A stretch of 38,057 bases of DNA from IMG/VR virus record IMGVR_UViG_3300037502_004175, positions 1-38,057 of that record; one strand, given 5' to 3'. The stretch comes from a virus. Numbering within the stretch: position 1 is the stretch's first letter; every line of letters starts with the position of its first letter. A program made the position numbers and the translations under genes. Below are positions 1-38,057 of this stretch, piece after piece. Under the pieces are notes generated by a model, which worked only from the letters and a program-made list of their open reading frames with translations, did no database searches and was not told the origin of the DNA.

Positions 1-27
1 GTGACATCAAACGCGGAGGTGTTGACT

Positions 28-657
28 TTGAAACATTTACTTAAAATAACATTTATATCTTTTGGTATCCTGTTGTTAAGTGGTTGTGCTGGTACAGCAA
101 GTTATACAGAAGATGCCTATACTGAAGTTGGAGAAGCATTTGCTGAGTTAATTCTAAAACATCAATTTGGTGAAACTGTAGAAGACAGTAAGGTCCCTAC
201 AGAAGAGAAATTAGACGTTGAAACTTTCGAAAGTATGGAATTAAGTTCAAGTCAGGATGTAGATGATTTTTCAGTAGCTTTTGTTGAAATGGTTCGACAA
301 AATATTATTAAAGAAAAAACGGAATCTGAAATTTATCCATTTATAGAAGCAACTGATAATATGGAATTTTTAACTGTATACTTAGATATTAAAAATAACA
401 GCATTCAAGCAAAACCTATTGAAGAATGGGTTAAAGCATCTAATGTAAAGCTTATAGTTAATGAGAATTACTTGTATACGCCAGTTCAAACCTTGTTAGA
501 TTGGGATTTAACAAGTATTAATAAAGAACTAGGACAAGATGAACAACTAGAAGGGTATTTAGCTTTTCAGGTGCCTACTGGCGTTTTAACAAAAAAAGAA
601 AATGTTAAGTTATTACTTACAAATGAAAACAACGTACAAGTTATGAATTTAAAATAA
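28..657 (+). CDS. Predicted lipoprotein of unknown function (host flank)
   Basis: A 209-residue exported lipoprotein. The start is taken as TTG at 28 because GGAGGT at 15-20 sits 7 nt upstream; the frame is open back to base 1, so the upstream GTG is less likely. The N-terminus is basic (KHLLK), followed by a hydrophobic stretch and a lipobox LLSGC with the acylated cysteine at residue 20, so it should be anchored on the outer face of the membrane. The C-terminal half (about 80-205) looks like a beta-rich extracellular domain ending in a GYLAFQVPTG segment, reminiscent of DUF4352/DUF5105-type lipoproteins. That family guess is weak. It faces the interrupted cotJC gene and shares a terminator with it, so it is host rather than phage. 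Confidence 0.75.
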   Translation: MKHLLKITFISFGILLLSGCAGTASYTEDAYTEVGEAFAELILKHQFGETVEDSKVPTEEKLDVETFESMELSSSQDVDDFSVAFVEMVRQNIIKEKTESEIYPFIEATDNMEFLTVYLDIKNNSIQAKPIEEWVKASNVKLIVNENYLYTPVQTLLDWDLTSINKELGQDEQLEGYLAFQVPTGVLTKKENVKLLLTNENNVQVMNLK

Positions 658-668
658 TAAAGGCTATT

Positions 669-708
669 AAAACAAGGCAATGTTTTCACATCAACATTGC
701 CTTGTTTT
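669..708. terminator. Bidirectional rho-independent terminator
   Basis: A perfect 16-bp stem (669-684 with 693-708) and an 8-nt loop, flanked by A-rich sequence on the left and T-rich on the right. It lies between two convergent genes and can end both the lipoprotein and the cotJC transcripts. Confidence 0.9.
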
Positions 709-720
709 ATTTTAAGGACC

Positions 721-1098
721 TTAAAATACTTTTCTATGATCACAGTAGAATTGAATATCATCTAAAGCTTCACCAAAACGTTGGAAATGAATAACTTCAC
801 GTTGACGTAAAAAGCGAAGTGGATCAAGAACGTCAGGATCATCAGATAAATTTATTAATCTTTCATAAGTAGCTCTTGCTTTTTGTTCTGCTGCCATATC
901 TTCGTGTAAATCTGCACGAGGATCAGCCATAGCTCTGAAATAAGCTACAGTAAATGGGTTACCTACTGAATCAGTTGGATATAGAGCCTTACCATGAACG
1001 GCGTAATAATCTCCTAAACCTTCTCTTTCAAGTTCTTCAGGAGTAGCATCTTGAATAAGTTGGTAAATCATAGCGTTAATAACTTCAACATGGGCCAA
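721..1098 (-). CDS. cotJC: CotJC-type manganese catalase, 3' fragment interrupted by the prophage
   Basis: The frame encodes about 125 C-terminal residues of a CotJC-like spore-coat protein, a member of the dimanganese catalase family. Family landmarks are present: an E-L-A-H-V-E segment at the broken end, DATPEELE, DPRADLHEDMAAEQKARATYE, NLSDDPD and LRFLRQREVIHFQRF. CotJC is usually about 190 residues, so roughly the first 65 are missing. The frame is closed by a TAA two codons upstream of the TTG at 1098, where the normal protein would continue through a GTEE-type segment. No convincing ribosome site precedes the TTG, so this fragment is probably not translated on its own. The 5' half should lie at the far end of the prophage, outside the window. 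Precise excision would restore the gene. Confidence 0.85.
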   Translation of the reverse strand: MAHVEVINAMIYQLIQDATPEELEREGLGDYYAVHGKALYPTDSVGNPFTVAYFRAMADPRADLHEDMAAEQKARATYERLINLSDDPDVLDPLRFLRQREVIHFQRFGEALDDIQFYCDHRKVF

Positions 1099-1115
1099 TT
1101 CTTAGGTTCCACTAG
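1085..1115. other. Prophage-host junction (one att site) within cotJC
   Basis: Homology to CotJC stops abruptly at the codons for E-L-A-H (about 1090-1101). Beyond it comes a stop codon and unrelated sequence, with the serine recombinase stop codon only about 27 nt away. The exact crossover dinucleotide cannot be fixed without the other att half. The short stretch reading GGAAC on the coding strand, matching the Gly-Thr codons expected there, may be part of the shared core. Confidence 0.7.
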
Positions 1116-1127
1116 GGTGTCATTAAT

Positions 1128-2714
1128 TTAATGCTTAGGAAGTTTAGGGTAGAGGACGAGCTCAAAATCATCCGGACGATTATGCCACCTACCTTTAACA
1201 ACCTTGGTATAAAGAACTTTTTCGACCACTTCTTTTAGTAAAGCATTCTTTTTACCTGGATCATCAACTTTGTGATAGACTTCCAAGACTTTTTCTACTT
1301 TAGGAATGATAAACTTCCTATTTTTTTCTCTATTAGATTCTCTAGACAAATCTTCTAAGAGGATATCACGATCACTTTCAAGTTGTTTTACCTTATTAGA
1401 AAGCAACTTAGAACGTTCCAAGAATTTATCAGTGGAGTAGATACCTTGTTCTAATAAGTCATGCAGATTGTTTAACTGCTTTTGCAAGGTTTCAAGTTCG
1501 CTTTCTATCTTTTTAACAGCTTTTTCTTTAACATCTAATTGAATATTAATATTTGGTTGTTCAACTTCTGGAATAGCCCATTTCATTTTATACTCTTGGA
1601 GCCAATGCTCAAGAGCTTCTATAATTCTCTTCTCAACAAACTCTAGATGTGAGCTCACATTATCACAAGATGAAAGCCTACACATTAAAATATCAGGTTG
1701 ATTAGGTAGAGGTCTACGGATTAATTTTCGATTACATTTACCACAGACTACTAGACCAGCTAAGGGGTTCTTAATAGCTTTATTTTTAATAACAGGTTGT
1801 ATGGTATTCTGTGACATATAATGTTGTGCAAGATTCCAAGTATCATCATCTATTATTGCTTCATGAATCCCATGTACAATAATACAATCCTGAGCCTTTG
1901 CTCTTGGACGTTCTTTTTTTATTTGACCATCTACAATCTTCTTAACACTAGGGCGCGCATTCCAACGTATTTTGCCATTGTACACAGGATTGGTAAGAAT
2001 ACCCCTAACAGAACTATTAACCCATCTATCGCCCTTCTGAGGGGGTATTTTCATATCATTTAATTTATTAGCTATAAGGGAGGACCCTAGGCGGTTATAA
2101 ATGCCTTCTGATTGCATTTCGCCTTTTGTATATAGCTCATAGATCAACTTTACAATATCAGATTGTTCTGGATGTAATTCAAGGGTATATCCTTTATCAT
2201 TGTGAAGCTTTTTACGTACATAACCATAAGGTGGTGTATTACCAAGATATTTACCTTCTTGAACAGAAGCTAGACGACCTCTTTGCAAACGCCTATTAAT
2301 AGTTTTGTATTCGCGTCGGCTCATAAAAAGACCAAACTCAAAGTATTCCTCATCAAATTCATTATTCGGATCATAAGTCTTCATAGGTGTTATGATTTTG
2401 GTATTAGAATACTTGAAAGTTTGAGTCATAATCCCTTGGTCTACAGTATCACCACGGGCAAGACGTTCCACTTCCATAACCAGAACACCAGTCCATATAC
2501 CTTGCTCAACTTCATTAAGAAGTTGTTGCATCACCGGACGAGCAGCAATGGTTTCACCAGACACAATCTCACGATAGATTTTAACGATATTCAGTTTTTG
2601 TCTTTTGGCTAAATCAAGAAGAGCACGTTCATGGCGGATGAGCGTTTCACCTTCACCACGTGCTTCAGCGTCAAGGTCGGCTCTTGATTTGCGGAGGTAT
2701 ATGCAGTAGTTCAT
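1128..2714 (-). CDS. Large serine recombinase (phage integrase/excisionase)
   Basis: A 528-residue site-specific recombinase for integration and excision of the prophage. The N-terminal resolvase domain (about 1-150) has the nucleophile Ser10 in YLRKSRAD and the conserved ERLARGD segment near 83-89. A Recombinase domain (about 160-280) contains GNTPPYGY. A zinc ribbon follows with Cys324, Cys327, Cys345 and Cys350, then a coiled coil (about 390-460) typical of this class, which controls directionality. Gene orientation is the same as the interrupted cotJC, whose fragment begins 30 nt past its stop, the classic position beside an att site. A recombination directionality factor would be needed for excision; none was recognised in the window. 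Confidence 0.93.
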   Translation of the reverse strand: MNYCIYLRKSRADLDAEARGEGETLIRHERALLDLAKRQKLNIVKIYREIVSGETIAARPVMQQLLNEVEQGIWTGVLVMEVERLARGDTVDQGIMTQTFKYSNTKIITPMKTYDPNNEFDEEYFEFGLFMSRREYKTINRRLQRGRLASVQEGKYLGNTPPYGYVRKKLHNDKGYTLELHPEQSDIVKLIYELYTKGEMQSEGIYNRLGSSLIANKLNDMKIPPQKGDRWVNSSVRGILTNPVYNGKIRWNARPSVKKIVDGQIKKERPRAKAQDCIIVHGIHEAIIDDDTWNLAQHYMSQNTIQPVIKNKAIKNPLAGLVVCGKCNRKLIRRPLPNQPDILMCRLSSCDNVSSHLEFVEKRIIEALEHWLQEYKMKWAIPEVEQPNINIQLDVKEKAVKKIESELETLQKQLNNLHDLLEQGIYSTDKFLERSKLLSNKVKQLESDRDILLEDLSRESNREKNRKFIIPKVEKVLEVYHKVDDPGKKNALLKEVVEKVLYTKVVKGRWHNRPDDFELVLYPKLPKH

Positions 2715-2879
2715 AGTATCGTTCCTAACAAAAAAATTAAATTTATTATACCATAAAATTTCATTGAAACAGATTAAATGATAGTTGGATAAGCTACGAA
2801 AAAATAATTTATCAAGGAAATGCTATTTTGGTATTAGACATTAAAAAATGGATATGAACTATTTATTCATCATTAATCT

Positions 2880-3704
2880 TTAGTCTTTTAAAGTTATTAT
2901 TGTTCGAATTAATACTCCAGTTATATATAATAAAAATTCTACTTCAGGTTCATTCACATTATTATTATGTTTTGCATGATCATTATTATAATTACAATAG
3001 TATGTGATACAAGTTGTAATTAAATTTCTTATGCTAACTGAGATATTTTTTTCTTTAAGGAACTTTCCTAAGTCTTGATTTTCTAAGCTTTTTTTGTTAT
3101 TAAAAATGTCTTTAAGAAATAGTTCAAGTGATAAACGTAAATTATCTATAATGTCTCTTTTATCCTCATTATTAATAATCTTGCTTATAGAACTTTTATA
3201 CCGTTCTTTTGATTTAGGATAATCATCTAACCAATCGTATATATCATATACTAATTTTTCGTCTAATGATTTTGCACCTATTGGCAGAATGTTTATATCT
3301 GAACCCACTTTTACATTGATAGGTATATTTGATGTCTTGGCTAAATTAGTAAGACTATTAATTAGTTCTTCTTGTATAAAGGAAAACTCATCATCTAAAG
3401 ATACCCATAAAAAATGTTGAATAGCATCACATAATTCAAAAAGATTAGATGCATCTAAAATATCATGATAGAATTGGAAGTCAGTATAATCAATGATATG
3501 CTCATCAGCAAAACAAGCCTTTAATTTACAATATGAATAATTTATATTATAAAGGTCAAGGTAAATATTTTCCATAGCATCATCAAATATTTCTTTTATA
3601 TCAATTAGTACTCTAACCTTAAACTCATCAAAGTTATCTTCTATTTTTTTACCCCATATAGAATAAAATTTTTCCCTTTTTAATGCATAATCCGTTAAAT
3701 CCAT
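2880..3704 (-). CDS. Abi_C/HEPN-like abortive-infection family protein
   Basis: A 274-residue soluble protein, last gene of a three-gene minus-strand operon. An ATG at 3716 is possible, but GGAGGT lies between it and the ATG at 3704, so 3704 is preferred. The C-terminal 90 residues (LRLSLELFLKDI near 195, then a helix ending NNDHAKHN and a final hydrophobic helix) have the layout of the Abi_C or HEPN-like domain found in abortive-infection proteins. In that family a polar-x(4-6)-His motif can form a ribonuclease centre; here D-H-x-x-H is visible but the usual Arg is not, so activity is uncertain. The N-terminal 180 residues are not recognised. It starts directly after the ImmA stop. A phage-exclusion role is inferred from family resemblance and position. 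Confidence 0.55.
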   Translation of the reverse strand: MDLTDYALKREKFYSIWGKKIEDNFDEFKVRVLIDIKEIFDDAMENIYLDLYNINYSYCKLKACFADEHIIDYTDFQFYHDILDASNLFELCDAIQHFLWVSLDDEFSFIQEELINSLTNLAKTSNIPINVKVGSDINILPIGAKSLDEKLVYDIYDWLDDYPKSKERYKSSISKIINNEDKRDIIDNLRLSLELFLKDIFNNKKSLENQDLGKFLKEKNISVSIRNLITTCITYYCNYNNDHAKHNNNVNEPEVEFLLYITGVLIRTIITLKD

Positions 3705-3718
3705 AGATACCTCCATTA

Positions 3719-4150
3719 CTAGTAGAATTTAAATTTAATTATTTCTTTTGGTATTGCTAGTATTTCAGATATTTCTTCAAGATTTCGTCCTTTAAAGTCT
3801 GGATCCAGATGAAAATTATCCGGTAGAAGTAAATGTGCTGAAAATTCATTCGCCTGTCGCTCAAACTTCTCTTTTGAAAAAAAGGTCTCTTCAGTTAGGT
3901 AAGACATATTAAGAGTAGGGTGAAGGACAGCATGTCCTAATTCGTGAGCACATACTACCCGTTGATCATAATAATCTAAGTTTACATTAATAATTATGAA
4001 ATGGAAACCATTATGCTTAATATATAATCCTTTTATATTTCCTAGGTATTCGTAGAGTAGATTTATTCCAAGATAGTCAGCGATTTCGTTTGGCACGTTA
4101 GTATCGTATTTATCAATTAAAACTTCAACTTTATTTTTTATCCAATTCAC
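3719..4150 (-). CDS. ImmA/IrrE family metallo-endopeptidase
   Basis: A 143-residue zinc peptidase of the ImmA/IrrE group, which in ICEBs1 and related elements cleaves the XRE immunity repressor. The zinc motif is HELGH at residues 69-73, with a downstream ERQANEFSAHLLLP helix supplying the likely third ligand, Glu102. Start is GTG at 4150, with an AGGAAG ribosome site inside the end of the upstream gene and only 1 nt between the genes, so translation is probably coupled. Unusually it is not next to the repressor gene (8126-8524) but 4 kb away, between a nucleoid-associated protein and an Abi-like gene. Its target may be that repressor or an operon-specific partner. Confidence 0.88.
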   Translation of the reverse strand: MNWIKNKVEVLIDKYDTNVPNEIADYLGINLLYEYLGNIKGLYIKHNGFHFIIINVNLDYYDQRVVCAHELGHAVLHPTLNMSYLTEETFFSKEKFERQANEFSAHLLLPDNFHLDPDFKGRNLEEISEILAIPKEIIKFKFY

Positions 4151-4151
4151 T

Positions 4152-5165
4152 TTAAAAACTTCCTGACATTTTATTTATATTTTTTATTAAAAGAGAAACC
4201 GTTCCATCAGGATTGTTCATAAACTCAAGATAATTGGAATTCTTATAATGTTCTATTGGTATATTTATTTCTATTCCTATATCAGTTTTAATTTTTTGCT
4301 TACTTATTTTATTAATGGAGTTTTCATTGGTAAAAGAAATATTTTTTTCTTTTATACCTTTTTTTTGTATTTCCTCTTCAAAATCTTTTTGTATTTCAAT
4401 ATTATTATTAAATGTAGTACTTACAACTTGCTCTATATCTATAGTGCCGGTTTCTTCAAACTGGTTAAATAAAGATTTTTTAAAGTCCATATTTTTATCT
4501 AGGGTGTCGTTGTAGTACTTTTTATTAAGTTTATCAGCAGTTTTAGTAATAATATTTAATTTTTCTTTTGGAGAAATATATGCTTCAGACTGCAAATACA
4601 GTTCTGATAAATAATTTCTTGGCTCACCATTTATTTCACATTTTTTTTCAAGTAATAAGATATTATAATTATCTAATTGAATAATAATTGCTTCATCAAC
4701 TTTTTGAGATAACTGAGGAAGCGTTGTTTTTTGTTGTATTATTGAGTTTTTAGTATTGTTGTTGTTAGAAGTTACATAATGTATATAAGATGTTTTATAA
4801 TTAAGTTTAAGGATTGACATGTATTGCTTATCATCAACAGTATATGTAACAAAAAGTAAATCACAAGAGGGTATGTATATATTTTTTTTCATTAATTGAA
4901 ATAAAACTGTAGATAGATTTTTTGATGTAGCAATCAAACCAGCTGAGTTTAATAATGATAATTGAGTGTATACATAATTATTGTCTGTTTTAAAGGTGCT
5001 GCTTTTGAGTAAATCACTATTTATTAGCTTTGAGATGTGTGTGGTTGCAAAATCAATAACAAATTCTGATCTATCTAATAGATCATCAGATAAAACAGGT
5101 ATGTCTAAAGACGTGTCTAGTATATGTAATATCATTTCTTGAATTTTTATATCATCTTTGTTCAT
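4152..5165 (-). CDS. 37-kDa nucleoid-associated protein family (NdpA/YejK-like)
   Basis: A 337-residue protein matching the NA37 pattern: an N-terminal helical part with SDDLLDRSEFVIDF, a central strand MSILKLNYKTSYIHYV, then DEAIIIQLDNYNILLLEKK and a helix YLSELYLQSEAYISPKEK. Bacterial NdpA/YejK binds the nucleoid; prophage and defence-island homologues occur but their role is not established. First gene of the operon with ImmA and the Abi-like gene; ATG start with AGGAGGT upstream. It lacks the long basic tail of some homologues, and the region from 230 to 290 is charged and probably flexible. A role in sensing or binding phage DNA is inference only. Confidence 0.75.
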   Translation of the reverse strand: MNKDDIKIQEMILHILDTSLDIPVLSDDLLDRSEFVIDFATTHISKLINSDLLKSSTFKTDNNYVYTQLSLLNSAGLIATSKNLSTVLFQLMKKNIYIPSCDLLFVTYTVDDKQYMSILKLNYKTSYIHYVTSNNNNTKNSIIQQKTTLPQLSQKVDEAIIIQLDNYNILLLEKKCEINGEPRNYLSELYLQSEAYISPKEKLNIITKTADKLNKKYYNDTLDKNMDFKKSLFNQFEETGTIDIEQVVSTTFNNNIEIQKDFEEEIQKKGIKEKNISFTNENSINKISKQKIKTDIGIEINIPIEHYKNSNYLEFMNNPDGTVSLLIKNINKMSGSF

Positions 5166-5191
5166 CGTATACCTCCTAAGAATTAAAGAAA

Positions 5192-5208
5192 AGCCTCAAT
5201 AAGAGGCT
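5192..5208 (-). terminator. Rho-independent terminator after the membrane-protein gene
   Basis: AGCCTC and GAGGCT arms with a 5-nt AATAA loop, followed on the minus strand by TTTTCTTT. It ends the 318-aa/membrane-protein unit and precedes the NA37 operon by about 25 nt. No separate promoter is obvious in that gap, so part of the NA37 operon transcription may come from readthrough. Confidence 0.65.
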
Positions 5209-5224
5209 GTGCTAAGTTGTTTTT

Positions 5225-5920
5225 TTATTTATGTCTTCTGTGAGTTTTTATCTTTCTACCTTTTCTTAAAGTAGTTAATTCTTTTCGAATAACTCTATTG
5301 GTTCTAGAATATTCTTTTTCTACCTCATCAAAAACTTTTATAAGTACATTTTGATTAAAAGATTTATGCAAATTAAAAATAAAAGAAAAGAATTCTAATA
5401 TAAAGTAAAACGAAAAGTAAATATATATTAATAATAAAATAAATGCGAGTATTGTATTTAATAATGCTGAAGAACTTAAAGACCAAAAAGGATCTAAAGT
5501 ATTTAATATAGATTTTATGATAATATTTACTAATATGATGGTTAAATAATTAATTGAAACGCCAAAGAAGTAAAGGTTATATACTTGCATCTCACTTCGG
5601 TCTTTGATTTGACTTTCCATTAATTTTATAAGTGTTTTACCTTGTACCAATGCAAGAAATATGGAGTATCCTGTAATTATAATTCCAAGTAAAGCTAAGT
5701 AAACTGTAATCTGAGTTTCAATAAAAGAAATTAATAGTTTAATAGTATTTTCACTCCAACTCATTAGACCAGCAATTATTATTGATGGAATCATTAGAAG
5801 GATAAATACTAACCATTTGAATTTAGGTTTTGCATAAGATGAAGATAGTTTATACAACTCCCATTGAGTCCTATTTATAGTCATATCTTTAGAATGTTTT
5901 GCTATTTTTTCTATATCCAT
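5225..5920 (-). CDS. Four-helix membrane protein of unknown function
   Basis: A 231-residue integral membrane protein. The frame extends to a GTG at 5929, but AAGGTGA is correctly spaced only for the ATG at 5920. Four hydrophobic segments are visible, beginning near WLVFILLMIPSIIIAGL, VYLALLGIIITGYSIFLAL, FFGVSINYLTIILVNIII and a long LLNTILAFILLLIYIYFSF stretch. The C-terminus is very basic (KELTTLRKGRKIKTHRRHK), so it is likely cytoplasmic. It lies 44 nt after the 318-aa gene and is presumably co-transcribed. Small membrane effectors paired with a soluble sensor are common in defence loci, but the family is not recognised. Confidence 0.7.
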   Translation of the reverse strand: MDIEKIAKHSKDMTINRTQWELYKLSSSYAKPKFKWLVFILLMIPSIIIAGLMSWSENTIKLLISFIETQITVYLALLGIIITGYSIFLALVQGKTLIKLMESQIKDRSEMQVYNLYFFGVSINYLTIILVNIIIKSILNTLDPFWSLSSSALLNTILAFILLLIYIYFSFYFILEFFSFIFNLHKSFNQNVLIKVFDEVEKEYSRTNRVIRKELTTLRKGRKIKTHRRHK

Positions 5921-5964
5921 AATCATCACCTTATATTTTGTTCACTTTTTATTATTATACCCTT

Positions 5965-6921
5965 TTATCTAGAAGTCAATAAGTTTCTTATCTTTTGTAA
6001 GTTCCTTGTAAAAATATTAGTGTGTTCCTCACTAGTAACATTTATTTGTTCATTTGTTTTTAGCGTTTGGTAAGCAATTGTACTGGTGTTTTCTAAAGGA
6101 CTATTTTCTGGTAATGCAATTGTTAATGTTTCTGTAAAGTTATCATTTCTTAATGTTCCTGTTGATCCATTTGTATATTTTACTGCCATAACGGGTTCTG
6201 TAGTACCTTTTGAATTACTTATTAGACGTGCAACTTCCTGTTTGTTTTTTGGAGAATTAAAAGTTGCATTCCCTGTTCTAGAACCAAGTCTTTCTGCAGC
6301 AGCTCTTAAGTCTTCATCTAGAGAAGATTCAGGGATATCTGCATTAAGTGGATATAAACGCAGGATAAGCTGATTTATAGTTTCTACAGATTTTAATTTT
6401 TCTTCAATGGATACTATAGATGGTAATCCAATAATGTTTACTAAGGGAATTGGTAGCTTGGCGTTTTTATCAGCGATATCATTATTAATATTTCTAACAT
6501 ATCTGTCTAAAATATGCCTTACTGTAGCATTGAAACTTTTAATATTAGGACTTTCTTTCCTTTGGTTTTTAATAAAAATCATACGATGGTTCTTTAAGAA
6601 GATTATGAAAGTAGAGAAAGGAGCATTTGGTACTGTTTGATTTTGTCGCTCAAGACGATTACTGTAAATAGATTTTATCTCTACTTTAGTTTGTTTTATG
6701 AAATATCCGACTAAAATAAATTCATTAGGTTCTACTTCTAATATCTTTACTTCATCAAAGAAATATTTATCACTTTGATACACTCTCGCTAAGTCGCTAG
6801 TCATTGCAGGGTAAACAATTGAATCTAAATAATCTAACAAAGGTTCCTCAGTCTTTGAATCTTTACTAAAAGTAACATTAAAATTAGCTAAATAAGTATT
6901 TTTTGCTTCTTGATTTGGCAT
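5965..6921 (-). CDS. Uncharacterised 318-aa soluble protein, partner of the membrane gene
   Basis: Not recognised. ATG start with a strong GGGAGG 10 nt upstream. The N-terminal 200 residues look globular, with mixed strands and helices (FFDEVKILEVEPNEFILVGYFI, APFSTFIIFLKNHRMIFIKNQ). The last 110 residues are Ser/Thr/Asn-rich with a short final helix. There is no signal peptide or membrane segment. It is first in a two-gene minus-strand unit with the four-helix membrane protein, just leftward of the immunity region where lysogenic-conversion genes usually sit. The size pairing recalls the Kiwa defence system (four-helix KwaA plus about 315-aa KwaB), but gene order is reversed and I see no KwaB signature, so that link is not claimed. 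Confidence 0.6.
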   Translation of the reverse strand: MPNQEAKNTYLANFNVTFSKDSKTEEPLLDYLDSIVYPAMTSDLARVYQSDKYFFDEVKILEVEPNEFILVGYFIKQTKVEIKSIYSNRLERQNQTVPNAPFSTFIIFLKNHRMIFIKNQRKESPNIKSFNATVRHILDRYVRNINNDIADKNAKLPIPLVNIIGLPSIVSIEEKLKSVETINQLILRLYPLNADIPESSLDEDLRAAAERLGSRTGNATFNSPKNKQEVARLISNSKGTTEPVMAVKYTNGSTGTLRNDNFTETLTIALPENSPLENTSTIAYQTLKTNEQINVTSEEHTNIFTRNLQKIRNLLTSR

Positions 6922-7027
6922 TGATATAACCTCCCGTATTAATTATTATTTATAATAAAACAATAATACATAAAGATATGATTATCATTGTTTTTTCTAC
7001 AAATTTCGCACTAGCACTTATAAAAAA

Positions 7028-7058
7028 GAGCAGAGATATCCTAATGAATTCTCTGCTC
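7028..7058 (-). terminator. Rho-independent terminator of the SWIM gene
   Basis: 9-bp arms GAGCAGAGA and TCTCTGCTC with a 13-nt loop; on the minus strand the stem is followed by TTTTTTA. It closes the SWIM-protein transcript. The 115 nt between it and the SWIM stop codon hold nothing else I can name. Confidence 0.85.
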
Positions 7059-7173
7059 GCTGTATTGTCATTATTTTATTGTGATTTTCCCCAAGTTGTC
7101 ATGAGCACTATATAATTAACCCTTATGTTATGTAATAAGGTACTAGCTCCCCAGCTAATGCCTTCATTGCAAT

Positions 7174-8052
7174 TTATGTACAACGATTTTTGTTATATTT
7201 ATTTAGTAAAGTAGTAACATCATCATCTGGAAATTTATATTTAATAGCTGATTCAAAGGCAGATTGGCCTATTGAAATAGAACCTATAGGTTTGGCTCCA
7301 GCTGGAATTTCAACAATATTCTCACCATCAAAATACGTTTCATCATCATATTTTCTACGTAAATATGTATATAATTTACGTTTGCTCTTTTCGAAGAGAG
7401 GGTTTAGCCTAACCGATAATGCATCTGAAAAAATATCATTAATTTTATCTGGAATATTTTCTATGCAAAATTGAATTAGTTTGGATAGACTCATGTTTTT
7501 TTTGAAACCAACTATATTGAGAGGTGATAATCTATTATTAAGTTCATTTCGAGAAAATGTACCTAATAATTCTTTAGGATCTTCAAATTTATATAATATC
7601 TCCTGGTTAATAATATTTGAGATATTGGTATTTTCTTTTACTCCAACAGAAGTCTTCTTATGGAAAAGAATTTCAAAAAGAATGTTTTTAAGTTCAAGCT
7701 GTTCTTCAGTAGAGAGTTTTTCAATTTTATCAACTGACTCTTCAAGTTTAAAACTATCTGGATGTGGTAGTTTTTTTATTATGGTAATATCGGCTTTCGC
7801 TTGCAAGTTTACTAACCCTAATTCAATTGCCAGTCTATATATATGCTTGCAAGGCAAATGACGTCTAATAAAGTCCCCACAATTGCATTGATTAAGCATA
7901 ACGTTATAAAGACCACGTCTTCCACTAAACACACCTGTTTGTTTCTCTCTATCAATATTTAGTGGAGTACATTCAGCTTTTTGAGCACTGATTAATCTCT
8001 TTTGTTGATCGCTATGAATATGAATAGCTTCATTCCATTTACCAAAGTTCAA
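7174..8052 (-). CDS. SWIM zinc-finger protein with possible SAP-like segment
   Basis: About 292 residues. Start is uncertain: TTG at 8052 has GAGGTGA 5 nt upstream, while GTG at 8061 overlaps that site. The SWIM signature CxC-x9-CxH is intact (C-N-C-G-D-F-I-R-R-H-L-P-C-K-H, near residues 56-70), predicting a zinc-bound fold that contacts DNA or protein. Around residues 160-195, the segment FSRNELNNRLSPLNIVGFKKNMSL resembles a SAP-type helix-extension-helix, which binds DNA; this is tentative. The C-terminal 60 residues are unrecognised. It lies between the repressor and the accessory operons, and has its own terminator. Stand-alone SWIM proteins occur in prophages and islands without a settled function. 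Confidence 0.7.
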   Translation of the reverse strand: MNFGKWNEAIHIHSDQQKRLISAQKAECTPLNIDREKQTGVFSGRRGLYNVMLNQCNCGDFIRRHLPCKHIYRLAIELGLVNLQAKADITIIKKLPHPDSFKLEESVDKIEKLSTEEQLELKNILFEILFHKKTSVGVKENTNISNIINQEILYKFEDPKELLGTFSRNELNNRLSPLNIVGFKKNMSLSKLIQFCIENIPDKINDIFSDALSVRLNPLFEKSKRKLYTYLRRKYDDETYFDGENIVEIPAGAKPIGSISIGQSAFESAIKYKFPDDDVTTLLNKYNKNRCT

Positions 8053-8125
8053 TTTTTTCACCTCATCAAAGTTTACCTTTATGAGTTCAGCCTTTTTTAT
8101 TATGTATAAGGTAATATTGTATTTT

Positions 8126-8524
8126 TTATGGTTTACTTCTCTTCATGTCTTCAGCCAATTCTTTTACATTCTGTATAGTTTTAAGTAATAACTTTCTTGT
8201 ATGATCATCAAGTGGCTCTCCAGAAAACATAAGCCCATCTGTAGATTTTAATTTTTCAATAAAGCCATTAAGCTCTTCATCAATTTCTTTTTCTTTCCTA
8301 GGTTGTCCAATAGGAGTAGGGTCATTAGTAAAGCCTAATAGATAATCCAATGAAACATTAAATAATTGTGCTAGTTGTTTTTTTGTTTCATCATCTGCTT
8401 GTCTAGCGTTTCTTTCGTATTGTGATATATTATTTTTGGATTTTCCTAAAATTTTTCCTAGTTCTTCTTGTGTTAACTCTTTTTTTAACCTTAATTCCTT
8501 TAAACGATTGCCAAAGTTAGACAA
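8126..8524 (-). CDS. XRE-family phage repressor (ImmR/CI-like)
   Basis: 132 residues. The N-terminal helix-turn-helix (about 5-62) reads LKELRLKKELTQEELGKILGKSKNNISQYERN, followed by the FNVSLDYLLG segment typical of prophage immunity repressors. The C-terminal part is short and helical with no LexA-like Ser/Lys self-cleavage domain, as in ImmR-type repressors that are inactivated by an ImmA protease; an ImmA gene is present at 3719-4150. Start is TTG at 8524 with GAGGTGA upstream. It is transcribed away from an XRE gene at 8687, with four GGTTACT half-sites between them, so it very likely controls both promoters. Confidence 0.9.
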   Translation of the reverse strand: MSNFGNRLKELRLKKELTQEELGKILGKSKNNISQYERNARQADDETKKQLAQLFNVSLDYLLGFTNDPTPIGQPRKEKEIDEELNGFIEKLKSTDGLMFSGEPLDDHTRKLLLKTIQNVKELAEDMKRSKP

Positions 8525-8543
8525 GCTTTATCACCTCAATATT

Positions 8544-8572
8544 ATTGTAGTATTCAATATGGTTACTGTAAA
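8544..8572 (-). promoter_or_regulatory. Leftward sigma-A promoter of the repressor gene
   Basis: On the minus strand, TTTACA (8567-8572) and TACAAT (8544-8549) are separated by exactly 17 nt. The -35 box overlaps half-site 1, which fits repressor autoregulation. Confidence 0.75.
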
Positions 8573-8672
8573 TAGAAAAGAGTCAAGTAACCAATAAGAT
8601 AACATTTTCTAAAATTTATGTTGACAGTAACCAAAACGTGTACTATAATACAGTTAACAGGTTGGTTACTTG
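8561..8672. promoter_or_regulatory. Operator region: four GGTTACT half-sites
   Basis: Four 9-nt sites: GGTTACTGT at 8561-8569 (+), its complement type ACAGTAACC at 8624-8632, CAAGTAACC at 8584-8592, and GGTTACTTG at 8664-8672 (+). They form two sequence types, each used once in either orientation. One overlaps the leftward -35 box, one overlaps the rightward -35 box, and one lies just after the expected rightward start. This is the layout of a bistable immunity switch. Confidence 0.75.
8621..8649 (+). promoter_or_regulatory. Rightward early (lytic) sigma-A promoter
   Basis: A consensus promoter: TTGACA (8621-8626), 17-nt spacer, TATAAT (8644-8649). A repressor half-site overlaps the -35 box and another lies near +10, so the promoter should be fully shut by bound repressor. 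Confidence 0.92.
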
Positions 8673-8686
8673 ATTGGAGGAATATT

Positions 8687-8920
8687 ATGTATGAAAACTT
8701 AAGAAAAATAAGAGAAGAATTAGGATATACACAAGAAGAAGTCTCAGGGCTTTTAGGATATAAAACTAAGAACGCTTACTCTCTAAAAGAGAGAGGAGAA
8801 AGAAAAATTACGTTAGTAGAAGCTCAAAAGATAGCTAAGCTATTTAAAAAGTCAATAGAAGAGATTTTTTTTGAAGATGAAGTAATCAAAGTGTTAACAA
8901 ATGATATAAAAGTATCATAA
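8687..8920 (+). CDS. XRE-family regulator (Cro-like)
   Basis: A 77-residue DNA-binding protein, first gene of the rightward early operon. The HTH spans about residues 5-60 (LRKIREELGYTQEEVSGLLGYKTKNAYSLKERGERKI). The start is ATG at 8687 with GGAGG 6 nt upstream; an in-frame ATG at 8618 precedes the promoter -35 box and would not be transcribed from it. The size, position and divergent repressor fit a Cro-type function or a regulator of early genes. Confidence 0.88.
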   Translation: MYENLRKIREELGYTQEEVSGLLGYKTKNAYSLKERGERKITLVEAQKIAKLFKKSIEEIFFEDEVIKVLTNDIKVS

Positions 8921-8924
8921 ACTT

Positions 8925-9035
8925 AGCAAGCACCAGCAGAAGGGACAAGCAATGAATACCTCCCCAAATTTCAAAATTTAATGTTCACACCGCCCCCGAT
9001 GTTAATTCAGTTTCTTCTGCTTGCTTATACATATT
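8925..9035 (+). repeat. Intergenic structured repeat, copy 1
   Basis: First of four related elements, 111 nt. It begins AGCAAGCACCAGCAGAAGGG and ends CTTGCTTATACATATTA. The 5' segment GCAGAAGGGAC can pair completely with the 3' segment GTTTCTTCTGC using two G-U pairs, even though the 3' segment differs from copies 2-4. The interior has C-rich blocks CCTCCCC and CGCCCCCGATG. It lies between the Cro-like gene and a 90-aa gene. Confidence 0.85.
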
Positions 9036-9057
9036 AAAGAATGGAAGGAATGAGAGA

Positions 9058-9330
9058 ATGGCAAAGTTCAAAGTTGAATATGATAACGGAACAATGAGGA
9101 AAACACTAACCTTTAGAGGAGAAGAATTCACATTAACTTTTGGTGAATTGAATGAAAATGGCTCTAGAACATCAAAAGAGAAAGACTTTCCACATCAACT
9201 ATATAAAAAATTTAGGAACGATGTAGACGAATACATTTTAACCGAAATCATTGAGGCTACTGAAACACTTTCATATGAAAGTGATGATGAAATAGAAAGA
9301 GCCTTAGAGATTTTAAATACCTATGAGTAG
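9058..9330 (+). CDS. Small early phage protein, unknown
   Basis: 90 residues, acidic (SYESDDEIERALEILNTYE at the C-terminus), with a strand-rich N-terminus (AKFKVEYDNGTMRKTLTF). No family recognised. A GGAAGGAATGAGAG purine tract precedes the ATG. It is framed by repeat copies 1 and 2, like the next two genes, so it may be an exchangeable early cassette. Confidence 0.7.
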   Translation: MAKFKVEYDNGTMRKTLTFRGEEFTLTFGELNENGSRTSKEKDFPHQLYKKFRNDVDEYILTEIIEATETLSYESDDEIERALEILNTYE

Positions 9331-9340
9331 ATTTGAATGG

Positions 9341-9449
9341 AAGCAAAAGCAGAAGGGACAAGCAATGAATACCTCCCCCTCATTTTCATTCTTTATATAG
9401 ATCGCCCCCGATGATCAGCCCAGTCCTTTCAGCTTGCTTATAGATATTA
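9341..9449 (+). repeat. Intergenic structured repeat, copy 2
   Basis: 109 nt, sharing the invariant GCAGAAGGGACAAGCAATGA block, CCTCCCCCTC, ATCGCCCCCGATGATC and CTTGCTTATAGATATTA with the other copies. The terminal helix is kept with one mismatch. In this copy ATCG-CCCC-CGAT can form a small internal hairpin. Confidence 0.85.
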
Positions 9450-9470
9450 GTAAATTAGGGTGGTGAAAAG

Positions 9471-9737
9471 GTGAAACGATTAACAGAAAAGACGATAGGT
9501 TGCTTTAAGTATGATTTAGTGGGACAAGAACCTACAATAGGTGGATTTAATAATTATGATGCCTTTTTTAATTACAATATGGCAGTTAAGAGACTAGGAG
9601 AACTTGAGGATTCTATTGAAGCTAAACCAATAGAAGAATGGATCGAAGAGGAGGGAGATTGTTTATGGTGGGAGTTTCCTATACAAGAACCTCCATATGT
9701 TGGATCACCTTTAGATACTAATTTCCCGATAATGTAA
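9471..9737 (+). CDS. DUF551-like small phage protein, reading frame broken near its end
   Basis: 88 residues as read from GTG 9471 (GGTGGTG upstream). The middle has the usual phage pattern RLGELEDSIEAKPIEEW, and the end LWWEFPIQEPPYVGSPLDTNFP is the start of a DUF551-type C-terminal segment. The zero frame stops at 9737 after PIM. In the -1 frame the expected ending DNVTHFTRIIIPIKEDDEIIL continues to a TAA at 9791-9793, giving a protein of about 106 residues. The function of the family is unknown. Flanked by repeat copies 2 and 3. Confidence 0.75.
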   Translation: MKRLTEKTIGCFKYDLVGQEPTIGGFNNYDAFFNYNMAVKRLGELEDSIEAKPIEEWIEEEGDCLWWEFPIQEPPYVGSPLDTNFPIM

Positions 9738-9793
9738 CCCATTTTACAAGAATTATTATTCCAATTAAAGAAGATGATGAAATTATATTATAA
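9722..9793 (+). other. Frameshift site and -1-frame tail of the DUF551-like gene
   Basis: At 9722-9728 the sequence is T-TTC-CCG in the zero frame, fitting the X-XXY-YYZ slippery pattern. Slipping back one base yields TTT-CCC and the conserved THFTRI tail. It could equally be a one-base deletion from a TTTT run. The tail ends 11 nt before repeat copy 3. Confidence 0.7.
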
Positions 9794-9803
9794 TATAACA
9801 TTT

Positions 9804-9912
9804 GCAAGCAACAGCAGAAGGGACAAGCAATGAATACCCCCCTCATTTTATTCTTTGTATAGATCGCCCCCCGATGATCAACCCAGTCCTTTCTACTTGC
9901 TTATATATATTA
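9804..9912 (+). repeat. Intergenic structured repeat, copy 3
   Basis: 109 nt, beginning GCAAGCAACAGCAGAAGGG and ending CTTGCTTATATATATTA. It is nearest to copy 2, differing by small indels in the C-rich block and a few substitutions; the terminal helix has one mismatch. Confidence 0.85.
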
Positions 9913-9965
9913 TTTTTTGAAAGATTAGGTACATTACCAAAGTTATAGGAGAGGAGTACATACTA

Positions 9966-10190
9966 GTGGAAAATCAGAAAGTAGTTGATATCATCAAGGC
10001 TGGACTAGCCTGGGCGAATTGGGATGATGATCAAAAAGAAGCATTTATTATTGCAGGACAAGCGGTAGAAAAACAGATACCCCAAAAAGTAATAAAGATT
10101 GTAGGTGTTTCTAGTCAAGCCTGTCCAGGTTGTAGGTCAAATGCTAATGGGAAGTACTGTTCTAGTTGTGGACAAAAATTATCATACTAA
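9966..10190 (+). CDS. Small zinc-ribbon phage protein
   Basis: 74 residues from GTG 9966, with AGGAG 9 nt upstream. The N-terminal half is helical and acidic (AGLAWANWDDDQKEAFIIAGQAVEKQ). The C-terminus carries two CxxC knuckles, CPGC and CSSCGQ, a treble-clef/zinc-ribbon pattern like the ends of many zinc-ribbon proteins. Probable DNA, RNA or protein contact; exact role unknown. Framed by repeat copies 3 and 4. Confidence 0.75.
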   Translation: MENQKVVDIIKAGLAWANWDDDQKEAFIIAGQAVEKQIPQKVIKIVGVSSQACPGCRSNANGKYCSSCGQKLSY

Positions 10191-10201
10191 ATCTGCTTCG
10201 T

Positions 10202-10329
10202 AGCAAGCAACAGCAGAAGGGACAAGCACTGAATACCTCCCCCTCACGGTATCTTTTAATGTTTATATATAACCTTTGATAGGCCCCTGATGAATTAACC
10301 TAGTCCTTTCTGCTTGCTTATATATTTTA
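10202..10329 (+). repeat. Intergenic structured repeat, copy 4
   Basis: The longest copy, about 128 nt. It has the same 5' block (AGCAAGCAACAGCAGAAGGG) and 3' block (TAGTCCTTTCTGCTTGCTTA), giving an 11-bp terminal helix with one G-U pair, but the middle is about 19 nt longer and diverged (GGCCCCTGATGA in place of GCCCCCGATGA). Confidence 0.85.
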
Positions 10330-10360
10330 ATTTTATTATGTGTGATGGAGGTGAGGAAGT

Positions 10361-10447
10361 ATGAAAACGCAGGACATTATTTTTCAATACCCAAAACAAA
10401 CACAAGGGTATTTTACCAAAAGAAGGGTAGAGAAACAATTTCAATAA
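10361..10447 (+). CDS. 28-aa small ORF after repeat copy 4
   Basis: A 28-residue basic peptide (starts MKTQDIIFQYPKQTQGYF) preceded by an excellent GGAGGTGA ribosome site 6 nt from the ATG. It follows repeat copy 4 just as longer genes follow copies 1-3. No family recognised. The ribosome site is the main support. Confidence 0.5.
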   Translation: MKTQDIIFQYPKQTQGYFTKRRVEKQFQ

Positions 10448-10508
10448 GATAATTAAGGTAATAGGACAATTCTTTCTTCAAATACATTTATAAGGGAGGT
10501 GTTAATTA

Positions 10509-10694
10509 ATGGCCGAACCGGTAACGAAAGGAAATATTGTAGAGGAATATAAGATTGGGAATACAACAATCAAAATAAGTGATGAAGCCTATAGAGATAA
10601 AAAACCAGAAGAGCTTGAAGAGATCCTTATAAGAATTCAAAGTAGGGCTTGGGATTGCATCCTTTCTGCACGTGCGGCCGGAAAAGATGTGTAA
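10509..10694 (+). CDS. Small early phage protein, unknown
   Basis: 61 residues, ATG preceded by GGGAGGTG. It is mainly acidic with a C-terminal helix (EELEEILIRIQSRAWDCILSARAAG). Short proteins of this pattern are common in clostridial prophages between the repressor and replication genes; no function is known to me. Confidence 0.7.
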   Translation: MAEPVTKGNIVEEYKIGNTTIKISDEAYRDKKPEELEEILIRIQSRAWDCILSARAAGKDV

Positions 10695-10720
10695 ACAAGA
10701 TTACAGGAGGTCCAATACAT

Positions 10721-10936
10721 ATGAAAAAAAATTTAGCAGATCAAGTGGTAGCTTTAGTAAGTTCTTTTGCTTATGCAGCATCAGAATATGTTTCAAATTA
10801 TTATAACCAAGATTCAAAAGAAAAGATGGAATCCCAATTTAAAGAATACCATCAAGACTTAGAAGTACTTAGACAAAAGATAAAAGCTTTAGAAGCTTCA
10901 AGAAGTGGACAAGAAGGGGATGAAAACAAAATATGA
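10721..10936 (+). CDS. Small coiled-coil phage protein
   Basis: 71 residues. The ATG at 10721 is chosen because AGGAGGT is 9 nt upstream; the frame is open further back but overlaps the previous gene. A helical N-terminus (LADQVVALVSSFAYAASEYV) leads to a charged coiled coil (EKMESQFKEYHQDLEVLRQK). It overlaps the next gene by 4 nt, indicating translational coupling. Confidence 0.75.
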   Translation: MKKNLADQVVALVSSFAYAASEYVSNYYNQDSKEKMESQFKEYHQDLEVLRQKIKALEASRSGQEGDENKI

Positions 10937-11175
10937 AAGACTGTTCTAGCTGCTCCAATTATGAACCAAAGGATTACATCGGATGCCTTGCGCTGAATAA
11001 ACGTATTCAACAAAATTGTTTTGCTTGGGCATCTTTGGAAGAAAGGATAAGACGTATAGATGATATGGTACAGTATTCAGAAATGTCTAGTTCATCAAAT
11101 ACAGTAGTAGGTCTCTTGATACGAGAGAAAAATAAGTTGATTAAGGAAATGAAACCAATGAGCTCAGTAGTTTAA
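10933..11175 (+). CDS. Small cysteine-containing phage protein
   Basis: 80 residues, starting in the ATGA overlap with the upstream gene. The N-terminal CSSCSNY...CLALNKRIQQNC pattern (four Cys within 30 residues) suggests a zinc knuckle. The rest is helical. Function unknown. Confidence 0.72.
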   Translation: MKDCSSCSNYEPKDYIGCLALNKRIQQNCFAWASLEERIRRIDDMVQYSEMSSSSNTVVGLLIREKNKLIKEMKPMSSVV

Positions 11176-11240
11176 TTAAGAAATGTTTTATTTAACTTAA
11201 TTATAACGAACTGAATGTATTAAATAAAGAATCTTAATTA
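11173..11240. promoter_or_regulatory. Three CTTAATTA sites upstream of the second XRE gene
   Basis: TAATTAAG at 11173-11180 and CTTAATTA at 11196-11203 and 11233-11240, in a noncoding gap of 89 nt. They could be an operator for the following XRE regulator. The words are AT-only apart from one base, so chance is a real alternative. Confidence 0.35.
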
Positions 11241-11264
11241 CTCAAAATGTAGAAGTGAAAGGAA

Positions 11265-11846
11265 GTGAAGTTTACCTTGTGTGTGATTGACGTGATTAAA
11301 ACTACAAGAGAGCAAATGGGACTTAAGCAAAGTGAAATAGCTGTAAAAGTTGGGCTTGCTCCTAGTACATATGGAGCTTATGAAAGAAAGGAACGACCCA
11401 TACCTGATGATGTGGTTTTAGCTGTTGCTAATGAGTTAAAGAATCCTGCCATTATAGCTGAATATTCCTATCAAAGAAACTCTGAATTCTTTAATGTTCC
11501 TGTGTTAAACAATGTTGATACTTACCCACAGGTAGTAATTGATGCATTGATTGAAGAATCAAGTGAAATGATTAAGGCATTAATGGAGATTAAAAAAGTT
11601 ATTAAAAACAAACACAGTTTTGAGAATATATCAGAGAAAGATCATAACCTTCTATTGGATTTGGAAGAACAAGTTGGTGATCTATATGCAGCACTTAAAA
11701 TGCATTTCATATCAATGAATAAATTTGGTGTAAATGTAAAAGAAGTGGAGCAAAGATGTAATCGAAAATTAGTAAGCAAAGGATATTTTCTTAAAAATAG
11801 ACAAAAAAAAGAGCTCTTGAAAGAGCCGATAAAAAATTTCTGTTAA
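11265..11846 (+). CDS. XRE-family regulator with C-terminal helical domain
   Basis: Up to 193 residues. The HTH is near residues 10-55 (IKTTREQMGLKQSEIAVKVGLAPSTYGAYERKERPIP). The remaining 130 residues are predicted helical (SSEMIKALMEIKKVI, LLLDLEEQVGDLYAALKMHF) and may form a dimerisation or ligand-binding domain. Start is unsettled: GTG 11265 is very close to its purine tract, while TTG 11277 or GTG 11283 would be better spaced from GGAAGTG. Probably a second control point between early and replication genes. Confidence 0.8.
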   Translation: MKFTLCVIDVIKTTREQMGLKQSEIAVKVGLAPSTYGAYERKERPIPDDVVLAVANELKNPAIIAEYSYQRNSEFFNVPVLNNVDTYPQVVIDALIEESSEMIKALMEIKKVIKNKHSFENISEKDHNLLLDLEEQVGDLYAALKMHFISMNKFGVNVKEVEQRCNRKLVSKGYFLKNRQKKELLKEPIKNFC

Positions 11847-11890
11847 TTATATTATAGCATATTTGAGATTGGAAAGGAAGTAGGTAAATA

Positions 11891-12205
11891 ATGGGTAACT
11901 TTACACCAGAACAATCAATTTTATTTCAAGAGATTATGAATTTAGTTCTACTAGTCAACAGTGCCACAAAACATTCTGTTTTTTTAGCATATGCAGGGCA
12001 CGTTAATAGTCTTGATTGTGAAATTGTATTAAGTGGTTGGGAAAGTGATGTTAATAAGGAAAGCAAAAAGTTTTATGGGTATTTAAGTGACCCCAACTTT
12101 ATAAATCAATTTAATGAAATTAAGGAATATTTAATTGATCTCTATCTTAAAGAGGTTGAAATTGAATTAATTACTCAAAGAGCTGAGGAAATTATATATG
12201 AATAG
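11891..12205 (+). CDS. Small phage protein, unknown
   Basis: 104 residues, ATG 12 nt after the GGAAGTAG purine tract. Predicted mixed alpha/beta with a hydrophobic helix (ILFQEIMNLVLLVNSATKHSVFLAYAG) and a central strand LDCEIVLSGW. No family recognised. Its end overlaps the next small gene by 8 nt. Confidence 0.7.
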   Translation: MGNFTPEQSILFQEIMNLVLLVNSATKHSVFLAYAGHVNSLDCEIVLSGWESDVNKESKKFYGYLSDPNFINQFNEIKEYLIDLYLKEVEIELITQRAEEIIYE

Positions 12206-12335
12206 AAAAACATTAAGAAATATGTTAAGGAAGAGATATGGTAACAAAAGCTTTAGATTCTTATGGACAGAATATATGAAGTATAAAGCAATGGGTAAAG
12301 AATCAAGGTTTTTAGAGAAATATTTAGAAGAATAA
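12198..12335 (+). CDS. 45-aa basic small protein
   Basis: 45 residues, rich in Lys and Arg (starts MNRKTLRNMLRKRYGNKSF, ends FLEKYLEE). The ATG has GAGGAA 7 nt upstream inside the previous gene, which it overlaps by 8 nt, and AAGGAGGG for the next gene follows at once. Coding density and coupling support it as real. A nucleic-acid-binding role is only a guess from charge. Confidence 0.6.
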   Translation: MNRKTLRNMLRKRYGNKSFRFLWTEYMKYKAMGKESRFLEKYLEE

Positions 12336-12347
12336 GGAGGGAGAAAC

Positions 12348-12704
12348 ATGGAAAAAAGTTTTAATTTAGCTGAGCTGGCAAAAGGTGCGTTACTAGAAAG
12401 ATTTAATATGGAACTAACAAAAATACTTCAAAATATTGCGGATCCTAATACAGAACCTAAAAAGGCAAGAAAAATACAGATCACATTGACCTTAAAACCA
12501 AATGAAAGACGTAATGTAGCATCAGTAAGTGTGCAAGCTAAGTCAACATTGGTACCAACAAAACCTATTGAGACAGAAATTGTAATTGACAGAGATAATG
12601 AGGGTAAGGTCGTAGCTTCAGAGTTCTATGGTGGAATACCTGGGCAAGTTAATATTGATGATTATGAAGAAGATGAAAACCCAAAAATCAGGAGTTTAAA
12701 ATAG
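12348..12704 (+). CDS. Phage replication-terminator-like protein
   Basis: 118 residues. The pattern NLAELAKGALLERFNMELTKILQNIADPNTEPKKARKIQITLTLKPNERR, followed by a VASEFYGGIPGQVNIDD ending, matches a conserved phage family usually annotated 'replication terminator protein'; that name is inherited and the biochemical role is not established. ATG with AAGGAGGG. It is 12 nt before the next gene. Confidence 0.75.
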   Translation: MEKSFNLAELAKGALLERFNMELTKILQNIADPNTEPKKARKIQITLTLKPNERRNVASVSVQAKSTLVPTKPIETEIVIDRDNEGKVVASEFYGGIPGQVNIDDYEEDENPKIRSLK

Positions 12705-12716
12705 GAGGAATTTCAA

Positions 12717-13424
12717 ATGATAAAACAAGCATTAGAATATTTAATAGGATTAGGTAAAACAGAAATCATTCAAGTTGGGGAGCATAAGTTTGCTACTAAT
12801 ACTTTGAAGAAAATCGATGAGCCATTAGTTAGAGAGCCATTCAATATAACAACTTTAACAGGTATTGTAGACTATATAAAAGAAGGCATTGATTGCAATG
12901 TAATAGGTCCTGAAATGACAATACATATTGAATCTCCAACAAGTATTTCAATTTATTCAGAGCTTGCTAAAGATAAGTTCAGAGAACAATTAGTACAAGC
13001 TAGAGCTATTGTACCTAAAATTCCTTTTGATCAATTCTTTGATGTAGAAAGTTTCAATATACTACTTCAAAGTTGTTTTGAAGTAAATGGAGATCGCTCT
13101 AAAGTATTAACAATAGTAGGTACAGTTAAAGAAGAAAATGTAAGGACAACTGGTGACGATGGTATTAGTCAAATGGTTACTGCGAAAGTAGGTATTGCAT
13201 CTTTTGATGATGTAAAAGTACCAAATCCAGTATCGTTAAAGCCATATAGGACATTCCCTGAAATTGAACAACCAGAAAGCAAATTTGTTTTCAGAATGCA
13301 AGATGGGCCTCGAGCAGCACTTTTTGAAGCAGGTGGTACTGGTTGGAGAGTCGAAGCTATGCTTTCAATTAAAGAATATTTAAAAGAAAAACTTCAAGGA
13401 CACTCTGTAAACATCATTCTATAA
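12717..13424 (+). CDS. Conserved phage protein of the DNA-metabolism block
   Basis: 235 residues, ATG with TAGGAGGAA upstream. Likely folds: an N-terminal domain with LEYLIGLGKTEIIQVGEHKFATNTL, then FNITTLTGIVDYIKEGID and ESPTSISIYSEL, and a C-terminal YRTFPEIEQPESKFVFRMQDGPRAALFEAGG part. It resembles phage proteins grouped as DUF2303-like that neighbour recombination and replication genes. Function unknown. It is the gene immediately before the inverted repeat and ParM-like gene. Confidence 0.65.
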   Translation: MIKQALEYLIGLGKTEIIQVGEHKFATNTLKKIDEPLVREPFNITTLTGIVDYIKEGIDCNVIGPEMTIHIESPTSISIYSELAKDKFREQLVQARAIVPKIPFDQFFDVESFNILLQSCFEVNGDRSKVLTIVGTVKEENVRTTGDDGISQMVTAKVGIASFDDVKVPNPVSLKPYRTFPEIEQPESKFVFRMQDGPRAALFEAGGTGWRVEAMLSIKEYLKEKLQGHSVNIIL

Positions 13425-13429
13425 AAGAA

Positions 13430-13479
13430 GATATCCTATTGATATCACGAACACCTATTCGGCATATCAATAGGATATC
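13430..13479. promoter_or_regulatory. 16-bp perfect inverted repeat, candidate centromere (parC) or operator
   Basis: Arms GATATCCTATTGATAT (13430-13445) and its exact complement (13464-13479) flank an 18-nt centre. No T-run follows, so it is not a simple terminator. It lies 30 nt before the ParM-like start, the usual place for parC. The same 16-mer recurs at 18525-18540. Confidence 0.7.
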
Positions 13480-13508
13480 CATTTAAACAAATAAGGGAGG
13501 AAGCTACT

Positions 13509-14477
13509 TTGAAATACATTATATCAGTTGATCCAGGTAAAAGAAAAACTAAATGTGTAGGCAGAAGTGTACTAGAATCAAATGACAAGGAGATTTCATT
13601 TCCAACGAAGTATTATGACTTAAATAATGGCGACATAGAACTCCAAGGAAATTCATACAAAGTTAGTTATTTTGAATGTGAAGAATATATTCTTGGGGAA
13701 CAAGGTGAAATCTATGATACAAGTACCACTAAGACATCTTTTGTTCACGAATTATCTATTTACACAGCTATTACGGCTATTGCAGGGAAAGACACAAATC
13801 CTAAAGTGATCTTGACAATTGGTTGTCCAACAGCAATTTATAAAAATCCTGATTTAAAGAGTAATTATCGAGATTTAATTATGAAAGATAAGTTGATAGA
13901 AATTACAGTGAATGATGTTGACTATAAAATTGAATTAGAAAAGGTTATAGTCAGATGTGAAGGTAGTGGCATTGCTTACCTTGAACCTAATGTTTTTAAA
14001 GGTCAAAGGGTTGCTGTTGTTGATCTAGGGGGACGAAATATGAATTTTGGAATTTATGACAATAGAGTACCTGTTCCAAGTACTTTATTTTCTAATAACT
14101 TTGGAAGTACCTTACTTGAAACTATGCTTAGAGAAGAATTCTCGATTTTTTATGGTGATGATTACGACTTAGAAACAGCAGCAATGGCACTAAAAAATGG
14201 AGGATTAATTATAAATGGTCAACTGGATAAAGATAGTGCTTTACTAGTAAGAGAAGTAATAGATCGTTATATTAAGAATCACATTCTTAATAGTATCCGA
14301 GAGAAAAATATTAATCTCTCAATTATGCCTGTAGTAGCTATTGGTGGTACAAGCAAGATTATAATAGATTACTTAAAGAAACATATACCACACATACAAT
14401 TATCAACAGTAAATGCTCAATGGGCTAATGTAAAAGGTTATCAAATTGTTGGGCTAGTGAAAGCTGGGATTGTATGA
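13509..14477 (+). CDS. ParM/StbA-family actin-like ATPase
   Basis: 322 residues of the actin/Hsp70 fold. The phosphate-1 loop is DPGKRKTK (about 8-15), the phosphate-2 loop VVDLGGRNMNFGIYD (near 170), and the adenosine motif VVAIGGTSKII (near 280). Plasmid ParM polymerises on ATP to push DNA copies apart; phage actin-like proteins such as AlpC of Corynebacterium prophage CGP3 move phage DNA in the cell. TTG start with GGGAGG upstream. It overlaps the small ParR-like gene by 4 nt and follows a 16-bp inverted repeat, forming a complete segregation-type cassette. Confidence 0.87.
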   Translation: MKYIISVDPGKRKTKCVGRSVLESNDKEISFPTKYYDLNNGDIELQGNSYKVSYFECEEYILGEQGEIYDTSTTKTSFVHELSIYTAITAIAGKDTNPKVILTIGCPTAIYKNPDLKSNYRDLIMKDKLIEITVNDVDYKIELEKVIVRCEGSGIAYLEPNVFKGQRVAVVDLGGRNMNFGIYDNRVPVPSTLFSNNFGSTLLETMLREEFSIFYGDDYDLETAAMALKNGGLIINGQLDKDSALLVREVIDRYIKNHILNSIREKNINLSIMPVVAIGGTSKIIIDYLKKHIPHIQLSTVNAQWANVKGYQIVGLVKAGIV

Positions 14478-14749
14478 GTGAAAAACTTCAAAAACTATTA
14501 ACTTTTAATGAGGATAACAAAGATATTTATGAATTACTGAATAAAAAATCTAACGCTTCGCAATACACTTGTGAAGCTGTTAGGTTTTATGAACGTCATA
14601 AAGATTTCATTCCATCGGTTAGTACTATTGAAATAAAGATAGATAAGATGTTGAAACAATTAGAGAAAGGAATAGTTCAGATAGAAAGTTCATCTAATGT
14701 TGATATTGATTTAGACTTGATTCAACAAATAATGGATGAAGATGACTAG
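14474..14749 (+). CDS. ParR-like centromere-binding adaptor
   Basis: 91 residues, co-translated with the ParM-like gene through an ATGA overlap. The N-terminal half (SNASQYTCEAVRFYERHKDFIP) has the helix pattern of ParR ribbon-helix-helix proteins; the C-terminal half is acidic and helical (DIDLDLIQQIMDEDD), comparable to ParR tails that cap the ParM filament. Identification rests on position, size and this pattern. It should bind the inverted repeat at 13430-13479. Confidence 0.7.
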   Translation: MSEKLQKLLTFNEDNKDIYELLNKKSNASQYTCEAVRFYERHKDFIPSVSTIEIKIDKMLKQLEKGIVQIESSSNVDIDLDLIQQIMDEDD

Positions 14750-14760
14750 GGGGTAGCTAC

Positions 14761-15747
14761 GTGACTTTTAATGTTGAAATTGCAAAGATGTATGGTGTTG
14801 ATGAAGCTATATTAATAGAAAATTTATTCTTTTGGATAAATAAAAACCGTGCTAATAATAGACATTTTTATGATGGATATTATTGGACCTATAATACTGC
14901 AAAAGCTTTTGCTGATCTTTTCCCATTTTGGTCAGAAAAGCAAGTAAGACGTATTATTAAAAGCTTAAAAGAGAAAGGTGTTCTTTTAACAGGTCATCAT
15001 AATAAAAAAGCTTATGATAGAACAACTTGGTATGCTTTAAGTAATGAAATTATGTCTTTTTATGGGGTGGAATGTGCAGAAATATCTGAAGATAATAATC
15101 AGCAGGTGCAAGAGAATGAAACCCTCTGCCCAAATGGGCAAATGGAATTTCCCAAACGGGCAAATGGAAGTACACCAAATGGTCAAATGGAATTTCCCAA
15201 ACAGGCAAATGGAACTTCCCAAACAGTCACACCTATACCAGATATAAACACAGATATAAACACAGATAATAAAAAAATTACTGTCACGACTTCGTGTGAC
15301 GAAGCAACGAATAGAAGTTCTAAGGGTGAACAAAAAAGTTCTGACTTTAAGTTTGAAGAGAATTCAGTACAGGTAAAAATAACAAAGTATTTAATAGCTA
15401 AAATCACAAGTCTATATCCAAAAGCCAAGGTACCTGAAACTCCAACGCAAATAGATAATTGGGCAATACATATTGATCGTATGATCAGAATTGATGGTAG
15501 AACTAAAGAAGAAATAGCAGAAGTTTTGAAATTTGCAACAGAAGATTCTTTTTGGCAAAGCCATATTTTGAGTACGGAAAAATTGAGGAAGAAATTCGAC
15601 ACTCTGTTTATTCAGCTGAAGAGTAAGTCTCAAAAAGGTTCTGCCCCTAAGAAGAATAGCTTTAATAACTTTGACCAACCTGATTATGACTATAGCGAGT
15701 TGGAAAGAAAAGCAAGAGAGCGTTTGATGATGAAAACTAGGAATTAA
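14761..15747 (+). CDS. Phage replication initiator (O/DnaD-like organisation)
   Basis: 328 residues from GTG 14761. The N-terminal winged-helix part (about 1-105) includes VDEAILIENLFFWI, WTYNTAKAFADLFPFWSEKQVRRIIKSLKEKGVL and a WYALS end, as in phage replication initiators. A low-complexity linker (about 110-200) contains four NGQMEFPK-type repeats encoded by DNA iterons. The C-terminal part has a DnaD-like helical segment (TKEEIAEVLKFATEDSFWQSHILSTEKLRKKFDTLF) that may contact the helicase loader. No loader or helicase gene was recognised, so host functions are probably used. Confidence 0.82.
   Translation: MTFNVEIAKMYGVDEAILIENLFFWINKNRANNRHFYDGYYWTYNTAKAFADLFPFWSEKQVRRIIKSLKEKGVLLTGHHNKKAYDRTTWYALSNEIMSFYGVECAEISEDNNQQVQENETLCPNGQMEFPKRANGSTPNGQMEFPKQANGTSQTVTPIPDINTDINTDNKKITVTTSCDEATNRSSKGEQKSSDFKFEENSVQVKITKYLIAKITSLYPKAKVPETPTQIDNWAIHIDRMIRIDGRTKEEIAEVLKFATEDSFWQSHILSTEKLRKKFDTLFIQLKSKSQKGSAPKKNSFNNFDQPDYDYSELERKARERLMMKTRN
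15136..15224. other. Four iterons inside the initiator gene: candidate replication origin
   Basis: Four tandem units of 22-23 nt, consensus RGGCAAATGGAAYTTCCCAA plus AC, at 15136-15157, 15158-15180, 15181-15202 and 15203-15224. The second is the most diverged. Origins inside the initiator gene with iterons are known from lambda O and many Firmicute phages. Confidence 0.75.
15240..15300. other. AT-rich unwinding region and small hairpin beside the iterons
   Basis: Directly after the iterons come two AGATATAAACAC direct repeats and an A-rich run, then a GTCACGA...TCGTGTGAC dyad. This is what a DNA-unwinding element and loading hairpin would look like; inferred from position and composition. 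Confidence 0.5.
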
Positions 15748-15770
15748 TCATTTAAAAAAAGGAGGAAAAT

Positions 15771-15785
15771 ATGAATTGTGGCTAG
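15771..15785 (+). CDS. Four-codon mini-ORF (MNCG) ahead of the next gene
   Basis: GGAGG at 15761-15765 is ideally spaced for ATG 15771, but that frame stops after four codons. It overlaps the GTG start of the downstream gene in another frame. It may be a coupling device, or the real start displaced by a small indel. Confidence 0.3.
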   Translation: MNCG

Positions 15786-16080
15786 TACGGCTAAAGAACA
15801 GGAATGTAATTATCGAAAAAATACGGGAATGCTTCTAGAGAAAATTAAGAAGGGTGAAGATACAACAGATTATTTTAGATATTGTGATCATACACTGGTT
15901 GATTTACGGGATGCAAAAATTAGAGCTGAATACATAAGAATAAGTGAAGATTATAGAGCGAAAATCATGAATGCCAAAAATCTAGAGGAAATGATTTTAT
16001 ATGCTGTGAAATGTATAGGTGTTATGACTGGAGATACAGTGTTTGAAGATAGTTCACTTAAAAAGATTAAAGAGATTTAG
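15778..16080 (+). CDS. Small phage protein, unknown
   Basis: 100 residues from GTG 15778, the first start available in this frame. Helical and charged (TGMLLEKIKKGEDTTDYFRYCDHTLVDLRDAKIRAEYIRISEDYRAKI). No family recognised. The best ribosome site belongs to an overlapping four-codon ORF, so initiation may be by coupling. It sits between the initiator and a short cysteine protein. Confidence 0.65.
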   Translation: MASTAKEQECNYRKNTGMLLEKIKKGEDTTDYFRYCDHTLVDLRDAKIRAEYIRISEDYRAKIMNAKNLEEMILYAVKCIGVMTGDTVFEDSSLKKIKEI

Positions 16081-16108
16081 TACAGACAAAAGAAAGGTGA
16101 TGTGACGG

Positions 16109-16255
16109 ATGGCAAAGAAAGATTTTATATTAGATTACGAATGTGAGAAATGTTTGAGATACCAAACTAAAGGTTGTGAGGGTAGGGAACATAGTAAAAT
16201 TCCGTGTCTTGCTCAAATCAAGCGTTTGAAAAATCAAGAAGAAAGTGCAAGGTGA
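16109..16255 (+). CDS. 48-aa cysteine-rich small protein
   Basis: 48 residues with four cysteines (ECEKC, then single Cys 8 and 18 residues later), a likely zinc knuckle, and a basic C-terminus. ATG with AAAGGTGA 8 nt upstream. It resembles short 'conserved phage' zinc peptides. The next gene's ribosome site lies in its last codons. Confidence 0.6.
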   Translation: MAKKDFILDYECEKCLRYQTKGCEGREHSKIPCLAQIKRLKNQEESAR

Positions 16256-16259
16256 TACA

Positions 16260-16433
16260 ATGCTATACGTATTAATGCATAAACAAGAACTCAAATTTGC
16301 TGGGCAAGAAGGTTATACAACTAATTTAAAAAAAGCAGTTTGTTTTACAAGTATTGATCAAGCAAATAAAAAGAAAAAAATAGGTTATAGGGTTATTTCA
16401 TATGGTGAAGCCAAGAAATTAATACAAAACTAA
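16260..16433 (+). CDS. Small phage protein, unknown
   Basis: 57 residues from ATG 16260, with AAGGTGAT just upstream; a GTG at 16245 is possible but has poorer signals. Basic (KKKKIGYRVISYGEAKKLIQN). No family recognised. Confidence 0.6.
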   Translation: MLYVLMHKQELKFAGQEGYTTNLKKAVCFTSIDQANKKKKIGYRVISYGEAKKLIQN

Positions 16434-16474
16434 GTAATAAGATACAAGAAGTAATATCTACTGGGGGAATGAAG

Positions 16475-16954
16475 ATGGCAGAGAAATTTGATCAAATAAA
16501 GAAACTTGAAAGTTGGTTATATCAATATAATTATGTAAAAAAACAGATTCAAGCCGATAAAAAGATGGTTGAGGAATTAAGAGAGGATAATTTATCCGGT
16601 GTCTCTTATGATCAAGAAAAGACTCAATCGACTAACCAATTTTATTCAACTACAGAATCACAAGTTTTAGCAATAGGAAACTTGGAAGATCGTATACATA
16701 GATTAGAAAATCTAATCAAAAGAATAGATGCAGGAATTACGGTATTAAATGAAGATGAAGCTCTTATTATTAAAAGATATTATATTAGAAATGAATCTTG
16801 GACAGCAATTAGTTATTCAATGCACATTAGTGAAAAACAATGTCAAAGGATAAGGGATGATGCAATTGATAAGTTACAATTTTCTTTGTTTGGTCAAATT
16901 CAAGATAAAAAAACAGGAGCGATACAATTAGGCTTTGATTTTATGAAAGTCTAA
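16475..16954 (+). CDS. ArpU/RinA-like late transcription regulator (sigma-like HTH)
   Basis: 159 residues from ATG 16475; GGGGGA is 6 nt upstream, whereas an ATG at 16469 is too close. The N-terminal two thirds form a coiled coil (DRIHRLENLIKRIDAGITVL). The C-terminus resembles sigma-70 region 4: EALIIKRYYIRNESWTAISYSMHISEKQCQRIRDDAIDKLQ. Proteins of this class (ArpU, RinA, DUF1492 types) activate phage late genes and typically sit just before the terminase genes, as here. Its target is probably in the noncoding region after it. Confidence 0.82.
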   Translation: MAEKFDQIKKLESWLYQYNYVKKQIQADKKMVEELREDNLSGVSYDQEKTQSTNQFYSTTESQVLAIGNLEDRIHRLENLIKRIDAGITVLNEDEALIIKRYYIRNESWTAISYSMHISEKQCQRIRDDAIDKLQFSLFGQIQDKKTGAIQLGFDFMKV

Positions 16955-16970
16955 AAAAAGTGTCGTTTTT

Positions 16971-17022
16971 TTGACGTTCTTATGGCTTTTTGAAGTCGAT
17001 GAAAAGTCTGTATGTTGACGTT
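16971..17022 (+). promoter_or_regulatory. Paired TTGACGTT sites, possible late activator binding sites
   Basis: TTGACGTT occurs at 16971-16978 and again at 17015-17022, 44 nt apart (about four helical turns). They lie just after the ArpU-like gene and before a TATAAT box whose -35 is poor. This fits an activator-dependent late promoter. Confidence 0.4.
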
Positions 17023-17045
17023 AAAAAGGTAAAAAGTGGTGATAA

Positions 17046-17120
17046 TATAATAGTGTAGACTACTTGAAAGAAGTAGCACTCCCCCTTAGTGTAACCTCTG
17101 AGAAATCAGGGGTTATTTAT
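17046..17120 (+). ncRNA. Candidate small RNA or late-leader attenuator
   Basis: After TATAAT (17046-17051) come three hairpins in a row: CTACTT/AAGTAG (17060-17076), CACT/AGTG with a CCCCCTT loop (17077-17091), and AACCTCTGA/TCAGGGGTT with a GAAA loop (17093-17114) ending in ATTTATT. A C-rich loop plus terminator is typical of Gram-positive sRNAs; the C-run could alternatively pair with the GGGG of the last stem, as in an attenuator. The stretch 17121-17288 after it holds nothing I can support. Confidence 0.5.
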
Positions 17121-17288
17121 TGCGAAGCAATTAGACAAGAACTGAAACCACTTGCATTACTTCGTATTAAGATAAAATATTCAAATGATGTAATAAATAC
17201 GTAAGTCAAAAAAGAAGCTTAGATATTATATTGAAGGTATCATCATCTTATATCACTGTTTGTTCTGATAAAAAAGGCTATAGAAAAA

Positions 17289-17308
17289 GCACTAGAAATA
17301 ACTAGTGC
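17289..17308. terminator. Terminator usable on both strands
   Basis: Arms GCACTAG and CTAGTGC around AAATAA, with AAAAA on the left and CTTTT on the right. On the minus strand the T-run is better, so it is the probable end of the toxin mRNA. Confidence 0.7.
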
Positions 17309-17322
17309 CTTTTCTGTCCTCC

Positions 17323-17377
17323 CAACCTTATTGAATAATCAATGGTTGAATTCATTGTAATTTGACGGAATTACAAT
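17323..17377. other. Two adjacent inverted repeats in the toxin 3' region
   Basis: CAACC-ATTGA pairs with TCAAT-GGTTG (17323-17348), and a perfect 9-bp ATTGTAATT/AATTACAAT dyad with a 6-nt loop follows (17354-17377). They would fold in either transcript; on the minus strand they would give the toxin mRNA a structured 3' region. Confidence 0.45.
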
Positions 17378-17481
17378 ATTGAGCCATAAATTATGTACTC
17401 TTTCTACTATAAGTTAAATATAACACATTTATTTTTTTCTTTCAATGATTAAGAGATATAAATCGTGGTGATAATTAAAAT

Positions 17482-17570
17482 ATGATAAGGCACCCATTGA
17501 GTACGATATGCAAATAAATATTGTATTTAATGGCGAGACCCGTCAATCTCACGTATCAATGTCTTATCAT
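17482..17570. ncRNA. Long structured RNA segment between toxin and terminator
   Basis: An outer helix ATGATAAG/CTTATCAT (17482-17489 with 17563-17570) stacks on CATTGA-TACG/CGTATCAATG (17495-17505 with 17552-17561, one bulged G). Inside are two small hairpins, AAATA/TATTT and TGGCG/CGTCA. Fold strength and position suggest it belongs to a toxin mRNA 3' region or to its antisense RNA. Confidence 0.5.
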
Positions 17571-17589
17571 TAGTATATTTACTTTAGAG

Positions 17590-17685
17590 TTAGTCTTTAT
17601 CTTTGAATTTTGACGTAAGGTTAGCAACAGCTATACCAAACATCAAAATTAGTAGAAAGAGAGAGAGTATTTCAAAATCACTCAT
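17590..17685 (-). CDS. Candidate type I toxin: 31-aa holin-like membrane peptide
   Basis: A 31-residue peptide starting MSDFEILSLF, with one hydrophobic helix (LSLFLLILMFGIAVANL) and a charged tail SKFKDKD. This is the build of TxpA/BsrG and 'putative holin-like toxin' (Hol_Tox) peptides: short acidic N-end, one membrane span, charged C-end. Ribosome site AAGGAG 6 nt before the ATG. A long structured 3' region to the terminator at 17289 and an oppositely directed terminator over its 5' end are typical of type I toxin-antitoxin pairs. Known relatives reside in skin (txpA) and SPbeta (bsrG). Toxicity is inferred. Confidence 0.65.
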   Translation of the reverse strand: MSDFEILSLFLLILMFGIAVANLTSKFKDKD

Positions 17686-17716
17686 AAATGGCTCCTTTCT
17701 TGCATAGCCATTTTTT
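17686..17716 (+). terminator. Terminator of a putative antitoxin RNA / toxin 5'UTR hairpin
   Basis: Arms AAATGGCT (17686-17693) and AGCCATTT (17706-17713) followed by TTTTTT on the plus strand. A plus-strand RNA reading through the toxin gene would end here. On the toxin mRNA the same stem brackets the ribosome site and could mask it. Confidence 0.6.
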
Positions 17717-17728
17717 GGGTGCTCTAAA

Positions 17729-17757
17729 AGTATAGCATATAATAAAACCTTTGAGAA
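17729..17757 (-). promoter_or_regulatory. Promoter of the candidate toxin
   Basis: Minus-strand TTCTCA (17752-17757), 17-nt spacer, TATACT (17729-17734). The start would fall about 35 nt ahead of the ATG. Confidence 0.5.
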
Positions 17758-17780
17758 GATTTGCTCAAGGGTTTTTTATT
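17746..17780 (+). terminator. Rho-independent terminator before the tyrosine recombinase
   Basis: Arms AACCTTTGAG and CTCAAGGGTT (one T-G pair) around an 8-nt loop, then TTTTTTATTTT. It blocks rightward readthrough into the recombinase gene at 17802. A TATAAT at 17738-17743 with TTGGGT 17 nt upstream could start a separate transcript just at the hairpin. Confidence 0.75.
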
Positions 17781-17801
17781 TTGAAAAAAGAAGTGATGTG
17801 A

Positions 17802-18383
17802 ATGAATACTGTACAACCAATTAAAGATTATGATCTGTTACTGGATATGATGGATTACTTTAAATTAAGGAGTGAAAGAGATTATGTTCTTTTTTGTACG
17901 GGCATCTATGCGCCTATTAGAATATCCGACATATTGCATTGGAAGGTAAGGGATGTTCGTAATAGAGAGTACATAAGTCTTAGAGAACGAAAGACAGATA
18001 AGGAACAGTTCTTTCCAATCAATACGGAGTTAAGGAAAGTCTTTAATAAATATATAGAAGGCAAGAAGGATTATGAGTATCTCTTCGCATCTAGACAAAG
18101 GAATAAGAAGGGTATATATGCTCCTATTAGTAGGCAGCAAGCATATAACATTCTTAACAAAGCTGCACAAGAGTTTGGCATTCAGAAGATTGGGTGTCAT
18201 ACGATGAGAAAGACCTTTGGATTTCACTATTATCAACAGACTGGGGACATTGTAACCCTTCAAGAGATATTTAATCATAATGATATAAGCATAACGAAGC
18301 GTTATATTGGATTAACACAAGAGATGAAGAATAATGCTATCAGAGACTTCAAATATAGGAGACTTCGGAAAGTAATTGTCTAA
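17802..18383 (+). CDS. Small tyrosine recombinase (catalytic domain only)
   Basis: 193 residues, the C-terminal catalytic domain of the phage-integrase/Xer family without the usual N-terminal SAM-like core-binding domain. All catalytic positions are visible: Arg40 (PIRISDIL), Lys64, His133 and Arg136 (HTMRKTFG), His159 (FNHNDI) and Tyr168 (KRYIG). Because the prophage already has a large serine recombinase beside its att site, this enzyme probably does another job such as dimer resolution or inversion. Phages of Firmicutes often carry such a gene just before terS. Inverted repeats lie in the 370 nt after it. Confidence 0.88.
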   Translation: MNTVQPIKDYDLLLDMMDYFKLRSERDYVLFCTGIYAPIRISDILHWKVRDVRNREYISLRERKTDKEQFFPINTELRKVFNKYIEGKKDYEYLFASRQRNKKGIYAPISRQQAYNILNKAAQEFGIQKIGCHTMRKTFGFHYYQQTGDIVTLQEIFNHNDISITKRYIGLTQEMKNNAIRDFKYRRLRKVIV

Positions 18384-18388
18384 AATGT

Positions 18389-18498
18389 ATTAGTTTGACA
18401 CAAAAGGTAAATGTAAAACTCAAGTGTTAAAAATGGACCATTTATATAGGAAGAAAAAATCTGTGGCAGGTTTGACAGTTTAGTAAGATATGTCAAAC
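18389..18498. repeat. AGTTTGACA-type sites downstream of the recombinase
   Basis: GTTTGACA (18470-18477) and its complement TGTCAAAC (18491-18498) form an inverted pair with a 13-nt centre; a third copy, within TTAGTTTGACAC, lies near 18389-18400. They may be recombinase core or accessory sites, or operators. No ORF with a ribosome site is present in 18384-18757. Confidence 0.5.
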
Positions 18499-18524
18499 TA
18501 AACGAAAGAAAAATATACCTAATA

Positions 18525-18540
18525 GATATCCTATTGATAT
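18525..18540 (+). repeat. Distant copy of the parC-like 16-mer
   Basis: GATATCCTATTGATAT, identical to the left arm of the inverted repeat at 13430-13445, 5 kb away. Here it is single, but the 3' end merges into a TTGATATATCAA palindrome. Confidence 0.7.
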
Positions 18541-18650
18541 ATCAAGGCATCAGAGGTGTCGCATTATTTTTTTATAGAATAATTATTTCTTAGCTCCCCT
18601 TAGAGCCCAAAAGGCATATAAATTTGCCATATTTAGGGGTCATATTTAGT

Positions 18651-18702
18651 CAACGGGTCCTCCTGGGAGATGTAAGAGTAGCGGGTGCTCAGACGCCCAA
18701 GG
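18651..18702. other. Candidate cos/packaging site
   Basis: A GC-rich island in AT-rich DNA, 56 nt before terS: CGGGTCCTCCTGGGAGA with a CTCC-TG-GGAG dyad (18660-18669), then GGGTG...CGCCC (18683-18698). Lambda-type terminases (Nu1/GpA, as encoded next door) cut at cos located just upstream of their genes. Adjacent imperfect dyads (GGCA/TGCC at 18613-18628; CCCCT/AGGGG) may be terminase-binding sites. Confidence 0.5.
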
Positions 18703-18757
18703 TTTTTCTAGTTACAAAAAATATTTTATGGGGATTTCCATTTCCGAGGTGAGATAA

Positions 18758-19351
18758 ATGAGTAGTTCCAATAACAAATTAGAGGATATTGAGACGTTAA
18801 CCGTTTCATCAGAAGTGATGGGAAAGCTTCTTAATGTAACATCTAGACGAATAAGGCAGTATGCAGAAGAAGGTGTTATTGAAAAGGCTGCAAGAGGTCG
18901 TTATGCTCTTTATCCAAGTGTACAAAAATACATAGCCTTCCTTAAAACTAAAAATGATATAGATGAGCTCGAAGAAGATGAAGAGTTGAACTATGACAAA
19001 GAAAAAGCTATCCATGAAATGATAAAAAGAAAGATTGCAGAGATTAATCTTGCCAAGATCCAGGGGCAAGTTCACGAATCAGAAGATGTTAAACACGTAA
19101 TGGAAAATATGTTGGCCAACTTTAGAACTAAGCTTATGACGATGCCTTCAAAGTTGGCTCCTATTTTAATTGCAAGAGATAACATTCCTGTTATTCAATC
19201 ACTTATTGACAAAGAAGTCATTGAGGCCTTGGAAGAACTCTCTGAGTATAGTCCAGAAATGTTCTTAAGCGATGAGTACATTTCGTTGGATGATGAGGAT
19301 GAAGAAGAAGTGTGGGATGATGATGACGAAGATTCAGAAGAAGATTCCTAA
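18758..19351 (+). CDS. Terminase small subunit (Nu1-like)
   Basis: 197 residues. The N-terminal winged helix (about 12-65: VSSEVMGKLLNVTSRRIRQYAEEGVIEKAARGRYALYPSVQKYI) matches Nu1-type DNA-binding terminase subunits. A central helical segment (KRKIAEINLAKIQGQVHESEDV, then the MENMLANFRTKLMTMPSKLAPIL stretch) is also typical. The C-terminal 30 residues are almost all Asp/Glu. It recognises viral DNA and recruits the large subunit for packaging. ATG with GAGGTGA; it overlaps the large-subunit gene. Confidence 0.88.
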   Translation: MSSSNNKLEDIETLTVSSEVMGKLLNVTSRRIRQYAEEGVIEKAARGRYALYPSVQKYIAFLKTKNDIDELEEDEELNYDKEKAIHEMIKRKIAEINLAKIQGQVHESEDVKHVMENMLANFRTKLMTMPSKLAPILIARDNIPVIQSLIDKEVIEALEELSEYSPEMFLSDEYISLDDEDEEEVWDDDDEDSEEDS

Positions 19352-21158
19352 GAAAACACTACGATTGTTTTCTAATATCGTTAAAATAGTTGCTCCACCG
19401 CCTAAATTAACTGTTAGTGAATGGGCAGACACTTATAGAAAGTTATCTCCTGAGAGTTCAGCTGAACCAGGTCAATGGAGAACAGAAAGAGCACCTTATC
19501 AAAGAGAGATTATGGATGCAGTAAATGATTCAGAGGTTGAAACAGTTGTTATCGTAGCATCATCTCAGGTTGGCAAGACAGAGATTGAATTAAATATTAT
19601 GGGTTACTTTGCAGATTATGATCCGTCACCAATGATGGTGTTACTCCCAACAGTGGACTTAGCCAAATCATTCTCCAAAAAGAGATTGGCCACAATGATT
19701 AGAGATACGCCTGCACTTTCAAAGAAAATAAGTGATAGTAAATCAAGGGATAGTGATAATACCATCTTAGAAAAAGGCTTCCCTGGTGGGTACATTGTTT
19801 TGGTAGGAGCCAATTCTCCAACCAATCTATCTAGTAGACCGATTAGAGTTTTATTAGCAGATGAAGTAGATAGATTTCCTTTTTCAGCAGGAAATGAAGG
19901 GGACCCCCTGTCATTAGCTGAGAAAAGAACGAAAACTTTCTGGAACAAGAAGAAAATATATGTTTCTACACCAACAGAAAAAGAAACGTCAAGGATTGAA
20001 CTTGAATATGAGTCAACATCAAGAGAAGAATGGTGTTTGCCTTGCCCTATGTGTGGAAGGTATCAACCACTAGCGTGGGGGCAACTAAGATTCGAAGATG
20101 TCACAATGGAATGCAAATACTGTAGAGAACGCTTTTCAGAATATGAATGGAAAGCACAAGAAGGAAAATGGATTGCAGAATCACCAGAAATAACATCAAG
20201 AAGAGGATTCCATTTAAATGCTTTGGCCAGTCCTTGGGAGCGATGGGAAAATATCATTAAGGAATTCAGGGATGCAAAGAAAAAAGGTAAGGAAATGTTA
20301 AAGGTTTTCGTTAATACATATCTTGGTGAATCGTGGGAAGATCAAGATGGTGAGATGGCAGATGAAGAAAGTTTACTTAAAAGAAGAGAAGCTTATAATG
20401 CAGAAGTACCTGAAGATGTTTTAGTCCTAACAGCAGGAGTAGACGTTCAAGATGATAGGCTAGAGATTGAAGTTGTTGGTTGGGGATTAAATTCTACATC
20501 TTGGGGTATTGAATATAGACAAATTATTGGTGATCCTACACTTGATCGAGTATGGCAGGACCTAGATGCATATTTGATGAAAGAATTTCATTATGCTGAT
20601 GGAAAAAGAATTATTATAAGTTGTTGCTGTGTTGACTCTGGGTATTTGGCATCTGAAGTATATAAGTTTTGTAAGCCAAGAGAATACAGAAGAATTTTTG
20701 CTATTAAGGGTAAAGGTGGAGATGGATTGCCTTTCATCGGTAAAGTTAGTAGAAATAACAGAGAGAAAGCTGCCTTATTCCCACTAGGAGTAGATACTGG
20801 TAAAGGTATTATTATTTCAAGACTGAAAGTTCAGTTCCCAGATAAACCAGGTTATTGTCATTTTCCTATAGAGCAGGAAAAAGGGTATGATGAATACTAT
20901 TTTAAAGGATTAACAAGTGAGAGAAGAGTTTTTAAGTATTCAAAAGGCCAACGTAAACAAGTATGGGTTAAGAAAAGTGGTACCAGAAATGAAGCATTAG
21001 ACTTAAGAAATTATGCTTCAGCAGCAGTGGAGATATTAAATCCAAACTATGAGTTACTGATTAAGAGAAAAGACAATAATGAAGACATCTATTTGCCTCA
21101 ACAAAAAAGAACCTCTAAACCAAGAAGAGGTGTTGTAAATAAAGGAATTCAACTTTAG
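19317..21158 (+). CDS. Terminase large subunit (GpA family)
   Basis: About 613 residues, an ATP-driven DNA-packaging motor and nuclease. Walker A is SSQVGKTE near residue 82, Walker B VLLADEVD near 185, followed by an STPT coupling motif and a zinc-type CPMC...CKYC insert. The C-terminal nuclease has acidic motifs in TAGVDVQDDRLEIEVVGWG and CCCVDSGY. The frame is open from 19272 inside terS; ATG 19317 is chosen because the region upstream codes the acidic terS tail in the other frame, but 19299-19323 are all possible. The GpA type predicts cos packaging. Confidence 0.93.
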   Translation: MMMTKIQKKIPKKTLRLFSNIVKIVAPPPKLTVSEWADTYRKLSPESSAEPGQWRTERAPYQREIMDAVNDSEVETVVIVASSQVGKTEIELNIMGYFADYDPSPMMVLLPTVDLAKSFSKKRLATMIRDTPALSKKISDSKSRDSDNTILEKGFPGGYIVLVGANSPTNLSSRPIRVLLADEVDRFPFSAGNEGDPLSLAEKRTKTFWNKKKIYVSTPTEKETSRIELEYESTSREEWCLPCPMCGRYQPLAWGQLRFEDVTMECKYCRERFSEYEWKAQEGKWIAESPEITSRRGFHLNALASPWERWENIIKEFRDAKKKGKEMLKVFVNTYLGESWEDQDGEMADEESLLKRREAYNAEVPEDVLVLTAGVDVQDDRLEIEVVGWGLNSTSWGIEYRQIIGDPTLDRVWQDLDAYLMKEFHYADGKRIIISCCCVDSGYLASEVYKFCKPREYRRIFAIKGKGGDGLPFIGKVSRNNREKAALFPLGVDTGKGIIISRLKVQFPDKPGYCHFPIEQEKGYDEYYFKGLTSERRVFKYSKGQRKQVWVKKSGTRNEALDLRNYASAAVEILNPNYELLIKRKDNNEDIYLPQQKRTSKPRRGVVNKGIQL

Positions 21159-21170
21159 AAGGTGGTTTCT

Positions 21171-21407
21171 ATGGAGAATGTAAGACTAATGCAAGCAAAA
21201 GAACGATTAAAGGCCTATTATGAAGCCGAGCTCGCTATTTTAAGTGGGCAAGAATACAAAATAGGTACACGAAGTCTAAAAAGAGCAGACTTAGGTGAGA
21301 TTAGAAGGGCCATAAAAGATTTAGAGCAAGTATGTGATGAATTAGAAGCAAAAGCAAAAATTGGTGCAAGAAGAAGGGCTTTTAGAATTACACCAAGAGA
21401 CTTATAG
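21171..21407 (+). CDS. gpW/DUF6148-like head-tail joining protein
   Basis: 78 residues from ATG 21171 (AAGGTGG 6 nt upstream; GTG 21162 less likely). The pattern ERLKAYYEAELAILSGQEYKIGTRSLKRADLGEIRRAI with a final RRRAFRITPRDL matches DUF6148, the gpW-like small protein between terminase and portal genes. In lambda, gpW closes the DNA-filled head. Confidence 0.8.
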   Translation: MENVRLMQAKERLKAYYEAELAILSGQEYKIGTRSLKRADLGEIRRAIKDLEQVCDELEAKAKIGARRRAFRITPRDL

Positions 21408-21425
21408 GGTGGAGAGGTGGTGCTT

Positions 21426-23006
21426 ATGAGCTTTATCGATAAAACAATAAACTATTTTAGTCCTCAAAGAGCATTAAAAAGGGAAGTAGCTAGAAAGAAA
21501 GTCCAGATTCTTAATTCTGGTTATTCGGGAAGTGGAGCAAGCCATAATAAAAAGTCTATGCGTGGATGGTCAGAAGTAAGTAAGGATCCTTACAGTGACA
21601 TTGATAAAAACCTTCCAACATTAAGGAGTCGTTCAAGGCAATTATTTATGAATGCTCCTATAGCTACATCAGCCATAAAGACCAATCGAACCAATGTGGT
21701 GGGGCAAGGACTAAAACTAAAAAGTAGATTAGACATTGATAAACTTGGATTAACTCAAGAACAAGCTGATATGTGGGAAAAGAATACAGAACGAGAGTTT
21801 AATTTATGGGCAAAGTCCAGATGGTGTGATGCAACTAGACTAAATAACTTCTACGAACTACAACAGATTGCTTTGATTTCTTGGTTAATGAATGGAGATG
21901 GATGGGCTTTAATTAAGAATCAAAGGGTTACAAGTTACATGCCCTATTCCATAAATATTCATTTAGTAGAAGCTGATAGAATATCAACACCAGAACGAAT
22001 TAATAATGATGAGATAAGCTATATTGACGAAGGCAAAAAGAAGCTTAAGAATGGAAATATTATTAGTAATGGCGTTGAAATAGATAAGAATGGGGGAGTT
22101 GTAGCTTATTGGTTATGTAATAGTTATCCTGATGATTACAGTAGTGCATCTAAAAAATGGGTAAGGATTGAAGCCTTTGGCAAAACAACAGGCAACCCAA
22201 ACATCTTGCAATTAATGGAATCTGAAAGATGTGAACAGTATAGGGGTGTTCCCTATTTATCACCAGTTATTGAGGCATTAAAACAAGTAAGCAGATACAC
22301 AGAAGCTGAATTGACAGCAGCTGTTGTGACTGCTTTTTTTACTGCCTTTATTAAGCAAGAAGATTCGAGAGCAGAAGTTGCTTTTGGAGAATCTATCCCA
22401 GAAGAAGAAAGAGTGGATGATGTTGACCCAAATTCTTATGAGTTGGGAGCAGGAACCATTAATATCTTAGGACCTAATGAAGATGTTGTCATTGCAGATC
22501 CTAAAAGACCAGCTAGTGGTTTTGATCCATTTGTTAAAGCTATATTGAAACAAGTGGGAGCGGCTTTAGAGATACCATTTGAGCTATTAATCAAGTCATT
22601 TGAATCTAGTTATTCAGCAAGTCGTGCAGCATTACTTGAAGCTTGGAAGGCTTTTAGAATGAGGAGGATTTGGTTTGCAGATGATTTTTGCCAACCAATC
22701 TATGAGATATGGCTAAGTGAAGCAGTTGCAAGAGGAAGAATAAAGGCTCCAGGATTCTTTAATGATCCTTCAATAAAAAATGCCTGGTGTGGTTCAGAAT
22801 GGATTGGACCATCTCAAGGGCAAATAGATCCAGTTAGAGAAGTTAATGCATCCATATTAAAAGTTAATAATGGATTTAGTACTAGAGAAAGAGAAACTAT
22901 GGAACTTACGGGTGGTAATTTTGATGATAATGCTATTCAAATGGCAAGAGAAAACAAGCTGATTAATGAGGCTAATAAACAAAAAGGAGATGAGTTCACT
23001 GAGTAA
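21426..23006 (+). CDS. Portal protein (lambda family)
   Basis: 526 residues from ATG 21426 (GAGAGGTGG upstream). Matches lambda gpB-type portals: RGWSEVSKDPYSDIDKNLPTLRSRSRQLFMNAPIATSAIKTNRTNVVGQGL near the N-terminus, LVEADRISTPERI, a GVPYLSPVIEALKQVSRYTEAEL helix, and FELLIKSFESSYSASRAALLEAW. It forms the dodecameric ring through which DNA enters the head and to which the tail attaches. Confidence 0.93.
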   Translation: MSFIDKTINYFSPQRALKREVARKKVQILNSGYSGSGASHNKKSMRGWSEVSKDPYSDIDKNLPTLRSRSRQLFMNAPIATSAIKTNRTNVVGQGLKLKSRLDIDKLGLTQEQADMWEKNTEREFNLWAKSRWCDATRLNNFYELQQIALISWLMNGDGWALIKNQRVTSYMPYSINIHLVEADRISTPERINNDEISYIDEGKKKLKNGNIISNGVEIDKNGGVVAYWLCNSYPDDYSSASKKWVRIEAFGKTTGNPNILQLMESERCEQYRGVPYLSPVIEALKQVSRYTEAELTAAVVTAFFTAFIKQEDSRAEVAFGESIPEEERVDDVDPNSYELGAGTINILGPNEDVVIADPKRPASGFDPFVKAILKQVGAALEIPFELLIKSFESSYSASRAALLEAWKAFRMRRIWFADDFCQPIYEIWLSEAVARGRIKAPGFFNDPSIKNAWCGSEWIGPSQGQIDPVREVNASILKVNNGFSTRERETMELTGGNFDDNAIQMARENKLINEANKQKGDEFTE

Positions 23007-24159
23007 TATTAATAAGTTTTGGGAGTTTAAAAACAGTACGGATTCAGAATCAGAATTAATTTTATATGGACAGATTGCGTCTAATCGTCCTTGGTGGGAT
23101 GAGTCAGAAATGGTAGTACAGAATGAGTTTATTTCTGATTTGAATAATCAACAAGGAAGAAATATTAGATTGAGAATCAATTCTGTTGGTGGGGATGTAT
23201 TTGCTGCTCATACGATGCTCACCAACCTTAAGCTTTATAAAGAAAAGTATAATGCAACCATCATTTCACAGATTGATGGCTTAGCAGCTAGTGCCGCAAC
23301 CATTCTTATGTCGGGTGGTGACATTATAAAGGGACCTGTATATGCGAATGTAATGTTTCATGACCCAACTATGTTATTACAAGGCTGGTATGACGGGGAA
23401 GATATTCAAAAGGCCTATAATGCTTGGAATAGCATAAAAGATTCTATAATTAACGCCTATTCTCTTAGATTCAATATGTCTAAGGAAGAAATTATTAAAT
23501 TAATGAAAGCTGAAACTTGGTTAACCGGAGAACAGGCCAAAGAAAAGGGCTTCTTTGATGAAATAATGTTTGAAAAGGCTTCAAATAAAGAAGTTGAACT
23601 AGAACTTTCTAATGACAATAAGTATTTATTTGTAGCAGGAGTGAAACACGATTTAAGTAGCTTTAAAAACAGGCCTAACATTCCAAATCTAGTTACTACA
23701 CAGCCATCAATTCAAGTAAATAATGTGGCTGTTAATAATAAACCAAATAATCAAGGAGGTAAGAGCATGGAAATTAAAACAGTAGAGGAACTAAGAAATG
23801 CATACCCAACTCTAGTGAATCAAGTCATAGAGTCTGCTAAAGTGGAAAGTGTTAAGAATGAAAGGGAAAGAATCAAAGCGATAGACCAAATTTCTAATAC
23901 CCTGGATCCACAGCTTGTAGAAAATGCAAAATATGGAGAAAATCCAATGAATGCACAAGATTTAGCTTTTCAAGCATTGCTTAAAGACCAAAAGAAAGGC
24001 AGCGAGTATTTAAACAGTGTTCAAGAAGATATTAAAAATTCTGGAGTCAATAAAGTGGAATCAAGTCCTAATCAACCGAATGATGTAAAAGATGAAGCAG
24101 CAGAAAAAGAAACAATTAATTCAATGGCAGCAGGAGCTAATCAAAGGAGGGAACAATAA
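22966..24159 (+). CDS. ClpP-type (S49/S14-like) prohead protease with C-terminal scaffold
   Basis: Up to 397 residues. Residues 30-220 form a ClpP-like serine protease fold: INSVGGDVFAAHTM oxyanion loop, nucleophile Ser109 in GLAASAATILMSGG, His132 in NVMFHDPTM. Residues 265-397 are a charged, helical scaffold part. It matures the prohead by cleaving scaffold. ATG 22966 overlaps the portal gene; ATG 22990 is an alternative but has AAGGAG directly abutting it. An internal start at 23767 should make free scaffold, as in lambda C/Nu3. Confidence 0.88.
   Translation: MRLINKKEMSSLSNINKFWEFKNSTDSESELILYGQIASNRPWWDESEMVVQNEFISDLNNQQGRNIRLRINSVGGDVFAAHTMLTNLKLYKEKYNATIISQIDGLAASAATILMSGGDIIKGPVYANVMFHDPTMLLQGWYDGEDIQKAYNAWNSIKDSIINAYSLRFNMSKEEIIKLMKAETWLTGEQAKEKGFFDEIMFEKASNKEVELELSNDNKYLFVAGVKHDLSSFKNRPNIPNLVTTQPSIQVNNVAVNNKPNNQGGKSMEIKTVEELRNAYPTLVNQVIESAKVESVKNERERIKAIDQISNTLDPQLVENAKYGENPMNAQDLAFQALLKDQKKGSEYLNSVQEDIKNSGVNKVESSPNQPNDVKDEAAEKETINSMAAGANQRREQ
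23767..24159 (+). CDS. Internal in-frame scaffold protein (Nu3-like)
   Basis: ATG 23767 lies in frame within the protease gene and has a strong AGGAGGT 5 nt upstream, far better than chance inside a coding sequence. It would give a 130-residue scaffold (MEIKTVEELRNAYPTLVNQV and a disordered tail), sharing the protease's C-terminus. The arrangement matches lambda Nu3 within C. Confidence 0.75.
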   Translation: MEIKTVEELRNAYPTLVNQVIESAKVESVKNERERIKAIDQISNTLDPQLVENAKYGENPMNAQDLAFQALLKDQKKGSEYLNSVQEDIKNSGVNKVESSPNQPNDVKDEAAEKETINSMAAGANQRREQ

Positions 24160-24536
24160 TGAATGATTTATTCAAAGAATTAGGTAGTAACGAACCTGAC
24201 AATCTCATTGCTGGTCAAGATGTAAAAATTTTATTAAAAGGCGTTACTCTAGCAGCAGGACAAGGCGTTCTGAAAAGGGGAAGTGTAATTGGTATTGTTA
24301 CTGCTAACGAACAAGGGAAATTATGTGAGTCTTCTGCAACTGATGGTAGTGAAGTAGCAAAGTTTATTCTTACTGATGAAGTTGATACGACATCAGAAGC
24401 AGTCGTTGCTCAGTGTTTCAAAACAGGAATTTTTAATCGTAACGCTTTGATTTTTGGTGGAACAGACACAGCAGAAGAACATGAAGATGAACTTAGAAAA
24501 TATGGTATTCATCTAAAAGATACTATTTCATATTAA
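24159..24536 (+). CDS. Head decoration protein (lambda gpD-like)
   Basis: 125 residues, start overlapping the previous stop by 1 nt, AAAGGAGG upstream. A beta-rich pattern (DNLIAGQDVKILLKGVTLAAGQGVLKRGSVIG, FILTDEVDTTSEAVVAQCFKTGIFNRNAL) matches the HDPD family. Trimers cement the capsid shell after expansion. Confidence 0.85.
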   Translation: MNDLFKELGSNEPDNLIAGQDVKILLKGVTLAAGQGVLKRGSVIGIVTANEQGKLCESSATDGSEVAKFILTDEVDTTSEAVVAQCFKTGIFNRNALIFGGTDTAEEHEDELRKYGIHLKDTISY

Positions 24537-24550
24537 GAGGAGGAAACGAA

Positions 24551-25603
24551 ATGCCTAATGCTATTAATATTTATTCAACTAGAGAAATGATGAAGGCTAT
24601 CAACTTAATGAAGCCAGCACACACATTTTTAAGAGATACTTTTTTTAATCGAACTATAACTTTTGTAACCAATGAAATTGATGTGGATTTTAAAAAAGGT
24701 AAAAGGAAAATGGCACCATTCGTTGCACCAAGAGCTGGTGGTATTGTAATGGATAGACAAGGGTACAAAACCAACAGTTATAAGGTGCCCAAAATTGCAC
24801 CAGAAAGAATTACAACAGTTGAGGATCTATCAAAAAGATCAATGGGTGAATCTATTTATAGCACAAAAACACCTGCCCAAAGAGCAGCAGAAATCACTGG
24901 CCAGGACCTTGCTGAACTTGATGAATATATCACTCGTAGAGAAGAATGGATGTGTAGAGAAGTTCTTATCAATGGTAAGGTAATTATGAAAGGCATCATT
25001 GATGATAGGACAGATAATACAGTAGATGAAGTTGTAGATTACAATATGACTCAAAAAGAAACTTTATCAGGAAGTGACGCTTGGACGGATTCAAGTAATT
25101 CAGATCCCCATGAAGATTTGAAAAAATGGAGACAAGCAATCATAAAATCTACTGGTAAGAGTCCAAACGTTGTTGTAATGGCTTCTGATGTAGCTTCAGT
25201 GTTTATCAATCATCCAAAAGTACAAAAGATTAATGACATAAGCAGATTTAACTTTGGAATGATTCAACCAGCTATTAAGAGTCCAGCTGTAACACTTATT
25301 GGTTATTTAGCAGACTTAGGTTTAGAAATTTATCAATATGATGAGTGGTTTATTGATGATGAAGGCAATGAACAACCTATGATGCCAGAGAAACATTTGA
25401 TTATGGGACGTACAGGAATGGCCAAAAGATTATATGGTGCTATTACTCAAATAGAGGACAGCAACTTTGTAACTATTGAGGGTATGAGAATACCTAAAAT
25501 GTATGTGGATTCTAAAAATGATACAACTAATCTTAGATTATCATCTAAACCATTGCCAGCTCCTGATGATATTGACGATTGGTATGTAGCAATTGTGTGT
25601 TAG
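24551..25603 (+). CDS. Major capsid protein (lambda gpE family)
   Basis: 350 residues, ATG after GAGGAGGAAA. Typical gpE features: RDTFFNRTITFVTNEIDVDFKKGKRKMAPFVAPRAGG near 30-70, then AERITTVEDLSKRS-like and TPAQRAAEITGQDLAELDEYITRREEWMCREVLINGK. HK97-fold coat, in the usual order after the decoration protein. Confidence 0.94.
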   Translation: MPNAINIYSTREMMKAINLMKPAHTFLRDTFFNRTITFVTNEIDVDFKKGKRKMAPFVAPRAGGIVMDRQGYKTNSYKVPKIAPERITTVEDLSKRSMGESIYSTKTPAQRAAEITGQDLAELDEYITRREEWMCREVLINGKVIMKGIIDDRTDNTVDEVVDYNMTQKETLSGSDAWTDSSNSDPHEDLKKWRQAIIKSTGKSPNVVVMASDVASVFINHPKVQKINDISRFNFGMIQPAIKSPAVTLIGYLADLGLEIYQYDEWFIDDEGNEQPMMPEKHLIMGRTGMAKRLYGAITQIEDSNFVTIEGMRIPKMYVDSKNDTTNLRLSSKPLPAPDDIDDWYVAIVC

Positions 25604-25615
25604 GGGGGATGACCT

Positions 25616-25942
25616 ATGGTAGAAGTTATTAAATGGAAAGTAAGACATAATAAAAAAACTTATTTGCCTTGCGAACAGATCGATGATTTATCAGGAGAAG
25701 AAGAGAGCAGATTGATTACACAAGGTTTTGCTAAAAGAATTGGTTCAATGGAAGAAAAGTCTCAGGAAGATATTGAGACGGCTATTTCAAAATTAACAGT
25801 GGATGATGCAAAGATATTAGTAGAAACCATTCAGGATTTAGAAGAGTTAAATGAACTTTTAGAGTGTGAACTTGCTGATAAAAATAGAAAGACTCTTGTT
25901 CAATTTATCGAAGATAGAATTGCAGAGGTAGAAGGTGTTTAA
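25616..25942 (+). CDS. Head-completion region protein (lambda FI position)
   Basis: 108 residues. The N-terminus (VEVIKWKVRHNKKTYLPCEQIDDLSGEEESRLITQGFAKRI) resembles short phage proteins between the capsid and connector genes; the C-terminus is acidic and helical. Position matches lambda FI, a packaging accessory, but sequence similarity is not clear. Confidence 0.6.
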   Translation: MVEVIKWKVRHNKKTYLPCEQIDDLSGEEESRLITQGFAKRIGSMEEKSQEDIETAISKLTVDDAKILVETIQDLEELNELLECELADKNRKTLVQFIEDRIAEVEGV

Positions 25943-26263
25943 ATGTCTAAGTTTAAAGATTATATCAATAATGATTTAGATATTTTTTTGAATCAAAATG
26001 AATTTGCAGAAATACATAAAGTTAATGGATTTGATATGCCTATTATATGGGATAAAGATTTATTAAAAGAACGTCAAGCTAAGATATTTCAAGAAACAGG
26101 CTTATATCAAATTGACGTTCTTTTTCACGTAAAAAAAGAGAATATAGGTTATAAACCTGTTGTTGGTGAAATGATGGTGATTGATAATGATACTTATAGA
26201 GTCAGTGATATCCAAGAAGATCAAGGGATATATACCATTGAATTGGTGGCGAATGAATCATGA
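25943..26263 (+). CDS. Head-tail connector (lambda FII-like)
   Basis: 106 residues, starting one base after the previous stop. A small beta fold is suggested by EIHKVNGFDMPIIWDKDLLKE, QIDVLFHVKKENIGYKPVVGEMMVIDNDTYRVSDIQEDQGIYTIEL; this ending is characteristic of connector proteins such as FII/gp17 types that complete the head-tail joint. It overlaps the next gene by 4 nt. Confidence 0.7.
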   Translation: MSKFKDYINNDLDIFLNQNEFAEIHKVNGFDMPIIWDKDLLKERQAKIFQETGLYQIDVLFHVKKENIGYKPVVGEMMVIDNDTYRVSDIQEDQGIYTIELVANES

Positions 26264-26841
26264 TTGAGATGAATATGGACTATGAGATGGGGAAGGTACA
26301 ACAACAGCTTGGAGAATATAGCAAGCAAGCACCCACTATTATATCAAGAGCACTTACAAGAGCTATTGGAAATGTTCAAACTAATGTTTCAAGGAGCATT
26401 GCACAGAAATATGAGCTTAAACAAAAGGTTATTAAAGAAACGTTTAATTTAAAGAAAGCGAATAAGTCAAGATTAAGTGCCAGTTTGAGGTCGACAGGTT
26501 TTAAAATGGGACTCCACAAATACAAAATGAAGCAAAAAAAAGATGGTGTTTATGTTTCTGTGAGAAAGGATACAGGACAAAAATTATTAAAGCATGCTTT
26601 TGTTGCAGACATACACGGTGATAAAGTTTTTCAAAGAAAAGGGAAAAGCCGACTTCCAATTGATTTAAAGTTAGGTCCATCCATTCCTCAATTAATGAAT
26701 AATAGATCATTAAGAGAAAGTGTTATGGAACAAGGAATGGAAACATATAATAAAAGGCTTGACCATGAAATTAAAAACGTTTTCGATAAAGCTATGGAAA
26801 AAGCGATTAAGGAAGCTAAAAAGAAAGTAGGTGTAGAGTGA
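26260..26841 (+). CDS. Minor tail protein Z-like (GPZ family)
   Basis: 193 residues. Basic and helical: an N-terminal YEMGKVQQQLGEYSKQAPTIISRALTRAIGNVQTNVSR helix and a central KMGLHKYKMKQKKDGVYVSVRKD segment are typical of gpZ, which completes head-tail connection in lambda-like phages. ATGA overlaps on both sides, so translation is coupled. Confidence 0.75.
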   Translation: MIEMNMDYEMGKVQQQLGEYSKQAPTIISRALTRAIGNVQTNVSRSIAQKYELKQKVIKETFNLKKANKSRLSASLRSTGFKMGLHKYKMKQKKDGVYVSVRKDTGQKLLKHAFVADIHGDKVFQRKGKSRLPIDLKLGPSIPQLMNNRSLRESVMEQGMETYNKRLDHEIKNVFDKAMEKAIKEAKKKVGVE

Positions 26842-27305
26842 TACCTATTCTTTTACAAGATTATCTAGTAAAGGATTTACAAGACTTATTTGTAAATTTT
26901 AAACTAAAAAATCCAAAAGGTGAAAAAGTTAACTTAAATATTTATCCTCAAACTTTACCAGCCAAGCAAGGTAGTAAGGACAAAGATCATTTTCCATATG
27001 TTTTAGTTATACTAACGGATGGGTCAGATACTGAAGAAATAAACAATGCAACGACTAATATTATGTTTCTAATTGGAATCTATGATCTGGAATCTAATTA
27101 TCAAGGTTATAGAGATGCTATTAATGTAATAAATAAAATAAGTAAACATTTAATAAGCAATCGTGTATTTAATGATCAATATACGGTTGCTTATCCTTTT
27201 AATTGGAAATTGTCAGAAGAAGATACGTACCCTTATTACTTTGCAGCTCTAATGACCAGTTGGGAAACACCAAAGATTATACAAAATAACCAAATTGAAA
27301 TTTAA
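26838..27305 (+). CDS. Tail-terminator/completion protein
   Basis: 155 residues from GTG 26838, overlapping the previous gene by 4 nt. Mixed alpha/beta (FPYVLVILTDGSDTEEINNATTNIMFLIGIYDLE, then YRDAINVINKISKHLI and a YYFAALMTSWETP strand) as in tail-terminator proteins that cap the tail tube before head joining. Placement directly before the sheath gene agrees. Confidence 0.7.
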   Translation: MIPILLQDYLVKDLQDLFVNFKLKNPKGEKVNLNIYPQTLPAKQGSKDKDHFPYVLVILTDGSDTEEINNATTNIMFLIGIYDLESNYQGYRDAINVINKISKHLISNRVFNDQYTVAYPFNWKLSEEDTYPYYFAALMTSWETPKIIQNNQIEI

Positions 27306-27323
27306 AAAAGAAAGGGTGATAAA

Positions 27324-28787
27324 ATGGCCTATCAACATGGTATTTATATAGAAGAAAAAGCTACGCAATTAGCTTCCCCAGTAGTATCTACAAGTGCAAT
27401 TCAATTTGTTGTAGGGACAGCTCCAGTGAATTTACTCAAGGAGCCGTTAATGGCTGTTAATAAATTAATTGTGGTTAATAACTTCAATGAAGCTAAAGAA
27501 AAAATAGGTTATTCAAATGCTTTTGATAAGTTTTCAGTATGTCAGTCTGTAGATGCTTCTTTTAGAGTATTTAATGTTGCACCATTAGTTTTAGTAAATG
27601 TACTAGACCCAAGTAAACATAAAACTGCTGTTATAAATGAAGTTTATAACATTACTTTAAAATCATTATTGATTAAAGAGGAAGGTATTTTAATAGATGA
27701 TTATTTTATAGTTAAAAATGTGGCTGATGATACCATTTACAGTAAAGGGACAGATTACACTATTGATTTCACTGCTGATGGTTATGTAAGATTAAAAATT
27801 TTACCAGATGGCTCTATACCAAATGATACTACAGAGCTTTCATTGAGTTATATACAACTTGATCCTTTAGCAGTTACAGAAGAGGATATTATTGGTGGTT
27901 ATAATGAGGACACAGGGCAATATACAGGCTTGGCTTTGATTGAACAGATGTATCCTCAATTGTCATTAGTACCAGCTCTTATTAATATCCCTGGTTGGAG
28001 TCATAAACCAAATGTGGCTGAGGCTATGATGAATAGAACAGAAAGTATCAGTGGCGTCTTTAAATGTGAGTGTTTATTGGATGTAGATACTGCAGAAATA
28101 AAAACATATTCAGAAGTTACTAATTGGAAAAATGAAAATGGCTATATTAATAAGCACGCCATTGTGTTGTGGCCAAAGGTAAAAATTAATTCAAAGATGT
28201 ATGCACAATCGGCTGTGTATGGAGCTATGGTAGCTGATTTAGATTATAGAAATAATGAGGTACCGTATATTTCGCCATCTAATAAAGATTACAAAATAAG
28301 TGCCACAGTTTTAGAAGATGGGACAGAAGTGTTCTTGGATATTTCTAAAGCTAATGTATTAAATAGTAATGGTATTGTGACAGCAATCCACTTTGATGGG
28401 TGGAAAAGTTGGGGGAACAATACAAGTATCTATCCTACAACAGAAGATCCAAAAGATAGGTTTATAGCCATAAGACGGATGTTTGATTGGTGGGGCAATA
28501 CGTTTATACTAAATTATTTCTCAAAAGTAGATGATCCAATGAATAAACGATTGATTGAAACCCTTATTGATTCTGAAAATATTCGTGCCAATGGATTTAA
28601 GGCTAGATTCCAATTAGCTGAAGCAAAGATATCGTTCAATCAAGATGAAAATTCTTCAGTTGATTTGACTAATGGAAGGATTAAGTTTAGTCAATCTTTG
28701 ACACCATATCCACCAGCAGAATCTATTATTAATACATTAGAGTTTGAACCTGAAGCTTTAAGTTTGTCTTTGTTTGGAGGTGAATAA
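27324..28787 (+). CDS. Contractile tail sheath protein (P2 FI-like)
   Basis: 487 residues, ATG after AAAGGGTGAT. The N-terminus YQHGIYIEEKATQLASPVVSTSAIQFVVGTAPVN is diagnostic of phage sheath proteins; the C-terminus has the conserved RRMFDWWGNTFILNYFSKVDDPMN and LIDSENIRANGFKARFQLAEAKI. The sheath contracts to drive the tube through the cell wall, making this phage a myovirus. Confidence 0.95.
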   Translation: MAYQHGIYIEEKATQLASPVVSTSAIQFVVGTAPVNLLKEPLMAVNKLIVVNNFNEAKEKIGYSNAFDKFSVCQSVDASFRVFNVAPLVLVNVLDPSKHKTAVINEVYNITLKSLLIKEEGILIDDYFIVKNVADDTIYSKGTDYTIDFTADGYVRLKILPDGSIPNDTTELSLSYIQLDPLAVTEEDIIGGYNEDTGQYTGLALIEQMYPQLSLVPALINIPGWSHKPNVAEAMMNRTESISGVFKCECLLDVDTAEIKTYSEVTNWKNENGYINKHAIVLWPKVKINSKMYAQSAVYGAMVADLDYRNNEVPYISPSNKDYKISATVLEDGTEVFLDISKANVLNSNGIVTAIHFDGWKSWGNNTSIYPTTEDPKDRFIAIRRMFDWWGNTFILNYFSKVDDPMNKRLIETLIDSENIRANGFKARFQLAEAKISFNQDENSSVDLTNGRIKFSQSLTPYPPAESIINTLEFEPEALSLSLFGGE

Positions 28788-28789
28788 AG

Positions 28790-29314
28790 ATGGGAGCAGT
28801 GAATCCTATTCCAGAAAAAGTAGTGAATTATAATGTCTATAATGAGAATGAGAAATTAGTTGGTGTTTCAGGTGAAGTAACACTTCCAAACCTTGAAGCT
28901 ATGGCTGAAACCATAGGGGGAGCTGGTATTGCTGGAGAGATTGAAAGTCCAACACCAGGCCATTTTGGTAGTCTTTCTATTGAAATCCCTTTTAGAGTCA
29001 TTCACGATCAATCTTTTACTATTTTACAACCTAGAGGGCAAACGTTATATTTAAGAGCATCACAGCAAAGTTATGATGTGTCTGGTGGTAAAATTGAGCA
29101 TAAAGGATTAAAAGTGACTTTAAAGGTTATTCCTAAAGGCATCGATTTAGGAACTATTGGTGTTGGCAAGATGACAGAGACTAAGAATACCCTTGAAGTA
29201 TTGTATATTAAGATTGAACTAGGGAATAAAGTATTGCTTGAAGTGGACAAATTGAATTTTGTTTATGTTGTTAATGGTTTTGATGTATTAGCAGAAATAA
29301 GAAATCAAATTTAG
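28790..29314 (+). CDS. Tail tube protein (P2 FII-like)
   Basis: 174 residues, beginning 2 nt after the sheath stop with GGAGGTGA upstream. Family pattern: EKVVNYNVYNENEKLVGVSGEVTLPNLEAMAETIGGAGIAGEIESPTPGHFGSLSIEIPFR. Hexamer rings stack into the inner tube. Confidence 0.92.
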   Translation: MGAVNPIPEKVVNYNVYNENEKLVGVSGEVTLPNLEAMAETIGGAGIAGEIESPTPGHFGSLSIEIPFRVIHDQSFTILQPRGQTLYLRASQQSYDVSGGKIEHKGLKVTLKVIPKGIDLGTIGVGKMTETKNTLEVLYIKIELGNKVLLEVDKLNFVYVVNGFDVLAEIRNQI

Positions 29315-29323
29315 GAGGATATT

Positions 29324-29617
29324 ATGGAGAAAAATGAATACTTAGTAGTGTTTAAAAAGCCTTATTCTTTTGAAGGGAAGGAATATAAAGAGGTGGATTT
29401 GAGTGGAATTGAACATCTTACAACAGAGGATTTAACCAGTGCTGATAAAATTTATACAACTCAGGGGAATGCTTCAGCAATGAGTGAACTTACTGTTGGA
29501 TATGCGTGTATATTAGCTGCACAAGCAACTAGCCAACCTCTTGAGTTTTTTCAAGGACTTCCAGCTAATGAAGGAATAAAGATAAAAAACATATTGATGG
29601 GCTTCTTATACAGTTAG
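29324..29617 (+). CDS. Tail assembly chaperone, short product (P2 gpE-like)
   Basis: 97 residues: YLVVFKKPYSFEGKEYKEVDLSGIEHLTTEDL, then an Ala-rich ACILAAQATSQPLEFFQGLP segment matching gpE. TAGGAGGA ribosome site. A slippery heptamer near its end allows an E+E' fusion. These proteins coat the tape measure during tail assembly and are absent from the finished tail. Confidence 0.87.
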   Translation: MEKNEYLVVFKKPYSFEGKEYKEVDLSGIEHLTTEDLTSADKIYTTQGNASAMSELTVGYACILAAQATSQPLEFFQGLPANEGIKIKNILMGFLYS

Positions 29618-29778
29618 GTATAGCTATAAAGCAAGGATTTGGCAAGAAATATAGAAAGATAGCTATAAATCTTGCCTTATCTACTTTTACCAGCTTAGAG
29701 TTTTATCTTAAGCTTAGTGTAGTAGAACTCTTGGAAATAGCTGAAGAAGTCCAGGAGGCGATGGAAAATGGCAAGTAA
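29324..29778 (+). CDS. Tail assembly chaperone, frameshifted product (gpE+E'-like)
   Basis: Zero-frame codons to 29590 give 89 residues; after a -1 slip at A-AAA-AAC (29584-29590) another 62 residues follow (HIDGLLIQLGIAIKQGFGKK... ending EAMENGK) to TAA 29776-29778, about 151 in all. The -1 extension is open with no start needed and overlaps the tape-measure start, exactly as E' does in P2. Confidence 0.8.
29584..29590 (+). other. Slippery heptamer A-AAA-AAC for programmed -1 frameshift
   Basis: In the gpE frame the codons are AAA-AAC, preceded by A: a textbook X-XXY-YYZ site. The zero-frame stop is 25 nt further. Tail chaperone frameshifting is conserved across dsDNA phages with long tails. 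Confidence 0.85.
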
Positions 29779-31939
29779 AACAACTTATGAAACCATATTT
29801 GCTCTTGGAGCTAAAATTCAAAATTCATTGCCAAAGTCTTTTGGAACAGCACAAAAAAATATTAAAAACACTCAATCAGCAACTGAAAAAGCTAGTCAGG
29901 CATTTAATAAATTATCAAAAACAGTTAAGACAGCTATTACTGCGGTAGGTGCTTACGCAGGAATACAATCGGTAAAAAGTTTTTTAAATGATTCTATAGA
30001 TGCAGCTAAGAAACAAATTGAAGTTGAACGAAAATTATCAACTGTTCTGGTTCAAAGAACGCAGGCAACAGAAGATCAAATTCAAGCTATTCTTGATTTG
30101 ACTTCTGCTCAAGAGAAAATTGGTATCATTGGTGGAGAAGTGCAGGTTGCAGGAGCACAACAATTAGCTACTTTTGTTTCTCAGACAGAATCTGTTGAAG
30201 CTTTAGTACCAGCTATGAACAATTTACTAGCTCAACAAAAAGGGTTCAATGCATCTGAAAGTGATGCAGTTAGTATTGGAAATATGATGGGAAAAGTCTT
30301 ACAAGGACAGACCAGTGCTTTGACTAGGGTGGGAATTTCTTTTACAGAAGCTCAAGAGCAAGTTCTCAAGTATGGATCAGAACAAGAAAGGGCTGCCATG
30401 CTTGCTCAAGTTATTACAGATAATGTAGGTGAGATGAACAAGTCGATGGGCGAACTTGATGAAGCTAAGATACTTCAATCAAATGCAAGGCTTGATGATA
30501 TGAGAAAAACTATAGGTAAAAAACTACTACCAATACAAGCAAAATTTTATGCATGGTTTTCTTCGAAAGTTCCTGCAATAGAGAAGTTTGTAGTTGCACT
30601 CATTGATAATGTTTTAGTTGGAACAGAATATGTAAAAGGGGCTTTAGATAAAGCAAAACCTCATTTTGAAAAATTGATAGAGGTTATCCGATGGATGAAA
30701 GATGTTGCGTTAGAATCCTTTAATAATATACAAGAAGCGGTCATTTCTAATCAACCTGTTTTATTAAGGTTACAAGATGTAATTCAAGATGTTGGTAAAT
30801 TTCTAAAAGAGGCTTTTGAAAAAGCTAAGCCCATCATCGAATGGATAGTTACAAATGGTTTACCCGAGGTTATTAATGTTATAGGTTTTGTAGTTGATAA
30901 AGCAATTGATTTTTATGAATATATAAGAGATAATTGGGAGCTTATAGGCCCTATTGTATATGGAATTGTTGGTGCTTTAACTACTTATAAAACTATTATC
31001 CTTGTAATAACTGCAATAACAAAAGGGGTTACCTTGGTTACCACAGGATTTGGTGCTGCAATGGGATTCTTAACGTCTGCAATGGTATTCTTAACGTCTC
31101 CTATTGGTATTGTAGTAGTAGCGGTAGGCGCTTTAATAGCAGTGGGTGTTTTGTTATACAAAAATTGGGATAAAGTAAAAGGCTGGTTAATAAAAATAAT
31201 GGAAGGTATCAAAACAATGGCCGTTAATATTTTTAATGGTATAGTTGATTTTCTTAAAGAATGGGGACCAATTGTTTTGGCTGTTTTAACTGGACCCTTT
31301 GGAATTGCAGTATTACTCATTATAAAGAATTTTGATAACATTAAGGAGTTCTTTTTAGGAGTCGGAGAAAGTCTTAAAAATATTGTTTTAGGTATTGTAG
31401 ATTTCTTTTCGTCAGCTTTTCAAGGAGCATATGATGGCATTATAGGTATCTTTGGTGGGATTGGTGAATTCTTTTCTGGAATATTTGATGGCGTAACCAA
31501 TGTACTTAAAGGAAGTGTTAACGCTATTCTCTCAGTAGTTAATTACTTGATTAAAGGTATTAATAAAATTAGCTTTAAAGTTCCCGATTGGGTACCAGGT
31601 ATTGGTGGCAAGGATTTCGGATTTAACATTCCTGAAATACCTAAATTTGCTACTGGTGGTATTGTTAAGCATAAACCAGGTGGGATACTTGCAAATATTG
31701 GTGAAGGCAAAGAAGATGAAGCAGTACTGCCTTTATCTAAATTAGATAAGTTACTTAAATTCGGATCTAAATCATCCCATACTAACGAAACACTGCAAGT
31801 AACTTATGCACCAACTTACAATGTTTCAGGGAGTACAAGTAAGAAGGAATTAGAAGATGTTGCCCAAAAGGCTTTAGATGATTTTGAAAGAAAACTTGAA
31901 GTTATTCTCTATAAGAAGAAACGATTACAATTTGGTTAG
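29768..31939 (+). CDS. Tail tape measure protein
   Basis: 723 residues. A coiled, Ala-rich N-terminal part (ATEKASQAFNKLSKTVKTAITAVGAYAG, AAKKQIEVERKLS), hydrophobic helices near 395-470 (GALTTYKTIILVITAITKGVT, IGIVVVAVGALIAVGVLLY), and a C-terminal KFATGGIVKHKPGGILANIGEGKEDEAVLPLSKLDKLL motif typical of tape measures. By the usual 0.15 nm per residue, tail length would be roughly 100-110 nm. ATG with AGGAGG upstream; overlaps the frameshifted E' end. Confidence 0.93.
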   Translation: MASKTTYETIFALGAKIQNSLPKSFGTAQKNIKNTQSATEKASQAFNKLSKTVKTAITAVGAYAGIQSVKSFLNDSIDAAKKQIEVERKLSTVLVQRTQATEDQIQAILDLTSAQEKIGIIGGEVQVAGAQQLATFVSQTESVEALVPAMNNLLAQQKGFNASESDAVSIGNMMGKVLQGQTSALTRVGISFTEAQEQVLKYGSEQERAAMLAQVITDNVGEMNKSMGELDEAKILQSNARLDDMRKTIGKKLLPIQAKFYAWFSSKVPAIEKFVVALIDNVLVGTEYVKGALDKAKPHFEKLIEVIRWMKDVALESFNNIQEAVISNQPVLLRLQDVIQDVGKFLKEAFEKAKPIIEWIVTNGLPEVINVIGFVVDKAIDFYEYIRDNWELIGPIVYGIVGALTTYKTIILVITAITKGVTLVTTGFGAAMGFLTSAMVFLTSPIGIVVVAVGALIAVGVLLYKNWDKVKGWLIKIMEGIKTMAVNIFNGIVDFLKEWGPIVLAVLTGPFGIAVLLIIKNFDNIKEFFLGVGESLKNIVLGIVDFFSSAFQGAYDGIIGIFGGIGEFFSGIFDGVTNVLKGSVNAILSVVNYLIKGINKISFKVPDWVPGIGGKDFGFNIPEIPKFATGGIVKHKPGGILANIGEGKEDEAVLPLSKLDKLLKFGSKSSHTNETLQVTYAPTYNVSGSTSKKELEDVAQKALDDFERKLEVILYKKKRLQFG

Positions 31940-31951
31940 GCTGGTGGTTTT

Positions 31952-32152
31952 ATGACGTATATGACAATTTTAGGAGATACTTGGGATGTCATAACCTATA
32001 AATTATATGGACAAATAGCACCTATAAAAGAGTTAATGGAAGCAAATTCCAAGTACTTGGACACTTTTATTTTTTCAGAAGGTGTCATCCTTTCTGTCCC
32101 AGAAGTTAATTTGAGTCAAAACCCCAATGGGTTACCACCTTGGAGGAATTAA
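31952..32152 (+). CDS. Tail protein X (LysM-like)
   Basis: 66 residues with a LysM-like core YMTILGDTWDVITYKLYGQIAPIKELMEAN...VILSVPEV, matching P2 gpX, which helps form the distal tube-baseplate hub. GGTGG ribosome site. Confidence 0.85.
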   Translation: MTYMTILGDTWDVITYKLYGQIAPIKELMEANSKYLDTFIFSEGVILSVPEVNLSQNPNGLPPWRN

Positions 32153-32153
32153 T

Positions 32154-33161
32154 ATGCTTACACGTAGAACGAGTATAAAGGTTGTTTATGAGGACAAAGA
32201 TATCACTAGAGATATTGAAAAAGATGTAATGGGTTTTTCTTACACTGATAACGCTTCAGGTACAGCAGATGATATTAGTATTACCCTTAGAGATAACAAT
32301 AAGAAGTGGATTAATGAATGGAAACCTACAAAAGGAGACCGTATTGAAATCAGTATTGAGACATTGAATTGGAGGCATGAAGGTGATAATCAAAGGCTTA
32401 ATTGTGGAAAGTTTATGGTGGATGATGTAGATTATTCAGGTAGACCAAGAAGTTTAACAATTGGGGCCATTTCTACACCAGCCAATTCAGATTTTATGCA
32501 AGTTCCAAAGAATCGTACTTGGTCTCACAGTAGCTTGAAAGAAATCGCAACATCCTTAACAAAAAATTATCATATAGGATTATTTTATGATACAAATGCT
32601 AATCCAATTATTCAATTTATTGAACAGAGTGATCAATCAGATAGCTCTTTTTTATTGGATTTATGTAAAAAGAATGGTTTGGCCATAAAGATTTATAATG
32701 AGAAACTTGTTATTTTTAGTGAACAAGAATATGAATCTAAAAAAAGTGTTGATATCCTTGATGAAAAAGATATGCTATCTTGGAGTGCAAAAAATAGCTG
32801 GGCAGATACAGGTTATAAAAGTTGTGAGGTGGCGTATACGGATCCAGTGACTAATAACAATTATAAATATATTTTTACAGATGCAAAAAGTCAAAGTAAT
32901 AAAGTATATAAGGTTAATGAAACTGTTTCTAGTTATGCAGAAGCTCAAGTTTTAGCAAAAAGTATTTTGAGAGAGAGAAATAAGACAGAACATACTTTTT
33001 CCTTTAGTGTTCCAGGTAATGTCAAATTGGTAGCAAGTTCCTGTGTTGATATTGTGGGTTTTGGTTTGTTTGATGGCAAATATTATATTGACAAGGTCAC
33101 TCACAACATCAATGGTTTTACATCTAATGTTGATACTCACAGAGTATTGGAGGGATATTGA
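32154..33161 (+). CDS. Baseplate hub protein (late control D family)
   Basis: 335 residues from ATG 32154 with TTGGAGGAA upstream; an in-frame ATG at 32127 lies in the preceding gene. Matches P2 gpD: RRTSIKVVYEDKDITRDIEKDVMGFSYTDNASGTADDISITLRDNN, then SFLLDLCKKNGLAIKIYNEKLVIFSEQEYE. Central trimeric hub joining tube and spike. Confidence 0.92.
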   Translation: MLTRRTSIKVVYEDKDITRDIEKDVMGFSYTDNASGTADDISITLRDNNKKWINEWKPTKGDRIEISIETLNWRHEGDNQRLNCGKFMVDDVDYSGRPRSLTIGAISTPANSDFMQVPKNRTWSHSSLKEIATSLTKNYHIGLFYDTNANPIIQFIEQSDQSDSSFLLDLCKKNGLAIKIYNEKLVIFSEQEYESKKSVDILDEKDMLSWSAKNSWADTGYKSCEVAYTDPVTNNNYKYIFTDAKSQSNKVYKVNETVSSYAEAQVLAKSILRERNKTEHTFSFSVPGNVKLVASSCVDIVGFGLFDGKYYIDKVTHNINGFTSNVDTHRVLEGY

Positions 33162-33565
33162 TGAGTAGTAAAAATGCAATACGAGTTGGAAAAGTTTCCA
33201 GTGTAAATTATGATCTAGGTACTGTGAAAGTAGTATTTGAAGACCAAGATGATATTGTTAGTCAAGATATGCCGATGTTAGCCTTTGAATATAATATGCC
33301 CACAGTTGGGGCTTTTGTACTTTGTATTTATCATAAAAATGGACAAGGTTTTTGTTTGGGTACATATTATAATCAGAAACTTAAACCTATTGAAAAAAGC
33401 AATTATTATAAGAATATACTCAATGAGGCGTTTTTTAGATATGAAAAGGAGTCAAAGACTTTAACTATTAATGCTCAAAATATTGTCTTAGAAGGCAATA
33501 TAAAAATATTAGGTAATTTGAATATTGAAGGTAATCTTCAAGTGGATGGCACCATTTTAAGTTAG
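33161..33565 (+). CDS. Baseplate spike protein V (gp5/gpV-like)
   Basis: 134 residues from ATG 33161 (GGAGGG upstream), sharing 1 nt with the previous gene. N-terminal OB fold (AIRVGKVSSVNYDLGTVKVVFEDQDDIVSQDMPML) and a repetitive beta-helix end (LTINAQNIVLEGNIKILGNLNIEGNLQVDGTIL), the layout of a small membrane-piercing spike. Confidence 0.88.
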   Translation: MSSKNAIRVGKVSSVNYDLGTVKVVFEDQDDIVSQDMPMLAFEYNMPTVGAFVLCIYHKNGQGFCLGTYYNQKLKPIEKSNYYKNILNEAFFRYEKESKTLTINAQNIVLEGNIKILGNLNIEGNLQVDGTILS

Positions 33566-33576
33566 GAGGTGCTAAA

Positions 33577-33975
33577 GTGATTGGATTATTTGGCCCTATT
33601 ATATTCGAAACATCGGATAAAAGGATTATGAATTTTAGTGGTTTTACTAGGGATGTGGCAAGCAGATATGCAGCACATGAACTTGTTTTAAGAAAACCAA
33701 GGACTGAATTTCTTGGTCCTGGTCTTGATACCATTAATTTTACTGTTAATATTAATGGTAGTTTTGGAGTGAAGCCAAGGGAAGAAATGAACAGATGGGT
33801 GTACTTAGCAAGAGATGGAGAAGCTCATAGATTGATTTTAGGCGAAAAGGCTCTTGGAACCGATCTTTGGGTCGTTCAAAGTATAAGTGAAGCTTGGGAT
33901 ACTATTTTCAATAATGGTGAGTTATATGCAGGTAAGGTTGATGTGACTTTGGAAGAGTATGTGTCGGGGTTGTGA
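33577..33975 (+). CDS. Tail completion protein U-like
   Basis: 132 residues from GTG 33577 (AGGAGGTG upstream). The LRKPRTEFLGPGLDTINFTVNINGSFGVKPREEMNRWVYLARDGEAHRLILGEKALG pattern corresponds to P2 gpU. In P2 this gene precedes X; here it lies between V and W. Confidence 0.82.
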   Translation: MIGLFGPIIFETSDKRIMNFSGFTRDVASRYAAHELVLRKPRTEFLGPGLDTINFTVNINGSFGVKPREEMNRWVYLARDGEAHRLILGEKALGTDLWVVQSISEAWDTIFNNGELYAGKVDVTLEEYVSGL

Positions 33976-33979
33976 TGAA

Positions 33980-34288
33980 ATGACAATAGATAAGAATATT
34001 TCAATAAAGATTGATTTTGGTGCCAAAGGAGCAGATGAGATTTTTCAAAACTTATCTGTTCTTTTTTCTACACCAAAAGGTACCGTTGTTTTTGATAGGG
34101 AGTTTGGCTTAAATTTTTCATTGTTAGATAACCCATTGAAGATTGCTAGGACATTATTTAATGCTGAAGTTATTGAAGCAGTTAATAAGTATGAAACAAG
34201 GGTAATTATAAAAGAAGTTCAGTATCAAGCAGATGAAGTAAAGGGTATTTTAAAACCAAAGGTGGTGGTAGACATTGTCGGTGCTTAG
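33980..34288 (+). CDS. Baseplate wedge protein W (gp25-like)
   Basis: 102 residues from ATG 33980. The gp25 fold is indicated by ENLSVLFSTPKGTVVFDREFGLNFSLLD-type sequence followed by FNAEVIEAVNKYETRVIIKEVQY. It triggers sheath assembly on the baseplate. It overlaps the J gene by 14 nt. Confidence 0.88.
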   Translation: MTIDKNISIKIDFGAKGADEIFQNLSVLFSTPKGTVVFDREFGLNFSLLDNPLKIARTLFNAEVIEAVNKYETRVIIKEVQYQADEVKGILKPKVVVDIVGA

Positions 34289-35417
34289 TAATTTACCTGA
34301 TGTGAATTTTATTAACAAAAGTATAGATGATTTGTTGGAAAGTATGATTTCAGATTACGAGCAAGCTTACATTGAACAAACAGGAGAAGTTAAGAGATTG
34401 AATCCAGGCGATCCTATTCGTATTTTTATTTATTCTCAGGCGTTAAGAATCTATACAGCATATCAACTTATTGATTACTCTGCAAAACAGAATCTACTCA
34501 AATATGCAGAAGGTACTTTTTTAGATAACATTGGAGCGAGGGTGGGGGCTATTAGATTAGAGGCTTCACCAGCACTTACTACTGTTCGATTTACTTTATC
34601 AGATGTACAACAAAATGCTATAGCTATTCCTCAAGGGACTAGGATCAGCAATGGTGAAAATGTGTTCTTTGCTACAAAATCATATGCAGAGATACCTATA
34701 GGGAGCATGGAGATTGATGTAGAAGTTTTTTGCTTGGAAAATGGCATTGTGGGAAATGATTTTACATCGGGACAAATTAATGTATTGGTTGATCCCATAC
34801 CTTATGTTGAATCTGTAAGAAATTTAACAAAAACCCAAGGAGGTTCAGAGATTGAATCAGACAAAGATTTTCGAGAAAGAATTATTTCTAAGCCTGAAAG
34901 TTTTAGTGTTGCTGGTCCTTCTGGTGCCTATGAGTTTTTCGCAAAGGAATTTAATTCTGCAATACAAGATGTGAATGTGTCATCGGTACCCGGATCAGGT
35001 ATAGTTGATGTTACTTTTATTCTAAAAGATGGTGAGATACCGGGACCTTCTTTAATTGGAGAAGTAGAGACTCATTTAAGTGATAAGACAAAAAGGCCTT
35101 TAACTGATTTAGTTCATGTACAAGCTCCTGAGCAAGTGTCATATGATTTAATTGCGACTTATTATATTAGGCGATCAGATGCGGATAGAATTACAGAGAT
35201 TCAATTAGCTGTTGAGAAAGCAAAGAATGAATATATCCTTTGGCAAAAATCAAAGATTGGGCGAGATATTAACCCATCTGAATTGGTAGCAAGAGGTTTA
35301 CAAGCTGGTGCTAAACGAATTGAAATTGAATCACCAGTATTTACCCCTTTGCTTGAAAAACAGGTTGCCTTAGAAGGTAATATTGAATTCATTTATGGAG
35401 GTCTTGAAAATGACTAA
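34275..35417 (+). CDS. Baseplate J protein
   Basis: 380 residues from TTG 34275 (GTG 34281 possible), with AAAGGTGG upstream. Landmarks: INKSIDDLLESMISDYEQAY, the NLLKYAEGTFLDNIGARVGAIRLEASPA block, and SDKDFRERIISKPESFSVAGPSGAYEFFAKEF. Wedge component that links hub and fibres. Confidence 0.92.
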   Translation: MSVLSNLPDVNFINKSIDDLLESMISDYEQAYIEQTGEVKRLNPGDPIRIFIYSQALRIYTAYQLIDYSAKQNLLKYAEGTFLDNIGARVGAIRLEASPALTTVRFTLSDVQQNAIAIPQGTRISNGENVFFATKSYAEIPIGSMEIDVEVFCLENGIVGNDFTSGQINVLVDPIPYVESVRNLTKTQGGSEIESDKDFRERIISKPESFSVAGPSGAYEFFAKEFNSAIQDVNVSSVPGSGIVDVTFILKDGEIPGPSLIGEVETHLSDKTKRPLTDLVHVQAPEQVSYDLIATYYIRRSDADRITEIQLAVEKAKNEYILWQKSKIGRDINPSELVARGLQAGAKRIEIESPVFTPLLEKQVALEGNIEFIYGGLEND

Positions 35418-35973
35418 TATCTATGAGTCTCAATTGCTTCAAATCTTACCACCCAACTTGCAAAGCGATCCTGATATGATTGCAGCAAGCAAGGTGGTGG
35501 ATAAAGAGTATCAATTATTAGTAAATTCCATTCATAATGTCTATACCTTTGTAAATATAGATAAAGCTAGTGAAGCTGTTGTTGATATATTAGCTATAGA
35601 GTTAAATACAGATTTTTATGATGCGGAATTACCTTTAGCAGTTAAAAAAAAACTGGTTAAAAATGCACTGATTTATAAGTACACAAAAGGAACACCTTAT
35701 GCTTTAGAATTGCTGATTAAAGAGCTTTTTGGAGATGGTGAAGTTGAAGAATGGTTTGAATATGGTGGTCAACCTTTTTACTTTAAAGTATTAACTACTA
35801 ATATTTCAGTTACAAATGAAGAACTAGGTACTTTTACAAAAGCAGTGAATTCAATTAAGAATGTAAGATCACATCTTGAAACTGTAGAAGTGACTGCAAC
35901 AGATCAATTAAATTTGTATTATGGAAGTTTGGTACATATAGCGGATTATATGACAATAAGGCAGGTGAGATAA
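35410..35973 (+). CDS. Tail protein I (baseplate wedge)
   Basis: 187 residues from ATG 35410 with GGAGGT upstream, inside the end of J. P2 gpI pattern: YESQLLQILPPNLQSDPDMIAASKVVDKEYQLLV and KYTKGTPYALELLIKELFGDGEVEEWFEYGGQPFYFKV. Confidence 0.9.
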   Translation: MTNIYESQLLQILPPNLQSDPDMIAASKVVDKEYQLLVNSIHNVYTFVNIDKASEAVVDILAIELNTDFYDAELPLAVKKKLVKNALIYKYTKGTPYALELLIKELFGDGEVEEWFEYGGQPFYFKVLTTNISVTNEELGTFTKAVNSIKNVRSHLETVEVTATDQLNLYYGSLVHIADYMTIRQVR

Positions 35974-36593
35974 TGGGAGCTTTCGGAGGACTTATTTTAA
36001 CAAATAAAGGAAGGAATTTACAAACTAAGGCACAGGTTGGTATAGCTCTTAATTTTACAAAGATCAAAATTGGTGATGGTAGTCTTGCTGGACAAAGTGT
36101 CTTGGAGTTGAATAATCTTATTAGAGAAAAGAAAACTTTGGATATACTTGGTATTCAAGTTGTTACAGGTGGCCAAGCGAAGATAAAAGGATATTTGACT
36201 AATCAAGATATTATGTCAGGTTTTTATTGGAGAGAAATTGGTGTTTTTGCAATGGATCCTGATGAGGGCGAGATACTTTATTGCTATGGTAATGCTTCTA
36301 CTAATGCCGAATACATTCCTTCTAGTGGGGGTAGCGAAGTAATTGAAAGATTTATTAATGTTATTACTTTGGTTGGAAGTTCAAGTAATGTAACAGCTAC
36401 TTTAGGTTCTGAGGTTTATGTTACGAGACAAGAATTAGATGAAGTATTGGAACAAATAGAAGATGGGTCACAGTTGGAAGAACATTTATCCAGTTCAATG
36501 CCCCATATTTTTGCTGATGGTGGTAATCAATATCGATGGGGATTAAGTGTTGTAAATGGTGTTGTAAGAATGAATTATGAGGAGGTAAGCTGA
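35973..36593 (+). CDS. Tail fibre / tail-collar protein (P2 gpH N-terminal type)
   Basis: 206 residues. The N-terminal domain (FGGLILTNKGRNLQTKAQVGIALNFTKIKIGDGSLAGQSV...GYLTNQDIMSGFYWREIGVFAMDPDEGEILYCYGN) is the DUF3751 baseplate-attachment module of fibres. The C-terminal 50 residues are short and end GNQYRWGLSVVNGVVRMNYEEV, so this is a fibre base rather than a full receptor-binding fibre. Confidence 0.88.
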   Translation: MGAFGGLILTNKGRNLQTKAQVGIALNFTKIKIGDGSLAGQSVLELNNLIREKKTLDILGIQVVTGGQAKIKGYLTNQDIMSGFYWREIGVFAMDPDEGEILYCYGNASTNAEYIPSSGGSEVIERFINVITLVGSSSNVTATLGSEVYVTRQELDEVLEQIEDGSQLEEHLSSSMPHIFADGGNQYRWGLSVVNGVVRMNYEEVS

Positions 36594-37243
36594 TGCCACA
36601 TATAGATTTAGCAGATAAAACGACACAGGATAATATAAAAACAAATGTTGATTCAATTAATACTAAGGTAGGTGGTAATACAGACAATGCAGGTACTACC
36701 TCTTTGTTTGCAAGATTAAGGCAAATTTATGAGCATTTAACAAGTAATTTAAGTTCTGCTAGGACAAGTAAAATAGATAATTTAGATGCAAGTGTATCTA
36801 GTAGACAAGCTCAAGTATTATCACAAGAACAAGCCAATAGGTTAGATACTACTGTTTCAAGTAGACAAGCAAACTGGGGCGTGACTACTACCCATAGAGA
36901 TAGGATAGATGCGAATATAAGTAGTAGAGCGAGTCAAATTAGTGTTGATAATATCTTGACGAAAGTAAATAGCATTACTAATTTATCTTCATTATCTTTT
37001 CAAACAAGTTGCCCTAATGTATCTATGACAGGCCAGTTACAGTTATCTGTAACGGGTAGTGGTTATCTAGTTGCTATAAACGGAGGGCTACGCTTTTATA
37101 TTCGCATTGATGGTGGTTCTACCAAAGAATTCTATCCAAATAGCGGACATAACTTTTTCCCTGTTCGATTTAACTCTAGTTTAGAAATCAGAAGTCAAAG
37201 TTCACCTGATTCTAGCAATAATGTGTGGGTTGTATTAGATTAA
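36593..37243 (+). CDS. Second tail fibre protein with SSR repeats
   Basis: 216 residues, starting at the preceding stop. The stalk (about 55-125) has three related units (KIDNLDASVSSRQ, RLDTTVSSRQ, RIDANISSRA), common in trimeric fibres. The C-terminal 75 residues (beta-rich, GGLRFYIRIDGGSTKEFYPNSGHNFF) may be the receptor-binding tip. Short fibre length suggests a compact adhesin. Confidence 0.8.
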   Translation: MPHIDLADKTTQDNIKTNVDSINTKVGGNTDNAGTTSLFARLRQIYEHLTSNLSSARTSKIDNLDASVSSRQAQVLSQEQANRLDTTVSSRQANWGVTTTHRDRIDANISSRASQISVDNILTKVNSITNLSSLSFQTSCPNVSMTGQLQLSVTGSGYLVAINGGLRFYIRIDGGSTKEFYPNSGHNFFPVRFNSSLEIRSQSSPDSSNNVWVVLD

Positions 37244-37258
37244 TTAGGAGGTTGTATT

Positions 37259-37594
37259 ATGGAACTTATACTAAGTGGTGATGAGGTTTTATCGCTAGAA
37301 GAAGTAAAGACTCAAAACCAAACAGCTATAATCAAAAAGCATTATTGTTTTTACAAAAAACTTGTGTTGCAGATTGATGATAAAAAATTACTCTGTAAGG
37401 TATATAATTACCTTGATGAATTTCAAGAAGACAATAATGATATTATATATTTTAATTGTGGGGGTGAAGTTATTGAAAAGCAAGCAGAAAATGGTATTGC
37501 AGAATTGGAATTAGACATTCAGACAAATGATCTTATAGTTATAAAAACAGCAAATAAAAACATGGATAATAGTGAGGTGAAAATCAATGAATAA
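37259..37594 (+). CDS. Unknown protein after the tail fibre
   Basis: 111 residues, ATG after GGAGGTTG. Mostly beta and acidic (DNNDIIYFNCGGEVIEKQAENGIAELELDIQTNDLIV). No family recognised; position suggests a fibre accessory or chaperone. Confidence 0.7.
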   Translation: MELILSGDEVLSLEEVKTQNQTAIIKKHYCFYKKLVLQIDDKKLLCKVYNYLDEFQEDNNDIIYFNCGGEVIEKQAENGIAELELDIQTNDLIVIKTANKNMDNSEVKINE

Positions 37595-37787
37595 GATCAA
37601 AATTGAAAGAGTTAAGAAAGGCATTGTAATAAAACAATCGGAAGAATATAGACATAAGAAAGAACGAGAATCAAGAATATTAGAGAGAAAGATAGCACCC
37701 AAATTAAATCCAAGTAATAAAGATATATATGAATATCTTAATGATACGAATGAAAGATTAAGTGAAATTTATGACTTGTTAAAATAG
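37587..37787 (+). CDS. Small basic phage protein
   Basis: 66 residues, overlapping the previous gene by 8 nt, GAGGTGA upstream. Highly basic N-terminal half (KKERESRILERKIAPK) and helical end. Last gene before the terminator, in the XkdX-like position but without its signature. Confidence 0.65.
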   Translation: MNKIKIERVKKGIVIKQSEEYRHKKERESRILERKIAPKLNPSNKDIYEYLNDTNERLSEIYDLLK

Positions 37788-37788
37788 G

Positions 37789-37808
37789 ACACCAAAGGGT
37801 GTTTTTTT
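37789..37808 (+). terminator. Rho-independent terminator after the tail module
   Basis: ACACC/GGTGT with an AAAG loop followed by seven T. It separates structural genes from the lysis region; partial readthrough to the holin-like gene 28 nt on is possible. Confidence 0.8.
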
Positions 37809-37835
37809 ATTGCCAAGAAAGAAAAGAGGTGGAGT

Positions 37836-38057
37836 ATGGAAGTTACTCAAACACAGTTAGACTTAATAGTTAGCTATGGAGTATTTGCAGTATTATTCGT
37901 CTCGTTACTCGTGTGGGTACTTAAGAAAAATGGGGAAAGGGAAGAGAATTATCAATCAACAATAGACAAATTGGCAGATTTGTTACATAAGGATTTTGAA
38001 AGCCTTAAAACGGATGTAAAAGATATTAAAGATATTGTATTAAGGAAAGGGGATTGA
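37836..38057 (+). CDS. BhlA/UviB-family holin-like protein
   Basis: 73 residues. A single N-terminal membrane span (LIVSYGVFAVLFVSLLVWVLKKNGEREENYQ) and a charged coil ending DFESLKTDVKDIKDIVL match BhlA/UviB, which accompany endolysins. GAGGTGGAG ribosome site. It ends exactly at the window edge; the endolysin should be next. Confidence 0.88.
   Translation: MEVTQTQLDLIVSYGVFAVLFVSLLVWVLKKNGEREENYQSTIDKLADLLHKDFESLKTDVKDIKDIVLRKGD

Follow-up and report, generated by a model that had tools for sequence, protein, structure and literature searches.

In phages, small early genes that are unrelated to one another are placed under common intergenic repeats, a functional puzzle since the report of the SAS/ESAS repeats of mycobacteriophages. 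The window, which is the whole 38 kb stretch of DNA analyzed here and reads as a prophage, contains such a repeat in four copies. Does this element work as RNA or as DNA, and what would it do to the genes between which it lies? The window offers arms that mostly pair as RNA and four internal replicates in one operon, and a second phage, described below, couples the same gene family to a different repeat. This combination could make RNA against DNA function decidable by breaking and restoring the helix.

The early operon and the four element copies

The prophage layout comprises a serine integrase gene (1128–2714), a leftward CI-like gene (8126–8524, HTH-like from sequence), the small early genes and, after them, genes for a replication-terminator-like protein, an actin-like partition protein, a replication protein, a late regulator, and a terminase. 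The features of the early region are as follows.

8621–8649, plus strand: consensus early promoter, TTGACA-17-TATAAT (12/12 matches), upstream of the Cro-like gene and all four elements
8687–8920, plus strand: Cro/C1-type HTH gene, the first gene of the early operon (HTH_3, 2.8e-11)
8928–9026, plus strand: outer helix of element copy 1 (likeness to about 9036)
9058–9330, plus strand: small gene 1, 90 aa, no relatives found
9341–9439, plus strand: outer helix of element copy 2 (likeness to about 9449), one broken pair, A-A
9471–9793, plus strand: small gene 2, frame-0 stop at 9737, −1 frame homology from TTTCCCG (9722) to the stop at 9793
9806–9902, plus strand: outer helix of element copy 3 (likeness to about 9912), one broken pair, C-A
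9966–10190, plus strand: small gene 3, 74 aa, zinc-ribbon-like CxxC pairs, with a 61% identical homologue in L051 (see below)
10205–10319, plus strand: outer helix of element copy 4 (likeness to about 10329), longer interior, outer helix fully paired
10361–10447, plus strand: small ORF 4, 28 aa, after copy 4, strong ribosome site

All four copies reported by the first-pass annotation are present on the plus strand. With up to two mismatches allowed, the 16-mer GCAGAAGGGACAAGCA matches the 38 kb record exactly four times, versus never for its reversed control. Over the full length, copies 2 and 3 are 90% alike, and the other pairs are 70–78% alike. The copies have in common TGAATACC, a C-rich block, a CCCC-GATG block, and CTTGCTTATA, as annotated, except that the CCTCCCC form of the C-rich block is found in three copies only, copy 3 having TGAATACCCCCCTC instead. 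The ends of the element read AAGCA...TTGCTT. Conservation comes in blocks and is uneven along the length: the 5′ block is near-invariant (24/25 columns), the 3′ arm is variable and differs in copies 1, 2, and 3, and conservation runs on to the right of the helix (TTATAnATATTA). The element is real, unusual, and, within the collections searched (see below), private to this phage.

The positions of the copies relative to the genes should be noted. The distance from the upstream stop codon to the element is 7, 10, and 14 nt for copies 1, 2, and 4, respectively. Copy 3 lies 68 nt after the frame-0 stop of gene 2 and 12 nt after the −1 frame stop at 9793. Since the homology of gene 2 runs to 9793 in the −1 frame, every element directly follows a gene. 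On the downstream side, 31–63 nt separate the end of the outer helix from the next start. The statement of the first-pass annotation that the copies are intergenic and that each precedes a small gene with its own ribosome site holds in 4/4 cases, all of these sites being good (pairing energies with the 16S tail, −7.7 to −13.0 kcal/mol). With the hairpin folded, the mean paired probability of the downstream ribosome site is 0.22, 0.29, 0.52, and 0.64 for copies 1–4, so that the site remains largely unpaired after copies 1 and 2.

Independently of the element, the −1 frame of gene 2 (T TTC CCG at 9722 to 9793) shows homology to Enterococcus and Paenibacillus phage proteins with a DUF1642-like C-terminus. 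This change of frame reflects a true mutation, an error of assembly, or programmed −1 frameshifting.

The region 8500–11300 contains no terminator-like site, and no plus strand promoter-like site was found within any copy of the element. With the promoter at 8621–8649 upstream of all copies, a single early transcript is expected to contain all four. The repressor-operator-like motif AGTAACC occurs round the promoter, at 8561, 8586, 8626, and 8664, and is absent from 8921–10334, elements included. If the local repressor acts at the AGTAACC motif repeated at 8561–8670, the elements are therefore not its site.

Outer helix and folding

The ends of the element pair, as had been annotated, though the helix is longer than the 11 bp given: it comprises 17 bp, has two bulged nucleotides in the 5′ strand, and closes a loop of about 60–80 nt. 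In the four copies, 97% of the 68 cells of this helix are paired (2/68 unpaired), compared with 40–53% when the partner strand is slid by 1–3 columns. The folding z scores of the plus strand against shuffles are −2.8, −2.2, −4.9, and −2.5 for copies 1–4, and those of the minus strand are −2.0, 0.2, −1.2, and −1.2.

Three of the five changes in the 3′ arm keep their pairs on the plus strand as G-U or G-C, all three in copy 1 (two from G-C to G-U and one from G-U to G-C). The other two break one pair each, in copy 2 (3′ strand GTCCTTTCAGC) and copy 3 (3′ strand GTCCTTTCTAC). Hence the 3′ strand GTCCTTTCTGC that had been taken as general is that of copy 4 only, and the G-U argument for RNA made by the first-pass annotation stands for copy 1 and is offset by the pairs lost in copies 2 and 3. 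No helix pair is altered on both sides among the four copies, namely, there is no compensatory change. The inner hairpins (P2/P3) are no better than those of shuffled sequences, except in copy 3. The proposal of an RNA-level function thus gains from the significant folding of the plus strand, and is held back by the lack of compensatory change, by the two broken pairs, and by an inner structure at chance level outside copy 3.

Search for relatives of the element

Searching the window with Rfam gave no match at the gathering score, only chance snoRNA and miRNA matches (E 2–9). Among exact patterns in IMG/VR, the 16-mer core had 10 matches, all lacking the rest of the element, and longer and right-half patterns had none or chance matches. 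The element was not found in the genome contigs collection, nor in the phage and plasmid collections, where the only match was that of gene 2 to Enterococcus phages. The covariance search proposed by the first-pass annotation was run and returned no homologues: nothing convincing was obtained with the model (R1) in 112 related loci (32 viral and 80 genome loci) and 23 whole records, its weak matches being simple hairpins, and the minus strand of the window itself reaches 20 bits. In Bacillota, about 780 genomes searched by BLAST and 318 by pattern, which are samples of larger groups, gave chance-level pieces only (sets of 297, 391, 21, and 398 genomes by pattern or BLAST, with 30 viral records in addition).

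For small gene 1, IMG/VR yielded no relative, and small genes 1–4 have almost none among 117 related phage loci. When these loci and the window were scanned by k-mers for spaced repeats of at least three copies, only the window and two of the loci, L051 and L050, were detected. L051 (IMG/VR contig 3300010285), the carrier of the 61% gene 3 homologue, contains an A+T-rich, 37-nt intergenic repeat of its own, which ends in GATATTGTATAGAGTGAAAA and occurs five times on the same strand between small early genes (7595–10328). One copy is located just after the gene 3 homologue. The two repeats are alike in being multi-copy, on the same strand, between small genes, and beside the gene 3 family, whereas their sequences are unrelated. 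The gene family is thus shared, and the separator is private to each phage.

Comparison with known repeat systems

The SAS/ESAS repeats of Cluster K mycobacteriophages, described in 2011, are private repeats that lie in one orientation in the gaps between non-structural genes, and their sequences differ between subclusters (PMC3203893; PMC12699233). They contain a ribosome-site-like block and imperfect 17-bp inverted repeats, of which the left arm is the more conserved, and their function is unknown (PMC3203893; PMC12699233); the inverted repeats of ESAS have been proposed as protein-binding sites (PMC3203893). The element of the window is likewise phage-private, intergenic, and in one orientation, with a ribosome-site-like block, 17 paired bases, and a better conserved left arm, and here too related phages use other repeats. 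However, the 13-bp ribosome-site block of SAS/ESAS lies within a few nucleotides of the downstream start, whereas that of the window element lies far upstream, in the left arm of a helix that ends 31–63 nt before the start. The spacer is 4–13 bp in SAS/ESAS and about 60–80 nt here. Pairing is mostly kept here but not in ESAS, and the sequence and the host group are different, with only four copies. The setting is SAS/ESAS-like, but the element is not a member of SAS/ESAS, since both the distance to the start and the spacer length differ from the defining ones.

Phage mRNA processing sites and early stem-loop motifs also resemble the element in arrangement. In the early mRNAs of T7 and SP82, RNase III processes stem-loops between the early genes of one message. 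The SP82 work is cited in PMC12502629. The window element resembles these sites in arrangement, its stem-loops recurring in one orientation in the gaps of a single polycistronic early message. Its loop is larger and its bulged helix is shorter; an RNase III site has a stem of about two turns, and the stem here is the 17-bp helix kept in 97% of cells. The PeSLs of T4-like phages, which lie between small early genes where the genome is variable, combine an early promoter with terminator stem-loop motifs. The window element is likewise an intergenic stem-loop repeat in such a setting, but unlike PeSLs its copies have neither a plus strand promoter nor a terminator.

Assignment to PeSL, attC, MITE, an Rfam family, or a CI/Cro operator was tried and rejected in each case: the element lacks, respectively, the promoter and terminator, the core sites, the target duplication, a sufficient score, and the AGTAACC motif.

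Possible functions of the element

The balance of probability lies with an RNA function for the element, which probably controls the shared mRNA through mRNA processing or translation control. As a tentative reading, which we rate a little short of even, the element would be an RNA hairpin that acts in cis from the intercistronic gaps of the early (PR-type) operon and serves in processing, or punctuation, of the mRNA. In the polycistronic message, the invariant 5′ arm (AAGCAacAGCAGAAGGGAC) would pair with the pyrimidine-rich 3′ arm across the loop, and the element would act post-transcriptionally as punctuation between cistrons. The message may be cut or protected at each copy, as in RNase III-like processing, and each small gene would thereby be given its own 5′ end and stability; cutting or protection of the message appears the most likely form of such punctuation, with RNase III as a candidate by analogy with T7 and SP82. 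The repeat itself, its location and orientation, the lone promoter-like site upstream, and the helix are shown; we infer that RNA rather than DNA is the working form and that processing is the effect. An RNA-level role is favored because the copies occur in one orientation in one operon, pairing is kept on the plus strand, and the minus strand folds less well. The four same-strand copies in successive gaps downstream of a 12/12 promoter, with a helix kept at 97%, point to the hairpin, as do their start 7–14 nt after stop codons and the largely unpaired ribosome sites after copies 1 and 2; the lack of double-sided changes, the two broken pairs, the chance-level inner hairpins except in copy 3, and the lack of homologues point away from it.

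Conservation of the 5′ block in 24/25 columns is more than the helix needs, suggesting recognition of sequence, possibly of DNA. A DNA-binding site is therefore a serious rival, though one that we consider rather unlikely: a protein of the phage or of the host would bind the inverted repeat in double-stranded form and so control or mark the early region. The better conservation of the left arm than the right, as in ESAS (PMC3203893), the conservation past the helix on the right, and the absence of compensatory changes are consistent with such a site, whereas RNA is favored by the G-U pairs and by the unequal folding of the two strands, the operator-like AGTAACC clusters at the promoter rather than in the elements, and the elements contain no plus strand promoter-like site. 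Less probable again is a recombination boundary or mobile element, in which homology blocks, attC-like sites, or MITE copies would swap small gene cassettes. The gene-element-gene array with a hairpin after each gene fits such exchange, and the near absence of relatives of small genes 1–4 in the 117 related loci points to a variable region. However, a target duplication of at least 4 nt, expected of the MITE-like element considered in the first-pass annotation, is absent from copies 1, 2, and 4, and copy 3 has one chance-level 4-mer. Inspection of the sequence found neither attC core site (RYYYAAC, GTTRRRY) at the element ends, and no transposase was found among the scanned proteins. Conservation in uneven blocks also speaks against this reading, as does the gene 3 homologue beside a different repeat in L051, by which gene and element did not travel together. 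The recombination boundaries suggested earlier thus gained no positive support.

Translation-related readings were weighed as well. The invariant block could hold a ribosome site (AGAAGGGA), a start codon, and a leader ORF of 9–16 codons, masked by the 3′ arm. The 3′ arm (UCCUUUCU) would copy the 16S rRNA tail, and ribosome loading would free it to pair with the downstream ribosome site. We regard this ribosome-gated switch as doubtful. AGAAGGGA pairs over 8 bp with the 16S tail (−9.7 kcal/mol, within the range of the phage's genes), is among the best 2.9% when every AUG of the window is ranked, gives shuffling p values of 0.000–0.007 in copies 1–3, and is 87–100% paired in the folded element. 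An ATG follows 6 nt after it in copies 1–3, opening micro-ORFs of 9–11 codons (MNTSPNFKI, MNTSPSFSFFI, and MNTPLILFFV). Copy 4, however, has CTG instead of ATG, and the 3′ arms show no preference for their own downstream site. Moreover, minus strand sites are equally good (−12.0 to −12.7, p 0.006–0.038, with TTG/TTG/TTG/GTG starts), so the ribosome-site signal is not specific to the plus strand. This control removes most of the force of the leader-peptide idea, which is weakened to a minor reading. Its fullest version, a four-fold ribosome-sensing RNA switch in which the 16S-tail copy locks the ribosome site and a ribosome on the micro-ORF frees the anti-Shine-Dalgarno arm to silence the next gene, is improbable.

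We give an equally small chance to trans-acting, sRNA-like hairpins, which would be excised and pair through their C-rich blocks (ACCUCC, CCCC) with host or phage ribosome sites. ACCUCC is the anti-Shine-Dalgarno core, and pairing with some ribosome sites of the window reaches −11 to −17 kcal/mol, but such energies are typical of any C-rich stretch and the inner loops do not form reliably. The energy with which a copy pairs with its own downstream site is uneven (−5.3, −11.0, −8.0, and −16.9 kcal/mol for copies 1–4). The suggestion that the C-rich blocks pair with GGAGG in cis thus applies strongly to copy 4 only and weakly to copy 1, and masking of the downstream ribosome sites in cis is inconsistent across copies.

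Other features of the window

At 721–1098, beside the serine integrase gene, lies a manganese catalase fragment (PF05067, 1.9e-29) with its N-terminal side cut off. Because this gene is cut off beside the integrase, the prophage end appears to lie inside the host manganese catalase gene, which resembles the spore-coat catalase gene cotJC. On the minus strand at 2880–4150, a candidate defence protein detected by PADLOC (PDC-S32, 7.7e-40) adjoins an M78/IrrE-like peptidase gene (PF06114; CapP-like, 1.8e-15). About five 22-nt tandem units of the CCAAACGGGCAAATGGAA type are found at 15130–15241, inside a replication-initiator-like gene (14761–15747), and are possible origin iterons.

Follow-up and report, generated by a model that had tools for sequence, protein, structure and literature searches.

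A predicted type II ParMRC module in the early region of an integrating prophage, with a probable role after excision

The DNA analysed here, a stretch of 38,057 bases which we call the window and which is an IMG/VR record, raises the question of what an actin-type segregation cassette would do in a prophage. A preliminary description had proposed that a ParM-family gene, a small ParR-like gene and an inverted repeat form a type II partition cassette, and that the excised phage genome is kept as a plasmid for a time or positioned in the cell. The reading which we favour, and which we hold to be probable rather than assured, is that an integrating prophage here carries a complete type II ParMRC module, for partition or for positioning, which acts on excised phage DNA.

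The integrase side of the element lies in the left part of the window and the structural genes in the right part. The genes and repeats which bear on the question, other than the candidate centromere sites, are as follows.

1128-2714, minus strand: large serine integrase at the host junction (phrog_95, 2.4e-100; Pfam Recombinase and Resolvase)
8126-8524, minus strand: repressor-like HTH gene (phrog_8, 1.6e-23; from the ORF list)
12717-13424, plus strand: phrog_1029 gene, conserved left neighbour of parC (1.1e-84)
13509-14477, plus strand: parM, ParM/Alp12-family actin-like ATPase, 322 aa (Pfam ALP_N, phrog_691, PDB 4apw)
14474-14749, plus strand: parR-like adaptor, 91 aa (from position and conservation; AlphaFold2 monomer, pLDDT 79)
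14761-15747, plus strand: phage replication initiator (phrog_11233, 2.3e-33)
15129-15224, plus strand: 22-bp unit in 4.3 tandem copies within the initiator gene (Tandem Repeats Finder)
17802-18383, plus strand: second recombinase, of tyrosine type, 193 aa (phrog_216, 1.7e-58; Phage_integrase over cut-off)

The location inside a prophage was borne out, with the serine integrase adjoining a truncated Mn-catalase gene (721-1098) on one side, while further to the right the plus strand carries the genes for terminase, portal, capsid, sheath and baseplate. To the right of the repressor-like gene the genes lie on the plus strand, through parMR up to the tail genes, and the early ones run in the order phrog_997, phrog_1029, parM, the 91-aa gene and the replication initiator, which does stand beside the cassette as had been described. 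The phrog_1029 gene is likewise found to the left of parC in G187, G174, G109, L009 and L011. The tandem 22-bp units within the initiator gene are likely to be the iterons of the phage origin, and the short tyrosine recombinase, which has counterparts of 63-73% identity to the left of terS in L009, G109 and L011, may resolve dimers.

Several other features of the element were observed. Only the 3′ part of the Mn-catalase gene (721-1128) is left, ending at the integrase, which is the picture of a gene interrupted by a serine-integrase prophage. If the interrupted gene is the spore-coat gene cotJC, it might be made whole again by excision at the time of sporulation, in the manner of skin and SPbeta. 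We considered whether G109 and L011 share this integration gene and rejected the idea, since nothing in the stretches compared matched the catalase fragment. A perfect 17-bp inverted repeat at 668-709, 3′ of the gene at 1-657, is probably a terminator of the host flank, and the lysogeny strand carries genes for an M78-type metalloprotease and an NA37 nucleoid-associated protein at 3719-5165.

The assignment of the larger cassette gene to the ParM family was upheld. Its product matched Pfam ALP_N (5.5e-13), phrog_691 "partition protein" (6.6e-39) and, as a single sequence against the PDB, Alp12 (4apw; 185 bits, 1.6e-53), with the runner-up at just 19 bits. A profile built from ten relatives gave 361 bits for Alp12, 52-54 for the CBg and Cbc ParMs, 35 for R1 ParM and 25 for AlfA. 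Alp12, which we take to come from a Clostridium tetani plasmid, is therefore the closest solved relative over the full length, and by this similarity the window ParM is placed in the Alp12 branch; the solved CBg and Cbc proteins are presumably of C. botulinum origin. Unlike Alp12, the window gene lies on an integrating prophage and adjoins a phage initiator. It starts with TTG, with the ribosome site AGGGAGGA ahead of the start. Residues D8, G10, E151, D172, G174 and G279-T281, which we assume to be the motif positions of the actin fold, are invariant among 10 ParM homologues. With dN/dS of 0.052/1.16 and 0.018/0.257 in two close pairs, the parM family shows purifying selection.

The 91-aa open reading frame is coupled to parM as had been reported, through a 4-base overlap (ATGA) at the parM stop codon, and a small gene lies immediately 3′ of parM in 15/15 elements examined (the window, G001/L006, L009, G187, G174, G109 and L010-L018). 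Ten aligned adaptors have in common an N-terminal segment and an acidic end, and the relatives share a C-terminal EDD. The AlphaFold2 monomer of the window protein has helices at 13-24, 28-42, 46-73 and 80-87 (mean pLDDT 79), a predicted pattern compatible with strand-helix-helix plus tail, it being noted that a monomer model cannot reveal the ribbon; the model of the L016 adaptor was poor (pLDDT 64). Searches of Pfam, NCBIfam and the PDB returned no ParR or RHH match, a fold search no match to ParR or ribbon-helix-helix proteins, and a PHROG search only families of unknown function for the relatives and none for the window's protein. The type II layout which had been claimed has strong comparative support, in that parM, the small coupled gene and the dyad sites recur in relatives and the dyad is itself conserved; the small protein gave no family or fold match to ParR or RHH. 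ParR has no key motif according to the accessible text of PMC12270681, and SrpR, like the window adaptor, is described in the available part of PMC4489591 as being without detectable homology to known ParR.

The perfect 16-bp inverted repeat upstream of parM (arms 13430-13445 and 13464-13479, extending to 22-nt arms at 91%) was also confirmed, and perfect inverted repeats of 16 bp with a loop no longer than 40 occurred in 0/200 Markov-1 windows. The preliminary description had missed that this repeat consists of two opposed 17-bp dyads of the form GATATC-N5-GATATC, and a third, distant dyad was also absent from it.

13430-13446, plus strand: parC dyad 1, exact GATATC-N5-GATATC (best matrix score in the window, 23.8)
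13463-13479, minus strand: parC dyad 2, opposed, one mismatch to the dyad (second-best matrix score, 17.9)
18525-18541, plus strand: third dyad, distant from the other two, with the tyrosine recombinase gene on its left and terS on its right (third matrix score, 16.9)

GATATC half-sites stand in 11-bp phase at 13430, 13441, 13452 (degenerate), 13463 and 13474. The scores come from a weight matrix made of 19 sites of relatives (G187, L006 and L009) and no window sequence, with the base composition of the window as background. The fourth-ranked site scored 11.2, and the best scores in 100 Markov windows were 11.2 on average, 16.1 at the 95th percentile and 17.6 at most. At 18525, 16/16 bases match the arm at 13430, against an expectation of 7.5e-5 exact chance copies. 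We considered whether this third parC-type dyad, noted also with the bounds 18514-18541, is a site conserved beside terS and rejected the idea, since no counterpart was found at the corresponding place in L009, nor in L011 with L011's own motif.

Where the window has two dyads between the phrog_1029 gene and parM, G187 has six; L006 has an array of six directly upstream of parM, and L009 has six about 0.75 kb upstream of parM plus one in the parM leader. With two dyads against six in these relatives, the window parC may be a weak or decaying centromere. Other relatives carry units of other types in the corresponding position: GTATA(T/C)CC in place of GATATC in L010, L011 and G109, and GTAATACA-type units in roughly 10-bp phase in L012, L013, L014 and L015, while repeats are weaker in L016 and L017 and L018 has no clear iteron. 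The prophages of the GATATC type carry closely related adaptors, and the motif groups follow the ParR groups when both are grouped by eye. A repeated-7-mer statistic was less informative. In 7/14 elements ≤ 2% of the remaining stretches of the locus reached the value of the parM leader, the weaker results being those of the window, L009, L011, L013, L015, L016 and L017; in the window it was equalled by 31/538 other stretches, which is unremarkable. As this statistic is weak in the window and six others, we relied upon the conserved dyad.

A search for the same trio in other prophages, which had been suggested as a check, found the trio and its position in 14 related elements. Relatives were found in 3/49 pattern-matched genome-contig stretches and in 4/8 and 9/32 viral contigs (overlapping sets), and 31 of 392 genomes of one order gave matches at E 1e-10 or better, 5 of them, at six places, below 1e-100. 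A phage collection gave no match at DNA level; at protein level it gave none to ParR and one weakly matching record (70% covered) to ParM. The relative G109, located in a 542-kb contig, matches the window from serine integrase to sheath (identity 60% for integrase, 74% for terminase, 79% for portal, 70% for capsid and 60% for sheath), and in G187 (362 kb contig) and G174 (5.63-Mb contig) the terminase and capsid genes belong to different families. Two more cassettes lie on a 3.39-Mb contig of Niameybacter massiliensis, and L018 is a relative on a circular 38.8-kb plasmid with phage genes. Two side observations concern these records: in the circular phage-plasmid L018 (CP026602) ParM is split over two frames at 6540-7527 and unannotated, through sequencing error or decay, and G187 has two large serine integrase genes adjacent at the prophage edge (L050 9993-13195). 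Because the dyad is conserved, the relatives-only matrix picks out the window copies and the trio recurs in 14 elements, we regard the ParM-ParR-parC module on comparative grounds as genuine, its adaptor being a predicted ParR.

We also compared the direction and the upstream sequences of parM among the elements. In all ten testable integrating or unclassified elements parM is codirectional with the terminase genes (the window, L009, L011, L012, G109, G187, G174, G007, G008 and G009, with G001 and L010 left out), and in 3/3 integrase-less elements (L016, L017 and L018, the last so judged from annotation covering 27.5 of 38.8 kb) it is opposite to late or structural genes. A promoter-like scan of the 200 bases before parM, which used a consensus and leaves room for other promoters, scored no better than shuffles in 11/11 integrating elements. 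Among these, L010 is classed as integrating solely on a 312-aa tyrosine recombinase in its 22-kb record and G174 for its 5.63-Mb contig, in which no integrase was recognised; the fragment L012 was excluded. The three integrase-less elements have a near-consensus promoter-like sequence, TTGACT-17-TACAAT or TAAAAT, before parM, at 10.5 of 12.5, a score equalled by 18-21/300 shuffles, and six large plasmids scored 8.5-10. The contrast gave a Mann-Whitney value of 0.0002, or 0.005 for the three closest, both nominal and with relatedness ignored. As the ParM tree (without L018) separates the integrating and integrase-less groups alike, the promoter contrast may be a single event. From this arrangement we infer that parMR is an early lytic function in the window's lineage. 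As parMR belongs to the early operon of the lytic strand and no separate promoter is recognisable for it, the target would be excised, replicating phage DNA.

The dyads themselves could be explained in other ways. One reading, which we hold to be very improbable, is that the inverted repeat has nothing to do with ParR and folds into a hairpin in the early transcript, as an attenuator or processing site: the fold is indeed very stable (-27.6 kcal/mol, z -6.9), but there is no U run 3′ of the repeat and no terminator-like call there, Rfam gave no match above gathering score, and what is conserved in the relatives, as six separate dyads, is the dyad and not the hairpin, on which grounds this reading was rejected. 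A bantam microRNA match in Rfam, below gathering score, was likewise set aside as reflecting the hairpin only. The dyads might instead be sites of the phage repressor, as its operators, and not of ParR, since HTH repressors usually have sites with dyad symmetry and the element has a repressor gene (8126-8524); however, the repressor/cro gap (8525-8617) contains no dyad, the five matches with ≤ 2 mismatches all lying elsewhere, and the sites of the relatives cluster upstream of parM, so that we rejected this too as scarcely credible. A further reading accepts the sites as ParR sites and sees in them a shrunken two-dyad centromere whose main use is now as an operator, for control by ParR of its own operon and perhaps, through the copy at 18525, of the terS region. 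The six dyads of G187, L006 and L009 and the position of the dyad at 18525 upstream of terS speak for it. We consider it quite improbable, given that the reading frames are intact, that residues are conserved and that the family shows purifying selection; moreover, two 11-bp repeats suffice for binding by R1 ParR, as the accessible part of PMC9426499 has it, and the window has four clear half-sites.

The remaining alternative concerns the DNA which is moved rather than the sites: for part of its lysogenic life the phage would be a circular plasmid of low copy number, kept stable by ParMRC, and would integrate only at times. In favour of this, one relative lies on a circular plasmid of 38.8 kb packed with phage genes, ParM-carrying phages are known as plasmid prophages from the available portions of PMC8026635 and PMC6669507, and the second, tyrosine recombinase could resolve dimers. 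Against this stand the serine integrase at a junction with a truncated host-type gene, the near relatives in large chromosomal contigs and, for parMR, both its place on the lytic strand and a leader whose promoter-like score does not exceed that of shuffles, and we consider it unlikely. A role after excision, such as AlpC has, is thus favoured by gene direction and the lack of a recognisable promoter, while a lysogen maintained as a plasmid is less likely because an integrase is present and parMR is on the lytic strand.

The preferred reading, a module acting on excised phage DNA, can be set beside known systems, for which the comparisons below draw on the accessible parts of the papers cited. 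Like the window, the AlpAC system of the Corynebacterium prophage CGP3 belongs to an integrated prophage and has an actin-like protein, a DNA-binding adaptor (predicted in the window) and upstream repeats; alpA and alpC are induced early on excision of CGP3, and the loss of either about halves the circular phage DNA (PMC4446434). It differs in that CGP3 is a prophage of 187 kb, against a window of 38,057 bases, and that its adaptor comes first (inferred from the operon name) and its motif is TTAAnnG, whereas the window has parM first and GATATC dyads (PMC4446434). The srpMRC system of SXT/R391 ICEs is likewise a ParMRC in an integrating element, serves the excised form and has direct and inverted repeats in srpC; however, it belongs to a conjugative element with a srpM-srpR-int operon, whereas the window is a phage with the cassette beside the initiator (PMC4489591). 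The window parMR, in line with the early genes and the initiator, may be compared to such an operon turned on at excision. The order parC-parM-parR is common to the window and the ParMRC of plasmid R1 and of Clostridium perfringens plasmids, and R1 also shares the 11-bp repeat phase, but R1 parC has ten repeats around a promoter, in contrast to two dyads and no promoter-like sequence in the window (PMC9426499). Phage B83, in the portion of its description available, has ParM and an adaptor gene as in the window as well as Xer-type recombinases, with parM and repA opposite to most genes, whereas in the window an integrase is present and the lytic strand carries parMR. Cb-cParM and Dh-cParM1 are chromosomal ParM-ParR pairs, while the window's relatives lie within prophages; the accessible text of PMC12270681 holds no word starting with "phage", whereas the relatives found here are prophage-borne.

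In the mechanism which we propose, ParR dimers would bind GATATC half-sites one helical turn (11 bp) apart, the acidic tail of ParR would contact the end of the ParM filament, and growing filaments would move or separate circular phage genomes. The parMR genes, beside the replication initiator and with no promoter of their own, would be read through from the early operon, and as a consequence would be silent in the lysogen and active between excision and packaging. They would keep low-copy excised genomes inherited or place them for replication.

ParM in phages and integrating elements is already known (PMC4446434, PMC4489591, PMC8026635 and PMC6669507, each as far as its text was available). 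Among titles and the starts of abstracts, with subscription journals mostly outside the search, we found no description of a ParMRC of Alp12 type placed within an integrating prophage's early operon, and the new aspect is possibly this regulatory placement. Tentatively, and with rather more doubt than confidence, we suggest that a clade of integrating clostridial phages captured an Alp12-type plasmid cassette, dropped its promoter and placed it among the lytic early genes, making it a post-excision mover of replicating DNA. If this is true, some of the "chromosomal" ParMs whose purpose is unknown may be lytic genes of prophages, which offers an account of ParM genes on chromosomes, a question left open by the accessible text of PMC12270681. 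The cassette connects integrating clostridial phages with an actin motor of plasmid type and with a candidate centromere which is conserved and recognisable, and the contrast between the early-operon cassettes of integrating elements and the promoter-driven ones of their integrase-less kin predicts when each would be expressed.
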